Positions 1 to 64,000 of a stretch of DNA of 64,000 nt are shown in pieces; the first letter of the stretch is position 1, and the number at the start of each line of letters is the position of its first letter. A model generated the notes under the pieces. The model saw only the letters and a program-made list of their open reading frames with translations. It did not search any database and was not told the origin of the DNA. Source of the DNA: Thermococcus radiotolerans (GTDB taxonomy: Archaea; Methanobacteriota_B; Thermococci; Thermococcales; Thermococcaceae); assembly GCF_002214565.1 (NCBI RefSeq), contig NZ_CP015106.1, forward strand, positions 1,612,001-1,676,000, in the 5' to 3' direction. The position numbers and the translations under genes are program-made.

Positions 1-43
1 TTGGAAAACCTAATAAGGTTTGGTCCCAACGCCGGTGTGGAAA

Positions 44-70
44 GGTTTAAATATTGTGTGCATATGCACA
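44..70 (+). promoter_or_regulatory. Promoter and palindromic operator of the CDF exporter gene
   Basis: A TATA box (TTTAAATA, about 45-52) preceded by purines is followed at 57-70 by the perfect 14-bp palindrome TGTGCATATGCACA. An archaeal start site about 25 bases past the TATA box would fall near 73-76, so the palindrome lies between TATA box and start site, where a repressor would block polymerase. That a metal sensor binds it is inference from the gene downstream. Confidence 0.5.
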
Positions 71-86
71 AAATTGTGGTGGTACC

Positions 87-947
87 GTGGAGGAGATATA
101 CAGACCTATATGGGTCAGCATCGTTGGCAACGTCCTTCTCGCTGTCCTCAAGCTAACCGTGGGTTTTCTGTATTCGAGCATAGCCCTCATATCCGACGGC
201 GTTCACTCGCTGAGCGACGTTGTCACGAGCGTCATCGGCTACGCGGGAATAAAAATCTCCTCGAAGCCACCCGATAAAAGCCACCCCTTCGGCCACTCAC
301 GGTTTGAACCCCTGGTGGCCTTTCTAATCGGGGAGGCGCTGGTGATAGTGGCCTACGAGATAGGCCGCGATGCGGTCTACAGAATCATCCATGGGGGGAG
401 GATAGAGGTAACTTCAACAATGCTTGCGGTTACGGTGATTTCAATCCTAGCGAAGGAGTTCATGTTCCGCTACTCCGTTCACGTTGGAAAAAGGCTCAAC
501 AGCCAGATACTTGTTGCGGATGCATACCATCACAGGAGCGACGCCCTGAGCAGCGTTGCGGTTCTTATCGGCCTCGGTACCCAGAGACTCGGCTTTCAGT
601 ACGGCGATTCTCTTGCGGGCCTCGTGGTTGCACTATTCCTACTGAAGGTTTCCCTGGATATAATCCTCGAGAACGTCGGCTATCTGACTGGCCAGGCACC
701 GCCTTTTGAGATATGCGAGGAGATAAAGAATCGTGCGTTGGGCGTTCCCAACGTTCTCGGCGTCCACGACCTCCGCGCCCACTACGTTGGCAGCAGACTT
801 CACGTCGAGCTCCACATAGAAGTTCCCCCAGAACTCACGCTGAAAGAGGCCCACGACATCAGTGAGGAGGTTAAGAAGCGGATAGAGGAAATCCCCGAGG
901 TGGAGGTCGCCTTCGTTCACGTGGACATAAAGGGGGTCACCGAATAA
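87..947 (+). CDS. Cation diffusion facilitator (CDF) family metal exporter
   Basis: Membrane antiporter of 286 residues expected to export divalent metal ions (Zn, Fe or Mn class) against protons. Seen: several hydrophobic helices in the first 200 residues; the helix 2 signature SDGVHSLSD; HPFGHSRFEP after helix 2; the helix 5 signature DAYHHRSDALSS, whose His and Asp are the usual metal ligands; and a C-terminal cytoplasmic domain with His-containing strands (VHDLRAHY, HVELHIEV). I chose GTG at 87, which has GGTGG a few bases upstream and lies just past the predicted transcript start; an in-frame TTG at 54 sits on the TATA box. Its 3' end overlaps the convergent decarboxylase gene by 11 bases. 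Which metal it moves cannot be told from sequence. Confidence 0.9.
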   Translation: MEEIYRPIWVSIVGNVLLAVLKLTVGFLYSSIALISDGVHSLSDVVTSVIGYAGIKISSKPPDKSHPFGHSRFEPLVAFLIGEALVIVAYEIGRDAVYRIIHGGRIEVTSTMLAVTVISILAKEFMFRYSVHVGKRLNSQILVADAYHHRSDALSSVAVLIGLGTQRLGFQYGDSLAGLVVALFLLKVSLDIILENVGYLTGQAPPFEICEEIKNRALGVPNVLGVHDLRAHYVGSRLHVELHIEVPPELTLKEAHDISEEVKKRIEEIPEVEVAFVHVDIKGVTE

Positions 948-2085
948 CTTCCCTCAAATCCCTCAGAAAAGCCTCCAGGTGCTCCCTCTTCACGTGGGGC
1001 ATCATGACGATTCTGATGTAGCCCCTGTGGGCGCTTATGCCCCAGCCGCGCCTCTTCAGTTCCTCCTCGACTTCCTCAAGATTCTCGGTTCCGAAGGACA
1101 CTATGTTGAGAACCGGTTCGCGGATGAGGTAAACGCCGGGAATCCGCTTCAATTCGGAGGCGAACCATCTGCTCAGCTCCATCGCGTTCCTGACGACCTC
1201 AGTGTAGCCCTCGAAGCCGAGGTGTTTTATCATCGCCCACACGGCTAAAGCGCTTGCACCCGGTCGGGTCCCTGTTATCGTGGCCTGCCACACCTTTCCA
1301 CCGGCCAGATACGGCGCCGGAACGCTTATCGCCTCTAGAAACTTCTTCTCCCTGAAGATTATTCCTCCCGCGGGGATCGGAACCATCCCCATCTTGTGGG
1401 GGTCGATGGTTACGCTCTTCACGCCCTTCAGCCTGAAGTCGAAGTCCGGAATCTCGTAGCCTAAAGCTTTTGCGAAGGGTATCACGAAGCCTCCGAAGGC
1501 GGCATCCACGTGAAGGGGAAGGCCGTAGTCCAGAGCCAGGTCGCTTAGGGCCGGGATGTCGTCCACAACGCCGAGGCCCGTTGTGCCGGCTATTCCAACT
1601 ATCCCAATCGTGTTGTCGGTAATCCTATCCTCGACGTTCCTAACGTTGACGGAATAATCCGGATTCAGCTCCGCCCAGACGAGCTTAACGCCGAGCATCT
1701 CGCTCGCCTTCAGGAACGAGAAGTGGGCGCTCTCGGGCAGAATGAGCTCAGGTTTCTCGACGCCCGCCATGTTCCGGAAGGCCCTCACGGCCAGGATATT
1801 GGCCTCGGTTCCGCCAGAAACTATGTGCCCGTAGCCCCTCTCCAGGCCGAGCAGGTTTGAAAGCATTCCGATGGCCTCTTCCTCGACCTTCTGGCTTCCG
1901 ACGTGCAACCCAGGGTCGCCTAGGTTTCTGTCAATGTAGCGCCGGACGACTTCGAGGGCGAAGGGATGGGGGTATGTGCACATCGAACCGAGTATCCTCC
2001 CCGAATCAAAGGTAAGATCGGGGGCCGTTTTTTCCTCAAGCTCCACCAGAACCTCTTCCTCGCTCGCGCCTCTCCTCGGGAACAT
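937..2085 (-). CDS. mfnA: L-tyrosine/L-aspartate decarboxylase (MfnA family)
   Basis: PLP-dependent group II decarboxylase, 382 residues, the usual archaeal MfnA length. Seen: SGGTEANILA (about 90-99) for the phosphate end of PLP, HVDAAFGGF (about 192-200) with the Asp that pairs with the pyridine nitrogen, and DPHKMGM with the Schiff-base Lys at about 231. In methanogens MfnA makes tyramine for methanofuran; Thermococcales lack methanofuran, and their homologues have been linked to aspartate decarboxylation giving beta-alanine for CoA, which I take as the likelier role. The ATG at 2085 has GGTGAGAGG directly upstream. A TATA box (CTTAAATTC) overlaps the end of the antiporter gene behind it, so it has its own promoter. 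Confidence 0.9.
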   Translation of the reverse strand: MFPRRGASEEEVLVELEEKTAPDLTFDSGRILGSMCTYPHPFALEVVRRYIDRNLGDPGLHVGSQKVEEEAIGMLSNLLGLERGYGHIVSGGTEANILAVRAFRNMAGVEKPELILPESAHFSFLKASEMLGVKLVWAELNPDYSVNVRNVEDRITDNTIGIVGIAGTTGLGVVDDIPALSDLALDYGLPLHVDAAFGGFVIPFAKALGYEIPDFDFRLKGVKSVTIDPHKMGMVPIPAGGIIFREKKFLEAISVPAPYLAGGKVWQATITGTRPGASALAVWAMIKHLGFEGYTEVVRNAMELSRWFASELKRIPGVYLIREPVLNIVSFGTENLEEVEEELKRRGWGISAHRGYIRIVMMPHVKREHLEAFLRDLREVIR

Positions 2086-2122
2086 CCTCTCACCAGCCTG
2101 GCACTAGTCGTCCGGTATGAAT

Positions 2123-3298
2123 TTAAGCTTTTGCCCTTTTGATGTAGGTCTTAAAGAACAGCGGCGTCGTCAGTGCAGTCAGCATCGAGACCACTATGAC
2201 GCTGGCGAAGAGGACCTGGTCTATCAGGCCCGTCGTGAGGCCGAAGGTGAGTATGGCCAGCTCCAGGCTTCCCCTTCCGCCCATTCCGATTCCCACGAGG
2301 ATTGAGTCCTTCCAGCCGAGGTCGAAGAGCCTGCTCCCCAGACCGCAGCCGAGGAGCTTTCCGAGGACGGCGGCTATGTAGAGGGCCGCTATGAGGGCCA
2401 GGCTTATGCTCGCCAGCGGCGGGTTGAACATCAGGCCTACGTAGATAAAGAACAGCGGTATGAAGAACTCGGTGAGGACCACCTGGAGGTCTTCGATCAG
2501 CTCGTTCAGTTTTATCCTCGTGACCACGAGCGGGTCCTTCCTCTCGCGGAGTCTGCTTATCGTGAGTCCCGCCAGGTAAGCGCCGATTATCTGGTTCAGG
2601 CCGACCTTCTCAGCTATGATGGCGAGGGCGAAGGTGAGGATGAGCGTGAAGGTGAAGAAGACGTTCAGGTTCCGGACGATCGAGTAGAACCACTTCGCCC
2701 TCTTGAAGACGTACTCCGAGATGAGAAGTGTGGCAGCTATGAAGGCGAATATCTTGACGGTCAGGATTCCGAAGGAGAGGGCATCCAGGCTTCCACCGGC
2801 CATCGCGGTTATGATGCCTATCAGGTAGACGGCCATTATGTCGTCGGCGAATGCCGCGCCCATGAGGATCGATGAGACCTCCCTCTTAACGCGCTCCTTA
2901 ACGAGGATCCCGCTCGTGACCTCTATCGCGGTATTTCCAAGGGTTATTCCCACGAAGATGGCTGCCGTTGTTCCCTTGCCGAAGTACTCGACTGTTAGGA
3001 ACCCCAGGATGAACGAGGCGGCAACTCCCAGGCTGGCCACGACGATGGCCTTCTTGGTATTCTGAGCTATCGCCGAGAAGTTGCTGGTGAGTCCCATGTA
3101 GAGCATCATCATTATCAGGCCGAACCTTGCCAGAACGCCCAGCTCTTCGGTTGGCTCTATGAGGCCCAGGACGAAGGGACCGAGGAGTATTCCCGTCAGC
3201 ACGTGGGCTATTATCGGGTGTATCTCGACCTTTTCGAAGAGCCACTCGATGCTCTTCGCAACCACCAGGAGAATTGCCAGGGCCAGCAGGAAGTCCAC
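2123..3298 (-). CDS. Kef-type Na+/H+ or K+/H+ antiporter (CPA2 family)
   Basis: Integral membrane protein of 391 residues with about 12 hydrophobic helices and no cytoplasmic RCK/TrkA domain. Typical CPA2 features: an N-terminal half with HVLTGILLGPFVLGL, a helix with the acidic pair AAFADDIMAVYLIG, and the repeat-2 stretch NQIIGAYLAGLTISRL. It exchanges protons for sodium or potassium. The start is GTG at 3298, with GGAGGGG a few bases upstream; an ATG two bases away is out of frame. The stop of the preceding DUF131 gene is two bases from this start, so the two are translated from one mRNA. Two further paralogues stand in tandem at 12.0-14.3 kb. Confidence 0.85.
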   Translation of the reverse strand: MDFLLALAILLVVAKSIEWLFEKVEIHPIIAHVLTGILLGPFVLGLIEPTEELGVLARFGLIMMMLYMGLTSNFSAIAQNTKKAIVVASLGVAASFILGFLTVEYFGKGTTAAIFVGITLGNTAIEVTSGILVKERVKREVSSILMGAAFADDIMAVYLIGIITAMAGGSLDALSFGILTVKIFAFIAATLLISEYVFKRAKWFYSIVRNLNVFFTFTLILTFALAIIAEKVGLNQIIGAYLAGLTISRLRERKDPLVVTRIKLNELIEDLQVVLTEFFIPLFFIYVGLMFNPPLASISLALIAALYIAAVLGKLLGCGLGSRLFDLGWKDSILVGIGMGGRGSLELAILTFGLTTGLIDQVLFASVIVVSMLTALTTPLFFKTYIKRAKA

Positions 3299-3299
3299 G

Positions 3300-3551
3300 T
3301 CATCCCCTCCTCGCGAGTAGAGCCCCTATCACCCAGAGCGCCATGAGAATTATCGCCAGTATCATGGCTATTCCTGCGGCACCCCTGCTCGTTCCGAAGA
3401 CTATCGGTATCGGTCCTATCATTATAACCCCGCCGCTCTCCACCTCACCTTCGCCGCCGAGGGCCGAGATGGCGGTTCCAATAAAGACTAGCAAGAATCC
3501 GAGCATTATCATTCCCATGCCCGTCATTATGAGCAGGCTTCCCTTGTCCAT
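3300..3551 (-). CDS. Small two-helix membrane protein, DUF131 (TIGR00304) type
   Basis: 83-residue membrane protein with two long hydrophobic segments (about 7-32 and 58-80) joined by a Gly/Glu-rich linker containing GPIPIVFGTS, the hallmark of the DUF131/TIGR00304 family. Function unknown. It is the first gene of a minus-strand unit with the antiporter, so a helper role for that transporter is possible but unproven. A TATA-like TTTTAAAAG lies about 25 bases upstream of the ATG and no clear ribosome binding site is seen, so the mRNA may be nearly leaderless. It shares a 70-base divergent promoter region with the HAD phosphatase gene. Confidence 0.75.
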   Translation of the reverse strand: MDKGSLLIMTGMGMIMLGFLLVFIGTAISALGGEGEVESGGVIMIGPIPIVFGTSRGAAGIAMILAIILMALWVIGALLARRG

Positions 3552-3624
3552 ACGTTGGAGACTTTCCCGTCATCTTTTAAAACTTAACCCAAAGGATTTA
3601 AATCCCGGGGAGGGATTCTCTAAT

Positions 3625-4323
3625 ATGCTCGTGCTCGTTGACCTCGACGATACCCTGTGCAACACGTGGGAGGCCGGGAAGTATACGATACTCCGTCTCA
3701 TACCCTTTCTGCTGAAACGGAGGAAGTTTAAGGCTTTCTTCTACATACTCACCGCCCGCTACCGCGAGCTGGAGCAGTCGCGTGAGTTCCACATGATGGA
3801 CCTGGATAAAATCGTGGAGAACCTCCTGGAGAAGGTCTACGCCAAAATCTCTCCCAAGGAGCTTGAGGAGATGCAGGAGCTCATAGACAGGGTGTTCTTC
3901 TCTAACCTTCGGCTCTTCCCGGACGCGGTGCCTTTCCTTGAGGCGCTGAAACGCATGGGTGCCAAGGTGGTCCTCGTGACAGACTCCTCGACCCGGTGGC
4001 AGAGAAAGAAGCTCGAATACCTTGGCATAAAGGACTACTTCGACGCCCTCATAATAAGCGGCGAGACCGGCCACAGCAAGCTCGACCCCCACAACTTCCG
4101 CCTGGCCAGGCGGCTCTTTCCGCACGAGGACGAGGTTTATATGGTGGGCGACCGGGACGATACCGACATGAGGGGCGGGAAGGAGATAGGCGCGACCACG
4201 ATACTCGTTGGCAGGGGATACTTCAAGGGGAGGCGCCCCAAGCACGCGGACTACGTGGTAAGGAACCTTATAGAGGCGCTGGAGGTGATAAGGAATGAGC
4301 ATGAAAAGCGAGCTGAAGCGTAA
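3625..4323 (+). CDS. HAD-superfamily hydrolase (probable phosphatase)
   Basis: 232-residue HAD hydrolase. Motif I is DLDDTLCNTWE at residues 6-16 with the nucleophile Asp and the acid Asp two residues on; motif II is VLVTDSSTRW; motif III Lys is in HSKLDPHNF; motif IV is GDRDDTDMRGG. These place it with small-molecule phosphatases of the phosphoglycolate phosphatase-like group; the substrate is unknown. The ATG at 3625 has GGGGAGGG upstream and begins exactly before motif I. Upstream in-frame codons read through the neighbour's gene on the other strand and are not a real N-terminus. It overlaps the next gene by 29 bases. Confidence 0.85.
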   Translation: MLVLVDLDDTLCNTWEAGKYTILRLIPFLLKRRKFKAFFYILTARYRELEQSREFHMMDLDKIVENLLEKVYAKISPKELEEMQELIDRVFFSNLRLFPDAVPFLEALKRMGAKVVLVTDSSTRWQRKKLEYLGIKDYFDALIISGETGHSKLDPHNFRLARRLFPHEDEVYMVGDRDDTDMRGGKEIGATTILVGRGYFKGRRPKHADYVVRNLIEALEVIRNEHEKRAEA

Positions 4324-4948
4324 GTCCCTCCACCTCACAGGCCTGCTGGTTCCGGTCTCTTACCTGCTCTTCGGGCGGGACCTCACGCTCACGTTCATTG
4401 GCCTGGCGTTCTTCATCTTCGTTGTGCTCGAACCCTTCAGGATAATCGAGGAGCTGAGGGACAACATAAAGAGGAGGCTCAAGATATACGTGGACAACGA
4501 CGTCATGGAGCGCATGGAGGTTCTCGAGAAGCAGATCGACGAGATAACCAGGAGCCACGAGCGCTATCGCGTGGCGGCGCACATATACTTTGCCGCGGCG
4601 GCCTTCATAGTGGTCTACTTTTTCCCAGCCGAGATAGCCATCGGCGCCATCACTGTCGCCACGGTGGGGGATGCCCTGGCAGCTATAATCGGGAAATCCC
4701 TGGGCAGGCACCGATTCAGCAACGGAAAGAGCCTCGAGGGGAGTCTTGCCTACTTCATCTCCGGCGTGCTCATCTTGTACCCCCTGGTCGGTCCCCTTCT
4801 GGCGGTTATAGGCTCGTTAACAGGGGCACTGGTTGAGCTCTACGGTTTGCCCCCAGGATCAAATCCCACCAACCAGCTGGACGATAACTTCTCCAATCAG
4901 CTGGCGATAGCGGTAGCACTGTACCTTGCGGGCTTTATTCCCGTTTAA
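4295..4948 (+). CDS. Dolichol kinase-like CTP-dependent lipid kinase
   Basis: 217-residue membrane protein of the SEC59/DGK1/VTE5 family, which phosphorylates polyprenols, diacylglycerol or phytol with CTP. Seen: the N-terminal basic stretch KRKSLHLTGL, about six hydrophobic helices, and the family signature TVATVGDALAAIIGKSLGRH followed by GKSLEGSLAYF. In archaea a dolichol kinase would feed the lipid-linked sugar carriers for N-glycosylation; that role is inferred. ATG at 4295 follows GGAGGTGAT at good spacing, inside the end of the HAD gene, so the two are translationally coupled. The HAD protein might act on the same phospholipid pathway, but only the coupling suggests this. Confidence 0.8.
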   Translation: MSMKSELKRKSLHLTGLLVPVSYLLFGRDLTLTFIGLAFFIFVVLEPFRIIEELRDNIKRRLKIYVDNDVMERMEVLEKQIDEITRSHERYRVAAHIYFAAAAFIVVYFFPAEIAIGAITVATVGDALAAIIGKSLGRHRFSNGKSLEGSLAYFISGVLILYPLVGPLLAVIGSLTGALVELYGLPPGSNPTNQLDDNFSNQLAIAVALYLAGFIPV

Positions 4949-4958
4949 CTTTTTAAGT

Positions 4959-5024
4959 AGTCACTTCGAGTGATATCAAGAAAAAGGTTTATATGCTTTT
5001 CTTTCCATATCACTGCTAGTGATA
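4959..5024 (+). promoter_or_regulatory. Promoter of 4-alpha-glucanotransferase with a Thermococcales glycolytic motif
   Basis: The TATA box TTTATATG lies at 4988-4995. Downstream, at 5008-5024, is the exact Thermococcales glycolytic motif TATCAC-TGCTA-GTGATA. A second, degenerate copy, AGTCAC-TTCGA-GTGATA, lies upstream of the TATA box at 4959-4975. In Thermococcus this motif is bound by Tgr (TrmBL1 in Pyrococcus), a sugar-responsive regulator: copies downstream of the TATA box repress glycolytic genes, copies upstream activate gluconeogenic ones. The perfect copy sits in the repressing position. Confidence 0.9.
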
Positions 5025-5039
5025 ACAGGGGTGGTTGCC

Positions 5040-6998
5040 ATGGTGAACTTCATATTTGGGATCCATAACCATCAGCCTCTCGGTAACTTCGGCTGGGTCT
5101 TGGAGAGCGCCTACGAGCGCTCCTACCGGCCGTTCATGGAGATACTTGAAGAATACCCGAACATGAAGGTCGCGGTTCACATAAGCGGTCCCCTCCTTGA
5201 GTGGTTGGATGAAAACCGACCGGAGTACATTGACCTTCTCCGCTCCCTCGTGAGGAAGGGACAGCTTGAGATAGTCGTCGCCGGCTTTTATGAACCTGTT
5301 CTGGCGGCGATTCCGAAGGAAGACAGGATAGAGCAGATTAAGCTCCTCAAGGACTTCGCCAAGAAGCTCGGCTACGATTCAAAGGGCGTCTGGCTAACCG
5401 AGCGCGTGTGGCAGCCGGAGCTCGTAAAGAGCCTCCGCCAGGCGGGCATAGAGTACGTGATCGTTGACGATTACCACTTCATGAGTGCCGGGCTGAGCAA
5501 GGAAGAGCTCTTCTGGCCGTACTACACGGAGGACGGGGGGGAGGTTATAGCGGTCTTCCCGATAGACGAGAAGCTGCGCTACCTCATTCCCTTCCGTCCC
5601 GTTGAGAAAACGATAGAGTACCTTCACTCCCTGGAGGACGGCGATGAGAGCAAGGTTGCCGTTTTCCACGACGACGGCGAGAAGTTCGGCGTCTGGCCGG
5701 GCACCTACGAGTGGGTCTATGAGAAGGGCTGGCTCAGGGAGTTCTTCGACCGGATTTCAAGCGATGAGGGGATAGACCTCACCCTTTACTCCGAGTACCT
5801 CTCAAGGTTCAAGCCACGGGGCATAGTCTACCTTCCGATAGCTTCCTACTTCGAGATGAGCGAGTGGTCTCTGCCGGCAGCGCAGGCAAAGCTCTTCGTC
5901 GAGTTCGTCGAAAAACTCAAGGAGCAGGGCCAGTTTGAGAGGTACCGCGTCTTCGTCAGGGGCGGCATCTGGAAGAACTTTTTCCTCAAGTACCCGGAGA
6001 GCAACTACATGCACAAGCGCATGCTCATGGTGAGCAAGCTGGTGAGGGAAAATCCAGAGGCCAGGCGCTTTCTCTTCAGGGCCCAGTGCAACGACGCCTA
6101 CTGGCACGGCGTCTTCGGCGGCGTCTACCTCCCCCACCTCAGGAGGGCCGTCTGGGAGAACCTCATAAAGGCGAACAGCCACGTGAAGATTGGAACCTTC
6201 GTTAGGGACATAGACTTCGACGGACGGGACGAGGTCTTTCTGGAGAACGAAAGCTTCTACGCCGTTTTCAAGCCCGCCTACGGTGGAGCGCTCTTCGAGC
6301 TCAGCTCAAAGAAGAGAGCCCTCAACTACAACGACGTTCTCGCGAGGCGCTGGGAGCACTACCACGAGGTTCCCGAGGCGGCCACTCCAGAGGAAGGCGG
6401 TGACGAGGGCGTTGCAAGCATACACGAGCTGGGCAAGAGAATCCCCGACGAGATAAAGCGTGAAATGGCCTACGATGACCACTTGAGGGCAATCCTCCAA
6501 GACCACTTCCTACATCCCGAGACTACTCTCGATGGGTATCGCCTTGCGAGGTACCTCGAGATGGGCGACTTCGTGAAGGGGGCCTATGACTACGGCACAT
6601 TTGATGGGGGCATCACCCTCTGGCGCAATGGTAGCGTTTCAGGGGGGCCTGCCCGGGTTGAGAAGTCCTTCAGGCTGGGTGAGGATGGCTTCGCGGTGGA
6701 CTATACGGTAAAGAGTGATGTCAAGGCACTGTTCGGCGTTGAGCTTAACTTGGCCGTCCACAGTGTCATGGAAGAGCCAGGGGAGTTCGAGGCGGAAAGC
6801 TTTGAGGTGAACGACCCCTACGGCATCGGAAGGGTAGGGATAGAGCTTGACAGAAAGGCAAAGGTCTGGAAGTACCCGATAAAGACCCTCAGTCAGAGCG
6901 AGGCCGGCTGGGACTTCGTCCAGCAGGGCGTCAGCTACACGGTGCTGTTCCCGGTGGAGGGGGAGCTGAGGTTCAGGCTCTTCTTCCTGGAGCTCTGA
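5040..6998 (+). CDS. 4-alpha-glucanotransferase (GH57)
   Basis: Cytoplasmic GH57 enzyme of 652 residues that transfers maltooligosaccharide units between alpha-1,4-glucans in maltodextrin and starch breakdown. It closely follows the Thermococcus litoralis enzyme. Seen: GIHNHQPLGN at residues 8-17; the nucleophile Glu121 in WLTERVWQP; the acid/base Asp212 in VFHDDGEKFG; and the C-terminal beta-sandwich of this subfamily ending with SQSEAGWDFVQQGV. ATG at 5040 is chosen because an in-frame GTG at 5019 lies inside the operator and the protein then begins MVNFIFG like its relatives. GGGGTGG precedes it. Regulated through the glycolytic motif just upstream. Confidence 0.95.
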   Translation: MVNFIFGIHNHQPLGNFGWVLESAYERSYRPFMEILEEYPNMKVAVHISGPLLEWLDENRPEYIDLLRSLVRKGQLEIVVAGFYEPVLAAIPKEDRIEQIKLLKDFAKKLGYDSKGVWLTERVWQPELVKSLRQAGIEYVIVDDYHFMSAGLSKEELFWPYYTEDGGEVIAVFPIDEKLRYLIPFRPVEKTIEYLHSLEDGDESKVAVFHDDGEKFGVWPGTYEWVYEKGWLREFFDRISSDEGIDLTLYSEYLSRFKPRGIVYLPIASYFEMSEWSLPAAQAKLFVEFVEKLKEQGQFERYRVFVRGGIWKNFFLKYPESNYMHKRMLMVSKLVRENPEARRFLFRAQCNDAYWHGVFGGVYLPHLRRAVWENLIKANSHVKIGTFVRDIDFDGRDEVFLENESFYAVFKPAYGGALFELSSKKRALNYNDVLARRWEHYHEVPEAATPEEGGDEGVASIHELGKRIPDEIKREMAYDDHLRAILQDHFLHPETTLDGYRLARYLEMGDFVKGAYDYGTFDGGITLWRNGSVSGGPARVEKSFRLGEDGFAVDYTVKSDVKALFGVELNLAVHSVMEEPGEFEAESFEVNDPYGIGRVGIELDRKAKVWKYPIKTLSQSEAGWDFVQQGVSYTVLFPVEGELRFRLFFLEL

Positions 6999-7073
6999 CT
7001 TTCCAACTTTCAAATTTTCTTGACTTCCAAAATTGTTTTAAACCCTTTTTACGAACTTGGGTGGGGGATCGTG

Positions 7074-7559
7074 GTGATAGAGGACGCCGCTAAAAACGCC
7101 GTCATTGGACAGATCATCCTCATGTTCTCCGCCCTATTGGGGGTTGTTTTTGGGTTCTTTCTGTGGCTCTTTGGCTTCGGGATGTTCCTCCTCGGTATGA
7201 GCGGTTTCTCGGACGTCTTTGGGGAGCCCAGGATATTCCGCTTCTCCCTCCTGGCGGGTGGTTTGGGCCTTTTCTCCGGGATTCTGCTTCTGAGCGGCCT
7301 GCTTAAGGCCGGCCTCGTGGTTCTGGGAATGACGTACCTCTTCGAGATAGCCGCCAACTACCTCCTCTACGTCGAATCGGGGGTTCCTGCTGTTATATGG
7401 GGCTACGTTCTGATGCTCATCGGCGTGCCGCTTCTCGCCGTTGGAATCGGGGCGCTCCTCATAATAGCCGGGAGGATAATGGTGATCTACGGCTACCACT
7501 CAATCCCCGAGATCTACAGGATAAAGAGAAAAGCCCGGGAGCACGTGGGGCTGGGCTGA
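7074..7559 (+). CDS. Membrane protein of unknown function
   Basis: 161-residue hydrophobic protein with about four membrane helices and a short basic C-terminal tail (RIKRKAREHVGLG). I do not recognise the family. A TATA box (GTTTTAAAC, near 7035) supports its own transcription. Two GTG codons stand side by side at 7071 and 7074 after GGTGGGGGATC; the second has the better spacing. Amino acids encoded further upstream overlap the TATA region and are not part of it. The gene lies between the glucanotransferase and the convergent ttuA gene; the spacing does not suggest an operon with either. Confidence 0.65.
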   Translation: MIEDAAKNAVIGQIILMFSALLGVVFGFFLWLFGFGMFLLGMSGFSDVFGEPRIFRFSLLAGGLGLFSGILLLSGLLKAGLVVLGMTYLFEIAANYLLYVESGVPAVIWGYVLMLIGVPLLAVGIGALLIIAGRIMVIYGYHSIPEIYRIKRKAREHVGLG

Positions 7560-7564
7560 GGACA

Positions 7565-8506
7565 TTATTCCTGTAACTTTTGTCCCTCCCCACTTATCTT
7601 AAACTCCACCGGCTCCTCCAGCCCCCAGAACCGGCAGAACGAGCACACCTCTCCGCTCGATGGCATTCCGCATATCCTGCACTCCCTCAGCTCCGTTTCC
7701 TGGAGCTCGGCCTCGAAAAGCTTCTTTTTTCTTAGGTAACCCTTGACGAAGTTGATTTTGGTGCCTGGTCTCTTTTCCTCCATCTCGTTGAGTATGCCCT
7801 TGTACTCGATGGTCGGTGCCCCAACGGCGTGGGGGCATTCCTCGATGTGGTACTCTATGTCGTTCGCCAGGGCGTAGGCGACGACCTCCCTCTCGGTCAG
7901 CTCGTAGAGTGGCTTTATCTTCTTCACGAGCTTCCCGTTGAACTGCGCTGGAGTTATCGGCCCCTGCTTGGCGAGGTACTGCGTGTTCCAGTTCATCAGG
8001 TTGGCGAAGATGAAGCTCGCCTCGTCGTCGAGGTTGTGCCCTGTGGCGACGGCATCGAAGCCGTTGTCGTAGGCGAACTTGTTGAAGATGTAGCGCTTGG
8101 TCAGCCCGCAGTAGGAGCAGGTCGGTCTTCTCGTCCTCACCTCGCCGATGCCCCTTCCGAGGAGTTCCCTGACGCGGACGATGTGGAGGGGAACGCCGAG
8201 CTTCTCGCACTGCCTTTTGGCGTACTCCTCGCTCTTCTCGGAGTACTCGCCTATCCCCAGGTTTATGTGAAGGCACTCGATGTCGTAGCCGAGCTTCTTG
8301 AGGACGTGGGCGGTGACGGCCGAGTCCTTTCCCCCGCTCACAACGACCAGAATCCTCTCACCGGGCTTTATGAGCTTGTAGCGCTCTATTGTCCGCTTTA
8401 CCTTCCTCTCGAAGTACTCTGTGAAGTGCTCCGGACAGAGGTACATCCTTGGATAGTGGAGCTTGATGAAGGCCGGCCTCTCGCAGAACTTGCATCTCAT
8501 CGGCAT
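7565..8506 (-). CDS. ttuA: tRNA 2-thiolation enzyme TtuA (5-methyluridine-54 2-sulfurtransferase)
   Basis: 313-residue PP-loop ATPase that replaces O2 of m5U54 in the tRNA T-loop with sulfur, raising heat stability. Seen: N-terminal zinc site MRCKFC with a later CPEHF; the PP-loop VVSGGKDSAVTAH; the Cys pair CSYCGL and a later Cys in IEECPHAVG that together hold the 4Fe-4S cluster in this family; and a C-terminal zinc ribbon (CRICG, CSFCRFW). The start is ATG at 8506 with GGTGA five bases upstream; the GTG three codons earlier overlaps that site. A minus-strand TATA element (TTAAATTAATATA) lies near 8541-8553. The 2-thiouridine need fits a hyperthermophile. Confidence 0.92.
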   Translation of the reverse strand: MPMRCKFCERPAFIKLHYPRMYLCPEHFTEYFERKVKRTIERYKLIKPGERILVVVSGGKDSAVTAHVLKKLGYDIECLHINLGIGEYSEKSEEYAKRQCEKLGVPLHIVRVRELLGRGIGEVRTRRPTCSYCGLTKRYIFNKFAYDNGFDAVATGHNLDDEASFIFANLMNWNTQYLAKQGPITPAQFNGKLVKKIKPLYELTEREVVAYALANDIEYHIEECPHAVGAPTIEYKGILNEMEEKRPGTKINFVKGYLRKKKLFEAELQETELRECRICGMPSSGEVCSFCRFWGLEEPVEFKISGEGQKLQE

Positions 8507-8566
8507 CTTGGTCACCGGGTTAAAACGGGAGAGTTCGTTATATTAATTTAACCTTGCAGATTCCGT

Positions 8567-9178
8567 CTACACGGGTTCTAGGCTTGCCCCCTCGTTATCC
8601 TCGGGTGATTTAACTATCACCGTCTTTCCGTCGTCATCGGTCCTTATTACGCGTATGAAAGCCTCCTCTAGGAGCGCCACGTACCTTCTGTCCGCGAGGT
8701 CGGTGTTTACAAAGTAGAAGGTTTTTCTCGTGGGGTTGCCTATGAAAGCCACCCCCAGGTTGGCGAGGCTTATGATGAAGCGGGGGTTGTTGTTCTGGAG
8801 GGGAATGAGCTTCTCTGGGTTCATAACCACGCTGACGGTTCCGGGGTTCTTTGAGTAGTATCCATTGGCCCAGTTGGAGAAGCGACTCAGGAAAATGCCT
8901 GGGTCCTTGTGGGGGTCAACCTCGAAGAGCACCTCCCCCCATTCGGAGATTCCTCCGGCCTTTATCCTCTTTATGTGCTGGGGAACGGTAAATCCGGCCA
9001 ACCTGAGCCACCTGATAACAGGCATGCTCGAGTCTAGGATGTCTATCAAAAGCACCCTCTCCCAGCCGTACGAGTTTCCTATTGCGTAGAACAGCCGGGG
9101 ATAGGGAGATAACGAAGTATGCTCTATGAGGACGTTTTCGCCCTGCCCAATCCTGCTCAGATACTCAGAGAACCGCAT
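8567..9178 (-). CDS. DUF257 family protein (second of a tandem pair)
   Basis: 203-residue cytoplasmic protein of DUF257, a family largely confined to Thermococcales; function unknown. Members look like degenerate RecA/KaiC-type folds without a P-loop. Here one sees the N-terminal ENVLIEHTSLSPYPRLFYAI, an alternating strand-helix pattern (VLLIDIL, FIISLANLG), and a C-terminal TVIVKSPEDNEG matching the LLKSPGG end of its neighbour. The ATG at 9178 follows GGAGGGGTGGG, which lies inside the 3' end of the upstream paralogue; the reading frames overlap by 14 bases, implying coupled translation and roughly equal amounts. Confidence 0.75.
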   Translation of the reverse strand: MRFSEYLSRIGQGENVLIEHTSLSPYPRLFYAIGNSYGWERVLLIDILDSSMPVIRWLRLAGFTVPQHIKRIKAGGISEWGEVLFEVDPHKDPGIFLSRFSNWANGYYSKNPGTVSVVMNPEKLIPLQNNNPRFIISLANLGVAFIGNPTRKTFYFVNTDLADRRYVALLEEAFIRVIRTDDDGKTVIVKSPEDNEGASLEPV

Positions 9179-9773
9179 ATCCCACCCCTCCGGGGGATTT
9201 CAGGAGTTTGGCATCCTTCCCCACTACCTGGATTACGTAGTCAGAATCCTGTTCAAGCCCTTTTTTCAGGTATTCGGACGCTATGTCAACGTTCAGGAAA
9301 AGAAAGCTTATCCTTTCCTCGACCGGGAGGTAGAGTCTTGTTATCTTCTCGAAATACCTCTCAAGCTTCGGCGGGTCCGACATGAACGTGAAGGAGAACC
9401 TCTCCATCCCTAGGACGATTGTGTGGTTCCTGCTCTCCAGGGGGACCTCCTTGGCGAACTTGGCGTAGATGGCTAGGTGGTGGTCGAAATCCTCTATAAC
9501 GTCCACGTTCCCCACGACGTTTCCAACCTTGACCGTTCCCTTCTCCTTTATCACGGGGACGTTCTCTATGGGGAGCTCAACGCCCTGAAACCGCAGGTTC
9601 TGGATAAAAACGTGGAGGGCATCGCCTATGTCGACTATCAGGGGAGTTATTCCCTGATTAATCCATTCCATGAATATCTCCGCCATGGCCCTCTCGGGAT
9701 GATCCGTCGAGGAGTACTCAACGAGCACTATACCCTCCTTTATCCTTGGAAGCTGTCTCAATAGGCTCGTCAT
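9165..9773 (-). CDS. DUF257 family protein (first of a tandem pair)
   Basis: 202-residue paralogue of the following gene, with the same arrangement: IKEGIVLVEYSSTDHPERAM near the N-terminus, a middle LPIENVPVIKEKG region matching VPQHIKRIKAGG of the partner, and a C-terminal VIQVVGKDAKLLKSPGG. Function unknown. The ATG at 9773 has GAGATGAT a few bases upstream, and a minus-strand TATA box (AGTATATTTAG) lies about 40 bases further up. The pair probably forms one transcript and may form a heterodimer; that is inference from coupling and shared ancestry. Confidence 0.75.
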   Translation of the reverse strand: MTSLLRQLPRIKEGIVLVEYSSTDHPERAMAEIFMEWINQGITPLIVDIGDALHVFIQNLRFQGVELPIENVPVIKEKGTVKVGNVVGNVDVIEDFDHHLAIYAKFAKEVPLESRNHTIVLGMERFSFTFMSDPPKLERYFEKITRLYLPVEERISFLFLNVDIASEYLKKGLEQDSDYVIQVVGKDAKLLKSPGGVGYAVL

Positions 9774-9849
9774 GGTATCATCTCACGTCTAATCTATTGC
9801 ACTTCGACTAAATATACTTTTGCCAAGAAAATGGAAATATTTGAGGTTT

Positions 9850-11304
9850 TTATGGTTTGAGGTCTTCAATCTTTGCCTTCCAGTTGTCAGGCCTTCTGAA
9901 TTCTTTCTCCGTGTAGAGGCCCTCCTTTTTGAGTATTCCCCTCGCCGCGAGCAGACCTGTAGCGGCGGCGTTCACGATGTCCCTGCTCAGGCCAGCGCCG
10001 TCTCCCGCCGCGAAGATGTTCTCAATGCTCGTCTCGAGATCCTCGTTCACCTCGACCTTCATGGCGTAGTACTTGATTTCCGGTGCGTAGAGCAGCGTAT
10101 GGTCGCTCGCGACACCGGGCAGAACTCTGTCGAGCTTCTCAAGGCCCTCCAGAATGTTGGTGACGACGCGGTGGGGCAGGGCCATTGCTATGTCCCCGGG
10201 AGTAACGTGCTTCAGCGTCGGCTCGACGTCGCTCCTCCTTATCCTCTGCCAGGTGCTCCTCCTTCCGCGCCTCAGGTCGCCGAGCCTCTGGAGTATGGGC
10301 TTTCCGCCCCCTATCGTCGTCGCCAGCTGGGCTATGCTCCTGCCGTAGGCGGTGGTATCCTCAACCGGCTCGGTCAACTCTATCCTCGTGAGGAATGCGA
10401 AGTTCGTGTTGTTGCTCTTCTTCTCGTGCATGGAGTGACCGTTAACGCCAACGTAGCCGTCGTAGCGCTCTTCAACGACGAAGCCATTGGGGTTCGTACA
10501 GAAGGTTCTCACGAAGTCGTCATAGGTGTTTGTGTATATGTGGAACTTGGGGTCGTGGTTTATGCTCGTTATCGGATCCATGATTATCGCCGGCACCTCA
10601 ACGCGAACGCCGACGTCAATAGGCCCGTGCCTGGCCTTAAGGCCTATCCTCTGGGCGACCCCGTGGAACCAGTCGGCCCCGCCGCGGCCGGGTGAAACTA
10701 TCGTGTACCTGGTTTTTATCTCAAAAACGTCCTTTCCGCGCTTTACCCTCACCCAGCCCTTTCCGAATTCCAGAGCCTTGGTCCAGAGGAGGAACTCCAC
10801 GCCCCGGCTTTCGAGGTGCTTTTTTATGTCTGCTATGACTTCGGGCGTCCTGTCGGAGCCGATGTGGCGCTGGATTATGGGTATGAACTTAACGCCTGCC
10901 TGGGCCGCTTTCTGCTCCCAGTACCTGACTTCCTCCGGGTTGCCCTTGAAGAGGTTTCTCGGCGCTTTGTGGTTCAGGAATATTTGGTCCACTTCCCACA
11001 CCAGCTGCCACGCGTAGTTCTCGTCACCGGTAAGCTCGCTCAGGTCGCCGCCTATGTCTGGGCGGAGGTTTATCGTGCCGTCGCTGAGACCGCCGGCACC
11101 TCCCACGCCGCTCATGATGTGGCAGGGCTGACAACCGATGCAGTAACCCAGATCGTACATCGGACAGATTCTCTGCTCGATGTCTCCGCCCTCGTCAACT
11201 ATCAGAACCTTAAAATCGCCCCTTTCGACCAGCTCGTAGGCCGCAAAAAGACCCGCCGGGCCGGCACCGATTATGACGACATCGTAGGTTTTTCCAGAAA
11301 CCAT
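9850..11304 (-). CDS. FAD-dependent dehydrogenase (COG2509-like)
   Basis: 484-residue flavoprotein of the uncharacterised FAD-dependent dehydrogenase group. Seen: the Rossmann fingerprint DVVIIGAGPAGLFAAYELVE at the N-terminus, a Cys pair CIGCQPCHIMSGVGGAGGLSDG around residue 55-75, and the C-terminal FAD-binding stretch NIFAAGDGAGLSRDIVNAAA. The CxxCxxC segment next to the FAD site is unusual for plain oxidoreductases and might be redox active. Substrate unknown. I chose ATG at 11304 (MVSGKTYDV), preceded by AAGGGAA; an in-frame TTG nine codons up lies close to the TATA box (GTTTTTAAGG near 11340). Confidence 0.8.
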   Translation of the reverse strand: MVSGKTYDVVIIGAGPAGLFAAYELVERGDFKVLIVDEGGDIEQRICPMYDLGYCIGCQPCHIMSGVGGAGGLSDGTINLRPDIGGDLSELTGDENYAWQLVWEVDQIFLNHKAPRNLFKGNPEEVRYWEQKAAQAGVKFIPIIQRHIGSDRTPEVIADIKKHLESRGVEFLLWTKALEFGKGWVRVKRGKDVFEIKTRYTIVSPGRGGADWFHGVAQRIGLKARHGPIDVGVRVEVPAIIMDPITSINHDPKFHIYTNTYDDFVRTFCTNPNGFVVEERYDGYVGVNGHSMHEKKSNNTNFAFLTRIELTEPVEDTTAYGRSIAQLATTIGGGKPILQRLGDLRRGRRSTWQRIRRSDVEPTLKHVTPGDIAMALPHRVVTNILEGLEKLDRVLPGVASDHTLLYAPEIKYYAMKVEVNEDLETSIENIFAAGDGAGLSRDIVNAAATGLLAARGILKKEGLYTEKEFRRPDNWKAKIEDLKP

Positions 11305-11464
11305 ATTTCCCTTGCCGATGTTTATGGGCAATGCCTTAAAAACTTTTTGGCAAATTTTTGGTTAATATGGCCTATTTATGCTCATTTGTTTAACATGATT
11401 TTGATTATTATTTTCCCGAAACCTTTAAACAGAATTGAGTAATAAAATCCTTAGTGGGAGCATG

Positions 11465-12007
11465 ATGAGTGACAAATCGAAGAGCGCGAAGGCCAAGAAG
11501 ATAAAGATAATCCACAGCAAGCGCAGAATGCTCCAGTTGAAGCGAAAGGAGGAGATGAGTCACAACATCCGCTACATCTCGAAGGTTCCGGTTAGGATAG
11601 TCATGGACAGGGAGTTCCTCACCTTGCATCCCGAGGACTCGATATCGAAGCTGGTGCAGAACCTCAGGGATGAGGAAAGCTCTGCCGTTGTCGTTGACGA
11701 GGAAGGCCGGCTCATGGGATTCATCACAATGAAGGACCTTCTCCACTTCTTCGAGCCGCCGAGGAGGTACTCAATCGTTGGAATAGGTCTTCTCAAGAAG
11801 TACTCGATAAGCCATGCCTCTCGCGTTGGGGACATAATGGTCCGCAAGCCCATAACCATTCACGTTGAGGATGACCTCGGACGGGCGATAAAGATAATGA
11901 TTGAGACGGGAAAGCACCATCTTCCTGTTATTGACGAGAACGGCCACGTTCACGGCGTTCTGGAGGTCAAGGACATAATCCGCCTCATCCGCATAGTCTC
12001 GGCTTGA
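11465..12007 (+). CDS. CBS-domain protein (probable regulator of the adjacent antiporters)
   Basis: 180-residue protein with a very basic N-terminus (KSAKAKKIKIIHSKRRM) followed by two CBS domains: the first around VPVRIVMDREFLTL...VVVDEEGRLMGFITMKDLL, the second around VGDIMVRKPITI...LPVIDENGHVHGVLEVKDII. CBS pairs bind adenosine nucleotides or S-adenosylmethionine. ATG at 11462 and 11465 both fit; the second has better spacing from GGGAG. A TATA box (CCTTTAAAC, about 11422-11430) drives it. The two antiporter genes follow within 31 bases, so it likely acts as a separate nucleotide-sensing subunit for them, since both lack their own regulatory domain. The basic tail could instead bind nucleic acid. 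Confidence 0.8.
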   Translation: MSDKSKSAKAKKIKIIHSKRRMLQLKRKEEMSHNIRYISKVPVRIVMDREFLTLHPEDSISKLVQNLRDEESSAVVVDEEGRLMGFITMKDLLHFFEPPRRYSIVGIGLLKKYSISHASRVGDIMVRKPITIHVEDDLGRAIKIMIETGKHHLPVIDENGHVHGVLEVKDIIRLIRIVSA

Positions 12008-12037
12008 GTTGCTCAAAACTAACGCGGGATGATAATC

Positions 12038-13180
12038 ATGGACGTCTTCCTGGAGCTGGCGCTGATACTCATAGTTGCGAAGCTGTTCGGCTACCTCACC
12101 CTGCGATTGGGCTTTCCAGCCGCCCTCGGCCAGCTCATCGGCGGGATTATCATAGGCCCTTCTCTGCTGGGTGTGGTAACGTACGATGAGGGAGTGAAGC
12201 TTGTTGCCGAGCTTGGAGTCGTCATGCTGCTCTTTCTGGCTGGCTTGGAGACCGATATTGACGAGTTCAAGAACGTTGGTATCTCCGCGTTCATAGTGGC
12301 AATTCTCGGTGTCATGATACCATTCATCCTCGGCTACGTTGGCGCTTTAGCCTGGGGCTATTCGGACATTCAGGCGCTCTTCCTCGGAGGAATCCTCACC
12401 GCCACGAGCGTCGGCCTCACGACGAGCATACTGATGGAGATGAAGAAGCTGAGGAGCCGCGTGGGAACGACGATTCTCGCCGCGGCGGTCGTTGATGACG
12501 TTCTCGGCATCATAATCCTAACTGTCCTCGTCGCCATGAACACCAAGGGGAGCGTCTATCCGATCGACGTCCTCATAATCCTCGGCGAGGTCACGCTGTT
12601 CTTTCTCCTCGGGCTCCTCCTCGGCAGTCCCGCCGTAAAGGAAGCCCTCCGCGTGTCGGAGAGGATAAACCTACCCGAGACTATAACGGCCTTCGCGATA
12701 GCCATAATGCTGATCTTCGCCTACATCGCCGAGCAGTTCCAGCTGGCGGGCATAACCGGCGCTTATCTGGCGGGCCTCCTTATAGCGGGAAGTGCCGAGG
12801 CCAGAGAGGTTACGGGCAAGACTCTGACCATCGGGTACTCCCTCTTCATTCCCGTTTTCCTCGTCAGCATAGGCGTCGAGACCGACATCCACGTTCTGGC
12901 CCACATCGGGGCGTTCGCTGGGCTCTACGCGTTTCTGGCGATAGTCGGAAAGATAGTTGGCTGCGGCATCGGTGGGCTGCTGACCAAGTTCAAGGGTAGG
13001 GAAGCCATCCAGATCGGTGTGGGAATGGTCCCGAGGATGGAGGTCGCTCTCATCATGGCCAACATCGCCCTCCGCGAGGGCGTCTTCGACAGGGGGACGT
13101 TTTCCATACCCGTAAGCATGGTGATAATAACAACGCTTGTAACTCCATTCTTCCTCAAATGGGCGTTTTCGAGGGAGTGA
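12038..13180 (+). CDS. Kef-type cation/proton antiporter (CPA2 family), first of tandem pair
   Basis: 380-residue membrane antiporter with about 12 helices. Seen: LGQLIGGIIIGPSLLGV in helix 2, the acidic pair AAAVVDDVLGIIIL near residues 150-163, and GITGAYLAGLLIAG in the second half. It ends directly after the last helix, so there is no RCK or CBS tail. ATG at 12038 follows GGGATGAT at good spacing; ATG at 12029 overlaps that site. It stands in one operon between the CBS gene and a second antiporter, with which it shares the segment REGTTILAAAVVDDVLGI almost unchanged. Confidence 0.85.
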   Translation: MDVFLELALILIVAKLFGYLTLRLGFPAALGQLIGGIIIGPSLLGVVTYDEGVKLVAELGVVMLLFLAGLETDIDEFKNVGISAFIVAILGVMIPFILGYVGALAWGYSDIQALFLGGILTATSVGLTTSILMEMKKLRSRVGTTILAAAVVDDVLGIIILTVLVAMNTKGSVYPIDVLIILGEVTLFFLLGLLLGSPAVKEALRVSERINLPETITAFAIAIMLIFAYIAEQFQLAGITGAYLAGLLIAGSAEAREVTGKTLTIGYSLFIPVFLVSIGVETDIHVLAHIGAFAGLYAFLAIVGKIVGCGIGGLLTKFKGREAIQIGVGMVPRMEVALIMANIALREGVFDRGTFSIPVSMVIITTLVTPFFLKWAFSRE

Positions 13181-13181
13181 T

Positions 13182-14306
13182 ATGGAGATACTACTCCTGA
13201 TGGCCCTGATGCTTGCAACGGCGAAACTGGTCGGATACATATTCGAGCGCATCGGTCAGCCCGTGGTTCTCGGCCAGATATTCGGGGGGCTCATTATAGG
13301 CATATTCTTTGACACCAACCCGATCATCGGGCAGTTCGCTAACCTCGGCGTTCTGTTGCTCCTCTTCATAGCGGGCCTCGAGAGCGAGCTGGAGGAGTTC
13401 AAGCGCGTTGGGCGTCAGAGCATGGTTGTGGCAGGCATCGGGGTTCTGATGGCTTTCATCTTCGGATTCTCCGTTGCCTACTTTTTCGTCCCCCTTCACG
13501 AGGCCGTCCTCTACGGCGCCATGATGACCCCGACGAGCGTCAGCATAACGGTGAAGGTGCTCATGGAACTGAGGAGGCTGAACACCCGGGAGGGGACGAC
13601 GATTCTCGCCGCCGCTGTGGTTGACGACGTTCTTGGAATCCTAATCTTAACCGTGGCCATCTCGATGATAAAGGGTGGGGAGGTCAACTACGCGAGCCTC
13701 GCGGAGGTTCTTATTTCCGTTTCCTTCCTTCTCTTCTTCTTCCTGTACTTTGGACCTAGCCTTGCGGACAGGGCGTTCAAGCTGATCTCCCGCATTGACC
13801 TCCCGGAGGCGGAGACGGCATTCGCCCTCGTCTTTCTGATAGCCTTCGCCTACCTCGCCGAGCACCTGAACCTCGCCTCAATCCTTGGAGCCTACCTGAC
13901 CGGTCTCGCCCTCGGCCAGAGCACCAAAAAGAAGGGCATAATGGATCACATGAACGTCCTCGGTTACTCGCTCTTCATACCGCTCTTCTTCGTTGAGGTG
14001 GGGATGAGGATTGAGCTGGGCTACATACTTCACGCCGGCCTCTTCGCAGTCCTGTACACCGTGGCGGCGATAACGAGCAAAATCCTCGGATGCGGCGCCG
14101 GTGCCAGGATGGTCGGCTTCGACTGGAACTCCTCCCTCAAGATTGGCGTTGGAATGGTGCCCCGCCTGGGTGTGGAGCTCGCCATGCTCGCCGTCGCCAT
14201 GGCCAGCGGGATAATAGGGCCGGATGCGCTCACCGTGGCAATTCTCATGGTCTTCGTGACGACTGTAATAACGCCGCCGCTCCTCAAGTGGCTCTACTCC
14301 AGATGA
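13182..14306 (+). CDS. Kef-type cation/proton antiporter (CPA2 family), second of tandem pair
   Basis: 374-residue paralogue of the preceding gene and of the antiporter at 2.1-3.3 kb. Seen: VVLGQIFGGLIIGIFF, the acidic pair AAAVVDDVLGILIL, and ASILGAYLTGLALGQ. The ATG lies one base after the TGA of the preceding gene, so the two are translated together. The pair could work as a heterodimer, as CPA2 antiporters are dimeric; this is inference. There is no cytoplasmic regulatory domain. Confidence 0.85.
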   Translation: MEILLLMALMLATAKLVGYIFERIGQPVVLGQIFGGLIIGIFFDTNPIIGQFANLGVLLLLFIAGLESELEEFKRVGRQSMVVAGIGVLMAFIFGFSVAYFFVPLHEAVLYGAMMTPTSVSITVKVLMELRRLNTREGTTILAAAVVDDVLGILILTVAISMIKGGEVNYASLAEVLISVSFLLFFFLYFGPSLADRAFKLISRIDLPEAETAFALVFLIAFAYLAEHLNLASILGAYLTGLALGQSTKKKGIMDHMNVLGYSLFIPLFFVEVGMRIELGYILHAGLFAVLYTVAAITSKILGCGAGARMVGFDWNSSLKIGVGMVPRLGVELAMLAVAMASGIIGPDALTVAILMVFVTTVITPPLLKWLYSR

Positions 14307-14357
14307 GATGCACACTTTAGGGCATAGCTTTATAAAACCCTCACCGCAGTGGCGAAC

Positions 14358-14972
14358 ATGAGCGAGGCACTCTCTATACTCAGTTCGGCGCTGTTCATGC
14401 TCATCATGATAGACCCGAGCGACAAGATACTCCTGATCAGCCTCCTCCGCGAGGACTTTCACATAGAGGACATAAGGACCCTCATCGTGAGGGCGAACCT
14501 CATAGGCTTTCTCCTGCTCTTCCTGTTCGCCGTCTCGGGCCAGATAATCCTTCAAGAGGTATTCCACATAGACATCAACGCCCTCCGCGTCGCCGGTGGC
14601 TTTGTGCTCTTCAAGATAGGTCTCGAAGCCCTCGAGAGCGGAGGCATGATGACCCTCAAAAAGGAGAAGAATATACTCGCGCTGGCCGCGGTTCCGGTGG
14701 CGACGCCGCTGATAGCGGGTCCGGCCGCGATAACGACCGCGATAACCCTGACGGCAGAGAAGGGCCTCTACCACGCCACAGCCGCGATATTTATCGCCAT
14801 ACTGCTGACGGCCCTCGTGATGTTCGTCACGCTGTACGTCATCAAGAACGTGAGCAAGACCACCCTCGGCGTGTTCATCAGGATAATAGGTATGTTCACG
14901 ATGGCGATCGGTGCCCAGATGATGGTGCAGGGTGTCGTTGGAATATATCTGCTCATGACATCCGCTGGATAA
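14358..14972 (+). CDS. MarC family membrane protein
   Basis: 204-residue protein with six predicted helices, the normal MarC (UPF0056) length. Seen: [17 protein letters not shown] in helix 1, [13 protein letters not shown], and [20 protein letters not shown], which matches the family consensus P-x-A-x-P-x-x-x-G-P. Function unknown; earlier links to antibiotic resistance in bacteria have not held up. A TATA box (CTTTATAAAA, 14328-14337) sits about 25 bases from the ATG at 14358 and no ribosome binding site is seen, so the mRNA is probably leaderless; the GTG nine bases earlier is unlikely. Confidence 0.85.
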
Positions 14973-15038
14973 ACGTCAAAGTTTCATGGGCTAACCTTTT
15001 AACCCCTTCCGCTTTTCCCAGGGAAAGGAGGGTTGGGA

Positions 15039-16352
15039 ATGAAGGTCAGACTTGAGAAGGTTAAGGGAACGCGAGACTTGCTCCCGGAGGAGATGGCCAA
15101 GAGGAGATGGGTTTTCGAGAGAATCCGCGAGGTTTTCGAGCGCTATAACTTTCATGAGGTTCTCACCCCGACCTTTGAGTATACAACGCTCTTCCAACTG
15201 AGGAGCGGTGAAGAGGTCGTCGAGCAGCTCTACGCCTTCGACGACAAGGGCGGCAGGAACCTCTCGCTCCGCCCGGATATGACGTCGAGCGTGGCCCGTC
15301 TCTACGTCAACTCCTTCCAGAACGCCCCCAAGCCGATAAAGTGGTACTACACCGCCAACATGTTCAGGTATGAGGAACCACAGAGCGGCCGCTATAGGGA
15401 GTTCTGGCAGGCTGGGGTGGAGCTCCTCGGAAGCGATAAGGTGGAGGCCGATGCAGAGGTTATAGCCCTGTTCGTGGAAAGCTACCTTGCAACCGGCCTT
15501 GAAGACTTCACCGTCAACATAGGCGACCGCGTTCTGCTCGACGAGTTCGCCAAGATGCTCGGCGTCGAGGACGACGTTGGTCTCATGAGGCTCATAGACA
15601 AGAAGGACAAGATGAGCCGCGAGGACTTCATCGCCGCTCTGAGCGATTTTGGACTTGACGAGGAGGGAATCGAGAAGGTTCTCTCGCTTATCGAGATCAA
15701 GGGGAAGCCGGACGAGGTTCTTCCAAAGGCTGAGGAGCTTTTCACGAGCGAGGAGGCAAAGGCGGAAATCAAAAGGCTCTACGGGCTGATTGAGCTCCTC
15801 GACGCCTACGGCGTTAAAGAGAAAATCCTCATAGACCTCGGCATAGCGAGGGGCTTCGATTACTACACGAGCATAGTCTTCGAGGCCATAGCCCCCAACG
15901 ACCTTGGCATTGGGTCGATAGGCGGCGGTGGGAGGTACGACAACCTCATAGAGGTCTTTGGAGGCAAGCCAACACCCGCGACAGGCTTTGCCATAGGCAT
16001 CGAGAGGCTGATTCCAATCCTCGAGTGGAAGGGCCTCATTCCGAAGCCGAAGCTGAGACCGGACGTTTACGTGATTCCGATTGGAAAGGAGCCGGAGCTC
16101 AAAAGGGCCGCCATAGGGATAACCTCCTCCCTCAGAAGGGCCGGGGTCAAGGCCGATTACGAGCTGACCGGAAGGAAGCTGAGGAAGGCCCTCGACTACG
16201 CAGGAAAACTCGGCGTCCCGTACGTCGTCCTCGTTGGAAAGAGAGACCTCGCGGAGGGCAAAGTAACAATAAGAGACATGGAGAGCGGTGAGCAGAGGGC
16301 AGTAGGAAAGGAGAGGGTCGTTGAGGTTCTCTCCGAGCTGTTGAGAGCCTGA
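15039..16352 (+). CDS. hisS: Histidyl-tRNA synthetase
   Basis: 437-residue class II synthetase that charges tRNA-His. Seen: N-terminal KGTRDLLPEE; motif 2 region YYTANMFRYEEPQSGRYREF; the histidine-specific RGFDYYTSIVFEA; motif 3 ATGFAIGIERL; and a C-terminal anticodon-binding domain (VYVIPIGKEPELKRAA, ADYELTGRKLRKALDYA). ATG at 15039 has GGAGGGTT upstream; the TTG six bases earlier overlaps it. A TATA box (CCTTTTAACC) lies near 14995-15004. Single gene unit. Confidence 0.96.
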   Translation: MKVRLEKVKGTRDLLPEEMAKRRWVFERIREVFERYNFHEVLTPTFEYTTLFQLRSGEEVVEQLYAFDDKGGRNLSLRPDMTSSVARLYVNSFQNAPKPIKWYYTANMFRYEEPQSGRYREFWQAGVELLGSDKVEADAEVIALFVESYLATGLEDFTVNIGDRVLLDEFAKMLGVEDDVGLMRLIDKKDKMSREDFIAALSDFGLDEEGIEKVLSLIEIKGKPDEVLPKAEELFTSEEAKAEIKRLYGLIELLDAYGVKEKILIDLGIARGFDYYTSIVFEAIAPNDLGIGSIGGGGRYDNLIEVFGGKPTPATGFAIGIERLIPILEWKGLIPKPKLRPDVYVIPIGKEPELKRAAIGITSSLRRAGVKADYELTGRKLRKALDYAGKLGVPYVVLVGKRDLAEGKVTIRDMESGEQRAVGKERVVEVLSELLRA

Positions 16353-16475
16353 CTACCTCTTCACCTCTACCCTGAACTCCCTCGCCTTCTTTTTCATCCT
16401 CCACTCCTCGAAGCGACGGACGAAGGGACAGCGGGAGCGCCACTTCAGGTAAGCTTTTCTCAGGGATTCGAGCAT
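16353..16475 (-). CDS. Possible 40-residue basic protein
   Basis: A short frame encoding 40 residues, rich in Arg and Lys (MLESLRKAYLKWRSRCPF to KKKAREFRVEVKR). Support: a TATA-like GGATTTAAAG lies about 30 bases upstream, directly after the stop codon of the PLD lipoprotein gene, and GGGTG stands six bases before the ATG. It ends at the base next to the convergent hisS stop. No family recognised. It may instead be chance; conservation in other Thermococcus genomes would decide. Confidence 0.35.
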   Translation of the reverse strand: MLESLRKAYLKWRSRCPFVRRFEEWRMKKKAREFRVEVKR

Positions 16476-16515
16476 TTTTTGCACCCGTTGGGTTTCTGAA
16501 TGGGACTTTAAATCC

Positions 16516-17286
16516 TTAGCGGATGCTCTCGAAGTATTCGATGAGTCTCTCAGCCAGCTCCTCCGAGGCAATCATCAGGCTGACCTCGTGGTTCCAGTAT
16601 AGTGCACTCTCGCTCCAGTTGTGGCTCCCGAGGAAGACCAGCCTTCCGTCGATTACGATAACCTTCGCGTGGAGAGTCGTTTCGGGGGAGTCAAAGGAAA
16701 CGTCGACGCCGTGAGAGCGCAGGTAGCTGTACGCCTCTTCGTTGCTCTCTATACCGTCTTCCAGCAGTACGTGGACGTCCACACCTCTGTTCTTTGCGGC
16801 AACGAGTGCCCGTATGAGATCATTCGCCCAATCAAAACTGTCGTCCGGGTCGTATTTCATGGAGAACATCATGACGTATATGCTGTCGCTTGCCTCTTCT
16901 ATCGCTCTCAGGACTTCATCGTAGTACTCGCGATCCGTGAGAAGCTTGAACTCTGCTCCGTTTCTCGATTCGTTATCCAGCGCCAGCTGAAGCAGACAGG
17001 ACGCGTACTTGGCTTTTATGTCTGCAAGTTCCGCCTCTCTCTCGCTTAGAGTCCGGTTCAAGTCGGATAGTCGTTCGGAGCATTCCGACAGGGTTTTGTT
17101 CAGCTCTTCGAGGGTCGTCTTGTTTTCCACCGTTACCGTCTGCGTGTAAGTCTCGGTCACGGTCCTGGTTGTGGTCTCCGTTAGCGCGATGGTGTGGTTC
17201 TGGGTGTGGGTGACTGCCGTTTGGGTTCCACCGAGGCAGCCCGCGGATAGAACCAGGAAAACAATGAGCAACACAATCCGCTTCAT
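16516..17286 (-). CDS. Secreted lipoprotein with a phospholipase D/nuclease domain
   Basis: 256 residues: a signal peptide ending in the lipobox LSAGC (Cys near residue 17), so lipid anchored on the outer face; a Thr-rich, N-glycosylation-prone segment; a coiled coil (about 55-95, LNKTLSECSERLSDLNRTL); then one PLD domain with the HKD signature HAKVIVIDGRLVFLGSHNW. Proteins with one HKD motif usually work as dimers and cut DNA or phospholipids; an extracellular nuclease is the likelier role. ATG at 17286 begins the signal peptide (MKRIVLL) after TGGAGG; a GTG nine bases up is possible. A TATA element (TTAAATTTTTAAG) lies near 17325. Confidence 0.82.
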   Translation of the reverse strand: MKRIVLLIVFLVLSAGCLGGTQTAVTHTQNHTIALTETTTRTVTETYTQTVTVENKTTLEELNKTLSECSERLSDLNRTLSEREAELADIKAKYASCLLQLALDNESRNGAEFKLLTDREYYDEVLRAIEEASDSIYVMMFSMKYDPDDSFDWANDLIRALVAAKNRGVDVHVLLEDGIESNEEAYSYLRSHGVDVSFDSPETTLHAKVIVIDGRLVFLGSHNWSESALYWNHEVSLMIASEELAERLIEYFESIR

Positions 17287-17327
17287 GGCCTCCACAAAAG
17301 CAAAAAGAGGAGGGGAATCTTAAAAAT

Positions 17328-18710
17328 TTAATGCCACGTCACGACCCTGTGGGTGACCCTTCCGGCGATGGCGTCCTTCAAAGCCCGCTCCATTATCTCT
17401 AGACCCTTTTCAGCGAGCTCCTCGGTTATCACAAGGGGCGGCGTTATCCTGACCACGTTTCCGAACATGCCGTAGCTGGGCAGGATGAGACCGAGTTCGA
17501 AGGCGCGCCAGCACACCTTCCCGGTCAGCTCCGGGTCCGGCTTTCCGTCGGGTTTGACTATCTCCGCCCCTATCATCAAACCCTTTCCGCGAACGTCTCC
17601 GATTACCTCGTATTCCTCCTGCATCTCCCGCAGGCGTTTCTGAATGAACCCCCCGACGCGCAGGGCGTTTTGGAGGAGGTTCTCCTCCTCGATTATCCTC
17701 AGCGTCGCATATGCAGCTGCCGAGATCACCGGGTTCGCGGCGGGGGTTAGGAGCGCGGAGCCGCTCGTCAGGCCTTTCATCAGCTCTCCTTTCCCAATAA
17801 CACCGCTCAGCCCCATGCCGCTGGCGACGCCCTTGCCGAACGCTAGGAGATCCGGCTCAACGCCGAACCATTCGCTGGCGAACCACTTCCCTGTCCGCCC
17901 CATCCCGGTCTGCACCTCATCCATCGCCAGGAGTATTCCATGCTCGTCGAGGAGCTTTTTGAGCTCGACGAAGAAGTTCTCCGGCGGAACAACTATTCCC
18001 CCATCGCCCTGGATGGGCTCGGCTATGAGGACGGCGGCCTCGTCGGGGGGGAGCACGTGGGCGAAGATGTAGCCCTCGAGGTAGTCGAGGAAGCGGTTTA
18101 TCAGTTCGTCCGGCTCGTCGTAGCCGTTTATCCCCCAAACGTTCCTGTACGGGTTCGGATATGGTACCCACACGACGTTGGGAATCAGAGGGGACAGACC
18201 GCGCTTCTGGGAGCTCTGGAAGGCTGCTATTGAAGTGGCGCCGTAGGTCTGACCGTGGTAGGCGCCGATGAACGCTATCATCCAGGGCCTTCTCGTGGCG
18301 AACCTCGCCACCTGCATGGTCAAGTCCATCGCGTCGCTCCCGCTCATGCCGAAGAGTATCAGCGGCTCTTCCACGGGGGCTTTCTCCGCGAGTATCTCGG
18401 CGACCTCTATGGCCCTCTTGCTGTAGGTGTAGCCTATCATCGAGTGCTGTATCTTCTCCACCTGCTCCTGGACCTCCCTCACGAGCTTAGGATGCGCATA
18501 GCCGGTCGAGGCGGCCGCGGCGCCGGCGAGGAAGTCTATGAAGACGTTTCCGTCAACGTCCTCTATCAGCGCACCGTATCCCCTCTCCGGAACCACCGGG
18601 AAAAGCTTGACCCCCAGGCCGGGCGAGATAACCCTCCCTTCTCTTTCGATGAGCTCCTTCGCTTTTGGTCCTGGAGGCTTAACCACGATTTTTGGATACT
18701 CAGAAGTCAT
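17328..18710 (-). CDS. Class III PLP-dependent aminotransferase / amino-acid racemase
   Basis: 460-residue enzyme of the 4-aminobutyrate/ornithine aminotransferase fold. Seen: GMSGSDAMDLTMQVARF for PLP phosphate; FIGAYHGQTYGATS; LLAMDEVQTGMGRTGKWF with the pyridine-binding Asp; and FGKGVASGMGLSGVIG with the Schiff-base Lys. Thermococcales members of this group include true aminotransferases and a broad-specificity amino-acid racemase; sequence alone does not settle which this is. I chose ATG at 18710 because GAGGCGAT then sits four bases upstream; ATG at 18716 overlaps that site. The next gene upstream on the same strand is an amino-acid symporter, which fits uptake followed by conversion. 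Confidence 0.85.
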   Translation of the reverse strand: MTSEYPKIVVKPPGPKAKELIEREGRVISPGLGVKLFPVVPERGYGALIEDVDGNVFIDFLAGAAAASTGYAHPKLVREVQEQVEKIQHSMIGYTYSKRAIEVAEILAEKAPVEEPLILFGMSGSDAMDLTMQVARFATRRPWMIAFIGAYHGQTYGATSIAAFQSSQKRGLSPLIPNVVWVPYPNPYRNVWGINGYDEPDELINRFLDYLEGYIFAHVLPPDEAAVLIAEPIQGDGGIVVPPENFFVELKKLLDEHGILLAMDEVQTGMGRTGKWFASEWFGVEPDLLAFGKGVASGMGLSGVIGKGELMKGLTSGSALLTPAANPVISAAAYATLRIIEEENLLQNALRVGGFIQKRLREMQEEYEVIGDVRGKGLMIGAEIVKPDGKPDPELTGKVCWRAFELGLILPSYGMFGNVVRITPPLVITEELAEKGLEIMERALKDAIAGRVTHRVVTWH

Positions 18711-18720
18711 TTTCATCGCC

Positions 18721-18753
18721 TCAAAGAGCTAAAAAGTTGAAAAAAACGAAAGG
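18721..18753 (-). terminator. T-tract terminator after the AGCS symporter gene
   Basis: Read on the minus strand, the gap between the symporter stop and the aminotransferase start holds two runs of T (seven and five), the usual archaeal termination signal without a needed hairpin. The tract is short enough that partial readthrough into the aminotransferase gene is possible. Confidence 0.45.
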
Positions 18754-20304
18754 TCACGGATTGGCCGCGACGAACTCGTCCGTCTTCTTCCTGACGTACC
18801 AGGAGAGAACGAGCAGACCTATCAGGTTCGGTATTGCCATGAGTCCGTTCATCATGTCCGAGAAGTTCCAAACGGTTTCCAGCTTGGTCACGGCGCCGAT
18901 GTAAATGAAGACGACGAAGAGCAGGTTGTAGATGAGGTGCAACTTTGGATAGAGCTTGGCGAATTTCTCCGGGTCCTGCTCGAGCCACTTGGCGAGGTAC
19001 ATGACGTTCTGCCTGCCGTAGAAGGACCAGGCGAGTATCGTCGAGTAGGCGAAGAGGACGATGCCTATTGCGACCATTATCTCGCCAGCATGGCCGAAGG
19101 CAGCCGCGAAGGCCGCCTGGGTGAGCGGCGCACCGTTGAGCTCGGGGTTGAGGTAGGCCTCCGTGACGACTATCGAGACACCGGTGAGGGTACAGATGAT
19201 CAGGGTGTCGATGAACGGACCGAGCATTGCGACGTGGGCCTGCCTTGAGGGGTGGTCGGTCTTAGCTGCCGCATGGGCGAGCGTTGCCGTACCGAGACCT
19301 GCCTCGTTGGAGAACAGACCCCTCTTGACACCCCAGAGGATGACCTGACCGATCGCACCGCCGGCCACGGCCTTTCCGGTGAAGGCGTCGTTGATGATAA
19401 GGGCGATAGCACTCGGGAGCTTTCCTGCGAACTTTATCCAGACGCCTATGGCGAAGAGGAAGTATACTATTGCCATGAACGGCACGAGCATCTCTGCGAC
19501 TTCACCGATCCTCTTGATACCGCCTATGACGACTATGAAGGTCAGGACAGCCAGGGCTAGTCCCGTGGCCCACATCGGGATGTTGAAGGCCGTCCTCAGT
19601 GCATCGGCAACGGAGTTCGACTGGGTCATGTTACCTATTCCGAAGGCCGCTATGGATGCGAAGAGTGCGAACAGTATCGCCAGCACCTTTCCAAGCGTTG
19701 GGTAGGCGTCGTCTTTGAGCAGGAAGAGGCCGAGGATACCGAAGAGTATCGCGACTATTATTGCCCCTATCTGGGTGGCGCCGGCCAGCTTGGTGGCGTC
19801 GTAGCCAACGAAGAGTGCGAAGAGCAGGGTGAAGATCGCCGCTATGTACTTGCCGGTCTTTGGTATGTTCTCCATGGCAAAGCCCTTTTCGAGGAAGTTG
19901 AAGGTTCCTCCTATCATGGTTCCGTCTGGAAGGGTGTCCCTGAAGGCAACTCCAAGGAGTCCCTCAGAGTACCTCGTGGCCATTCCCACGAGTGCGGTTA
20001 TCCACATCCAGAACAGGGCTCCGGGGCCACCGAAGTGGATTGCCGTTGCGACACCGGCTATGTTTCCGATACCGACGGTTCCTGAGATAGTTGCCATCAA
20101 CGCCTGGAACGGGGTGATGTCACCCTTGCCGGTCTTCTTCCTGCCCTCGAAGAGGGTGAACTTGATGGACCAGCCCAAGCGCCTGAACTGTATAACTTTC
20201 AGAAACACTGTCAGGAGAATGCCGGTGCCCAACAGCAACACTATCATGGGTATGCCCCAGACTTCCCCATCGAGCCAGTTTATAAAGTCCACGATGGCGC
20301 TCAT
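18754..20304 (-). CDS. Sodium:alanine/glycine symporter (AGCS family)
   Basis: 516-residue transporter with 10-12 helices, importing alanine, glycine or similar amino acids with Na+. Family signatures seen: GKGDITPFQALMATISGTVG, GNIAGVATAIHFGGPGALFW, NEAGLGTATLAHAAAKTDHP and AYSTILAWSFYGRQN. I chose ATG at 20304 (MSAIVDFINWLDG), which has GAGGTG six bases upstream; a codon nine bases earlier falls on that site. Expression is probably controlled through the 34-bp dyad over the predicted transcript start. The aminotransferase/racemase gene follows on the same strand. Confidence 0.92.
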   Translation of the reverse strand: MSAIVDFINWLDGEVWGIPMIVLLLGTGILLTVFLKVIQFRRLGWSIKFTLFEGRKKTGKGDITPFQALMATISGTVGIGNIAGVATAIHFGGPGALFWMWITALVGMATRYSEGLLGVAFRDTLPDGTMIGGTFNFLEKGFAMENIPKTGKYIAAIFTLLFALFVGYDATKLAGATQIGAIIVAILFGILGLFLLKDDAYPTLGKVLAILFALFASIAAFGIGNMTQSNSVADALRTAFNIPMWATGLALAVLTFIVVIGGIKRIGEVAEMLVPFMAIVYFLFAIGVWIKFAGKLPSAIALIINDAFTGKAVAGGAIGQVILWGVKRGLFSNEAGLGTATLAHAAAKTDHPSRQAHVAMLGPFIDTLIICTLTGVSIVVTEAYLNPELNGAPLTQAAFAAAFGHAGEIMVAIGIVLFAYSTILAWSFYGRQNVMYLAKWLEQDPEKFAKLYPKLHLIYNLLFVVFIYIGAVTKLETVWNFSDMMNGLMAIPNLIGLLVLSWYVRKKTDEFVAANP

Positions 20305-20359
20305 TTTCAACACCTCTCAGGCCAAACATGGGGGTTGATGGTATCCTACCGCGTATACT

Positions 20360-20408
20360 GCACATAACGTTACTGGCCAGTACATCTATGTGCTTTATCC
20401 TTTTAAAG
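20360..20408 (-). promoter_or_regulatory. Promoter and nested-dyad operator of the AGCS symporter gene
   Basis: The minus-strand TATA box CTTTAAAAGG lies at 20399-20408, placing the start site near 20375-20380. Centred there is a symmetrical element: outer arms GCACATA (20360-20366) and TATGTGC (20387-20393) around the perfect palindrome TACTGGCCAGTA (20371-20382), all sharing the centre 20376.5. The position fits a repressor operator. Confidence 0.6.
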
Positions 20409-20465
20409 TTTGACTTTGAGGTTGATAAAAGAAAAGTTTTTCACTTTTGAAAAAAATTCGCAGGG

Positions 20466-20478
20466 CAAAGGCTTATGA
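20466..20478 (+). promoter_or_regulatory. Probable promoter of the box C/D sRNA and coiled-coil gene
   Basis: AAAGGCTTATGAG resembles a BRE followed by a weak TATA box. A start about 25 bases on falls at 20497-20500, three to six bases before box C of the guide RNA, which is where such transcripts usually begin. Confidence 0.4.
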
Positions 20479-20499
20479 GCTTGGGCGCGTTACTGGTAG

Positions 20500-20554
20500 G
20501 GGATGATGAGTCTGGAGCCCCCTGAGTGGTGATGACGTTTCGCGGGGCTGACCG
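20500..20554 (+). ncRNA. Box C/D guide RNA (sRNA) for 2'-O-methylation
   Basis: All four boxes are canonical: C ATGATGA at 20503-20509, D' CTGA at 20522-20525, C' GTGATGA at 20529-20535, D CTGA at 20548-20551. Both guides are exactly 12 bases (20510-20521 and 20536-20547) and the D'-C' spacer is three, as in archaeal dual guides. Such RNAs carry L7Ae, Nop5 and fibrillarin. By the D+5 rule, guide 1 (GUCUGGAGCCCC) would direct methylation of the C in GGGGCUCCAGAC, and guide 2 (CGUUUCGCGGGG) the fifth base of CCCCGCGAAACG. The sRNA ends within a few bases of the next start codon. Confidence 0.85.
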
Positions 20555-20556
20555 AG

Positions 20557-20823
20557 ATGATACGAGAGCGCCTCTGCCGGGAATACCTGGAGGAAATCGA
20601 GCGCCTTGAACGCTCCATCAGGGAGCTGGAGGACGAGATAACGGAGCTCCGCATGCAGCTCAACCTGAAGGTGGACGAGGCCAACCGTCTGGCGATAGAG
20701 AACGCGAGTTTGAGGCACAAGCTGGAGATGCAGCGGCGCACCTACAATCGGATGGTCGAGCTGCTGAAGAAGATAAAATTCCCGATAATAATACTGAACG
20801 ATGAGGAGATCGACGAGGAGTGA
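20557..20823 (+). CDS. Small coiled-coil protein of unknown function
   Basis: 88 residues. Positions 8-70 show heptad spacing of Leu/Ile with charged flanks (LEEIERLERSIRELEDEITE), a long coiled coil, followed by KKIKFPIIIL and an acidic tail DEEIDEE. No family recognised. The ATG at 20557 comes six bases after box D of the guide RNA. An in-frame stop inside box C' rules out any start before 20536, and no ribosome binding site is visible in between, so it is either translated from an unusual leader that contains the sRNA or from a shorter transcript. Codon usage resembles real genes of the window. Confidence 0.65.
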   Translation: MIRERLCREYLEEIERLERSIRELEDEITELRMQLNLKVDEANRLAIENASLRHKLEMQRRTYNRMVELLKKIKFPIIILNDEEIDEE

Positions 20824-21181
20824 TACTCTTTTACCCACGTGTGTTCTTGATTGACACCACTGTAAATCGTTGAAGTAAATACAAAGTTTTGTCAGATTGA
20901 AAGTAACATTGTTCAGTAACACGGTTACGGTGTTGTTGTTTCTATAAGATTTCATAGGCATACATCATTTTTCGGCAAACTTTGTTATGTTTTCTACAAC
21001 ATTAACGTTTTCCTCGGCATGTAAGAACTTGAAAAAGGTTCGAATAGTTACAAGATACGCAAAGCTTAAATAACATGACAAATTAGTCTAGATAGCGTTA
21101 ACAATAACATGCCACAATCTGTTTTTGTATAATCCACTTGATTCAAATGTCTTCGATTGCATCTGTGGGGGTGTGTTTGGT
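20824..21181 (+). promoter_or_regulatory. Long AT-rich upstream region of the winged-helix regulator gene
   Basis: 358 bases without a gene. At 20903-20920 stands GTAACATTGTTCAGTAAC, two GTAAC units 13 bases apart, followed by GTTAC at 20924-20928 that forms an inverted repeat with the second unit. A further GTTAC lies at 21047-21051. The likely core promoter is AAAGCTTAAATAAC near 21059-21072, giving a leader of about 85 bases. I see no other structure or guide RNA in it. Confidence 0.5.
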
Positions 21182-21457
21182 ATGCGGCGGTCGAAAGTTG
21201 AGATAATAGCCGATATCCTCCGCTCCACCAACGGCACCGGTGCCACTAAAACCCAGATCGTCTACAGGGCCAACCTGAACTTCAAGCTTGCGACGGGATA
21301 CATCAGGTACCTTCTGAAGAAGGGCTATCTCGTGGAGGTCGTCGAAAACAACAGGAGGGTCTACAAAGCCACCGACAAGGGGCAGGCCTTCCTAAGGGAG
21401 TTCTTCACGATAGCCCGCGAGCTGGATGATATACTCAGTATAGAAAACGCCGTTTAG
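21182..21457 (+). CDS. Winged-helix transcriptional regulator of the TasA-like cluster
   Basis: 91 residues forming one winged helix-turn-helix of the archaeal type: RRSKVEIIADILRSTN as helix 1, ATKTQIVYRANLNFKLATGY as helix-turn-helix, LLKKGYLVEVVENNRRVYKA as the wing, and a C-terminal helix likely used for dimers. No ligand domain. ATG at 21182 is preceded by GGGGGTG. The gene stands 153 bases before the secreted-protein genes. The same 18-bp element occurs in both upstream regions, making autoregulation plus control of the cluster the natural reading. Confidence 0.8.
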   Translation: MRRSKVEIIADILRSTNGTGATKTQIVYRANLNFKLATGYIRYLLKKGYLVEVVENNRRVYKATDKGQAFLREFFTIARELDDILSIENAV

Positions 21458-21489
21458 GCTCCAATCAGTTCTCAAATCACCTGAACTCT

Positions 21490-21512
21490 GTTCCGTAACA
21501 TTGTTCCGTAAC
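21490..21512 (+). promoter_or_regulatory. Direct-repeat operator upstream of the first TasA-like gene
   Basis: GTTCCGTAAC occurs twice, at 21490-21499 and 21503-21512, with a 13-base period. The inner 18 bases, GTAACATTGTTCCGTAAC (21495-21512), match the element at 20903-20920 in 17 of 18 positions. It ends about 27 bases before the TATA box CTTAAATAC (near 21540), an activator-like position. Confidence 0.6.
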
Positions 21513-21539
21513 TTCACTCCGGAAAAGCGTTTCTTCTTG

Positions 21540-21603
21540 CTTAAATACTGGAAGGGCAATATTTACTAAGGGCCCTGGTACGAAGGGGGCCCTTCCGGAG
21601 GTG
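21540..21603 (+). promoter_or_regulatory. Core promoter and leader hairpin of the TasA-like operon
   Basis: TATA box CTTAAATAC near 21540-21548 predicts a start near 21568-21573. From 21568 the leader can fold AAGGGCCC (21568-21575) on GGGCCCTT (21587-21594), an 8-bp GC-rich stem with an 11-base loop, ending two bases before the ribosome binding site GGAGGTG (21597-21603). A 5'-terminal stem could protect the mRNA or limit ribosome access. Confidence 0.5.
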
Positions 21604-21610
21604 TTCGGAA

Positions 21611-22201
21611 ATGAAGATGTTGGCAAGTTTGGTTTTGGTAGGGATTGTTCTGTTTGGCATTGGAGCAGGAACCTGGGCGCAGTTCACCGACACCGAGACA
21701 AGTACTGACAACTACATTGCAGCTGGAACCCTTGATTTGGTAGTGGGTGGAGAGAACCCATTATCCACGAGCCTCAACTACACGGACGAGTTTGGCTATG
21801 TGTACCCAGGTTGGGAAGACTCTACTTGGTTCTACGTTAAAAACGATGGAAGTATAGACGGTAAGCTATACCTCGATATAAGTTATAGTGACTCACCAGG
21901 ATTGACCCCAGAGCCAGAGCAGGAATACTATGCCGAACATGGGGGTAGTGATGTAGGAGAACTCTCTCAATATCTCTATGTTGAGATATACTACAGCGAC
22001 GACACGAACTTTGATGCTTCCAAGCTCGTCTGGAATGGCTATGTTAGCGAATGGCCTGGAGAGAAGGAGCTTGGGGAGCTACCAGCAGGGGAGATTAGGT
22101 ACATCAAAGTTAAGGCTTCAATAGACAGCGACGTCGGGAACATAATCCAGGGAGACAGCCTTACCGTTAACGTCACCTTCACTCTAAAGCAGGACACTTG
22201 A
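21611..22201 (+). CDS. TasA/camelysin-like secreted protein with SipW-type signal peptide
   Basis: 196 residues. The N-terminus is a signal peptide (MKMLASLVLVGIVLFGIGAG) with probable cleavage after TWA, followed by QFTDTETSTDNYIAAGTLDL, the sequence typical of TasA, camelysin and other SipW-processed proteins. The rest is beta-rich (YLDISYSD, YVEIYYSDD, SLTVNVTFTL). TasA-like subunits form extracellular fibres by inserting their N-terminal strand into the next subunit; archaeal bundling pili use a relative. Here that function is inferred. GGAGGTG precedes the ATG. Codon use is clearly more AT-rich than in the flanking housekeeping genes. Followed after 32 bases by a paralogue. Confidence 0.82.
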   Translation: MKMLASLVLVGIVLFGIGAGTWAQFTDTETSTDNYIAAGTLDLVVGGENPLSTSLNYTDEFGYVYPGWEDSTWFYVKNDGSIDGKLYLDISYSDSPGLTPEPEQEYYAEHGGSDVGELSQYLYVEIYYSDDTNFDASKLVWNGYVSEWPGEKELGELPAGEIRYIKVKASIDSDVGNIIQGDSLTVNVTFTLKQDT

Positions 22202-22233
22202 TTCCATTTAGTTCTTTACAGGGGTGACCAGCG

Positions 22234-22935
22234 ATGCGGAGCATTGCAGTAACTTTCCTCCTCATCGGCCTGCTGGTTGCAGGGATGGGCTACGGTACAT
22301 GGGCAGTCTATCACGACGAAGAGACCAGTACGGGAAACTACGTGCAGGCTGGAACTCTTGACTTGGTATTGACTGATAATACATCCTCCGCTGATGGACA
22401 ATGGAACATTTGGGGGGGTTACCCAGGACAACCAGGATTGACTCAGGGAGATGGGGAAATACGTATCTACAACGTTGGAACCATTCCGGCAGGAAACGTC
22501 AGGATATGGTTCACCTTTGAGTGCCACGAGGACGACAATGGGAATCCAAACGATGGCTACAACCCTGGTCCTGAGTCTGACACGAATCTTACTGGGGTCG
22601 GATCGTGGCTCAAAGAAATAAAAGTTACTGAGATGAGATATAGTGAAAACAACGGCAGACCAAATATTAACATAGTGTATGACAATGGGAACTCTTGGGA
22701 CAGTACGTATATACAGGATTTAGACGGTGATGACAGAATAACACTTTACGACCTCTCCCTTCAGGAGATTACTGGGTTATATGCTCCATACCCTAACGGC
22801 AATCCCGATAGCAACTCCGGATATACAGCATTTGAAATGAGCTTTAGGATCATTGACACAGGATCAGAGCAGAACTATTGGCAGGGTGATGTCTGCATAA
22901 TGACAGTCCATGTGAAACTGGAGCAGGAAACATAA
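22234..22935 (+). CDS. TasA/camelysin-like secreted protein with a calcium-loop-like motif
   Basis: 233 residues, paralogous to the preceding gene: signal peptide MRSIAVTFLLIGLLVAGMGY, cleavage after TWA, then VYHDEETSTGNYVQAGTLDL. It is longer, with an Asn/Gly/Asp-rich middle (HEDDNGNPNDGYNPGPESD) and the segment DLDGDDRITLYDL, which matches one half of a dockerin or EF-hand-like calcium loop (Asp at positions 1, 3, 5 and 12). Two cysteines (FEC and GDVC) could form a disulfide. GGGGTGACC precedes the ATG. It may be a second or minor fibre subunit or an adhesin tip; which is not visible from sequence. AT-rich codon use like its neighbour. Confidence 0.8.
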   Translation: MRSIAVTFLLIGLLVAGMGYGTWAVYHDEETSTGNYVQAGTLDLVLTDNTSSADGQWNIWGGYPGQPGLTQGDGEIRIYNVGTIPAGNVRIWFTFECHEDDNGNPNDGYNPGPESDTNLTGVGSWLKEIKVTEMRYSENNGRPNINIVYDNGNSWDSTYIQDLDGDDRITLYDLSLQEITGLYAPYPNGNPDSNSGYTAFEMSFRIIDTGSEQNYWQGDVCIMTVHVKLEQET

Positions 22936-22972
22936 ACACACAAGAGGAAATAGTACACGAGGTCTGAGGCCG

Positions 22973-23311
22973 ATGAGGTCGCTCTCCATTATCTTTCTTT
23001 TTGTTCTCATGGGCTTCCTGCTCTACAGTTCCCTGATGATGGGGGCTAGTCAGAGCGCTCCGCTTGAGTCTCCCCTCGCGGGGGAGAATCGAAACCTGAT
23101 GAACGCGCAGGGGGCGAACTCAAGGCTCAGCATCCCGAACTTCACCGTGTCGAACTCCTCAAGGATAGTGGCGCTGGCCGAGCGTCTCACGGTGAAGGAA
23201 ATAAACTACGAAGAGATGCTCGGTGCGATAGAGCTCGCGGCAAAGCTGAGTCTCTTGGCGGTGGCACTTGCGATGTTCCTGTCCCTGGTCTCGACACTGG
23301 TGGTGAGATGA
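22973..23311 (+). CDS. Small membrane-anchored protein of the TasA-like cluster
   Basis: 112 residues: an N-terminal hydrophobic segment (about 4-24), a Ser/Asn-rich extracellular stretch with possible glycosylation sites (NFTVSNSSR), and a C-terminal helix (about 88-110, LAAKLSLLAVALAMFLSLVS). No family recognised. The placement between fibre-type genes and a third TasA-like gene, with one base to the next ATG, suggests an accessory or anchoring role; that is inference. The ATG follows GAGGTCTGAGG. Confidence 0.65.
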   Translation: MRSLSIIFLFVLMGFLLYSSLMMGASQSAPLESPLAGENRNLMNAQGANSRLSIPNFTVSNSSRIVALAERLTVKEINYEEMLGAIELAAKLSLLAVALAMFLSLVSTLVVR

Positions 23312-23312
23312 A

Positions 23313-23915
23313 ATGAGGAAAATCCTGCTCATCCCTCTCATCATTGCCGTCTTTTCTCTCTACGTTTCCCAGGCGTCTTTTTCCTATTTCTCCGATACCG
23401 AGACCATAACCGCTGAACTGGCCGCCGCGATCCCGCCCTCCAGCGTCACCGTCCTGTACGAAAACGCCACCCTCACCTTCTTCTGCCACGTTCCCTGCTG
23501 CCATCACTGCGGGGATTCTGGCGCGTCCGATTTGAACGGGGTTATCTCCACGGCCGAGAAAAGTCCCGAGAGCCTGGAGCACGCCCCGCAGTGTTTCAGG
23601 AAGGTGTGTAGCAAGGCCGTCCTCGACGGAATTTATATAAAGAACGATGGAAGGGACGTGGTTCTCGAGAAGGTCATCGTCAGGTGGTGGTGCGGCGGAA
23701 AGCTTAACTATCTGAAGATAGATACCAGAACGTTCGAGTCCAACTCCACGTCCCCCGCGGAGGTTGAAGTCGGGGTGACGCTGGGGGGCGGGTACCACAG
23801 CGTTGAGCTGGGCTTCGAATCAATAATCTCTCCCGTCTTTGAAATAACCTTCATCTTCGACGACCACGTTGAGGAGGTATACTTCATACCGTGCGTCAAG
23901 TTCGAGTGGGTGTAG
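23313..23915 (+). CDS. Cysteine-rich protein with SipW-type signal peptide
   Basis: 200 residues. Signal peptide MRKILLIPLIIAVFSLYVSQ followed by ASFSYFSDTETIT, the TasA/camelysin hallmark, but AGTLDL is missing and is replaced by AAIPPSSVTVLYEN. It then has eight cysteines, four of them in FFCHVPCCHHCGDSG, the others in QCFRKVC, RWWCGG and IPCVKF. Two disulfides or a metal site are possible. The second half is beta-rich (VVLEKVIVRW, VFEITFIFDD). The ATG lies one base after the stop of the preceding gene, and the signal peptidase gene starts three bases after its end. A cap or base subunit of the surface structure is one guess; the true role is unknown. Confidence 0.75.
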   Translation: MRKILLIPLIIAVFSLYVSQASFSYFSDTETITAELAAAIPPSSVTVLYENATLTFFCHVPCCHHCGDSGASDLNGVISTAEKSPESLEHAPQCFRKVCSKAVLDGIYIKNDGRDVVLEKVIVRWWCGGKLNYLKIDTRTFESNSTSPAEVEVGVTLGGGYHSVELGFESIISPVFEITFIFDDHVEEVYFIPCVKFEWV

Positions 23916-23918
23916 CGG

Positions 23919-24848
23919 ATGAGGGTAAAATACCTCGTGCTCCTAATCCTCCTTGCCCCAGCCCTCCTTCTCCTGCCCAGCCTGAGTAGGCTCGACCTCC
24001 TCGTGGTTCTCAGCGGGAGCATGCAGCCCCTCTTCAATCCCGGCGACATGGTTGTAATCGAGAGCGTGAACCCGGACTCGGTGACCGTTGGGGACGTCAT
24101 AGCCTTCCATCCCCCAAATGCTAAGGACGAGAAAACGCTGGTCACCCACAGGGTCGTTGAGGTGATAACTAACGGGAGCCGCAGGTACTTCCAGACCAAG
24201 GGCGACAACAACGAGGACCTCGATCCCTTTCTAGTGCCCTCAGAAAACGTCGTGGGGAAGGCGGTTTTCTCCCTACCATACCTCGGATACCTCACGAGGC
24301 ACAACCCGAACAGAACCGTCAAGCTTGCCGCGTATATCCTCCTCATAGTTATCCCCGGCCTCGTGGTGCTCTACGGTGAGCTGTCGTACCTGCGGAACTA
24401 CTCACCGAGAATCGAGAGGATGGAGGAGAGGCTGAAACGCTGGCGAGCTAGGACCGTCGAGGAGGTGCTTCCCCTGAGGGCCGCTGGTATATTCCTCATC
24501 TCACTGGTGGCGTTGACCCTGTTGTTTTACCCATCGCTTGAAAGAACCCCCGCGGGCATCGTTAACACCGGTGTGCTCCCGATCCTCCTCCTCAGAAACG
24601 ACGTGCCCGACTACGTCTACCTTTCTCCGGGAGAAACCTACGATGGAAACTACGAACTGGCTGTTAACTCGGCTCTCCCGGTGATGTGGCTCGTCCGTGC
24701 CTATGAGGTCAACCCTTTTATAGTTAAATCGCTAAACGTTATAATATCACTCCTGCTGACGCTCGTAACGTTTCCCCTGTGGGTCAAAGAGTTCCCGGAC
24801 ATAAAAAGCCGGGTAAGGAGGCGGCACCATGGAACTCTGGGAGTATAA
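23919..24848 (+). CDS. Archaeal signal peptidase I (SipW-like) with long C-terminal extension
   Basis: 309-residue membrane protease. After a first helix comes LSGSMQPLFNPGDMVVIE with the catalytic Ser at about 34, VTHRVVEV with His at about 77 in place of the bacterial Lys, as in ER and archaeal enzymes, and TKGDNNEDLD with the conserved Asp at about 96. Ordinary archaeal signal peptidases are about 150-180 residues; this one continues with three more hydrophobic segments and an outer loop. It is the likely dedicated peptidase for the SipW-type signal peptides encoded just upstream. Its 3' end overlaps the DUF5305 gene by 20 bases. Confidence 0.85.
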   Translation: MRVKYLVLLILLAPALLLLPSLSRLDLLVVLSGSMQPLFNPGDMVVIESVNPDSVTVGDVIAFHPPNAKDEKTLVTHRVVEVITNGSRRYFQTKGDNNEDLDPFLVPSENVVGKAVFSLPYLGYLTRHNPNRTVKLAAYILLIVIPGLVVLYGELSYLRNYSPRIERMEERLKRWRARTVEEVLPLRAAGIFLISLVALTLLFYPSLERTPAGIVNTGVLPILLLRNDVPDYVYLSPGETYDGNYELAVNSALPVMWLVRAYEVNPFIVKSLNVIISLLLTLVTFPLWVKEFPDIKSRVRRRHHGTLGV

Positions 24849-25863
24849 TCTGCTCTCCATGGTAAAAAGGCGCTGGATTCCTCTAACAGTAATCTTCCTG
24901 CTTCTGACGGCTGGTTTTGGCTACGCCTACGGCACGACCCCCACGACGGTCACCACGAAGGCCACCGTTGCAAAGACCCTGTACCGTTGGTCCGGCTGGA
25001 TTGGTGGAACGGGCGTTGTGAGCAGGCCGAACCAGATATGGGACGTTGGAAAAAGGGTGGAGCTTCCGATATACCCCGTTTCCATAATGCCTGTGGCGGA
25101 GATTGCGTTGGGCTTCAACGTGAGCGGAAAGGACGTTAACCTCGAGTTTGAGCGGGAGATGAGGGTCGTTTACTACATCTCCTACGACAAGGAGAGGGTG
25201 ATTGAGAAAACCTACCTCTCGGTCTCCAACTCCTCGACAGGAGGTTCCTTTACCGATCACCTGCTTTTGAACGTCAGCGACGTTTTCACCCGCATAGAGA
25301 TTGCCAGAAACATCCTGAAGCTTCCGAGGGAGAGCACCGGTGTTGAGATCATCGGAAAAATCAGGTACTCGGGCACGGTTGACGGAAAGCCGGTGAAGGG
25401 ATCTCAGGAGTTCAAGGGGAGCATAAGCTTCCCCTACGAGGGCTTCTATAAAATCGAGGGTGATTCGAGGAACGGTACCCAGACGTTCACAAAGACCGTT
25501 ACGGAGACCCGGGCTGTGAATCAGAGGAAGCGTGCCCTGTTCCTGTCACTGTCAGTACTCTTCGGAGTTCTCGCAGCCGCCACAGTCTTCATCGGCCGGA
25601 AGTTCGACCCCGGTGCGTACAGCGTGGAGGAGCTTACGGCCGAGCGGGAGCGGAAAAAGCTCGCCAAGTGGATAAGCTCCGGAAAGCTCCCCAAGAGCCT
25701 CCCCGCTAAGAGGATAGAGCTGGCCTCGCTTACCGACCTCGTTGAGGCGGCCATAGACATGAACAAGAGGGTCATCCACGACGCCGAAAAGGGCGTGTAC
25801 TTTTTCCTGAACGAGGGGGTGCTCTACTACTTCCAGGAAAAGACCTCCGAAGGGGAGAAATGA
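24829..25863 (+). CDS. DUF5305 membrane protein
   Basis: 344 residues: an N-terminal helix (about 16-34), an extracellular beta-rich domain (about 40-225) with several N-glycosylation sites, a second helix (about 237-256), and a cytoplasmic tail that ends with KGVYFFLNEGVLYYFQEK. This matches DUF5305 proteins, which in archaea often stand beside a signal peptidase. Function unknown; partner or substrate-presenting protein of the peptidase is plausible. The ATG follows GGAGGCGG inside the end of the peptidase gene, so translation is coupled. Last gene of the cluster; a T-run follows. Confidence 0.75.
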   Translation: MELWEYNLLSMVKRRWIPLTVIFLLLTAGFGYAYGTTPTTVTTKATVAKTLYRWSGWIGGTGVVSRPNQIWDVGKRVELPIYPVSIMPVAEIALGFNVSGKDVNLEFEREMRVVYYISYDKERVIEKTYLSVSNSSTGGSFTDHLLLNVSDVFTRIEIARNILKLPRESTGVEIIGKIRYSGTVDGKPVKGSQEFKGSISFPYEGFYKIEGDSRNGTQTFTKTVTETRAVNQRKRALFLSLSVLFGVLAAATVFIGRKFDPGAYSVEELTAERERKKLAKWISSGKLPKSLPAKRIELASLTDLVEAAIDMNKRVIHDAEKGVYFFLNEGVLYYFQEKTSEGEK

Positions 25864-25877
25864 ACTTCAAACGAAAG

Positions 25878-25886
25878 TCTTTTTTA
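25878..25886 (+). terminator. T-tract terminator after the TasA-like operon
   Basis: A run of six T preceded by GAAAGTC lies about 15 bases after the DUF5305 stop, a typical archaeal termination signal. No strong hairpin precedes it. Confidence 0.4.
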
Positions 25887-25928
25887 GCATCACCGTAGGA
25901 TAGGCTTAGGAGTAAGAAGGTGAGGATT

Positions 25929-28658
25929 ATGAGCATGGACATGACGACCAGGATGTTTAAGGAGGAAGGATGGATTAGAAAGCAGTGCCCGAAGTGCGGG
26001 AAGTTCTTCTGGACCCTCGACCCGGACAGGGAGACCTGCGGCGACCCGCCCTGTGACGAGTACGCCTTCATAGGAAAGCCCGGAATACCGAAGAAGTACA
26101 CCCTCGAGGAGATGCGCGAGAAGTTCCTGAGCTTCTTCGAGAGACACGGCCACGGAAGGGTCAAGCGCTACCCGGTTCTGCCGCGCTGGAGAGATGACGT
26201 TCTCCTCGTTGGGGCGAGTATAATGGACTTCCAGCCGTGGGTCATAAGCGGCGAGGCCGACCCGCCGGCCAACCCGCTCACGATAAGCCAGCCCTCGATT
26301 CGCTTCACGGACATAGACAACGTTGGAATAACCGGCAGACACTTCACGATATTTGAAATGATGGCCCACCACGCCTTTAACTATCCTGGCAAGCCTATTT
26401 ACTGGATGGACGAGACGGTGGAGCTGGCCTTCGAGTTCTTCACCAAGGACCTCGGAATGAAAGGCGAGGACATAACCTTCAAGGAGAACCCATGGGCCGG
26501 TGGAGGAAACGCCGGACCGGCCTTTGAGGTGCTCTACCGCGGTCTCGAGGTGGCAACGCTCGTTTTCATGCAGTACAAGAAGGCCCCCGAGAACGCGGAC
26601 CCGAGCCAGGTCGTTGAGATTAAGGGCGACTACTACGTCCCGATGGAGACGAGGGTCGTAGACACCGGCTACGGCCTCGAGAGGCTCGTCTGGATGAGCC
26701 AGGGAACGCCGACGGCTTACGATGCCGTCCTCGGCTACGTCGTCGAGCCGCTGAAGAAGGCGGCAGGGATAGATAAAATCGACGAGCGCATCCTCATGGA
26801 GAACTCCCGCCTGGCGGGAATGTTTGACATCGAGGACATGGGCGACCTCAAGGTTCTCCGCCAGGAAGTCGCAAGGCGCGTTGGCATAAGCGTCGAGGAG
26901 CTGGAGAGGGCCGTCAGACCCTACGAGCTCATCTACGCGATAGCCGACCACACGAAGGCCCTGACCTTCATGCTCGCCGACGGCGTGATTCCCTCCAACG
27001 TTAAAGCCGGCTATCTGGCGAGGCTCCTCATAAGGAAGAGCATAAGGCACCTCCGCGAGCTCGGACTGGAGATGCCCTTGGCGGAGATAGTTGCCATGCA
27101 CATCAAGACCCTCTCCCCGACGTTCCCGGAGTTCAAGGAGATGGAGGAGGTAATCCTCGATATAGTCAACGTCGAGGAGAAGCGCTATCAGGAGACCCTC
27201 AGGCGCGGAAGCGACCTCGTGAAACGCGAGATTGCCAAGCTCAAGAAGTCCGGCAGGGACGAGATACCCCTCGAGAAGCTCATCCTGTTCTACGAGAGCC
27301 ACGGCCTAACCCCTGAGATAGTCGCGGAAGTCGCCAAGGGTGAGGGGATTAAGGTTCACATCCCGGACAACTTCTACACCCTCGTCGCCAAGGACGCCGA
27401 GAAGACCGCGAAGGAGGAGGCCGCCAAATACGTCGTTGACTTCGAGCTCGTCAAGGACCTCCCGGACACAAGGACGCTCTACTACGAAGACCCCTTCATG
27501 AAGGAGTTCGATGCCGAGGTTCTCAAGGTCATAGACGACTGGGTGGTCCTCAACCAGACTGCCTTCTACCCGGAGGGCGGCGGTCAACCCTGCGACCTCG
27601 GTGAGCTGAACGGAGTGAAGGTTCTGGACGTCCAGAAGGTCGGAAAGGTTATTCTCCACAGGGTGGAGAAGCCCGAGGCCTTCAAGGAGGGTCAGACCGT
27701 CCACGGGAAGATCGACTGGGACAGGAGAATCCAGCACATGCGCCACCACACCGGAACCCACGTCCTCATGGGGGCTCTGGTTAGGGTTCTCGGCAAGCAC
27801 GTCTGGCAGGCCGGTTCACAGCTCCACACCGACTGGGCCAGGCTTGATATAAGCCACTACAAGCGCATAAGCGAGGAGGAGCTCAGGGAAATCGAGCGCC
27901 TCGCCAACCGCGCCGTCATGGAGAACAGGAAGGTCACCTGGGAGTGGCTCCCGAGGACCGAGGCCGAGATGAAGTACGGCTTCAGGCTCTACCAGGGTGG
28001 AGTCGTCCCAGGAAGGGTCATCAGGGTTCTCAAGATCGAGGACTGGGACGTTCAGGCCTGCGGTGGAACGCACCTGCCCAACACAGGCCTAATAGGTCCG
28101 ATCAAGATTCTGAGAACCGAGCGCATACAGGACGGCGTTGAGAGGATAATCTTCGCCGCCGGAGAGGCCGCGGTTGACTGGATGCAGGAGACCGAGAGGC
28201 TCCTCAAGAGAACCGCCGAGACCTTCCGCGTCCCGCCCGAGAAGGTGCCGGAGACTGCCGAGAGGTTCTTCAACGAGTGGAAGGAGGCGAGGAAGGAGGT
28301 CGAGAAGCTCAGGAAGGAGCTGGCCAAGCTCCTCGTCTATGAGCTTGAGAGCGAGGCCGAGAAGATCGGTGAGGTTGAGTTCATCGGGGCCGTGGTAGAG
28401 GGCACCATGGACGACCTCCGTGAGGCCGCCAACAAGCTCAGGAAGGAGGACAGGGTCATCGTCCTCATCAGCAGGGAGGGCCACTTCGTCGTTGCGGTTG
28501 GTGACGGCATCGACCTCAAAGCTGGGGAGCTGGCGAAGATAATAACCTCCGTCGCCGGCGGTGGCGGTGGCGGAAGGAAGGAGCTCGCCCAGGGCAGGAT
28601 AAAGAACCCGCTCAAGGCCGAGGAAGCTATAGCCGAGTTGAAGAAGAGCCTCGGCTGA
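25929..28658 (+). CDS. alaS: Alanyl-tRNA synthetase
   Basis: 909-residue archaeal AlaRS. Order seen: N-terminal zinc-like [20 protein letters not shown]; class II catalytic core ([31 protein letters not shown] as motif 3); the editing domain with [12 protein letters not shown] and [10 protein letters not shown], whose His and Cys residues bind zinc and remove Ser or Gly mischarged on tRNA-Ala; and the C-terminal DHHA1 domain ending [16 protein letters not shown] at 25929 has GGTGA five bases upstream; other in-frame ATGs follow at 25935 and 25941. A stand-alone relative of its editing domain is encoded at 48.2 kb. Confidence 0.96.
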
Positions 28659-28674
28659 TTCAAAACTTTTTTGG

Positions 28675-29040
28675 GTGGTTGGAATCAGGGTGAAGGCCCT
28701 AACCAAGGAAGCTGCAGAGATAGCCGGTGAAATGGGGCTCACGGCCGTTCCCGAGTATCGCACGGCCGACGGAACGAGGATAGACCTCGCGATATTGGAC
28801 GATGGACGGAAGCTTCTCGCCATCGAGTTCGAGAACTCCTACAAGTGGATCCGCCAGAGGCTGCTCTACAACATTGTTAAGGCCTCTCGTGCCGGTTTCT
28901 CGGAGCTCTGGGTAGTGTATCCGTTTCAGGTGCCCTCCCTCGGCTGGATAAACGAGTACGCCATGGAGCTCGGCGTCGAGCTGAGAATCCTCGGGCCGGA
29001 GGAGTTCAGGGAGAAAATAAGGGGCATCAGAGCCCAGTAG
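28675..29040 (+). CDS. Small protein with a PD-(D/E)XK nuclease-like core
   Basis: 121 residues. The segment EYRTADGTRIDLAILDDGRK followed by LLAIEFENSYKWIRQRL has the spacing of a PD-(D/E)XK core: Asp in a strand, then E-x-E in the next, then a helix with basic residues. This fold is found in nucleases and some non-catalytic relatives, and the Lys of the motif is replaced by Glu, so activity is uncertain. The start is GTG at 28675 after a T-rich stretch, or GTG at 28690. It overlaps the convergent NIF3 gene by 14 bases at its 3' end. Confidence 0.6.
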   Translation: MVGIRVKALTKEAAEIAGEMGLTAVPEYRTADGTRIDLAILDDGRKLLAIEFENSYKWIRQRLLYNIVKASRAGFSELWVVYPFQVPSLGWINEYAMELGVELRILGPEEFREKIRGIRAQ

Positions 29041-29779
29041 GCTCGTCTATGAAGAAAACATCCACCCCAAACTTTTCTTTTACGACCTCCATCAGGGCCT
29101 TGACTCCCAAGGTTTCCGTCTTGTAGTGTCCGGCGACGGCAACGCTTATCCCCAGGTCTAGTGCGGTGAGGTAATCCGCGTGAGTAAATTCGCCGGTTAC
29201 GAAAAGGTCAACGCCCTTCCTCTTACCCTCTTCGAGTGCAAAGGCTCCGGCGCCGGTTATGGCTCCAACGACCCTTATCTCCCTCTCCCCGAACTCGTAG
29301 GTTCTGACGGTCGTGCCGAGCCTCTCGGCCAGAACCTGGGCGACCTTTTCTATGGGCTGCGGCTCCTCGAACTCCCCGAGGAAGCCGATGGTTGTCCCCT
29401 TGTACTCTCCAAAGGGCTCCTTCGGCTCAAGACCGAGCAGTTTCAGAAGCTGAACGTTGTTCCCGACCTCGGGATGGGCGTCGAGGGGAACGTGTGCCGC
29501 GTAGAGGTTTATGCCTGCGTCAAAGAGCGCCTTCAGGCGCCTGTAATGGATTCCGGTGATGTAACTCAGCCCGCCCCATATCATGCCGTGGTGGACGATG
29601 AGCATGTCCGCCCTTCCCCTGGCGGCCCTCTCGATTGTTCTTAGCGTCGTATCGACGGCGAAAGCTACCCTCTCGACTTCCGCCTTCCCCTCCACCTGGA
29701 GGCCGTTGCTCGACTTGTCGGGATAGGCGAGGATGTTGAGATATTCATCGAGGAAGGCAACGAGCTCGTCGCGGTTCAT
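29027..29779 (-). CDS. NIF3-family dinuclear metal-binding protein
   Basis: 250-residue member of the NIF3/DUF34 family, which forms toroidal hexamers with a two-metal site; GTP cyclohydrolase-like activity has been proposed for some but the role is open. Metal ligands seen: LIVHHGMIWGG, AAHVPLDAHPEVGNN, and near the C-terminus GEFTHADYL and AGHYKTETLG. ATG at 29779 (MNRDELVAFLDEYL) follows GGGTGATAACC. Frame continuing upstream to 30238 runs across the elp3 gene on the other strand and is not coding. Confidence 0.88.
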   Translation of the reverse strand: MNRDELVAFLDEYLNILAYPDKSSNGLQVEGKAEVERVAFAVDTTLRTIERAARGRADMLIVHHGMIWGGLSYITGIHYRRLKALFDAGINLYAAHVPLDAHPEVGNNVQLLKLLGLEPKEPFGEYKGTTIGFLGEFEEPQPIEKVAQVLAERLGTTVRTYEFGEREIRVVGAITGAGAFALEEGKRKGVDLFVTGEFTHADYLTALDLGISVAVAGHYKTETLGVKALMEVVKEKFGVDVFFIDEPTGL

Positions 29780-29825
29780 GGTTATCACCCGGTTGTATTC
29801 GCTACTCCAATATGTCCGGCAAACC

Positions 29826-29866
29826 CTTTTAAAACCGAGCCTCAACTCCAGCCGAGAGGTGTTGAG
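29826..29866 (+). promoter_or_regulatory. Promoter and leader of the Elp3 gene
   Basis: TATA box CTTTTAAAAC at 29826-29835 predicts a start near 29858. The very short leader contains the ribosome binding site GAGAGGTG just before the ATG. Confidence 0.55.
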
Positions 29867-31639
29867 ATGGGTGAGGATTTCCGAAAGGCCGTCGAGGAGC
29901 TCGCGAGGGCCGTCATGAAAGGCGAGATAAAGAGCCGTGAGGAGCTCAACAGGTACAAGATAGCCGTATCCAGGAAGTATCATCTCTCGAAGATTCCCGG
30001 TAACTCTGACATCCTCAAGGCCATCCCGGAGGACAGGCGGGAGGAGTTCAGGGACCTGCTTAGGAGAAAGCCGACGAGAACGATAAGCGGCGTCGCCGTG
30101 GTTGCCATGATGACCAAGCCCTTCCCGTGTCCCCACGGGCGCTGCATCTACTGTCCCGGGGGACCGAGCGTCGGCTCCCCCCAGAGCTACACCGGAAAAG
30201 AACCTTCCGCCCTGAGGGCCGTTCAGAGCGCCTATCATCCATACATCATCATGATGCGTAGGTTAAAGCAGCTCACAGACATAGGGCACGACGTGGACAA
30301 GGTGGAGGTCATAATCCAGGGCGGAACCTTCCCGGCCGTTGATCTGGACTACCAAGAGTGGTTCGTCAAGTGCGCCTTCAAGGCGATGAACGACTTCCCG
30401 CACTTTAAGGATATCGAGAACCTTGAGGAGAAGCTCGTCAGGCTGATAGTGAAGAAGGATGAGTCCGTCTTTGAGGAGGACCCGAAGTTCAAGGAGGCAT
30501 GGGAGAAAACCCACTCAAAGCCCTACTACTACCTCGAGGACGAGCAGAGGAAGAACGAGAGGGCCAAGGTCAGGATGGTAGGCCTTACCATCGAAACCCG
30601 CCCGGACTGGGCCTTCGAGAGGCACATAGACAGGATGCTGAAGCTCGGAACGACGAGGGTTGAACTTGGAGTGCAGACCATATTCAACTTCATCCACGAG
30701 AGAACCAGAAGGGGGCACGGCGTCGAGGAGATAGTTAAAGCCACTCAGCTTCTCCGCGACGCTGGACTGAAAATCAACTACCACATAATGCCCGGCCTGC
30801 CCGGAAGCAACTTTGAGAGGGACCTCTACACATTCAAGGCGATTTTCGAGGATCCCCGCTTCCGTCCGGACATGCTGAAGATATATCCAACGCTCGTTAC
30901 CGCCGATGCTCCCCTCTACCGCTGGTGGAAGGAGGGCAAGTACCGCCCCTACCGTACTGAGGAGGCCGTTGAGCTTCTCGTCGAGGCCTACAAGCTCTTC
31001 CCGAAGTGGGTTCGTGTGATGAGGATCCAGCGCGATATACCCGTTCAGCTCATCGTTGATGGGGTGAAGCACTCCAATCTGGGCCAGCTCGTCTTCAACG
31101 AACTCGTGAAGAGGGGCATAAGGCCGAGGGAGATCCGCTTTAGGGAAGTCGGCCACATGATGGAGAAGTTTGGAGTCGAACCAGAGGTAGAGCACATCAA
31201 ACTCCTCCGAGAGGACTATGGGGCGGCTGGAGGCAGGGAGATTTTCCTCAGCTTCGAGGACGTTAAGAACGACATTCTGATAGGCTTCCTCCGCCTCAGA
31301 ATTCCGAGCGAGAAGGCCCACAGGAGGGAGATAAACTGCTGTCCCTCGGCGATAGTCAGGGAGCTCCACATTTACGGCCCGCTCGTGCCCATTGGGGGAA
31401 AGCCCCGCTACGAGTGGCAGCACCGCGGTTACGGAAGGGAACTCCTTGCGGAGGCCGAGAGGATTGCCCGCGAGGAATTCGATGTGAAGAAGATGCTCGT
31501 CATCAGCGGTGTCGGCGTCAGGAACTACTACAGAAAGTTCGGCTACCGGAAGAACGGGCCGTACGTGGCAAAGCGGCTCGATAAGGGCTACGCTGACTTC
31601 GAAACCCGCGGACACTTCGACGGCCACCTGAACACCTGA
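29867..31639 (+). CDS. elp3: tRNA uridine(34) acetyltransferase/carboxymethyltransferase Elp3
   Basis: 590-residue enzyme that makes the cm5U-type modification of the tRNA wobble uridine from acetyl-CoA. Seen: a basic tRNA-binding N-terminus; the radical SAM cluster motif CPHGRCIYC with Cys at about 88, 93 and 96, the wide archaeal/eukaryal Elp3 spacing; VIIQGGTFPA and YHIMPGLPGSN in the barrel; and a C-terminal GNAT domain (ELHIYGPLVP, HRGYGRELLAEAERIARE, YYRKFGYRKNGPYV). In archaea Elp3 works without the other Elongator subunits. ATG follows GAGAGGTG. A stem-loop terminator overlaps the stop codon. Confidence 0.95.
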   Translation: MGEDFRKAVEELARAVMKGEIKSREELNRYKIAVSRKYHLSKIPGNSDILKAIPEDRREEFRDLLRRKPTRTISGVAVVAMMTKPFPCPHGRCIYCPGGPSVGSPQSYTGKEPSALRAVQSAYHPYIIMMRRLKQLTDIGHDVDKVEVIIQGGTFPAVDLDYQEWFVKCAFKAMNDFPHFKDIENLEEKLVRLIVKKDESVFEEDPKFKEAWEKTHSKPYYYLEDEQRKNERAKVRMVGLTIETRPDWAFERHIDRMLKLGTTRVELGVQTIFNFIHERTRRGHGVEEIVKATQLLRDAGLKINYHIMPGLPGSNFERDLYTFKAIFEDPRFRPDMLKIYPTLVTADAPLYRWWKEGKYRPYRTEEAVELLVEAYKLFPKWVRVMRIQRDIPVQLIVDGVKHSNLGQLVFNELVKRGIRPREIRFREVGHMMEKFGVEPEVEHIKLLREDYGAAGGREIFLSFEDVKNDILIGFLRLRIPSEKAHRREINCCPSAIVRELHIYGPLVPIGGKPRYEWQHRGYGRELLAEAERIAREEFDVKKMLVISGVGVRNYYRKFGYRKNGPYVAKRLDKGYADFETRGHFDGHLNT

Positions 31640-31655
31640 AAGGTGTTTCCTTTTT
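31631..31655 (+). terminator. Stem-loop terminator overlapping the elp3 stop codon
   Basis: AACACCT (31631-31637) and AGGTGTT (31641-31647) form a perfect 7-bp stem with a 3-base loop, followed by TTTCCTTTTT. The TGA stop codon (31637-31639) lies in the stem top and loop. The hairpin plus T-run resembles a bacterial intrinsic terminator. Confidence 0.6.
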
Positions 31656-31706
31656 CCTCAACTTCGGCTTATTCCCATCACCCGGTTCGGAGGAAAAAAC
31701 CTTTTC

Positions 31707-31735
31707 TCATCAGTAAAACTTTTAAGCACTGATGA
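31707..31735 (+). promoter_or_regulatory. Promoter with TATA box enclosed by an inverted repeat
   Basis: TCATCAGT (31707-31714) and ACTGATGA (31728-31735) are perfect 8-bp arms enclosing the TATA box ACTTTTAAG (31718-31726). A dimeric regulator bound to the arms would cover the TATA box, so this looks like a repressor operator for the two paralogous genes downstream. Confidence 0.55.
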
Positions 31736-31761
31736 ACAATTGTGGACTGAGGTGAGCCGGA

Positions 31762-32337
31762 GTGGCGAAGGGTGGCAGGTCAAGAATATCTTACGAGACG
31801 ACCTTTAGAGCCAAGGTTCTCATACTGGCGGTCATCTTTGGAATCGTTATATTCATGATAGTGTATTACCCCCTGCTGAGCCATCAGACCAACCCCTGGG
31901 GAGTTGCCGCCCCGAAGGGCCAGATAATACTGGCCCAAAACTTTTCAATCAACGGAGTTAACTACACCAATGCCGTGCCCTTCACATCGAAGAACAACGC
32001 CCTCGTCCTCAAGGGTAACGACGACGCCGGGGAGACCCTGACGGTCAGCGTTTCCACGCCCGGCTGGTGCGTTGACCTGTGGGTTTGGGGAGGCTCCTCA
32101 AAGGGCTGGGTGAGAAAGTACGACTGCGCGAGGGAGTTTCAGATGAGCCAGTACGCCTTCAAGAGACTCCCCACCCATGAGGCGAGGGAGATACTCTACT
32201 GGTACCTCGAGCCCGGATACATCCTCGTGTTCCACAAGGACGGGGAGGTTAACAAGTACGAGCTGGTCAACTTCACCGTAACCTACGGCGGGGAAACGGA
32301 TTGGGGGGCATTCAAAGTGTCCATTGGAAAGTCGTGA
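31762..32337 (+). CDS. Membrane-anchored extracellular protein, first of a paralogous pair
   Basis: 191 residues: basic cytoplasmic N-terminus, one membrane helix (about 19-39, VLILAVIFGIVIFMIVYYPL), then an extracellular domain with several N-glycosylation sites. Shared with the next gene: GVAAPKGQI, VLKGNDDAGETL, TPGWCVDLWVW, a second Cys (KYDCAREF), YWYLEPGYILVFHKDGE and NFTVTYGGETDWGAFKV. The two conserved cysteines probably form a disulfide. No family recognised. It starts at GTG with GAGGTGA seven bases before. The promoter carries an inverted repeat around the TATA box. Confidence 0.7.
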   Translation: MAKGGRSRISYETTFRAKVLILAVIFGIVIFMIVYYPLLSHQTNPWGVAAPKGQIILAQNFSINGVNYTNAVPFTSKNNALVLKGNDDAGETLTVSVSTPGWCVDLWVWGGSSKGWVRKYDCAREFQMSQYAFKRLPTHEAREILYWYLEPGYILVFHKDGEVNKYELVNFTVTYGGETDWGAFKVSIGKS

Positions 32338-32346
32338 GGTGGTATC

Positions 32347-32874
32347 ATGAGGTTGTCCTACGAAACGGCGTTTCGGCTCAAGGTTCTCTTCATAGTCCTC
32401 GTTTTTGGGATTCTCATCTTCAGGATAGTTTACTATCCCCTCCTCACCCACAAAGTCGTTCCGTACGGCGTTGCCGCTCCGAAGGGCCAGATACTCCTCC
32501 TTGAGAACATAACACTCGGCAACTACACATGGGAGAACGCCGTTGACATGCAGGGACACCTGATACTGAAGGGAAACGATGACTACGGGGACTCCGTGTT
32601 CCTTAAGATTCAAACGCCCGGCTGGTGTGCCGACGTTGCCTTCTGGGATGGACAGAAGTTCATCGTGAGCGAGAAGTGCGTGAGGGAGCTGACGATCTCC
32701 AAGTACTTCTTCGTGGTAACCCCGGCCTTCTACTGGTACGTCGAGCCCGGATATCACCTAATCTTCTACAAGCCGGAAGGAAACCCGGAGAAGTACGAGC
32801 TGATTAACTTCACGGTGACATACGGCGAGAAAATCGACTGGGGCGCCTTCAAGGTCGCCTACGGAAAAAGCTAA
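32347..32874 (+). CDS. Membrane-anchored extracellular protein, second of a paralogous pair
   Basis: 175-residue paralogue of the preceding gene, nine bases behind it and in the same operon. One N-terminal helix (about 11-31), then an outer domain with the shared blocks GVAAPKGQILL, LKGNDDYGDSV, TPGWCADVAFW, SEKCVREL, YWYVEPGYHLIFYKPEG and NFTVTYGEKIDWGAFKV. Function unknown. The nearly constant C-terminal block hints at one fold with a jelly-roll-like end strand; this is inference. ATG follows GAGGTGGTATC. Confidence 0.7.
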   Translation: MRLSYETAFRLKVLFIVLVFGILIFRIVYYPLLTHKVVPYGVAAPKGQILLLENITLGNYTWENAVDMQGHLILKGNDDYGDSVFLKIQTPGWCADVAFWDGQKFIVSEKCVRELTISKYFFVVTPAFYWYVEPGYHLIFYKPEGNPEKYELINFTVTYGEKIDWGAFKVAYGKS

Positions 32875-32880
32875 AGGGGA

Positions 32881-33525
32881 TTAAACCCCCGTTTCGGCTT
32901 CCTTTTTCATTGACCTTGCGCCGAGCGAGATGGCAATGAAGCTCGCCCCGGCGACGATCAGCTCCACCGCGACGAAGATTCCTATGACCCAGGGGCTCCA
33001 CTCCGGCCAGTTGGCCAGTATCATGGCGCCGATGAAGAAGTCTATGACGCCGGAGAATATGACCAGTCCACCGTTCTGAACCTTGAAGCCCATCAGCACC
33101 TTGACGATACCGAAGATGAAGAACGCTCCACCGAGTATGAAGGTCAGTATCTGGGCCGATATCAGCGGCTCCTCGATCATGGTGACGCCCACCGCCAAGT
33201 AGAGAACCGCCAGCAGCAGCTGGAATATTCTCGTTCCCCCGGTCTCGCCGCGGCCGAAGAGTCCCGCGAATATGAGCATTATACCGCCGACTATCAGGAA
33301 CACTCCGAAGACGGCTATGCTGGCGAGCGTTACGAACGGGAGCATTCCCAGACCGACGATACCGAGAACGGTCAACACTATACCGAGGATCAGATACCAG
33401 GGCCAGTGGGCCATGACGCTGGCCATCTGCTTCTTGGCCATCTCCTCCTTGTACTCCTCGTACTCCTCCGGGGTCATTGGTTTCTTCTCTCCCTCGACCC
33501 CAGAAGGTTCCTTAACTTCATCCAT
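32881..33525 (-). CDS. HdeD-like (DUF308) multi-pass membrane protein
   Basis: 214 residues with a charged N-terminus (EEYEEYKEEMAKKQMAS) and six helices arranged as repeated pairs, as in HdeD/DUF308 proteins. Seen: WYLILGIVLTVLGIVGLGML, GVFLIVGGIMLIFAGLF, LAVLYLAVGVTMI and FFIFGIVKVLMGF. Bacterial HdeD is an acid-stress membrane protein; the archaeal role is unknown. ATG at 33525 has GGAGGTAG upstream. A minus-strand TATA element (AAAGGTTTTTATGG, about 33575-33588) drives it. Confidence 0.78.
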   Translation of the reverse strand: MDEVKEPSGVEGEKKPMTPEEYEEYKEEMAKKQMASVMAHWPWYLILGIVLTVLGIVGLGMLPFVTLASIAVFGVFLIVGGIMLIFAGLFGRGETGGTRIFQLLLAVLYLAVGVTMIEEPLISAQILTFILGGAFFIFGIVKVLMGFKVQNGGLVIFSGVIDFFIGAMILANWPEWSPWVIGIFVAVELIVAGASFIAISLGARSMKKEAETGV

Positions 33526-33574
33526 AGGTACTACCTCCAAAACGCTTTTTTGCAAATAAGGTATCCACTTCGAA

Positions 33575-33630
33575 CCCATAAAAACCTTTCGTCGAATAGT
33601 TTTCGAAAATATTCCGATGCATTTTTAACC
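33575..33630. promoter_or_regulatory. Divergent promoter pair with a near-palindrome between the TATA boxes
   Basis: Minus-strand TATA for the HdeD-like gene (33576-33588) and plus-strand TATA (GCATTTTTAACC, 33619-33630) for the YkgJ-like gene flank an element at 33594-33614: GAATAG, the perfect palindrome TTTTCGAAAA, then TATTC. It is upstream of both core promoters and could serve a shared activator. AT-richness makes this moderate evidence only. Confidence 0.35.
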
Positions 33631-33650
33631 AGATCCCTGAATTGAATTCC

Positions 33651-34166
33651 ATGAGGTTCGAACCGAGACCCTTCATCCAACCGGTGCCCTTCAGGTGTCT
33701 CTACTGCCTCGACTGCTGCCGCGGGAGACACGTGTACCTGACGCTGAGGGACATAGAGAGAATAGCGAGGGCCGGCCACGACCCACAGGACTTCGTGACG
33801 TTCTCCGTGGAGGGGAATAGAATCCGCTTCGTTCTGGCCGTGAGAGAATGGGACCTCGGCTGCGTCTTCCACGACCCCGAAACCGGGAAGTGCCGGATTC
33901 ATGAGGTTAACCCGATAATCTGCAGGATATATCCCTTCATGGTTTCGCGCAAACCGCTCGGGGTCGAGGGCGAAAGGCCGTTCCAGTACAAGGGCCAGAG
34001 GCTCTGGCTCTACTACGATGCATCCTGTCCCGGGATAAACGCCGACGAGCCGGAGACCCTAATAACCCCAGAGGAGATCGCCGAGCTCGGCCTTGAATTC
34101 GAGAGGGAACTCGAGAGAACCGACATGGAGGGCCTCGCGAGGCTCATGGATGAGCTCGAAAGGTAG
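33651..34166 (+). CDS. YkgJ-family cysteine cluster protein
   Basis: 171 residues with the YkgJ/CxxCxxCC pattern: FRCLYCLDCCRGRHVYL near the N-terminus, then GCVFHDPETGKCRIHEVNP and IICRIYPFMV, and a last Cys in DASCPGI. These cysteines bind zinc or an Fe-S cluster; the family's function is unknown, with links to metal handling and flagellin methylation in bacteria. A TATA box (33619-33630) lies about 25 bases from the ATG and there is no ribosome binding site, so translation is probably leaderless. Confidence 0.85.
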   Translation: MRFEPRPFIQPVPFRCLYCLDCCRGRHVYLTLRDIERIARAGHDPQDFVTFSVEGNRIRFVLAVREWDLGCVFHDPETGKCRIHEVNPIICRIYPFMVSRKPLGVEGERPFQYKGQRLWLYYDASCPGINADEPETLITPEEIAELGLEFERELERTDMEGLARLMDELER

Positions 34167-34193
34167 ATATACCATAGGCGGCTATTTGGAAAC

Positions 34194-34775
34194 ATGAGGA
34201 ACTGGAAGCTCCCCCTCCTGCTCGGTTGCTTCATCGTTCAATTGGTCATCAATCTGATTTTCTACGGCTTTCCGGCCATAATGTTCTCGGGGATAGTTCC
34301 GGAGTCCCTCTATCCAAAGATTGCTTGGAGTCTGCCCGTTCTCATCATTGTCTACTTTCTCCTGGCGATGGCGTCCCTCTACTACCTGGGAATCTCCCCG
34401 AGGCCAAAACGGGGCAGGCTACTCGGCTCGGCGTACTTCGCATTCGGCGCCCTCGGTTCAGCCTGGGTGATACTGCAAACCCTCACCAGTACGGAAACTC
34501 CCCTCCTCCCCATAGCCTTCGGCATCTGGTTCGTCTCATCCATCGGGGGAATTGTCTCCCTCTGGCTGCTGGAGGAGAAGGTTCCCGATGCCGTTGCCGC
34601 CGCGATAATAGCTTTCCTGGGCATCTCGGCCTTCATCAGTGCCGCAACGGCCCAGTGGGTGGTCACCGACTACTACATCCACGTCCACATGAACGAGAGC
34701 ATCCCGAGGAACGCCACGATTGTCGTGGAGCACCCGGTTGAGATGCCTCCCCCGAACCTCACCAACTCAAGCTGA
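34194..34775 (+). CDS. Membrane protein of unknown function
   Basis: 193 residues with about five helices (first about 6-30) and an outward-facing C-terminal tail containing Asn-x-Ser/Thr sites (NESIP, NATIVV, NLTNSS). No family recognised. It begins 27 bases after the YkgJ-like gene; no good ribosome binding site is seen before the ATG, so a small separate promoter (GATATACC near 34166) may produce a leaderless mRNA, though that TATA box is weak. Confidence 0.6.
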   Translation: MRNWKLPLLLGCFIVQLVINLIFYGFPAIMFSGIVPESLYPKIAWSLPVLIIVYFLLAMASLYYLGISPRPKRGRLLGSAYFAFGALGSAWVILQTLTSTETPLLPIAFGIWFVSSIGGIVSLWLLEEKVPDAVAAAIIAFLGISAFISAATAQWVVTDYYIHVHMNESIPRNATIVVEHPVEMPPPNLTNSS

Positions 34776-34820
34776 GCTAAGCCTTTTAAGGAATGCCTAA
34801 GACTCCCAACCGGTGGGTTC

Positions 34821-35327
34821 ATGGAGGGCGAGCTGAGGTATAGGCGGGCCTCGTCCTGGGAGTACGATTTGATCCTTCGCGAGGCCGAGAAGTACGGCGA
34901 GCTGGAGCATCACTTCTTTGCGATAGTCGAGGGGAAGTTCCGCGACGTTTACGCCGTTAACGAGAGGGTGTGGGCCGAGATTGAGGGGATGAAGGTCAAG
35001 CCCTACGCCTACGGAACCTTTGTCGGCACGATAAAAGTGGACAAAAACCTGGTCGAGAAGTTCTACCCCAACGTCGAGTTCTTCTACTTCGTGAGGGTTG
35101 AGAAGAACTACGCGGTTCTCAGCCCGAAGGCGGGCTTCCTCTTCACCACCGGAAAGGACGTGCCGAGAAGCGGTGTGAGAAAATACAACTGGCAGGGAAC
35201 GAAGAAGCTCGTTATCTACGACGAGAACGGGATCATCCTCGGCATCGGCAGGATAAACCCCGAGAGCAGGAGAAAGTTCATCCTGAACGTCACGGACATA
35301 GGGGAGTTCATAAGGAGGAAGCGGTAG
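34821..35327 (+). CDS. NIP7-like PUA-domain RNA-binding protein
   Basis: 168 residues in the two-domain pattern of NIP7 and its archaeal homologues: an N-terminal alpha/beta domain ([19 protein letters not shown]) and a C-terminal PUA domain ([38 protein letters not shown]). NIP7 acts in ribosome maturation; the archaeal protein binds U-rich RNA. A shared role is likely but other PUA families of this length exist. ATG follows GGTGGG, and a TATA-like CTTTTAAGG lies upstream near 34782. Confidence 0.75.
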
Positions 35328-35370
35328 CGCTGGTGGTGTGGAGAACAGAAAAAGAAAAAGTTCCCGGTTC

Positions 35371-35802
35371 TTAGTTCTTGCCGTTGTTGGTTCTCTCGAG
35401 CTTCTCCTCCCACGTGAGTATCATGTGGGTGAAGGTCTCGTCCTCTTCCTCTATTCCGCGCTTTATCTCGGAAACGTGGGCGTACTGGGCGCGGAGCTTG
35501 TCGAGGATGTAGTCAACGGCCTTCTCCGGGTCGGCGGTGGTTCCGCAGGTGTAGACGTCCAGGGCGGCGTAGCCCTTTTCGGGCCAGGTGTGTATCGAGA
35601 TGTGGCTCTCGGCGACGATGACCATGCCGCTGACGCCCGTGGGCGAGAACTTAAAGAAATAGCTCGCCTTGACCTCCATTTTACCAACCTTGGCGGCCTC
35701 TAGGAATATCTCTCTTATCTTGTCAGCGTTACCGAGGATTTCGGGATCGCAACCTGCGGCCTCAACAACGTAGTGGAACCCGATCGTCTCTATCTCAGCC
35801 AT
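35371..35802 (-). CDS. speH: S-adenosylmethionine decarboxylase proenzyme (class 1B)
   Basis: 143-residue pyruvoyl enzyme giving decarboxylated AdoMet for polyamine synthesis. The chain cleaves itself before Ser66 in VAESHISIHTWPE, turning Ser66 into the pyruvoyl group; His71 and Cys86 (VYTCG) are the processing and proton-donor residues, with the same spacing as in Thermotoga (63, 68, 83). ATG at 35802 has GAGGTGAG upstream. A minus-strand TATA box (AACTTTAAAAAGGG, about 35836-35850) drives it. Some crenarchaeal homologues act on arginine; in Thermococcales the AdoMet activity is expected. Confidence 0.92.
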   Translation of the reverse strand: MAEIETIGFHYVVEAAGCDPEILGNADKIREIFLEAAKVGKMEVKASYFFKFSPTGVSGMVIVAESHISIHTWPEKGYAALDVYTCGTTADPEKAVDYILDKLRAQYAHVSEIKRGIEEEDETFTHMILTWEEKLERTNNGKN

Positions 35803-36133
35803 GGCTCTCACCTCTTGTTGCTCCTATTACGAACCCTTTTTAAAGTTAAGCCCTAAAGTGGAGAGCTGTGAACGGACCGTTCTGGTGTTGAACTGCTCTT
35901 AATTGGCCTGGAATGCATTGAACGGTTATTTCCTGGTCGTTATCGAAATTTTCCGAAAGCTTATGGTGGTTTCCTCCCAAGCCCGATTTGAAGGCTCTTT
36001 CATGGATTAAATCCCTTCTCCGCCTCGTTTAATCCTGCTCACCGATGGCCTTTTTTAAGCGTGAACCACTAATTTTAAAACTCATACCTCCAACTAACGA
36101 CAAGTTTACGAAAACTCACGAAGGGGTGAAGGT
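35803..36133. other. Intergenic region between speH and secF
   Basis: 331 bases without a convincing gene on either strand. The left end holds the speH promoter. GAACGG-A-CCGTTC, a perfect 6-1-6 palindrome, lies at 35870-35882 and GAACGG recurs near 35919. The right end holds the secF TATA box TTTTAAAA (36073-36080) and ribosome binding site GGGGTGA (36123-36129). Nothing recognisable in between. Confidence 0.5.
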
Positions 36134-37048
36134 ATGTCGAAGTCTAAACCGAAGTCCAAGCCCTCCACTAATTCCGTGAGGGCAAAGAAACAGGAAAAAC
36201 TGAGCTTTCTAGCGCGGATGGAGTACAGGAAGATGATAATGTACCCCCTCGCGGTCTTCGTGATAGCACTGATACTTCTCGCGGTCAACTTTCCAACGCT
36301 TGGAATAGACCTCCGCGGCGGTGTGGTCGTCACCGCCTACGGGGTGGATGCGAATCCTGATGAACTCGGCAAGTACATAAGCGATAAAATCGGGGTGGAC
36401 GTCAGGGTCGAGAGCTTCACAGGCGTGAAAGCCAGCGGTGTCAGGGTTTACGCCCCTATAGGCACCGATCCGCTCAAGATAATCGATGCCATGAAGGATG
36501 AGTATCCAAACGCCGAATACACCCACAGCGAGGTGCAGCCCACCTTTGGAGAGATAGCCCAACAGCAGGGAATAAGGGCGCTGGTGTTTGCGTTCCTCGC
36601 CATGGCGGTCGTGGTCTTTCTGTTCTTCAGGAACCTCGTGCCGTCCCTCACGATAATATTCTCCGCTCTCTCGGACATGACGATAGCCGTTGCCCTGATG
36701 GGCATCTTCGGAATCGAGCTCACCACCGCCACGATAGCGGCCCTGCTCATGCTCATTGGTTACACCGTCGACAGCAACATCCTCCTGACGACTAAGCTCC
36801 TCAGGAGAAAGGAGGACTCCATAGACAAAGCCTACCTCTCGGCCGTTTCAACGGGCTTCACCATGAGCACCACTACCCTCGGTGCCCTGCTGATCCTCTG
36901 GATAATCTCGACCTCACAGACCATAGACAACATCGCCATAGTCCTCATCTTCGGTCTGCTCGCGGACTTCATGAACACCTGGGTTCTCAACGCGGGCGTG
37001 CTCAAGTGGTACCTCACCAGGGAAGCTGCCAGGGGTGGTAAGGCATGA
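36134..37048 (+). CDS. secF: Protein translocase subunit SecF
   Basis: 304 residues: a basic cytoplasmic N-terminus, a first helix followed by LGIDLRGGVVVTAYGV, an outer domain of about 90 residues, then five helices with the SecF-like FSALSDMTIAVALMGIFGIE and LLMLIGYTVDSNILLTTKLL. With SecD it forms the membrane complex that helps exported proteins leave the Sec channel using ion motive force. As in other archaea secF comes before secD, opposite to bacteria. Its stop overlaps the secD start by four bases (ATGA). Confidence 0.92.
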   Translation: MSKSKPKSKPSTNSVRAKKQEKLSFLARMEYRKMIMYPLAVFVIALILLAVNFPTLGIDLRGGVVVTAYGVDANPDELGKYISDKIGVDVRVESFTGVKASGVRVYAPIGTDPLKIIDAMKDEYPNAEYTHSEVQPTFGEIAQQQGIRALVFAFLAMAVVVFLFFRNLVPSLTIIFSALSDMTIAVALMGIFGIELTTATIAALLMLIGYTVDSNILLTTKLLRRKEDSIDKAYLSAVSTGFTMSTTTLGALLILWIISTSQTIDNIAIVLIFGLLADFMNTWVLNAGVLKWYLTREAARGGKA

Positions 37049-38568
37049 AGAGAAGAACCAAAAAGCTCCTCCGGAACTGGAGGATAATCCTGCTCACGCT
37101 CTTCCTCATAGGCTCGATAGCGACCCTTGCGCTCAAACCGCTCACCTTCGGTATAGACATAAGCGGCGGTGTTGCGCTCGTTGCCCAGACGGAACATCCC
37201 GTCGACACCAAGACCATGCAGCTCGTCGTCGATTCGCTGCAGAAGAGGCTGAACACCCTCGGTCTGAGGGACATAACAGTTGAGGCTCAGGGGGACCAGA
37301 TAGTCCTCATCAAAGTTGCCAACGTCACGTCCCCCGAGGAAGCAAACCAGATAAAGAGCGTCATCGAGAGCCAGGGTGTCTTTTACATGGAGTTCACGGG
37401 GACGGTTTTCGGAACTGGCAGCGACGTCGAGTACGTTGGCATCTACAAGATAAACCCCGACAACAGCTGGAGCGTTCCCTTCAGAATCTCCAAGAGCGCC
37501 GCGGAGGAGTTCGCCGAGCTGGCCTACGGTAAGAAGGGCTGGCCCGTTGACATGTTCCTCGACCCGCCGGTCAACTCCCTGATGGTCGTTCCCGAGAGCG
37601 TTTACAAGGCAATGAACAGCTCGGAGTTCAACGCCGAGGCCCCGGAGGCGCCGACGCTCCTGGAGAGGATAGGCAAGGCCTTCAACATAAGCGTCGTCGC
37701 CTACGCCAACCAGAGCGCCGACGAGATAGCCAAGCTCGCCCAGGGCAAGGAGAAGATAGTCCTCGTTGACGTTCCAGGGGAGCTTCAGACCGAGCTTGAG
37801 GGGATGAACCTCACGGTCAGGTACGTTCCCAGGGCCCAGGGCGAGAGCGACCACGCACTCATAGTCAGGGTTCTCGGTCTCTACGGTCCGTACTCCCTCG
37901 GTGAGGGTCTCACGGTTGGAGAGCCCCAGCAGGACGTCCAGATAACCGGAAGCGCACCCGACAGGCTCACGGCCGAGCAGGAAGCCAGCACCATCTACAC
38001 CGTCCTCAAGAGCGGTTCGCTTCCGGTCAAGCTCAGCGTCGTCGGCATGGAGTTCATCTCCCCGAGGCTCGGTGAGGGCTTCAGGACGCAGGCCGTCTAT
38101 GCGGGCATAGGCGCGCTGATAACGGTTCTCCTCATCGTCTACTTCCACTACAGGAAGTGGAGGATAGCCATACCGGTTGCCTCCACCAGCCTCTTCGAGG
38201 CGATAATCATCCTGGGCTTCGCGGCGCTGATCAAGTGGAACCTCGACCTCCCGAGTATAGCAGGTATCATCGCGGCCATAGGTACCGGTGTCGACCAGCA
38301 GATAGTCATAACCGACGAGCTCCTCGGTGGGGAAAAGACCACGAAGATAAGCAGGCGTTCCAGCGTGCTCAAGAGGATGGGAAGGGCGTTCTTCGTCATC
38401 TTCGCCTCGGCGGCAACGACGATAGCTGCCATGAGCTTCCTGCTGGTCTACTTCGTCGGAACGCTCAAGGGATTCGCCTTCACGACGATACTGGGCGTGC
38501 TCATCGGAATCCTGATAACAAGGCCAGCCTACGCTGAAATAGCCAAATACCTCCTCGGTGAGGACTGA
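37045..38568 (+). CDS. secD: Protein translocase subunit SecD
   Basis: 507 residues: first helix then LTFGIDISGGVALVAQTE, a large outer domain (about 45-345), and five helices at the C-terminus with IAAIGTGVDQQIVITDELL. The domain includes the P1 base and head parts (VDSLQKRLNTLGLRDITVEA; VFYMEFTG). The C-terminal GTGVDQQIVITDE corresponds to the segment with the proton-relay Asp. It partners SecF from the preceding gene. Its stop TGA shares its last base with the trkA start. Confidence 0.93.
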   Translation: MKRRTKKLLRNWRIILLTLFLIGSIATLALKPLTFGIDISGGVALVAQTEHPVDTKTMQLVVDSLQKRLNTLGLRDITVEAQGDQIVLIKVANVTSPEEANQIKSVIESQGVFYMEFTGTVFGTGSDVEYVGIYKINPDNSWSVPFRISKSAAEEFAELAYGKKGWPVDMFLDPPVNSLMVVPESVYKAMNSSEFNAEAPEAPTLLERIGKAFNISVVAYANQSADEIAKLAQGKEKIVLVDVPGELQTELEGMNLTVRYVPRAQGESDHALIVRVLGLYGPYSLGEGLTVGEPQQDVQITGSAPDRLTAEQEASTIYTVLKSGSLPVKLSVVGMEFISPRLGEGFRTQAVYAGIGALITVLLIVYFHYRKWRIAIPVASTSLFEAIIILGFAALIKWNLDLPSIAGIIAAIGTGVDQQIVITDELLGGEKTTKISRRSSVLKRMGRAFFVIFASAATTIAAMSFLLVYFVGTLKGFAFTTILGVLIGILITRPAYAEIAKYLLGED

Positions 38569-39260
38569 TGTTCGTCGTTATAATGGGTGCCGGAAGGGTT
38601 GGCTACCTCGTGGCCAAGATGCTGGAGGAGGAGGGACACGACGTCACCATAATAGAGATGGACAAGGAGCGCGCCAAGGAGCTCTCCCTCCTCATCAACG
38701 GTCTGGTCATCGAGGGCGATGCCACCGATCCGAAAACGCTTGAGGAGGCCAACATAAAGCAGGCCGACGCCTTCGCGGCTTTGACGGGCAAGGACGATGC
38801 CAACCTGCTCGCCTGCATACTGGCGAAGCACCTCAACCCCAAGATCAAGACATCGCTCAGGATAAGCAACCCACAGAACAGGCGCATATTCGAGGAGGTC
38901 ACCGACCTCAAGCGCTACTTCGACTTCGTGATTTCGCCTGAGGAAATAGCCGCGGAGTACATCAGCAGGAACATAGTCACGCCGGGCTTTGACAGGGTGC
39001 TCTTCCCGAAGGAGGGTGCCGAGATAGTCCGCTTCAGCATAAACGGGGACAGCGAGATAGCCGGCAAGCTGGTCAAGGACCTGAAGCTGCCGAGGGACGC
39101 GCTCATGGTGGCGGTTTACGACGAGAAGGGCAACCTCATAATTCCGTCAGGCGATACAAAGCTCCCGGAGCGCGGTCAGCTCATAATATTCGCCAAGAAC
39201 AGCGTTCTGGACGATGTGAAGAAGCTCCTGGAAAAGAAAAAACCTGAGAACGAAAGTTAA
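38568..39260 (+). CDS. trkA: TrkA-type potassium uptake regulatory protein
   Basis: 230 residues: an RCK-N Rossmann domain (VIMGAGRVGYLVAKMLEEEG at the start; IIEMDKERAKEL; VIEGDATDPKTLEEA) that binds NAD(H) or ATP, followed by an RCK-C domain (about 150-220; ELPERGQLIIFAKNSV). It gates K+ uptake through a TrkH/KtrB channel, which is not encoded here. Co-translated with secD by a one-base overlap; a functional tie between secretion and potassium is not evident. A T-rich terminator follows. Confidence 0.9.
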   Translation: MFVVIMGAGRVGYLVAKMLEEEGHDVTIIEMDKERAKELSLLINGLVIEGDATDPKTLEEANIKQADAFAALTGKDDANLLACILAKHLNPKIKTSLRISNPQNRRIFEEVTDLKRYFDFVISPEEIAAEYISRNIVTPGFDRVLFPKEGAEIVRFSINGDSEIAGKLVKDLKLPRDALMVAVYDEKGNLIIPSGDTKLPERGQLIIFAKNSVLDDVKKLLEKKKPENES

Positions 39261-39266
39261 TATGAC

Positions 39267-39300
39267 ATTTTTTTCAACTTTCATGTCCATTTTTGTTCTT
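39267..39300 (+). terminator. T-rich terminator after trkA
   Basis: A run of seven T at about 39268-39275 and a second T-rich stretch to 39300 follow the trkA stop, typical of archaeal termination without a hairpin. Confidence 0.45.
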
Positions 39301-39332
39301 TCATCGTCAAATCCTCGGTTTGTGGGCCAAAA

Positions 39333-39406
39333 ACTATTTAAACCGATTAGGGAAGCCAAAGGTGGCGTGAGGATCACCTGTTTTCGGTGTCATTGGGGGG
39401 CTAATC
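39333..39406 (+). promoter_or_regulatory. Promoter and leader of the A-type ATP synthase operon
   Basis: TATA box ACTATTTAAACC (39333-39344) predicts a start near 39368 and a leader of about 39 bases ending with GGGGGG before the ATG of atpH. I see no operator. It is the only clear promoter before the nine genes that follow. Confidence 0.6.
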
Positions 39407-39718
39407 ATGGAGGACGTCATCAAGCAGATTGTTGATGCAGAGAAGCAGGCCGAGGAGAGGATCGAGAGGGCCAAGGAGGAGGCCAAGGAGATAGTCCTCA
39501 AGGCCCGCGAAGAGGCCAAGCTTCTCGAAAAGAGCATAGTTGAAGAGGCCGAGAAAAACGCAGAATCCCTCATCGAGAAGGCCCGCCTCGAGGGCGAGGA
39601 GGAGGCCAGGAGAATACTCGAGGAGGGAAACTCCGAGATCGAGGAGCTCAAGGTCAAGGCCACGAACAACTTCGAGAAGGCCATCTCTGCGGGAATAGCA
39701 CTCGTGAGAGGGAGCTGA
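39407..39718 (+). CDS. atpH: A-type ATP synthase subunit H
   Basis: 103-residue highly charged coiled coil (VDAEKQAEERIERAKEEAKE to EEARRILEEGNSEIEELK), the expected size for subunit H/G. It pairs with subunit E in the two peripheral stalks that hold the catalytic head against rotation. First gene of the nine-gene operon; one base separates it from atpI. Confidence 0.88.
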   Translation: MEDVIKQIVDAEKQAEERIERAKEEAKEIVLKAREEAKLLEKSIVEEAEKNAESLIEKARLEGEEEARRILEEGNSEIEELKVKATNNFEKAISAGIALVRGS

Positions 39719-39719
39719 A

Positions 39720-41696
39720 ATGTTCAAGCCTGAAGAGATGGTCAGGGTAGAAGTCATTACGCTCAACCGCTACAAGGACAGCCTTCTAACGTATCTCCAC
39801 GAGAACGGCATGGTTGAAATAAGGGAACTCGACGTCGAGATAGCCCAGAAGGATTCACCCAACGAGTACCACAGGAAGGCCGCCTCGTACAGCATAACCA
39901 TCTCAAGGCTCGTTGATTTTCTGAAGGCCTACCGAAAGTCCACCGGGGGCGGCATAAAGGAGTTCATCTTTCCGAAGGAGAGGGCGAGGAAGAAGTACAG
40001 GTACGAGGGAATCGAGAAGCTCATCAAGGACGTTGAAGACTTTCTCAGCGCCGTCGAGCCGGAGATAAAGGCGGTTGAGGGCAAGATAACCGCCACCCAG
40101 ACTGAAATCGAGAGGATAAAGGGCGACATAGCGATACTGGAGCTTCTCTCGGCGCTCAACCTTGACGTTTCATACCTCAAATCGACCGACATGCTCGAAA
40201 TCGTCGTTGGAACCGTTGACAGGAACAAGTTCAAGCCCCTCGTTGAGGAGGTAACCAGGGCCACGGAGAACAGGGCGGTCATAGTTTCCAAGGATCTGAA
40301 GGACAAGGTTCTGGCCGTTTTCGTCTTCCTCAAAGCCGACTACGACAGGGCCAACCCGATTCTGGCCAAGTACTCCCTCGAGAGGCTGGAGGTTCCCGAG
40401 GGAGAAGGGACCCCGAGGGAGCTCATAGCGGTCTACGAGGAGAAGCTCCGTGCCAAGGAGGAGGAGCTTGAGAGCGCCAAGAAGGACGCGGAGATGCTTG
40501 CCGAGAAGTACTACGAGGACGTCGTCTTCTACCAGGAGCTCATGGAGAACGAGCGCGACAAGTCAACCGTGCTGCCGATGCTCGCCAGAACCAACATGAC
40601 CTTCGCTTTAACCGGCTGGCTTCCAAGGAGCGATGTCCCCAGGGTCCTTGAGGGTATCAAGAGGGTGACCAACGGCACGGCCTACATCAACATCAGGGAG
40701 CCGACCGAGGAGGAGCTCGACGAGATTCCGATAAAGCTCAAGAACCCCGGCTGGGCGAGACCCTTCGAGATGCTCACCGAGATGTACGGCGTCCCCAAGT
40801 ACAACGAGATAGACCCGACGCCGATAATAACCTTCACCTACTCGTTCTTCTTCGGATTCATGCTCACCGACTTCATGTACGGTCTCATAATAGCGATAAT
40901 AGCCGCGCTCCTCGTCAAGGGACACAAGAAGTTCAACGACGGCACCTACAAGTTCGCCTACACCCTCCTGGTAAGCTCGTTCTTCACGATGGTGATGGGA
41001 GTTATCTTTGGCAGCTACTTCGGCAACGCCTTCGACCTCGCGGGATTCACAGTTCCGCGCGTCTGGGACACCTTCCAGGATGCCCTAGTGGTGCTTCAGC
41101 TGGCCCTGGCGATAGGTATAGCCCACCTCTTCACCGGCTACACCGTCGGCTTCATAGTCAAGCTCAGGAACGGCGAAACCAAGGATGCGATACTCGACCA
41201 GCTCTCGTGGATGCTCATAATACTCGGAATAACCTTCCTGTTCCTTGCCAGTAAGAACCAGTCCCTGAGCATGCCTGGCAAGGCGCTCTTCGGAGTTGGC
41301 CTGGTGCTCTTCATACTCAGCGAGCTCAAGAACGGTGCACTGGCGGTTCTCCTGGTCATCTCGGACTTCTTCGGCTTCGTGGGCAGCTGGCTCAGCTACG
41401 CGAGGCTCATGGCACTCGCCCTAGCGACCGCAGGAATAGCGATGGTCATCAACATCCTCGTGCAGATGGTCTGGGGCGTGAGCCTCGGCCCCGTTCCCAT
41501 AGGCATACTCATCGGAATCATACTGTTTGCAGGCGGCCAGCTCTTTTCGGTCGCCATCAACGCCCTCGGAGCGTTCGTTCACTCGCTCCGTCTCCAGTAC
41601 GTTGAATTTTTCGGTACGTTCTATTCAGGTGAAGGTAAACCCTTCCAGCCCTTCAGGGCAAAAAGAGAAGTTTCCGAGTTGGAGTTTGAAGCTTAA
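39720..41696 (+). CDS. atpI: A-type ATP synthase subunit I
   Basis: 658 residues: a long cytoplasmic half with coiled coils (about 90-130 and 240-290) and a membrane half of about eight helices from residue 365. It corresponds to subunit a of other ATP synthases and forms the ion half-channels. Seen: PTPIITFTYSFFFGFMLTDF; FVGSWLSYARLMALALATAG, which contains the essential Arg next to the rotor ring; and the end NALGAFVHSLRLQYVEFFGT. Normal family length. Confidence 0.94.
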   Translation: MFKPEEMVRVEVITLNRYKDSLLTYLHENGMVEIRELDVEIAQKDSPNEYHRKAASYSITISRLVDFLKAYRKSTGGGIKEFIFPKERARKKYRYEGIEKLIKDVEDFLSAVEPEIKAVEGKITATQTEIERIKGDIAILELLSALNLDVSYLKSTDMLEIVVGTVDRNKFKPLVEEVTRATENRAVIVSKDLKDKVLAVFVFLKADYDRANPILAKYSLERLEVPEGEGTPRELIAVYEEKLRAKEEELESAKKDAEMLAEKYYEDVVFYQELMENERDKSTVLPMLARTNMTFALTGWLPRSDVPRVLEGIKRVTNGTAYINIREPTEEELDEIPIKLKNPGWARPFEMLTEMYGVPKYNEIDPTPIITFTYSFFFGFMLTDFMYGLIIAIIAALLVKGHKKFNDGTYKFAYTLLVSSFFTMVMGVIFGSYFGNAFDLAGFTVPRVWDTFQDALVVLQLALAIGIAHLFTGYTVGFIVKLRNGETKDAILDQLSWMLIILGITFLFLASKNQSLSMPGKALFGVGLVLFILSELKNGALAVLLVISDFFGFVGSWLSYARLMALALATAGIAMVINILVQMVWGVSLGPVPIGILIGIILFAGGQLFSVAINALGAFVHSLRLQYVEFFGTFYSGEGKPFQPFRAKREVSELEFEA

Positions 41697-41708
41697 GGAG
41701 GTGCATGA

Positions 41709-42200
<492 letters not shown>

Positions 42201-42239
42201 CTCCCGCAAACTTTCTTTATAGGCCAAGGAGGAAGGAGG

Positions 42240-42851
42240 ATGGATGGAGCAGAGCTGATCATCCAGGAGATAAACAGGGAAGCGGAGCAGAAGATACAGT
42301 ACATACTCAACGAGGCCCAGAAGGAGGCAGAAAAGATTAAGGAAGAGGCGAGAAAGAGGGCCGAAGCGAGAGCCGAGTGGATACTCAGGAAGGCCCAGAC
42401 CCAGGCCGAGACGGAGAAGCAGCGCATAATAGCCAACGCGAGGCTTGAGGTCAGAAAGAAGCGCCTTGAGGTTCAGGAGGAGCTCATCCAGGAGGTAATA
42501 ACCGCCCTCAGGGAAAGGCTTGCTGAGCTTCCCGAGGAGGAGTACTTCCCGATGCTCGTTGACCTCACCGTCAAGGCCCTCGAAGAGCTCGGCGGGGAGG
42601 CTTGCATTATTCGCTCCAACGTTAAGACCCTGAAGCTCCTTGAGAGCAAGCTCGGGGAGTTCAGGAAGACCGTTGCGGCAAGGCTCGGAAGGGACGTGGA
42701 GATAAGCCTCGGTGAGCCGATATCGACCATAGGCGGCGTCCTGGTTGAGACCCCCGACAGCTCTGTTAGGGTGGACAACACCTTCGAGTCAAGGATAGAG
42801 AGGTTTGAGAGCGAGCTCAGGGCAGAGATAGCCAAGGCTCTCTTCGGGTGA
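42240..42851 (+). CDS. atpE: A-type ATP synthase subunit E
   Basis: 203 residues: a charged N-terminal helix (about 1-85, ELIIQEINREAEQKIQYILN) and a globular C-terminal domain. It forms the peripheral stalk with subunit H. The ATG at 42240 follows AGGAGGAAGG. Seven bases separate its end from the atpC start. Confidence 0.92.
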   Translation: MDGAELIIQEINREAEQKIQYILNEAQKEAEKIKEEARKRAEARAEWILRKAQTQAETEKQRIIANARLEVRKKRLEVQEELIQEVITALRERLAELPEEEYFPMLVDLTVKALEELGGEACIIRSNVKTLKLLESKLGEFRKTVAARLGRDVEISLGEPISTIGGVLVETPDSSVRVDNTFESRIERFESELRAEIAKALFG

Positions 42852-42856
42852 GGTTA

Positions 42857-43957
42857 ATGGAAGCAGGAGCCGTAAGCGGAATCCTCAACACGACGCTGGC
42901 TGTAGTATTCGTGTGGGTGGGATACAAGACGGCCAGGATAGTCTGGAAATACACTCCCTACTCGTACCCCAACGCCAGGATAAAGGCCATGGAAGCGAAG
43001 CTCCTCACCGAGCAGCGCTTCAACGAGCTGGCCGAGAGCAGAACGCTGCAGAACTTCGTCGTTAGCCTAGAGGACACCGACTACAAGGACTACCTCACCG
43101 ACGTTTCGAGCTACACCGTCGAGGAGATAGAGAGAGCCCTGGAAAAGGCCCTTGCCGGGACCTACGAGCTGATGATTAAGATCCTCCCGAAGAGGGTTAG
43201 CCCGTTCTTCAGGTTCATGCTCGAGGAATGGGACGTCAGGAACATAGCCAGCGTGGTTAAGGCCAAGTTCGCCGGCGAGGTTGCGGGCGACTACGTCATG
43301 GAGATCGGTCCGATGCTCCCCAAGGTCAAGGCCATGGCAGAGGCAAAGACCATGGAGGAGATACTCGTAATCCTTGAGGGCACCCCCTACGAGGAACCCT
43401 ACCAGAGACTGCTCCTCGGGGAGATATCGCTCCAGGAGTTTGAAACCGAGCTCTACAGGATGCACTACGGAAAGCTCCTCAGGTATGCTCTCTCGAGGAA
43501 GGACGACGAGCGCGTTATCCTCGAGGAGTTCGTCAGGCTCAAGATAGACAAGACCAACATACTCACCGTCCTCAGGGCAAAGTCGGCCGGAATGACCGCG
43601 GAGGAGATAAGGCCGCTGATAATCCCCGGCGGAAGCGTAAAGCTAGACCCGCTCCTCCACGTCGACGACCTGAGCATGGCTTTGGCCGAGCTGGACTCAA
43701 CGAAGTACGGAAAGGTCATCAGGGACGTCAGGGAGGAGGTCGAGAGGGATCTCAGCGTCCTCGAGAGGGCCCTTGAGAGGCACATCCTCGAGAGGATGAA
43801 CGAGCTCAACAGGTTCTACCCGCTCAGCGTTGCCGCACCGCTCAGTTACATCCTCCAGAGGGAGAGGGAACTCAGAAAGCTCAGGGCGATAGCGAAGCTC
43901 ATCGAGGACGGCGTTCACCCTGATAGGATAAAGGAACTCGCGGGTGATGTTGCATGA
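42857..43957 (+). CDS. atpC: A-type ATP synthase subunit C
   Basis: 366 residues, mostly alpha-helical, with three related helical bundles typical of the V/A-type C (d) subunit that links the central stalk to the rotor ring. Seen: [39 protein letters not shown] and repeated [19 protein letters not shown] / [20 protein letters not shown] blocks. An N-terminal hydrophobic stretch (about 8-25) may touch the membrane. ATG at 42857 follows GGTGAGG; the GTG nine bases up overlaps that site. It overlaps atpF by four bases. Confidence 0.9.
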
Positions 43958-44262
43958 AGATAGCCGTGCTTGGCGATAAGGACACCGCGCTCGGCTTCAG
44001 GCTGGCCGGTGCCCATGAGGTTTATTCCTTCGACGACACCCCGCTTGATATGGAGAGGCTCCGGAACAAGCTGAAGGAGCTCGTCGAGAGGGACGACATC
44101 GGAATAATCCTGATAACCGAGAGATTCGTTGGGAAGGTTGAACTTCCGGAGGTTACCGTTCCAATCATTCTTCAGGTGCCGGACAAGTCCGGCTCCAAGC
44201 TTGGTGAAGAGGCGATCAAGGAGATAGTTAGAAGGGCAATTGGTGTTGAGCTGAAGAGGTGA
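43954..44262 (+). CDS. atpF: A-type ATP synthase subunit F
   Basis: 102 residues with a Rossmann-like fold: [19 protein letters not shown] at the start, [14 protein letters not shown], and a C-terminal helix. Subunit F is part of the central stalk and influences catalysis. The start overlaps the stop of atpC. Six bases separate it from atpA. Confidence 0.92.
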
Positions 44263-44268
44263 AGGGAA

Positions 44269-46026
44269 ATGGGAAGGATAATTCGTGTTACCGGTCCGCT
44301 CGTCGTTGCCGACGAAATGAAGGGCTCCAAGATGTACGAAGTGGTTCGCGTCGGCGAAATGGGACTCATAGGAGAAATCATCCGCCTTGAGGGCGATAGA
44401 GCCGTCATCCAGGTCTACGAGGAGACCGCAGGTATAAGGCCCGGGGAGCCGGTCGAGGGAACCGGCGCCTCGCTGAGCGTTGAACTCGGTCCCGGACTGC
44501 TCACCGCAATGTACGACGGTATCCAGAGGCCGCTCGAGGTCCTCAGGGAGCTGAGTGGTGACTTCATCGCGAGGGGTCTCACCGCCCCCGCTCTGCCGAG
44601 GGACAAGAAGTGGCACTTCACGCCCAAGGTCAAGGTCGGGGACAAGGTCGTTGGCGGCGACGTCCTCGGTGTTGTTCCCGAGACCAGCATCATCGAGCAC
44701 AGAATCCTCGTCCCGCCCTGGGTGGAGGGCGAGATAGTAGAGATAGTCGAGGAGGGCGACTACACCATCGAGGAGGTCATAGCCAAGGTCAAGAAGCCGG
44801 ACGGGAGCATTGAGGAGCTCAAGATGTACCACCGCTGGCCCGTCCGTGTCAAGAGGCCCTACAAGAAGAAGCTCCCGCCCGAGGTTCCGCTCATCACCGG
44901 CCAGAGGACGATAGACACCTTCTTCAGCCAGGCGAAGGGTGGAACCGCGGCAATTCCCGGTCCGTTCGGTTCAGGAAAGACCGTCACCCAGCACCAGCTC
45001 GCCAAGTGGAGTGACGCGCAGGTCGTCGTTTACATAGGCTGTGGCGAGCGCGGAAACGAGATGACCGATGTCCTTGAGGAGTTTCCCAAGCTCAAGGACC
45101 CGAAGACCGGAAAGCCGCTCATGGAGAGGACGGTTCTCATAGCCAACACCTCGAACATGCCGGTCGCCGCGCGTGAGGCTTCAATCTACACCGGAATCAC
45201 CATAGCGGAGTACTTCCGTGACCAGGGCTATGACGTGGCTTTGATGGCCGACTCGACGAGCAGGTGGGCGGAAGCGCTCCGTGAGATTTCTGGCCGTCTC
45301 GAGGAGATGCCCGGTGAGGAAGGTTACCCGGCATACCTCGCGAGCAAGATAGCGGAGTTCTACGAGCGTGCCGGTCGTGTCGTTACACTCGGAAGCGACG
45401 AGAGGATTGGAAGTGTTTCCGTCATCGGTGCGGTCTCACCGCCCGGTGGAGACTTCAGCGAGCCGGTCGTCCAGAACACCCTCCGCGTCGTCAAGGTCTT
45501 CTGGGCACTCGATGCCGACTTGGCCAGGAGGAGGCACTTCCCGGCCATCAACTGGCTGAGGAGCTACTCCCTCTACATCGACGCCATCCAGGACTGGTGG
45601 CACAAGAACGTTGACCCCGAGTGGAGGAAGATGCGCGACCAGGCAATGGCGCTCCTCCAGAAGGAGGCCGAACTTCAGGAAATCGTCCGTATCGTCGGTC
45701 CGGATGCGTTGCCGGACAGGGAGAAGGCCATACTCATCGTGACCAGGATGATACGTGAGGACTTCCTCCAGCAGGACGCCTTCGACGAGGTCGACACCTA
45801 CTGCCCGCCGAAGAAGCAGGTCACCATGATGCGCGTTATGCTCAACTTCTACGACAAGACCATGGAGGCCGTCGACAGGGGAGTTCCGGTTGACGAGATA
45901 GCCAAGCTCCCGGTCAGGGAGAAGATAGGCCGTATGAAGTTCGAGCCCGAGATAGAGAAGGTCGCGGCGCTCATCGATGAGACGAACGAGCAGTTTGAGG
46001 AGCTCTTTAAGAAGTACGGAGCGTGA
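44269..46026 (+). CDS. atpA: A-type ATP synthase catalytic subunit A
   Basis: 585 residues, the catalytic subunit that makes or splits ATP. Seen: the P-loop [11 protein letters not shown] near residue 235, [31 protein letters not shown], the A-specific non-homologous insert (about 115-185), and [16 protein letters not shown]. Some Thermococcales carry inteins in this gene; there is none here, as the P-loop and all motifs are continuous and the length is that of a mature subunit. Its stop overlaps the first possible start of atpB. Confidence 0.96.
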
Positions 46027-46031
46027 TGCCG

Positions 46032-47423
46032 ATGCCGGGAATGGAGTACTCAACCGTTAGCAAGATTTACGGGCCGCTCATGATCGTCCAGGGCGTCAAG
46101 GGCGTCGCCTACGGTGAGGTCGTTGAGATTGAGACCGAGAGCGGTGAGAAGAGGAAGGGACAGGTTCTCGAAGCCAGGGAGGACATGGCAATCGTCCAGG
46201 TCTTCGAGGGAACGCGCGACCTCGACGTCAAAACGACGCGCGTCCGCTTCACCGGTGAGACCCTCAAGGTCCCGGTCAGCATGGACATGCTCGGCAGGGT
46301 CTTCAACGGTATCGGAAAGCCGATCGACGGAGGCCCGGACATAATCCCCGAGGACAGGCGCGACGTCCACGGTGCTCCCCTCAACCCCGTCGCCCGTGCC
46401 TATCCTAGGGACTTCATCCAGACCGGTGTCTCCGCCATAGACGGAATGAACACCCTCATCCGCGGTCAGAAGCTGCCCATCTTCAGCGGTTCTGGATTGC
46501 CACACAACATGCTCGCTGCCCAGATAGCTAGGCAGGCTAAGGTCCTCGGTGAGGAGGAGCAGTTCGCCGTCGTCTTCGCGGCGATGGGTATCACCTACGA
46601 AGAAGCTAATTTCTTCAAGAAGAGCTTCGAGGAGACCGGTGCTATCGAGAGGGCGGTCCTCTTCCTGAACCTCGCCGACGACCCGGCCATCGAGCGTATC
46701 ATCACCCCGCGTATGGCACTCACCGTTGCGGAATACCTCGCCTACGACTACGACATGCAGGTCCTGGTTATACTCACCGACATGACCAACTACGCCGAAG
46801 CTTTACGTGAGATTTCCGCCGCTCGTGAGGAGGTTCCCGGAAGGCGCGGTTATCCAGGTTACATGTACACCGACTTGGCGACAATCTACGAGCGTGCCGG
46901 CCGTGTCAGGGGCAGGAAGGGTTCCATCACCCAGGTGCCCATCCTGACGATGCCGGACGACGATATCACCCACCCGATTCCAGATTTGACCGGTTACATC
47001 ACCGAGGGACAGATAGTTCTCAGCAGGGAGCTGCACAGGAAGGGTATCTACCCGCCCATTGACGTCCTTCCGAGCCTCAGCCGTCTGATGAAGGACGGTA
47101 TCGGTAAGGGAATGACCAGGGAGGACCACCCGCAGCTCAGCCAGCAGCTCTACGCGGCATACGCCGAGGGACGCTCCCTGAGAGACCTCGTTGCAGTCGT
47201 CGGTGAAGAGGCCCTCAGCGAGACCGACAGGAAGTACCTCAAGTTCGCGGACAGGTTTGAGCGCGAATTCGTCGCCCAGAGGTACGACGAGGACAGGAGC
47301 ATCTTTGAGACCCTCGACCTCGGCTGGGAGCTTCTCGCCGAGCTTCCGGAGAGCGAGCTCAAGCGTGTCAGGAAGGAATACATCCTCAAGTACCACCCGA
47401 AGTACAGGAAGAGGGAGGGCTGA
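46032..47423 (+). CDS. atpB: A-type ATP synthase regulatory subunit B
   Basis: 463 residues, the non-catalytic nucleotide-binding-like subunit that alternates with A. The P-loop position reads [11 protein letters not shown] and so lacks the Lys, as is normal for B. Seen: [20 protein letters not shown] and [20 protein letters not shown]. Starts at 46026, 46032 and 46041 are possible; 46032 ([15 protein letters not shown]) has GGAGCGTGAT four bases upstream and matches relatives. Confidence 0.95.
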
Positions 47424-47450
47424 CCTCCCTTCAACCCTTAGGTGGTCGAG

Positions 47451-48104
47451 ATGGCAGAGCTGCTCAACGTCAAGCCCACCCGTATGGAGCTCCTGAACCT
47501 CAAGAGGCGCATTAAGCTGGCCAAGAAAGGTCACAAACTCCTCAAGGACAAGCAGGACGCCCTCGTCATGGAGTTCTTCACGATATACGACGAGGCCCTG
47601 AGCCTCCGCGAGGAGCTGGGCATGAAGATGGCCGAGGCCTTCGCGGCCCTTCAGGCGGCGGAGATAGACGTCGGAACGCTGCGCCTCAGGGAGATAGGCC
47701 TCTCCGTGAAGCCCAACAGGGAGGTCGAGATAAGAAGGAGGAACGTAATGGGCGTTCCGGTTCCTCTCATCGAGGCAGAGTCCTTCAGGAGGAGCACGAA
47801 CGAGCGCGGCTACGCACTGGTGTCGAGCTCGGCCAAGGTGGACCTCGCCGCCGAGAAGTTTGAGGAGGTTCTCGACCTAGCCGTCCGTCTCGCCGAAGTC
47901 GAGGAGACCCTCAAGAGGCTCGCGAAGGAGATAGAGGTCACCAAGAGGCGCGTCAATGCCCTCGAGTACATCATAATCCCGCGCATGGAGGCGACGGTGA
48001 AGTTCATCAAGCAGCGCCTCGACGAGATGGAGCGCGAGAACTTCTTCAGGCTCAAGAGGGTCAAGGCGTTGATCGAGGCCAGAACCCAGGCTGAGGGTTC
48101 GTGA
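47451..48104 (+). CDS. atpD: A-type ATP synthase subunit D
   Basis: 217 residues forming the central rotor shaft, with two long helices: [20 protein letters not shown] at the N-terminus and [20 protein letters not shown] at the C-terminus, ending in a basic tail. Standard length. ATG at 47451 follows GGTGGTC; a codon nine bases earlier overlaps it. Last gene of the operon, which runs H-I-K-E-C-F-A-B-D. Confidence 0.94.
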
Positions 48105-48152
48105 AGCAACAACCCTTTTATTTCCAGTCTCCCTTTTCTTCTTGGTGGTGAC

Positions 48153-49376
48153 ATGACGGAAAAGCTGTTCTACAAGAACGCCTACCTCTGGGAGGCCGGC
48201 GCGAGGGTTGAGAGGGTCGAGAAAAGGGGCAAGAGAGTGAGAATCCTACTCGACAGGACGATTTTCTATCCGGAAGGTGGGGGCCAGCCCTCCGACAGGG
48301 GGATAATAGCCGGCGAGGGCTTCAGGATAACCGTCGAAAAGGTCGAGGGGAAGGACGAGATATGGCACGAGGGAAAACTTGAGGGCCGCCTTCCCGAGGC
48401 GGGCGAACCGGTGAGGCTAATCCTCGATGCCGAGTGGCGCTACGAGAACATGCGCCAGCACACGGGACAGCACATACTCTCGGCGGTTTTCAAGGAGCTC
48501 TACGACGCCAACACGACTGGCTTCCAGATATTCGAGGGATACAACAAGATAGAGATAGACTATCCGGGCGAGCTTACGTGGGAGATAATTCTTGATGTTG
48601 AGAGAACCGCCAACGGAATCGTCTGGTCGGACCTTCCGGTTGAGGTGGAAGTTTACGAGAATCTTCCCGATGAACTCAGAAAAAAGCTCCGGAAGGAGCT
48701 CTCCGATAAAGTCAAGCCCCCGATAAGGATAGTCTCAATTCCGGGGGTTGACGTCATTCCCTGCGGCGGAACGCACGTGAGGAGCACGAGAGAAGTTGGC
48801 ATCATAAAGGTCGTTAACTTCTACCGGAAGAGCAGGAAGCTCTGGCGCATCGAGTTCGTCTGTGGAAACAGGGCTCTGAAATATCTGGACGAGCTTATGG
48901 CGGACTACTGGCAGAGTCTCGATGAGATGCCGAACAAGAATCGCCCGCTCGTCGAGCGCGTGAGGGAGCTCAGGGCCGAAATCGGGAGGCTTGAGGAGGA
49001 AAAGGACGGCCTTAGAAGGGAGCTCTGGAGATGGAAGGCCAAAGCCTTGCTGAACAACGCCGAGGAAATCGACGGGGTGAAGGTGGTCTCGTACATCGAA
49101 GACGCCCCCATGAAGGACGCCCAGGCCTTCGTGGTTTACCTCGTTGACAAGAACCCCAAGACGGTAGCCCTCGTGGCCGGCGAGAACTACGTGATATTCG
49201 CCAAGAACCGGGAGGTTGAGGGTCTCTCAATGAACGACCTCCTGAAGGCGGTTCTGTCCGAGGTCGGGGGCGGTGGCGGCGGCAGTGAAACCCTCGCGAG
49301 GGGTGGGGGGTTCAAGGTGTCACCGGAGGATGTCCTAAACCTCGCCCGCAGACTTGTCGGGGATTACATTGAGTGA
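48153..49376 (+). CDS. alaX: Stand-alone alanyl-tRNA editing protein AlaX (long form)
   Basis: 407 residues. It has the editing domain of AlaRS without the synthetase: [13 protein letters not shown], the zinc ligands in MRQHTGQHILSAVF and VIPCGGTHVRS, then a coiled coil (about 265-295) and a DHHA1-type domain with EVGGGGGGSETLARGGG. It deacylates Ser-tRNA-Ala or Gly-tRNA-Ala. Long AlaX forms (AlaX-L) have this added C-terminus. ATG follows GGTGGTGAC. It stands just after the ATP synthase operon but a TATA-like CCCTTTTATTT near 48113 suggests its own promoter. Confidence 0.9.
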   Translation: MTEKLFYKNAYLWEAGARVERVEKRGKRVRILLDRTIFYPEGGGQPSDRGIIAGEGFRITVEKVEGKDEIWHEGKLEGRLPEAGEPVRLILDAEWRYENMRQHTGQHILSAVFKELYDANTTGFQIFEGYNKIEIDYPGELTWEIILDVERTANGIVWSDLPVEVEVYENLPDELRKKLRKELSDKVKPPIRIVSIPGVDVIPCGGTHVRSTREVGIIKVVNFYRKSRKLWRIEFVCGNRALKYLDELMADYWQSLDEMPNKNRPLVERVRELRAEIGRLEEEKDGLRRELWRWKAKALLNNAEEIDGVKVVSYIEDAPMKDAQAFVVYLVDKNPKTVALVAGENYVIFAKNREVEGLSMNDLLKAVLSEVGGGGGGSETLARGGGFKVSPEDVLNLARRLVGDYIE

Positions 49377-49439
49377 CGTTCTTTTCCCCTTGTTTTTCAG
49401 ACTTTAGAACTTGTTGCGCATGGCTTTAATTAAAAGTAA

Positions 49440-49484
49440 AACTTTTTAAGCGTTGTCGAGAATTCTTACTGACGCTCGTTAGCG
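49440..49484 (+). promoter_or_regulatory. Promoter of the first orphan permease pair
   Basis: TATA box ACTTTTTAAG at about 49441-49450 predicts a start near 49474, only about ten bases before the ATG. No ribosome binding site is seen, so the mRNA is probably nearly leaderless. Confidence 0.45.
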
Positions 49485-50534
49485 ATGGTACGTGTCTCCC
49501 TGTTGGGGGGTCGGTGGTTGTCCCTGCGGAGAATAGTGCTTAGATACGCCATTGTAACCCTGTTCATTGCCCTCGTCCTCGGTTATGCAATAAAGGGGGT
49601 TGAGGAGAGGCTGGCTTATTACGAGGCCGTTGGCTTCTTTCAGTTCAATCCAAACGCCGGGAAGGTGATAGCTGCAGCGGAAAAGGTGGGCATGGACCCG
49701 ATTGAGTACTACGTCAAATATATTGCCCCAAAGAACCATCCTGAGCTTGCCATGTCCTCCCTCCACGTGGGTTTGGATTACATGGCGATCATAGTGAAGA
49801 ACCTCTTTGGACTCTCCACACAGGAGTCCGGGGGTCATCTCTACGGCTTTGAGAGACTGGGCTGGGATCACATCTACCGCACGTTGCTTTTCTTAGTCCT
49901 TGCGGATGTTTCCGTGGTGCTCTTGGCTCTCCTCCTGTCATTTAGGGCCGTGAGGAGCGAACGCTTCTACGGCTTCCTGCAGATGGCGGCGAGAACTTTC
50001 AACGGCATCCCTGTTTGGTTCTTCGTCGTCCTCTTCTTCCTGCTCATAATCTACTCCCCGATACCGTCGGACCTAGCGAACGGCATCAAGGGCTCGGGTT
50101 TGGGAATGCTCGTTTACTTCGCCTTCCCAGTTCTCTCGATACTTCTCGTCGCCTCGTGGGGGCTTGCCGAGGGGATAACCGTCGTCATGAAGGAGGAGTT
50201 CGACCAGCCCTACGTTGAGGCCAAGAGGGCAATGGGCCTCTCCGAGATGAGGGTCAAGAGGCACGTCATCCGGGCATCGATAGTCCCGGTGATGTACGTC
50301 TGGTTGCAGAACTTCATCGAGATACAGACGCTCATCCTGGTCGTGGATTACCTCTTCAGGCTCAACGGCCTGGGAACCCTGCTCGCATCGGCCCTCGTGA
50401 TAACCCCAGACAACGTGTTCTTCTACTCCAGGACTTTTGCGTTTGTGGTCGTGGTTCTGGTGCTTTTGAACTTCTTGGTTTCAGTTGTGGTGGAGCTACT
50501 CGCGATACAGCTGGAGCCGAGGGGGACGGCATGA
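49485..50534 (+). CDS. ABC transporter permease, DppB/OppB type (orphan pair 1)
   Basis: 349 residues: a first helix (about 18-38), an outer segment to about residue 125, then five to six helices. The cytoplasmic EAA loop reads YVEAKRAMGLSEMRVKRHVI, which contacts an ATPase, and DYLFRLNGLGTLL follows. Such permeases import peptides or oligosaccharides. It forms a pair with the next gene by a four-base overlap, but no binding-protein or ATPase gene lies beside them, so it must borrow these from elsewhere or be non-functional. Confidence 0.85.
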   Translation: MVRVSLLGGRWLSLRRIVLRYAIVTLFIALVLGYAIKGVEERLAYYEAVGFFQFNPNAGKVIAAAEKVGMDPIEYYVKYIAPKNHPELAMSSLHVGLDYMAIIVKNLFGLSTQESGGHLYGFERLGWDHIYRTLLFLVLADVSVVLLALLLSFRAVRSERFYGFLQMAARTFNGIPVWFFVVLFFLLIIYSPIPSDLANGIKGSGLGMLVYFAFPVLSILLVASWGLAEGITVVMKEEFDQPYVEAKRAMGLSEMRVKRHVIRASIVPVMYVWLQNFIEIQTLILVVDYLFRLNGLGTLLASALVITPDNVFFYSRTFAFVVVVLVLLNFLVSVVVELLAIQLEPRGTA

Positions 50535-51712
50535 GGCGGAGAACGCTCGGTGCGCTGATACTGGCTACATTTCTCCTTTTCACCGCTGTTTCCTACGCCA
50601 CCCTCGACAGGGAGAGGCTCACCAACTGGGACAACTACCTGTTCTGGCTTGATTATCCCAGGGGTGCCAGGCCCGTGTGGCTCGGCGATTCCTCCAAGTC
50701 GGTTGAATTCAGCGGGCAGGTTGAGTACCCCGTAACCGAAAAGGCACCGGTTAACCTGATACTCCACGGAAACGGTGAGGTTTCAATCACGATATTTCGG
50801 CCGGACGGTAAGGTAGTTCGCCTGAGCGCCGAAATAAACGGAACCACCAGCGTGAACTCAAACACCGAGCTGGCCCTCCAGGCTAGACGCTTTGCCATTG
50901 AGGACCTCGGTCTCAGGAGGGAGGATCTGGCCTTCATAACCCCGACGCAGGCCCTCTTCATGGACGAAAATAGAAATCCCCTGCCCGGAAAATACACCAT
51001 CCAGATACACCCGAGGAGCGTCGAGGCACAGCTCATCGGAGATACCTATGCCCTCCTTGGAACCGACTACAAAGGCAGGGACCTCTGGGTTGGCTTCGTC
51101 GGCTCGACCGTGAACACGCTGATTCTCGCGCTCCTCACGACGGTTCTCGTCATCTTCCTGGGAATCCTCCTTGGAATAGGATCCGGCTACTACGAGACGA
51201 GGCTCGGTGATGCCGTATCGGTGATTCTCGAGGCCCTCAACTCGATCCCCTACCTACCACTGGCGATAGCGATAATATTCGTCCTCTCCTCCACGGGCTT
51301 TCACGGCAAGCTTGAGATGGGCGTGTTTGAGCTTGCACTAATACTCGCCCTCCTGCTCGTGGGCAAGTTTGCCAGTGCCGTTAAGGGCATCGTCATGCAC
51401 GAGAAGGTTCAGGAGTACATAGAGTCGGCGAGGGTTCTCGGGGCGAGCGACCTGGGAATAATCCTCCGCCACATAATGAGGGCGGTCCTTCCCTACGCGC
51501 TCTCCTACTCCACCCTGCTCTTTGCCCAGATGATAGCGGTCATCTCGATACTGGGCCTCTTCCAGATAATCCCTGGAGCCAACTGGGGTTCCTTCGTGGC
51601 CGAGGCCTTCACCCAGAACGCCATCTATTCCCTCTGGTGGTGGCCGCTCTCGCCTTCGATGGCGATAGTTCTAGTGAGCGTGGGACTAACGCTCCTATCA
51701 GGTAAGTCTTAG
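50531..51712 (+). CDS. ABC transporter permease, DppC/OppC type, short at the C-terminus (orphan pair 1)
   Basis: 393 residues: a first helix, an outer domain of about 150 residues (about 30-180; NYLFWLDYPRGARPVWLGD early on), then helices with the EAA loop YIESARVLGASDLGIILRHI. It ends abruptly in SVGLTLLSGKS. The two other permeases of this type in the window continue past this point with 10 or more residues, usually a charged tail like DIERRFLER. The stop is immediately next to the stop of the convergent PP-loop gene, so the end looks lost to a rearrangement. It pairs with the preceding permease. Confidence 0.8.
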   Translation: MRRRTLGALILATFLLFTAVSYATLDRERLTNWDNYLFWLDYPRGARPVWLGDSSKSVEFSGQVEYPVTEKAPVNLILHGNGEVSITIFRPDGKVVRLSAEINGTTSVNSNTELALQARRFAIEDLGLRREDLAFITPTQALFMDENRNPLPGKYTIQIHPRSVEAQLIGDTYALLGTDYKGRDLWVGFVGSTVNTLILALLTTVLVIFLGILLGIGSGYYETRLGDAVSVILEALNSIPYLPLAIAIIFVLSSTGFHGKLEMGVFELALILALLLVGKFASAVKGIVMHEKVQEYIESARVLGASDLGIILRHIMRAVLPYALSYSTLLFAQMIAVISILGLFQIIPGANWGSFVAEAFTQNAIYSLWWWPLSPSMAIVLVSVGLTLLSGKS

Positions 51713-52534
51713 TTATTTGCAGCTTATTCCAAGTTTTTCAAAGACGAGCTTCCTTTGCCACGTTGGGACAGTTGGCTTTGAGAGCTCTCTCTCGGCCTTC
51801 TCCCTGTCCATGAGACCGTAGCGGACGAGGGCGGCTATTCTCCTATGCTCGAAGCTATGGCCGTGCCTCTCCCAGTAGCGCTCCAGTGCGGGCCCGAGGA
51901 CGAGACAGTTGGTTGTGTAGCCCGGCAGCTCCGGGAACTCGAAGGGGAGCCCCTTGAGAACCTCGATCCTCTCGCTCTCAGGCATTAGGGAGAGGAGTCT
52001 TATCTGGATTATTCCCCCTTTCATGAGCCTGTATGGGTGGTGGCCGAAGGGGAGCTCGTGGCCGGTTATGATGTAGCGGTAGCCGTTCTTAAGGGCGTAT
52101 TTCCTCAGCTTCTCCATCGTTCTCTTCGAGCAGCGCCTGCACGGAGACTCCGCCTTCAGAAGGGCATCGCGGAAGATGTCGGAGTAGTCATAGCGGAGGA
52201 TCTTAAAGGGAACTCCGAGGTGCTCGGCGATTCTCCCGGCGTTCTCCACCGCCTCCTCAGCCATGAGTCCGTGGTCTATCATAACCGCCTCAAGCTCCGG
52301 AACCTTGTAAACCTCTTTGGCCAGGTATAGGGCAACTACGCTGTCTTTGCCGCCGGAATAGGCAACGATTGCCCTCTCGACGTTTTCCATGAGCTCTTCG
52401 AGCTCCTTCCTTATCCCCTCGCGGTCGAAGGGATGCCTCAGGTAGACCTGGCACTCCCTGCAGAGGGGCTTTCCGTCTATGATGTCTATCTTTGCCGTCC
52501 TCTCGTCGTGGATGCAGAGCGAGCACTTGAGCAT
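51713..52534 (-). CDS. PP-loop ATPase of the TilS/TtcA-like group
   Basis: 273 residues: an N-terminal zinc site (LKCSLCIHDE and PLCREC), the PP-loop VAYSGGKDSVVALYLAKEV, and ESPCRRCSKRTMEKL plus NCLVLG, giving the Cys set of TtcA-like tRNA thiolases. The substrate is not clear; a tRNA modification role is likely. A minus-strand TATA element (CATTTTTAAGGGG, about 52551-52565) lies about 25 bases before the ATG at 52534 and no ribosome binding site is seen, so the mRNA is probably leaderless. Its stop abuts the truncated permease gene. Confidence 0.75.
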   Translation of the reverse strand: MLKCSLCIHDERTAKIDIIDGKPLCRECQVYLRHPFDREGIRKELEELMENVERAIVAYSGGKDSVVALYLAKEVYKVPELEAVMIDHGLMAEEAVENAGRIAEHLGVPFKILRYDYSDIFRDALLKAESPCRRCSKRTMEKLRKYALKNGYRYIITGHELPFGHHPYRLMKGGIIQIRLLSLMPESERIEVLKGLPFEFPELPGYTTNCLVLGPALERYWERHGHSFEHRRIAALVRYGLMDREKAERELSKPTVPTWQRKLVFEKLGISCK

Positions 52535-52565
52535 GGTCGAAGGAAAGAAAGGCCCCTTAAAAATG

Positions 52566-53228
52566 CTACCGTCCAAGTTTGGGTATCTTGGACTTGGCCT
52601 TTCCTATGGTTTCATCCGTCTTCTCCTTGCCCTTTCTCGTTGCAAAGAAGCCAACCGTCGCTATGGCGTTCTGGAGGAGTATTCCGCGGTTGTTCCTGGC
52701 TATGAACCAGCCGAAGAGCAGACCGAACGCCAGCCCCCCAAGCCAGAGCGAGAGAATGAACGTGTTGGCGCTCATTCCGTTTGGGCTGAGTGTTACGGAA
52801 AACGCCTTGTACGCCAGGGCGAAGGCCACCACGAAAACCGTTTCCAGCAGTATCGAAAGTTTGGTTGCAGTTCCAATGATGCCGAGCACCCTGCTCTCCT
52901 CGGTGTACTCGCCTATGAGCCTCTGGTCGTGGAGGCCGTAGACGAGGGTTTTGGTTATGTTTGCCCCGCTCCTGAAGGCCAGAAATCCGAACAGTGCCGC
53001 GGTCCATGCGGCCCCCCAGAGCTTCCAGAAGGCCCAGATGCCTACGGCTATCCAGACAACGGTGTAGATCCTTTCAACGCCCTTCTTTTCGTTTTCTGGG
53101 ATATCTAGCCTCAGGGCCTTTCTCCAGGTCATTCCGGCGAGGCTTCCGAAGGCCCTCATGAGTATCAGGGATAGGTTGATGAACAGAAAAGCGGTTAGGA
53201 AGAAGAACGCGAGCATCTCCCGTATCAT
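52566..53228 (-). CDS. Membrane protein of unknown function
   Basis: 220 residues with about five helices, a cytoplasmic Lys/Glu loop (about 35-55) and a basic C-terminal tail (TRKGKEKTDETIGKAKSKIP). No family recognised. GGAGGG lies before ATG at 53228; an ATG two codons earlier is too close to it. It is 60 bases downstream of the second permease pair on the same strand and could be in that transcript. Confidence 0.6.
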   Translation of the reverse strand: MIREMLAFFFLTAFLFINLSLILMRAFGSLAGMTWRKALRLDIPENEKKGVERIYTVVWIAVGIWAFWKLWGAAWTAALFGFLAFRSGANITKTLVYGLHDQRLIGEYTEESRVLGIIGTATKLSILLETVFVVAFALAYKAFSVTLSPNGMSANTFILSLWLGGLAFGLLFGWFIARNNRGILLQNAIATVGFFATRKGKEKTDETIGKAKSKIPKLGR

Positions 53229-53287
53229 GTCCATCCCTCCGAAGGGCCTAAAATAAAAGTGGAGTTGGAATATTTAACGCTTGTCGC

Positions 53288-54571
53288 CTACCTCTCCAAG
53301 AAGCGCCTTTCTATGTCCCTAGCTATTGAAACAAACGCTATCGCCAGGAGTGCGAGAGCTACTCCCACAGGCAGAATGTGCCACCACGATACCCTGTAGG
53401 CGGTGTTCTCCCTTATGCTCTGGCTCATCAGTGTTCCCCAATTGAAGCCCGGAACGACGTTGAAAAAGCCGAGAAGTGTTATCAGAGCTATTATTCCTGG
53501 GACGGCGAGGGCAAGCTGATAGAGGGAGTAGGGAACGAGAACTTTTGAGATATGTTTCCGGAGAATCCACAGTGCGTTTCCACCAACGACCTTGGCTGAT
53601 TCAACGTATTCCTTTCTCAGCTCCTCTTCCACCATCGAGCGGACGTTCCTTGAGACCTCACCCACACTCAAAACGCCGAGTATTATGGCCAGTAGCAGGG
53701 GATCGGTGAATATAGCGTAGGTGTTGTCTTCTATGTCGGAGGCTATTATTATCAGCCCTATCGCCGCCGGAAGAAGTGGTATGACCGTTATTATCTGGGA
53801 TACCAGGTCAAAAAGGACTCCAAGCTTGCTTGAGATAACGCTCAGGGTTCCAAATACCAGTGCCAGTCCAATAGCAACGAATGCTCCGACGACCGAGATT
53901 ACTATTGTTTCTCTCATACCCCAGAGAAAGCCTGCCCAGAGGTCCCTTCCAACGTTGTCCGTCCCCATGACTCCGTAACTCTTTCCAAGGATGTACACCT
54001 TGGGCATCTTCGAGCTTCCGGATTTTGGGGTGACCACTATTGCGTACGTTCCCTTTAATGTATCGGGGTTTGTTATGCAGTCCTCCTTGGGCTTTGAGAA
54101 CACAGCATTTAGTGCGTTTTTAAAGATGATGTCTCCGGCGTTTATATCGGGACTGCACTTCTCGTGGGCTATTTCTATCAGCGCCCCTGATTTTCCCAGA
54201 TTGAGTTCGTTGGGTATTGGACTGTCCCAGAGGACGTATTCTTCTCCGTCGGGGGAGACTATGGAAACCCTGTACGTTTCGAACGAATCCGTCATGACGA
54301 TTATGTCCTGGGGAGCGGTGTCGTAGTGGAAGTTATAGGGAAATACATACGAACCGTTTTCCGCTCGTCCGTGAAGCCACTCCGTCTTGGGGAGTCCGGT
54401 AAGCCTCCCGAACCATTCGGGGGGCACATTTTTAGGATTGAGGCGCCAGTAGAGGGTGTTGTCCCAGTTGTAGATATCATCGGGATTAACCAAGGTCGGA
54501 GCAACAATCGACATCAATACGAGCGTGATTACTATGATGGCCGAGAGGAGGACGCTCCTTTCACGCAACAT
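53288..54571 (-). CDS. ABC transporter permease, DppC/OppC type (orphan pair 2)
   Basis: 427 residues: helix 1 (about 7-27), a large outer domain (about 28-225) beginning NTLYWRLNPKNVPPEWFGRL, then five helices with GTDNVGRDLWAGFLWGMRET and the EAA loop YVESAKVVGGNALWILRKHI, ending in a normal charged tail. The motif PKNVPPEW also occurs at the same place in the permease at 62.6 kb. Its start overlaps the end of the upstream DppB-type gene by 11 bases. No binding-protein or ATPase gene is next to it. Confidence 0.85.
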   Translation of the reverse strand: MLRERSVLLSAIIVITLVLMSIVAPTLVNPDDIYNWDNTLYWRLNPKNVPPEWFGRLTGLPKTEWLHGRAENGSYVFPYNFHYDTAPQDIIVMTDSFETYRVSIVSPDGEEYVLWDSPIPNELNLGKSGALIEIAHEKCSPDINAGDIIFKNALNAVFSKPKEDCITNPDTLKGTYAIVVTPKSGSSKMPKVYILGKSYGVMGTDNVGRDLWAGFLWGMRETIVISVVGAFVAIGLALVFGTLSVISSKLGVLFDLVSQIITVIPLLPAAIGLIIIASDIEDNTYAIFTDPLLLAIILGVLSVGEVSRNVRSMVEEELRKEYVESAKVVGGNALWILRKHISKVLVPYSLYQLALAVPGIIALITLLGFFNVVPGFNWGTLMSQSIRENTAYRVSWWHILPVGVALALLAIAFVSIARDIERRFLER

Positions 54572-55568
54572 TCTGCCTCACCCTCGGGTCCAGTCTTAAA
54601 TACAGAATTTCCATCACCGATGAGTTTACGAAGTACAGGAACGCCATGACCAGAGCGACAAAAAACAGTAGCTCCCCCTTGAAGACAAATGTGAAATCAA
54701 CAATGTGAATCTTTCTTAAAGGATCCCACACGTAGTCGTACTGCCTTCCAGCGGACGTTGCAAAGACGTAGCCTATTCCGTTGACATTGAAGAGCTTTTC
54801 AACGGCCATTCCGTTTATCAGCAGGTTCAGGAAGTTATAGCTTGTGAAGGTCAAGAACGAGGGTAGAACCGTTCTCAGGAGCTTTTTCATTATTTTTCTG
54901 TCTGGCAGCCCCTTCAACACGTCCGCAAAGAAATGCTCTTCATGCATTTCCTTCTTTACGAGCGTTCTCACGTTGAAAGCGTAGATTACGACGTTGGCAA
55001 ACGTTAGCGTGAGGACCGGAATCAGCAGGGCGTTGAGGTAAGTTCTGATTCCCAACTCGTCGTTGAGCCTCGCCCTGGCTATGTACGTCATGTAGTCTAT
55101 CGTGGCTAAATTCGTTCTCCACCAAACAGTCCAGATAAGGACTATTGCCCAGAACCAGCCCGGAATCGCTGAGAACACCGGGGCAAGGGTGGTCAGGATT
55201 CTGTCCGATCGTTTTCCGTTGTATCCCGCCTTAAGCCCCCAGTAGAGGCCGAGGACGAACACGAGCGCCATTGTGAGAGCGAGTACAACCATCGTCGTGA
55301 GGATGGCCCCCTCGGGGCTTATTTTGTAGACCTCTATAAACTGCTTCCTGGACTCTCCTTCCTTGAACAGGGAGAGGGAATACTTGAAATACTCCGCAGT
55401 TTTGTTGAGGCCCTCCTTAAGTGTGAATGGCCTTGTCTGGATGAACGTGTGCCTGCTCCTCCACTCCCATACCCTGTGCTCTGCTCCGGCAATTATCATC
55501 CCGGTTATGATGATGGCAAGAAAAAGCACACCGATGTTACGAGCTATGTATTTAACAGCCCGTGACAT
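54561..55568 (-). CDS. ABC transporter permease, DppB/OppB type (orphan pair 2)
   Basis: 335 residues: N-terminal helix (about 10-30), outer region to about 85, then five to six helices, with the EAA-like loop FFADVLKGLPDRKIMKKLLR and VEKLFNVNGIGYVFATS. The EAA loop is degenerate, with no EAA or G at the usual places, which may affect ATPase contact. ATG at 55568 follows AGGTGATATA. TATA box AAAGTTTAAATC (minus strand) near 55598-55609. First gene of the minus-strand unit running to the PP-loop gene. Confidence 0.82.
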   Translation of the reverse strand: MSRAVKYIARNIGVLFLAIIITGMIIAGAEHRVWEWRSRHTFIQTRPFTLKEGLNKTAEYFKYSLSLFKEGESRKQFIEVYKISPEGAILTTMVVLALTMALVFVLGLYWGLKAGYNGKRSDRILTTLAPVFSAIPGWFWAIVLIWTVWWRTNLATIDYMTYIARARLNDELGIRTYLNALLIPVLTLTFANVVIYAFNVRTLVKKEMHEEHFFADVLKGLPDRKIMKKLLRTVLPSFLTFTSYNFLNLLINGMAVEKLFNVNGIGYVFATSAGRQYDYVWDPLRKIHIVDFTFVFKGELLFFVALVMAFLYFVNSSVMEILYLRLDPRVRQNVA

Positions 55569-55647
55569 TATATCACCTGAGAAGATACACAGGTTCGAGA
55601 TTTAAACTTTTCGCATGCATGGCGTAATAAGTTGCCTGAAGATTAAC

Positions 55648-56553
55648 TTAATCTTCCCTTTCCCTCTTCATCGCCGGTGCCACATCCCGAGCGACGCGCC
55701 TCGCGCTGAAGAGCGTCAGCGGGTCCATCGTCCGATACACCGCCAGCTGGCAGCCGCTTATGCGAACGTCTATGTGCTCCTTTGCCTCTATGGCCGCCTT
55801 CAGGTACTCCCTCACGCTCTCCGCCCTCTCGAAGTCGAGGCCAGCCTTTTTCAGCCGTTCCACGTTGAGTTCATGAATCGTGAGCGGCTGGAGCATCATT
55901 TCGTCTATTCCGAGGGAGGCGGCAAGCTCCGCTATCTTTGGTATGTCATCGTCATTGATGCCGGGCATGAATATCGTCCTTACAACCGAGCGGACGCTCT
56001 CATCTCTGCCCACTATCCTGAGGGCGTTGACGACGGCATCGAAGGTGTCCGCGTTGGTTATCATCAAATGCTTCTCCCTGCTCGCCGCGTCGAGGCTTAT
56101 CATGACCAGGTCGAAGTCGAGCTTCTCCCACAGCTCCTCCGTCAGCAGTGAGCCGTTGGTCTGAAGGTCGAGTCTCGCCTTTGGAAACCTCTCCCTAAGC
56201 ATTTTGTTCACTTCGACTATACGGGGGCTTATCAGCGGCTCGCCGTACTGAGAAACGGTTATCGCGTATGGATCATCCCAGCCGTAGTAGCCGGGCTTCG
56301 GAGCCTTCCCGAGTTTTACCGCAACGTTCGAGTAGCAGAAGATGCAGTCGTGGTTGCAGGCGGGGGTAAGTTCATAGCTCGGGTGGTGAACGGGATTTGG
56401 GTTGCTTAAATCAAGTCCCTGGCAGCCCTGACAGTGGGTGGGGAACTTCAAATCCATGACGAACTTCTTCAGGAGTCTGGCCTCCCTGTTCTCAAGAATC
56501 TGGGGCTCGACACCCATGCTTCTCGCAAACTCCTCCCAGCTCATCTTCCTCAT
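55648..56553 (-). CDS. Radical SAM protein of unknown substrate
   Basis: 301 residues. The cluster motif is ACNHDCIFCYSN (CxxxCxxC), preceded by HCQGCQGLDLSNPNP, which adds two cysteines, and followed by GEPLISPRIVEV and DLQTNGSLLTEELWEKL, the GGE-like and strand-4 parts of the barrel. No C-terminal auxiliary cluster is seen. Substrate unknown. ATG at 56553 follows GGTGAGAGA; upstream codons overlap the pyrK gene in another frame. TATA-like CTTTTTAAACC lies near 56583-56593. Confidence 0.8.
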   Translation of the reverse strand: MRKMSWEEFARSMGVEPQILENREARLLKKFVMDLKFPTHCQGCQGLDLSNPNPVHHPSYELTPACNHDCIFCYSNVAVKLGKAPKPGYYGWDDPYAITVSQYGEPLISPRIVEVNKMLRERFPKARLDLQTNGSLLTEELWEKLDFDLVMISLDAASREKHLMITNADTFDAVVNALRIVGRDESVRSVVRTIFMPGINDDDIPKIAELAASLGIDEMMLQPLTIHELNVERLKKAGLDFERAESVREYLKAAIEAKEHIDVRISGCQLAVYRTMDPLTLFSARRVARDVAPAMKRERED

Positions 56554-56600
56554 TCTCTCACCGGCCGAAGCGGAGAAAAGGGGTTTAAAAAGCTCACTGG

Positions 56601-57302
56601 TCAGAGCAGTCCCCTCAGCTGGAAGCCGTCGAAGACCGGCCCGTCCCTGCAGACGAGGTACTTTCCGAGGTTGCAGGAGCCGCAGACGCCGATTCCGCAC
56701 TTCATGTAGCGCTCGGCCGATACCTGGACGTTTTCGTAGTCCATGACCCCGAGGACGGCTCTCAGCATCGGCTCCGGGCCGCAGGCATAGACCCGGTCAA
56801 ACTCTTCCTTCCTCTCGGCGAGAACCTCCGTCGGGAAGCCCTTTCTCCCCGCGGAGCCGTCGTCGGTGGTGATTACTACTTCGTCCACGTAGTTCTCGAT
56901 GTCCATCAGCGCCAGCTCTTCCAGGTTTCTCGCGCCATAGATGAGGGTTATCCTTTTGAACTCACCCCGATGCTGCCTCGCGAAGGCGTAGAGCGGGGGA
57001 ATTCCTATGCCGCCGCCCACGAGGGCTATCCTAGCTCCCGCAGGTTCGAAGCCCCTGCCGTATGGCCCGCGGATCCAGAGGTAATCTCCCTCTCCCAGCT
57101 CGAAGAGCCTGCTCGTGAAAGGTCCAACGCGCTTGACGACTATCAAATCGTTCCAGGCCAGGCTGAAGGGCTTCTCACCAACACCCGGGAGCCATGCCAT
57201 TATGAACTGTCCCGCATTGAATTCGAGTTTTTTGTCGAAGCGAAAGGCTTTGACATCCTTAGCGACGTCCCAGACTTCTCTAATGCTCACCCTCTGCAGC
57301 AT
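56601..57302 (-). CDS. pyrK: Dihydroorotate dehydrogenase electron transfer subunit
   Basis: 233-residue FAD and 2Fe-2S protein that passes electrons from dihydroorotate dehydrogenase B to NAD. Seen: the FAD site KPFSLAW, the NAD site GGGIGIPPLYAFARQH, YACGPEPMLRAV, and the C-terminal cluster motif CGIGVCGSCNLGKYLVCRDG. The catalytic partner (pyrD) is not in the window. The ATG overlaps the end of pyrC by 23 bases, so pyrimidine genes pyrC and pyrK are coupled. Confidence 0.9.
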   Translation of the reverse strand: MLQRVSIREVWDVAKDVKAFRFDKKLEFNAGQFIMAWLPGVGEKPFSLAWNDLIVVKRVGPFTSRLFELGEGDYLWIRGPYGRGFEPAGARIALVGGGIGIPPLYAFARQHRGEFKRITLIYGARNLEELALMDIENYVDEVVITTDDGSAGRKGFPTEVLAERKEEFDRVYACGPEPMLRAVLGVMDYENVQVSAERYMKCGIGVCGSCNLGKYLVCRDGPVFDGFQLRGLL

Positions 57303-58512
57303 TTATCCTAACCCCCTGGGGCTTTCCGAAGATTTCATCGTCCTCCATAACGATTTCTCCATGGAGAATCGTCATTACGACCTTCCCCCTCAGTCTTCTG
57401 CCCTCCCACGGGCTCCATTTTGCCTTCGTGTAGAACTCCTCCGGCTTAACCACCCACTCTTCCTTGAGGTTCACCACCGTAAAGTCGGCATCTTTGCCAA
57501 CTTCGAGACCCTTGTTGCGCATTCCAAATATCCTAATAGGATTATTGTGCATCTTCTCCACGATATCCGAAAGCTCCAGCATGCCCCTGTTAACCGCATC
57601 GAGGAGAAGGGCCACCTCAGTCTCCAATCCGGGAATTCCCGCTGCGCCGGATTCCTTATCCTCTGGCGTGTGGGGCGCGTGGTCGCTGGCTATGAGCGGA
57701 ATCTTGGAGAAGTTCCTCCAGAGCGCCCTTCTGTGTTCCTCGTCCCTCAAAGGAGGATAAACCTTGAGGAGCGGGTTCCTCTCGTAGTCCTTCCTGCCAA
57801 GGAAGAGATGGTGCGGGGTTACCTCAAAGCTTACCCATGGGAGGTTCGCGGTCAGTATTGCATCTATTCCACCGGCGGTGGAGACATGGCAGATGTTAAG
57901 GGGCTTTCTGAATTTCTCGACGGCTTTCAGGGCGCGTTTTATGGCGGTTATCTCGGCCTCTGGCGGTCTTTCAGGTTTTTTCTGGATTATTCCCGCGTCT
58001 TCGGCATGAACGCTTACAACCCCTGGGACACAGCGATAGTCGCCCTCAAAATCCTCCGAGAAGAGACCTCCCGTCGAAGCACCCATGAAAATCTTGTAGA
58101 AATCCGCGTTCACCCTCTCGGCCTCTGTGCAGTTGTCTCTGACGAGAAAGCTCAGGGCGTAGTCCGAGTACGCTTTCCCCTTAAACAGCTCCCCCCTTCT
58201 CTGGAAAGTCCCGAAGTCGATTATGGGCGGATCTGTGTTGGGCATATCGAAAACCGTCGTTATCCCGCCGTGTATCGCCGCCATGGTTCCAGTTTTCACT
58301 GTTTCCTTTCTCTTCTGCTTAAAATCCCTCAGATGGACATGAACGTCTATGAGTCCCGGAAGGATGAGGTTTCCACGGCCGATTTTAATCTTTTCCTCTC
58401 CCTTCAATTCGCCGAGAGATATTCGAGAAATTTTCCCGGCAAGAATACCTACGCTTCCTTCTATCACTTTCCCATCCTTTAATAGCTTCCCTTTCAGGAC
58501 AAGGTCGTACAT
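57280..58512 (-). CDS. pyrC: Dihydroorotase
   Basis: 410-residue type I dihydroorotase that closes carbamoyl aspartate to dihydroorotate in pyrimidine synthesis. Seen: DVHVHLRDF with metal-binding His residues, KIFMGASTGG with the Lys position of this class (residue about 145), SVHAEDAGI, NICHVSTAGG, and SDHAPHTPEDK with the catalytic Asp. A minus-strand TATA box (ACTTAAAATG, 58541-58550) lies about 25 bases before the predicted start, giving a very short leader. A 9-1-9 palindrome at 58568-58586 sits just upstream of it. Confidence 0.93.
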   Translation of the reverse strand: MYDLVLKGKLLKDGKVIEGSVGILAGKISRISLGELKGEEKIKIGRGNLILPGLIDVHVHLRDFKQKRKETVKTGTMAAIHGGITTVFDMPNTDPPIIDFGTFQRRGELFKGKAYSDYALSFLVRDNCTEAERVNADFYKIFMGASTGGLFSEDFEGDYRCVPGVVSVHAEDAGIIQKKPERPPEAEITAIKRALKAVEKFRKPLNICHVSTAGGIDAILTANLPWVSFEVTPHHLFLGRKDYERNPLLKVYPPLRDEEHRRALWRNFSKIPLIASDHAPHTPEDKESGAAGIPGLETEVALLLDAVNRGMLELSDIVEKMHNNPIRIFGMRNKGLEVGKDADFTVVNLKEEWVVKPEEFYTKAKWSPWEGRRLRGKVVMTILHGEIVMEDDEIFGKPQGVRINAAEGEH

Positions 58513-58870
58513 AGCGCCCGCACTGGAATGGATGCTAGCCCATTTTAAGTTTTTTGATCATCTCAACTTTTGTCATTATGACAAAAAGCCTGCTAACGAT
58601 TTTTGGGGCTTTCCCCAACTGTTTACTATCTTTGTATCGCCCTATCTGCCATATGTGCGGGGAGTTGAGTCTTCGCATTGTTTTTAACAACGCAATGCTG
58701 TAATTAACATGTCAAATGCTTCTACGTGGGTAATCATGGATTGTGGTGGCTCTGTTAAGCGCACTACTTTTACAAGAACGTAACCCTTAAATAGGCTTTC
58801 AATGTATATCTTCATGCCATTATACACCATATGTGGCAACATTGCCAAAAAGTGAAGGAGGCAGTGGAGT
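58513..58870. promoter_or_regulatory. Divergent regulatory region between pyrC and the ABC transporter operon
   Basis: 358 bases without a gene. It contains: the pyrC TATA box (minus strand, 58541-58550); TTTTGTCAT-T-ATGACAAAA, a perfect 9-1-9 palindrome (58568-58586); a weaker inverted repeat GCATTG/CAATGC around TTTTTAACAACG (58675-58698); the TATA box of the binding-protein gene (CTTAAATAG, about 58786-58794); and TGGCAA-CA-TTGCCA (58834-58847) between its start site and ribosome binding site. No small gene seen. Confidence 0.6.
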
Positions 58871-61321
58871 ATGAAGAAGGCTTTGGGATTGTTTATTATG
58901 GGTTTGATGTTGTTTAGTTTGTTTGCTATCCACCCAGTTAGTGCAGCAGACTACACTCCGAAGGACATTCCGCTGAATAGCGACGAGGCCACGGCCCGTT
59001 TCAAGGCCGACCTCCAGTGGTACCTCAAGTACGGCCACTTCGTCATCAGCAACGGTCCGTACATGCTCGTCATGTACTCCCCGGAGAACCTCTACCTCAA
59101 GCTTGAGAAGTACACCGGCCCGAGGAAGATATTCACCGACACCCTTCCGAAGGACGGTCACTCAGACATTATCGAGTACCAGGGTGTCCAGAACCCTGAG
59201 AACGTAATTCTCCAGATCGCCAAGGGCGAGTACGACATGGGTATGTTCTCGTTCCCCGCTGGAAAGTACCAGGGTCTTGGTGAGGATGTTCTTGCCAACC
59301 TCGACCTGTACAAGAGCGCCAGCTCATACAACGAGCTGACTTTCAACACCTACCACGACCCGGACAAGGACGCTCCGCTCGTCACCGTCGGCGACAAGGT
59401 TTACTTCAACCCGTTCGCCATTAGAGAAGTCAGGTTCGCCATGAACTGGCTCGTCAGCAGGGACTACATCGTTCAGAACATCTACCAGGGAAGCGGTGCT
59501 CCAATGCTCGGATGCATAAGGCCCAGCCACCCGGCCGACAAGTACTTCGAGCCGGTCTACAAGGCCCTCGGCCTCAGCGGCGCCGGCAACGAGGAGATTG
59601 CCCTCAAGATAATCGGCAACGCCATGCAGGAGGCCGCCCAGCAGGTTGCCAAGTACGGGCACACCCTCGAGAAGAAGGAGGGAACCTGGTACTTCGACGG
59701 CGAGCCGGTTACCGTTAAGTTCATCATCCGTATCGAGGATGAGAGGCACGAGATTGGTCTCTACGTTGCAGACCTCCTTGAGAAGAAGGTTGGCTTCAAG
59801 GTTGACAGGCTCGAGTGGGACAGGCAGAAGGCCGGTCAGGTCGTCTTCGCCAAGCCGCCCAGCAACTACGAGTGGAACATCTACACCGGTGGATGGGGTA
59901 CCAGCGGTATCCCGAGCGTCTGGATTGACGACTACACCGCTTGGTTCTACGCCGCCTGGTACGGATACGTTCCTGGCGCCGTTGATCCGAAGCACATAAA
60001 CACCGTCACCGTTGAGGACGCCCTCAAGTACCTGGGCGACGGTGACGTTGACGCCGGTCTCGCCAAGATTGGTGCCGAGTACTACAAGAGCGGCGACAGC
60101 CTCGGCCCGATGCTCAAGTGGACCGAGGAGGAGCTCACCTTCCTCTTGACCTACTTCACCACCGCGGGCGCCAAGGGCACCCCATACATCCACGACGACC
60201 TCATACCTGACGAGCCGATCAAGATAACCACCAAGGAGCAGTACTGGGACCTCCAGAAGATAAGCATGCTCATAGGCATCCTCGAGAGCGAGAGGATCTT
60301 CATGATCGAGACCTGGGAGTTCTACCCGGCCAACAAGCAGAGGGTCGTTAAGATCACCCCGGAGGCAAGCACCGGTATCGGCCAGCGCTGGAGTGTCATG
60401 ACGGCCGAGACTCCGGACAAGCACCTTAAGATCGCCCAGTTTGCCTCAACCGGTGCCATGTTCATGAGCGCCTTCAACGAGGTCGGTGGTTTGAGCGACG
60501 TCTACAGCGTCCGCGTCTGGAACCTCATCAGGGACTACGGTGCCACCACCAACTTCGACGGTATCGTAACCCCGTACAGGTGCAAGTGGGAGCTCGAGCG
60601 CGGCCACTTCACCGTTCCGGACGATGCGGTCATCTACAACCAGACCCAGGGATGGATCGCCGCCAACGCTGGTAAGGAGGCCGTCGTCAAGGTCAAGGTC
60701 ACCTGCGACTTCGGCGAGTGGCACAACGGCGTTAAGGGCAACATCGACGACCTCAAGTACTACATCGCGTTCCTCTACACCTGGGCCTACCAGGACGGCC
60801 CCGACGACCCGTACTACGACAGCTCACTCGGTGGAACCGCTGGATCACTTTCCAACATCCTCGGATGGCAGTGGACCGATGACGGCTACGTCGTTTACGG
60901 TACCTACGAGCACCCGCTCGCCGACGACATGACCGCTGGCTTCTACGTGTTCTACCCGCACCACCCATGGGAGCTCTACTGGGCCATGGGCGAGCTCGTC
61001 GCCAACGCCAAGGAGTACGGCATTGACAAGACCTACTCCTTCAGCAGCGGTGCCGAGGGAGTCCTCTGGCTCGACCTCCTCACCAAAGAGCACGTCGACG
61101 ACCTCGCCAAGGTCATGCTGAAGATCTCAGGCCTTACCTGGGACGACATAACCAAGACCACGACCACCCAGCCGCCCACCACGACCACCACGACCGGTGG
61201 CGAGACCACCACGACCACTGAGACTCCGGGCGGCGGAGGCAACACGACCACCTACGTCGTCGTCGGCCTGGTGATAATCATCATCGCTGCGGCCGCTTGG
61301 TACTTCACCAAGAAGAAGTGA
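58871..61321 (+). CDS. ABC transporter substrate-binding protein (family 5), membrane anchored
   Basis: 816 residues: a Sec signal peptide (MKKALGLFIMGLMLFSLFAI, cleavage after SAA), a two-lobed family 5 binding domain with the DppA/OppA-like SRDYIVQNIYQGSGAPMLG and KVGFKVDRLEWDRQKAGQ, a Thr-rich linker (about 755-785) likely glycosylated, and a C-terminal membrane helix (VVVGLVIIIIAAAAWYF) that holds it on the cell surface. Ligands in Thermococcales include peptides and beta-gluco-oligosaccharides (CbtA type); this one is undetermined. The first 20 codons are T-rich in contrast to the GC-rich body. GGAGG lies 11 bases before the ATG. Confidence 0.92.
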   Translation: MKKALGLFIMGLMLFSLFAIHPVSAADYTPKDIPLNSDEATARFKADLQWYLKYGHFVISNGPYMLVMYSPENLYLKLEKYTGPRKIFTDTLPKDGHSDIIEYQGVQNPENVILQIAKGEYDMGMFSFPAGKYQGLGEDVLANLDLYKSASSYNELTFNTYHDPDKDAPLVTVGDKVYFNPFAIREVRFAMNWLVSRDYIVQNIYQGSGAPMLGCIRPSHPADKYFEPVYKALGLSGAGNEEIALKIIGNAMQEAAQQVAKYGHTLEKKEGTWYFDGEPVTVKFIIRIEDERHEIGLYVADLLEKKVGFKVDRLEWDRQKAGQVVFAKPPSNYEWNIYTGGWGTSGIPSVWIDDYTAWFYAAWYGYVPGAVDPKHINTVTVEDALKYLGDGDVDAGLAKIGAEYYKSGDSLGPMLKWTEEELTFLLTYFTTAGAKGTPYIHDDLIPDEPIKITTKEQYWDLQKISMLIGILESERIFMIETWEFYPANKQRVVKITPEASTGIGQRWSVMTAETPDKHLKIAQFASTGAMFMSAFNEVGGLSDVYSVRVWNLIRDYGATTNFDGIVTPYRCKWELERGHFTVPDDAVIYNQTQGWIAANAGKEAVVKVKVTCDFGEWHNGVKGNIDDLKYYIAFLYTWAYQDGPDDPYYDSSLGGTAGSLSNILGWQWTDDGYVVYGTYEHPLADDMTAGFYVFYPHHPWELYWAMGELVANAKEYGIDKTYSFSSGAEGVLWLDLLTKEHVDDLAKVMLKISGLTWDDITKTTTTQPPTTTTTTGGETTTTTETPGGGGNTTTYVVVGLVIIIIAAAAWYFTKKK

Positions 61322-61341
61322 AGTAGTTTCGTTCTTTCCCC

Positions 61342-61365
61342 TCTTTTTTGAAATTTTACCCATGT
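61342..61365 (+). terminator. T-rich partial terminator after the binding-protein gene
   Basis: CTCTTTTTTGAAATTTT follows the stop by about 20 bases. As the permease genes have their own TATA box further on, this may reduce readthrough so that the binding protein is made in excess. Confidence 0.4.
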
Positions 61366-61392
61366 TTCTGACGGTTCTTTCCAAGCTTCATA

Positions 61393-61440
61393 GTGCACTT
61401 CTATGAAAATGTGCACATCTATGCAGTAAGATATATAAAG
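61393..61440 (+). promoter_or_regulatory. Second promoter of the ABC operon with direct repeats
   Basis: GTGCACTTCTATG (61393-61405) and GTGCACATCTATG (61411-61423) are direct repeats, 12 of 13 identical, with an 18-base period. They end a few bases before the BRE/TATA element (AGTAAG-ATATATAAAG, 61425-61440). The position upstream of the TATA box suggests an activator site. Confidence 0.5.
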
Positions 61441-61501
61441 CCAGTTTTACAATGCTGAAAAAGATACATTAAACACGAGCAACCTACGTGGGGGTGGAAA
61501 A

Positions 61502-62557
61502 ATGGGGTATCTAAAGTACCTGGTGTTTAGGATCCTGAACGCCATTCTCGTTCTACTGATAGTGACGTTTATTATCTCGGCACTCTTCGTCAAGGTTGCC
61601 GAGGAAAGCAACAGGTCCAAGATGTACGAAGAACTGATGATGTGGGAAAGAACCGAAGGTGCTAAAATCAAGCAGAGCCAGGGATTGGAGGCCTTTGAAC
61701 AGGCTAAGGCCGCAAAGCAGGCGTCCCTTGAAGAGAAGTACGAGCTGAACATCCCCTACTGGCAGAAGGTCTATAATAAGGCCCTACGCACGTTGAAGCT
61801 GGATTTTGGAACGACGAGCATGCCAATCTTCGGAACCAACAACGTCTCTGACATCATCAAGGTCGCCGTTCCCAGGAGCATCCTGCTCTTCACGACCGCG
61901 ACCATAATAGTTATCATACTGGGTATATTCCTCGGAGTCAGGGCCGCCAGGCACGCCGGCAGTGTCTTCGACAGGGGTCTCTCCATCTTCGCACTGCTCA
62001 CCTACAGTCTGCCGATGTGGTGGACAGGAATGATGTTCCTCCTGATATTCGCATTCAAGCTCGGCTGGTTCCCGCTCAGCTCGATGTTTGACCCGCAGCT
62101 CACCGGTTGGGAGCACGTTAAGGACGTTATCTGGAAGCTCGCCCTTCCGGTCTTCACCTACGTCTTCGTCGTCTTCGGTGGCTGGGCTTGGACGACCAGG
62201 AACATCATGATCGGTACCCTCCAGGAGGACTTCATTATGGCCGCCAAGGCCAAGGGTGTCCCCGAGCACAAGATCATCTACGGCCACGCCCTCCGTGCCG
62301 CTGCCCCGCCGATAGTCACCATGATCATCTTCGCCCTCCTCGGTTCGCTCGGAGGTGCCATCATCAGTGAGCTCGTCTTCAACTACCCGGGAATGGGCAG
62401 GCTCTACTGGGTCGCCCTCCAGCAGAACGAGACCAACCTCCTCATAGGACTGACGTACTTCTTCACAGTGCTCTACCTTGCGGGAGTTGTCCTAGCGGAC
62501 ATGGTCTACGGATTCCTCGACCCGCGTGTCAAGGTCGGTGCTTCCGCCAAGATGTGA
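61502..62557 (+). CDS. ABC transporter permease, DppB/OppB type
   Basis: 351 residues: helix 1 (about 9-31), an outer charged helical segment (about 32-100) ending ELNIPYWQKVYNKALRTLKL, as in DppB proteins, then five helices with EAA loop FIMAAKAKGVPEHKIIYGHA and SELVFNYPGMGRLYW. It belongs with the binding protein upstream and the permease downstream. GGGGGTGG precedes the ATG; the stop is 11 bases from the next start. Confidence 0.92.
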   Translation: MGYLKYLVFRILNAILVLLIVTFIISALFVKVAEESNRSKMYEELMMWERTEGAKIKQSQGLEAFEQAKAAKQASLEEKYELNIPYWQKVYNKALRTLKLDFGTTSMPIFGTNNVSDIIKVAVPRSILLFTTATIIVIILGIFLGVRAARHAGSVFDRGLSIFALLTYSLPMWWTGMMFLLIFAFKLGWFPLSSMFDPQLTGWEHVKDVIWKLALPVFTYVFVVFGGWAWTTRNIMIGTLQEDFIMAAKAKGVPEHKIIYGHALRAAAPPIVTMIIFALLGSLGGAIISELVFNYPGMGRLYWVALQQNETNLLIGLTYFFTVLYLAGVVLADMVYGFLDPRVKVGASAKM

Positions 62558-62568
62558 GGTGATTCACG

Positions 62569-64000
62569 ATGAGATGGGTCGACGTCAAAGAAGGATTTAA
62601 GGAATTCCTTGAAGAGTTTAAGAGGGAGAAGACCGGCATAGCCGGTGTCGTTCTCCTCATCATCCTTGTCTTGGTTGCACTCACGGCTCCATACACCACC
62701 ATGCCCGACCTCCCCGAGAAGTGGAGGAGCTCCGCCTACTGGGAGGACAACCCCAAGAACGTTCCTCCCGAGTGGTACAACATGTTCACCTCCCAGAAGC
62801 TCGTTCCACAGCAGGTTTACTACGCCAACAATCTCAAAATCAGCCACCCGAGCGATACCGTGACCATGATTGAGGCCGATTATCAGTTCCCAGATGGGTA
62901 CTACCTCGGACCCCAGGGAATAATCATAAGGGGCCTGAACGTCACGCTGAACGCTCCATCTCAGGCACCAACCATGGACATATACCTCCTGAGGCCAGAC
63001 GGAAAGACCATTCCGCTCCTCACCAACAAGCAGCTCAGCTCTAGCACCACCATCTCCATCGGTAGGGACAGCACCATCTCGGCCAATGTGTACATCTGGC
63101 TCGTGAACGTCACCGAGGGCAGGGAGATAACCATGTTCGAGGTTCCCCTCGAGACGATACTCATCAGCGACATGGTTGCTCCGATGTTCGCCAAGGTCGA
63201 GCCGGGAATGAACGTGAGCGACATAATAGGCAACCCACAGCCGCTCAACGGCCAGTACAAGCTCATACTCAAGATCAACAACCCCGCTCCCAAGTACAAC
63301 CAGGTCGTCTACGACAACCTCAAGGTCACCTTCCTTGGAAGGAGCTATGGAACCATGGGTACCGACTACCTCGGCAGGGATCTCTGGGCCGGAATCATCT
63401 GGGGTAGCAGGGTCTCCCTCGTCATCGGTATACTCGTTTCAGTCCTCAGCACCGTCATAGGCCTCATCTACGGAGTCACCAGTGCCTACCTCGGAGGAAA
63501 CGCCGACGAGTTCATGATGCGTATCAACGAGATATTCGCCTCAATACCGAGCCTGCCGATACTTATCCTCATAGGAGCCACACTCGGTCACGTAACCCTG
63601 ATGTTCATAGTGCTGCTGTTGGTCATCTTCGGATGGATGGGAATAGCGAGGATTGCGAGAAGTATGGCACTCCAGATCAAGGAGCAGACGTACATCGAGG
63701 CCGCCAGGGCCCTTGGCGCCGGCAACGGAAGGATCATATTTAAGCACATCCTTCCGCAGCTGCTGCCGTACGCCTTCGCGGTTATAGCCCTCAGCGTTCC
63801 GGGTGCGGTTATCGCCGAGGCTTCCCTGAGCTTCCTCGGTATCGGTGACCCGAGCGCGGTAACGTGGGGACAGATACTCAACGCGGCACAGGCGCAGTCG
63901 GCAACAACCAAGGGTTACTGGTGGTGGGTCCTCCCGCCCGGGCTCGGTATCGCTGTCGTCGGCCTTACCTTCGTCCTCATCGGTACGGCCCTCGATAAGA
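62569..64000 (+). CDS. ABC transporter permease, DppC/OppC type (runs off the window)
   Basis: At least 477 residues; open at the window end, near its C-terminus. Helix 1 (about 22-42), then a large outer domain (about 43-260) that begins SAYWEDNPKNVPPEWYNMF, then the permease core with GTDYLGRDLWAGIIWGSRVS, EAA loop YIEAARALGAGNGRIIFKHI, and EASLSFLGIGDPSAVTWGQI. ATG follows GAGGTGAT. ATPase genes are expected beyond the window. The outer domain is longer than in the other two permeases of this kind in the window and may help to receive ligand. Confidence 0.92.
   Translation, partial: MRWVDVKEGFKEFLEEFKREKTGIAGVVLLIILVLVALTAPYTTMPDLPEKWRSSAYWEDNPKNVPPEWYNMFTSQKLVPQQVYYANNLKISHPSDTVTMIEADYQFPDGYYLGPQGIIIRGLNVTLNAPSQAPTMDIYLLRPDGKTIPLLTNKQLSSSTTISIGRDSTISANVYIWLVNVTEGREITMFEVPLETILISDMVAPMFAKVEPGMNVSDIIGNPQPLNGQYKLILKINNPAPKYNQVVYDNLKVTFLGRSYGTMGTDYLGRDLWAGIIWGSRVSLVIGILVSVLSTVIGLIYGVTSAYLGGNADEFMMRINEIFASIPSLPILILIGATLGHVTLMFIVLLLVIFGWMGIARIARSMALQIKEQTYIEAARALGAGNGRIIFKHILPQLLPYAFAVIALSVPGAVIAEASLSFLGIGDPSAVTWGQILNAAQAQSATTKGYWWWVLPPGLGIAVVGLTFVLIGTALDK

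Follow-up and report, generated by a model that had tools for sequence, protein, structure and literature searches.

Seven close-packed open reading frames on the plus strand occupy positions 21182–25863 of the window (the whole 64-kb stretch of Thermococcus radiotolerans DNA that was analysed), and the ORF check of the window indicates that all seven are real genes, as the first-pass annotation had claimed (Table 1). They encode a winged-helix (wHTH) protein, two TasA-like secreted proteins (Tas1 and Tas2), a small membrane protein, a cysteine-rich secreted protein, a signal peptidase and a DUF5305 protein. The start of the DUF5305 gene overlaps the peptidase gene by 20 bases. When the same order was sought in other Thermococcales, the complete cassette was found in ten genomes, this one and nine others, flanked in every case by a small coiled-coil gene and by alaS, which argues that the order is not due to chance.

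Table 1. Genes and predicted control elements of the cassette and its borders (window coordinates).
Feature	Position	Strand	Description
Coiled-coil gene	20557–20823	+	Left border; 88 aa; adjoins alaS in cassette-free genomes
wHTH gene	21182–21457	+	91 aa; HTH_45 / Sso10a-type winged-helix DNA-binding protein
Operator candidate	21490–21512	+	Pair of GTTCCGTAAC elements, 13 bp apart, between the wHTH and Tas1 genes and ahead of the Tas1 TATA box
TATA box	21540–21547	+	CTTAAATA; predicted Tas1 promoter
GC-rich hairpin	21569–21593	+	At the predicted start of the Tas1 transcript, directly before the ribosome-binding site
Ribosome-binding site	21597–21603	+	GGAGGTG, of Tas1
Tas1 gene	21611–22201	+	196 aa; TasA/camelysin-like secreted protein
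Tas2 gene	22234–22935	+	233 aa; TasA-like, paralogue of Tas1
Small membrane protein gene	22973–23311	+	112 aa; two hydrophobic segments
Cys-rich protein gene	23313–23915	+	200 aa; secreted, SipW-type signal peptide, 8 Cys
Signal peptidase gene	23919–24848	+	309 aa; SipW-like S26B with C-terminal extension
DUF5305 gene	24829–25863	+	344 aa membrane protein
alaS	25920–28658	+	Right border; alanyl-tRNA synthetase

Tas1 and Tas2 are related to TasA

By sequence homology, Tas1 belongs to the TasA/camelysin family. It matches Pfam Peptidase_M73 (PF12389, camelysin/TasA) over nearly its whole length (E = 7e-8), and a PDB search with its profile returns TasA (8aur, E = 8.9e-5; 5of1, E = 1e-4) and, weakly, AbpX (E = 0.012–0.018; 9sj2, E = 0.012). 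Profile comparison with Tas1 (hhalign, 99.7%, full length) identifies Tas2 as its paralogue, and the Tas2 N-terminus also matches PF12389 (E = 5e-5). The Tas2 model is poor (pLDDT 63); its best PDB match in Foldseek is the TasA fibre 8aur (E = 5.1e-5, with a low TM-score of 0.39), with AbpA (7ueg) as a weak match at rank 13 (E = 0.048). Both proteins carry a SipW-type signal peptide (NCBIfam TIGR04088). The predicted cleavage point of Tas1 lies just before QFTDTETS, and past this site the N-terminus keeps a TasA-like pattern. The earlier assignment of two TasA/camelysin-like proteins with SipW-type signal peptides is thus upheld by the family and PDB matches of Tas1 and by the paralogy of Tas2. 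Tas1 is the probable major fibre subunit, and Tas2 is proposed as a second subunit.

The signal peptidase has a membrane extension

The peptidase matches signal peptidase I TIGR02228 (E = 2.8e-31), and Ser34, His77 and Asp96, the residues pointed out in the first-pass annotation, are invariant in 11 orthologues, which identifies the protein as an S26B signal peptidase; its nearest solved relatives are SEC11A/C. Against the SipW equivalog NF046067 it scores 101 bits (E = 5e-29) and does not reach the curated cut-off of 190, so by this profile it is SipW-like and not a SipW in the strict sense. A C-terminal extension of 165 residues adds three TM segments in the order TM, TM, external loop of ~65 residues, TM. 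Among 115 genomes of the phylum, the extension profile is matched in the 11 cassette genomes alone. The extension was also considered as half a TasA domain and rejected, as profile comparison gave 0.3%. SipW-type signal peptides are coupled to the cassette: three of the four found in a genome-scale TIGR04088 search lie within it, and the same genome has three further signal peptidases.

The cysteine-rich protein scored 18.9 bits against TIGR04088 in a single-protein search (cut-off 19) and 21.5 bits, above the cut-off, in the genome-scale search. Its model is rich in beta structure (pLDDT 82), and a PDB search with this confident model found no TasA match. The alignment with Tas1 (hhalign) spans 42 columns, which correspond to the signal peptide and ~10 residues. 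The protein therefore keeps the SipW-type signal peptide claimed for it but is not supported as a third TasA-type subunit. We propose it as a minor or cap component. C58, C94 and C99, among its eight cysteines, are invariant in the orthologues.

The small protein, described earlier as anchored, is indeed a membrane protein, with the correction that hydrophobic segments are present at both its N- and C-terminus. It matched no known family in a Pfam search. A two-TM protein of 72–117 aa stands at the same position in every complete cassette.

The peptidase-DUF5305 pair recurs in a second cluster

The presence of a DUF5305 protein was confirmed by its match to PF17231 (E = 2.8e-35, 122 bits; gathering threshold 29). 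It consists of a TM segment (17–35), an external domain of ~200 residues, a second TM segment (235–257) and a conserved cytoplasmic tail; a PDB search returned nothing similar, and a literature search found no paper naming DUF5305. The peptidase-DUF5305 pair is recurrent in archaeal clusters of this type. In each of the 20 Thermococcales loci sampled, a peptidase gene is followed by DUF5305; five relatives from the same class and a single, more distant archaeon have this order too.

One such cluster is found in most Thermococcales and is present in the same genome (C1:1822–1828 kb), where it encodes a wHTH protein, three DUF1102 proteins, an extended signal peptidase, a Cys-rich protein and a DUF5305 protein. 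The likeness to the cassette extends to the order of the genes (wHTH, two to three secreted subunits, extended signal peptidase, Cys-rich secreted protein, DUF5305) and to the four-TM layout of the peptidase. In contrast to Tas1, the subunits belong to DUF1102 and are at best marginally related to it (hhalign 92%), and the DUF1102 cluster is nearly universal in Thermococcales whereas the TasA cassette is patchy. Although the two peptidase extensions are alike in layout, homology was not detectable by profile comparison (4.6%). DUF1102 proteins had no solved relative in the PDB, and the literature search found no DUF1102 paper. The earlier statement that this version is set apart by its regulator, Cys-rich protein and DUF5305 was too strong, because the widely conserved DUF1102 cluster carries the same kind of parts.

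The likely regulator gene and the predicted Tas1 promoter

The winged-helix protein noted in the first-pass annotation matches Pfam HTH_45 (PF14947, E = 1.2e-22) and NCBIfam Sso10a_fam (83 bits, cut-off 60), which by sequence places it in an HTH_45/Sso10a-type family and not with SinR. Each of the nine other complete cassettes has an orthologue (55–94% identity) in this place, and the protein is likely the regulator of the cassette.

The two GTTCCGTAAC elements upstream of Tas1 are the sole exact matches in 64 kb. They are kept in close orthologues, and related GTTAC/GTAAC elements are present in others. A copy with one mismatch lies at 20911–20920, upstream of the wHTH gene; such one-mismatch matches are no more numerous in the window than expected by chance, and we therefore put forward only the paired exact copies. 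A TTAAATA-type box is kept in most aligned cassettes, and a TTATAA-type box is found in three. The region from -50 to -9 of Tas1 has a minimum free energy of -16.4 kcal/mol, whereas 51 ORFs of the window average -6.4 (sd 3.7). In the other cassettes tested, this place is taken by a stem-loop whose sequence differs (z-scores +0.3 to -3.7).

The cassette has a fixed position and a patchy distribution

In most cassette-free relatives, ~100 bp separate the coiled-coil gene from alaS. Decayed cassette remnants are present in two genomes, and in one the cassette is in the course of being dismantled. Of 55 genomes of the same genus, seven have a strong Tas1 orthologue, and the long peptidase is found in exactly these seven. 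Most congeners also encode orphan TasA-like proteins without this peptidase, which suggests that some of these proteins may be processed adequately by the housekeeping signal peptidases. The cassette tree conflicts with the alaS tree, and transfer of the cassette between genera, or its replacement in situ, is therefore probable. One genome (G090) has a partial alaS copy; the idea that this copy reflects a foreign alaS that arrived together with the cassette was considered and rejected, as the two copies both belong to the type typical of that genus.

A proposed fibre export and assembly system

Bacterial and archaeal biofilms are linked by TasA-type fibres. The cassette is best explained, with a probability of about 0.72, as a set of genes dedicated to exporting and assembling a surface fibre of the TasA type. 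Tas1, Tas2 and the Cys-rich protein would be exported through the general secretory pathway and would be freed by the cassette's own signal peptidase, which would cut behind the SipW-type signal peptides. Once free, the N-terminal strand of each subunit would complete the beta-sandwich of the next, as in TasA and archaeal bundling pili, and the resulting fibre may hold cells together or to surfaces. Polymerisation and donor-strand exchange are steps that we infer for the cassette. SipW is required for TasA-like fibres in Bacillus cereus (PMC4292775) and for the BsaA polymers of Clostridium perfringens (PMC7395162), and donor-strand exchange is the assembly mode of TasA (PMC9674648).

We also infer the roles of the remaining parts. 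The peptidase extension, DUF5305 and the small two-TM protein may form a membrane site for subunit release, start and anchoring, in which the membrane-anchored peptidase-DUF5305 pair would carry out release and assembly of donor-strand fibres. We propose the Cys-rich protein as the cap or tip of the fibre, and control of the Tas1 promoter probably lies with the wHTH protein, acting at the GTTCCGTAAC repeats.

The Bacillus subtilis tapA-sipW-tasA and B. cereus sipW-tasA-bc_1280-calY loci likewise combine TasA/camelysin subunits bearing SipW-type signal peptides with a SipW-like peptidase and a nearby regulator, and the B. cereus locus has two related subunits, as do Tas1 and Tas2. In contrast to these loci, the cassette has no TapA by homology, its peptidase has the long C-terminal membrane extension, its regulator is a small HTH_45 protein instead of SinR, and DUF5305, small two-TM and Cys-rich proteins are added. 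The sipW-bsaABCRSD operon of C. perfringens also unites a dedicated SipW, polymer-forming and further secreted proteins and regulator genes; however, its regulator is two-component, and no DUF5305 is reported there. AbpA of Pyrobaculum calidifontis (7ueg) and the AbpX fibres (9rhp, 9sj2) are archaeal TasA-like fibre subunits, which the Tas2 model and the Tas1 profile, respectively, reach weakly. The cassette subunits are less similar to them than to bacterial TasA.

An unlikely alternative is that the secreted proteins form a monomeric or sheet-like surface coat, such as an S-layer companion or matrix protein, with a peptidase that merely helps strongly expressed substrates. The evidence for Tas1 and Tas2 reaches the fold family, from which polymerisation is a further step, and the DUF1102 proteins of the parallel cluster are not known here as fibre formers; the solved TasA and AbpA/AbpX relatives, however, are fibre proteins, and the TasA-like pattern retained after predicted cleavage speaks against a mere coat. 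The name of the matched family, Peptidase_M73, might suggest camelysin-type metalloproteases, but direct reading of the Tas1 and Tas2 translations found no HExxH zinc motif, and the nearest solved relatives are structural fibre proteins, which makes proteolysis a most improbable function. The patchy distribution, conflicting trees, fixed insertion site and remnants would suit a mobile island that carries a contact-dependent exchange or attachment device (for DNA or vesicles, for example) instead of a biofilm matrix. We consider this improbable, as the cassette encodes no ATPase, coupling protein, platform protein or toxin and lacks an integrase.

A fibre-forming cassette accords with what the first-pass annotation proposed, a TasA/SipW-like secretion and fibre cluster in Thermococcales. 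This cluster is supported at sequence level in its core of Tas1, Tas2 and the peptidase, and the Cys-rich protein is not supported as one of the TasA type. Folds unlike TasA, or a peptidase and secreted genes that do not co-occur in related genomes, had been named as contrary outcomes; neither was found, as the peptidase and subunits do co-occur; Tas1 matches TasA by sequence profile, and the poor Tas2 model has 8aur as its best match.

Extending this reading, we tentatively suggest, at somewhat less than even odds, that an extended signal peptidase and DUF5305 constitute an undescribed archaeal fibre-assembly module that serves unrelated or very distant subunits (TasA-like, DUF1102 and others), and that its TasA version occupies a fixed polymorphic alaS locus at which cassettes are gained, swapped and lost like bacterial surface-antigen loci. 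The peptidase-DUF5305 pair would be a concrete candidate for the missing site at which archaea release, start and anchor TasA-type fibres, testable in Thermococcus species with genetic tools, and the fixed, patchy locus would allow a comparison, set up by nature, of strains that have a fibre, lack it or are losing it.

The cassette in the window

The seven open reading frames of the cassette, which encode a winged-helix regulator (wHTH), Tas1, Tas2, a small two-TM protein, a Cys-rich protein, a signal peptidase and a DUF5305 protein, are arranged as the first-pass annotation gave them. Their spacing and overlap suggest an operon-like organization. The wHTH-Tas1 gap contains a conserved TATA box, which is preceded by two exact GTTCCGTAAC copies, and a GC-rich hairpin lies where the Tas1 mRNA is predicted to begin. 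The other cassettes also have hairpins here, unrelated in sequence and mostly with modest individual z-scores; this hints at a role, for instance in mRNA stability. Together, the TATA box, the GTTCCGTAAC pair and the hairpin point only faintly to regulation.

Features of the cassette and related loci (the window covers 1,612,001–1,676,000 of a single-contig 1.87-Mb genome)
Feature	Position	Remarks
Coiled-coil gene, left flank	window 20557–20823	small, YabA-like by weak similarity; adjoins alaS in nearly all congeners
Cassette, seven genes	window 21182–25863	+ strand
wHTH-Tas1 gap		153 bp
Gaps either side of Tas2		32 and 37 bp
Gaps further downstream		1–3 bp
Peptidase/DUF5305 genes (last two)		20-bp overlap
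Hairpin	window 21569–21593	GC-rich
alaS, right flank	window 25920–28658
Second cluster, this genome	L050:2124–8092 (C1:1822123–1828091)	wHTH (DUF7344), three DUF1102 secreted proteins, 381-aa peptidase, 481-aa Cys-rich secreted protein (16 Cys), DUF5305
Third cluster type, genome G082	L126:5855–9578	ArsR-like wHTH, one TasA-like protein, extended peptidase, DUF5305
Orphan TasA-like proteins, this genome	L051:4680–5426; L052:5392–5988	no peptidase/DUF5305 nearby
Dismantled cassette, genome G090	L041:591–7985	3´ partial alaS copy upstream
Decayed remnant, genome G021	L114:2707–2934	81-codon DUF5305 piece
Decayed fragments, genome G083	L118:4769–6710	wHTH, Tas2, DUF5305

Two TasA-type subunits

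Tas1 matches the camelysin/TasA family over almost its entire length (E 7e-8). In a PDB search with a Tas1 profile built from ten orthologues, TasA was retrieved as the fibre (8aur, E 9e-5) and as 5of1 (E 1e-4), followed by the archaeal fibre subunit AbpX (E 0.012–0.018). Tas1 and Tas2 are paralogous across their full length (hhalign 99.7%). The Tas2 model is poor (pLDDT 63); its top PDB match is nevertheless the TasA fibre (E 5e-5), with the bundling-pilus subunit AbpA (7ueg) at rank 13. The HExxH motif is absent from both Tas1 and Tas2, and the label 'metallo-endopeptidase' in Pfam is therefore not to be read literally. The Cys-rich protein shares only its SipW-type signal peptide with Tas1 in profile comparison, and its better model (pLDDT 82) retrieves only generic beta-sandwiches from the PDB, which indicates two TasA-type subunits rather than three. 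Three of the four proteins carrying a SipW-type signal peptide genome-wide belong to the cassette.

Signal peptidase, DUF5305 and a possible assembly route

The peptidase is SipW-like, yet falls below the SipW equivalog cut-off. The catalytic Ser34, His77 and Asp96 identified in the first-pass annotation are invariant in all 11 peptidase sequences. It is longer than the two short signal peptidases of the genome (178- and 195-aa open frames), with further TM segments (about 132–159, 180–198 and 264–287) C-terminal to the catalytic domain and an external loop of ~65 residues in this extension. The DUF5305 protein has TM segments at 17–35 and 235–257 and a conserved cytoplasmic tail.

As predicted from sequence and homology, the secreted proteins would be exported by Sec and cleaved by the cassette's own peptidase; TasA-like fibres of B. 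cereus (PMC4292775) and BsaA polymers of C. perfringens (PMC7395162) depend on SipW, and a similar requirement may apply here. Tas1 and Tas2 might then polymerise together by donor-strand exchange, by analogy with TasA polymerisation (PMC9674648). We propose that the peptidase extension, DUF5305 and the small TM protein could compose a membrane site, with the accessory proteins acting in assembly. TasA-like fibres in archaea are already on record in work cited in passages of PMC9674648 and PMC10151520, and the cassette would thus be a variant and not the first archaeal example.

A fixed site with a complex history

The complete order, through to alaS, is present in nine further genomes; in G036, G056 and G059 the short small-TM and Cys-rich proteins were assigned partly by position and signal peptide. 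The tenth further genome, G090, lacks wHTH, Tas1 and Tas2, a transposase-like insertion separates its Cys-rich and peptidase genes, and its left flanking gene is fused with the small protein in one reading frame. This cassette is in the process of being dismantled, with the regulator and both subunits deleted and transposase-like ORFs inserted. Across 115 genomes of the phylum, the peptidase extension is confined to the 11 that have the cassette (G090 included). Within the genus, 55 genomes were searched for both Tas1 and the peptidase, and the strong Tas1 matches and the long peptidase fall in the same seven. In most cassette-free genomes the coiled-coil gene stands ~70–110 bp from alaS, which indicates a single fixed site. 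G021 retains a decayed remnant there, and in G083 the decayed fragments lie near alaS, upstream of the coiled-coil gene.

Simple descent at this site explains the trees less well than inter-genus exchange or in-place replacement by old divergent alleles. In the concatenated peptidase/DUF5305 tree, monophyly of the nine same-genus cassettes is rejected (AU p 2e-6), while the alaS tree, in which G090 sits firmly among members of its genus, rejects the grouping seen for the cassette (p 2e-56). In congeners with AlaS at least 90% identical, the peptidase can be as low as 43–55% identical to that of this genome. This conflict and divergence argue for exchange or allele replacement at the fixed site, with differential loss of ancient paralogues as a possible alternative history.

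Parallel peptidase-DUF5305 clusters

The second cluster of this genome encodes a peptidase with the same four-TM layout as that of the cassette, and the two DUF5305 proteins align over 312 columns (hhalign 99.2%). Clusters of this type are kept in nearly all Thermococcales and are apparently undescribed. Among 20 sampled loci from other Thermococcales, the peptidase lies at most one gene upstream of DUF5305 in all, and DUF1102 genes stand in front in 19. A ~380-aa peptidase adjoins DUF5305 in five class-level relatives, and in four of these a candidate substrate gene immediately precedes the pair. In an archaeon further removed (L125), a 633-aa peptidase and DUF5305 occur together with two proteins whose N-termini are SipW-like. 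In profile comparison, the relation between DUF1102 and Tas1 is marginal, and no homology is detectable between the extension of the TasA-type peptidase and that of the DUF1102 type. From the third cluster type, this genome retains only the TasA-like gene and regulator (L001). Of its two orphan TasA-like secreted proteins, the L052 type is found in most congeners.
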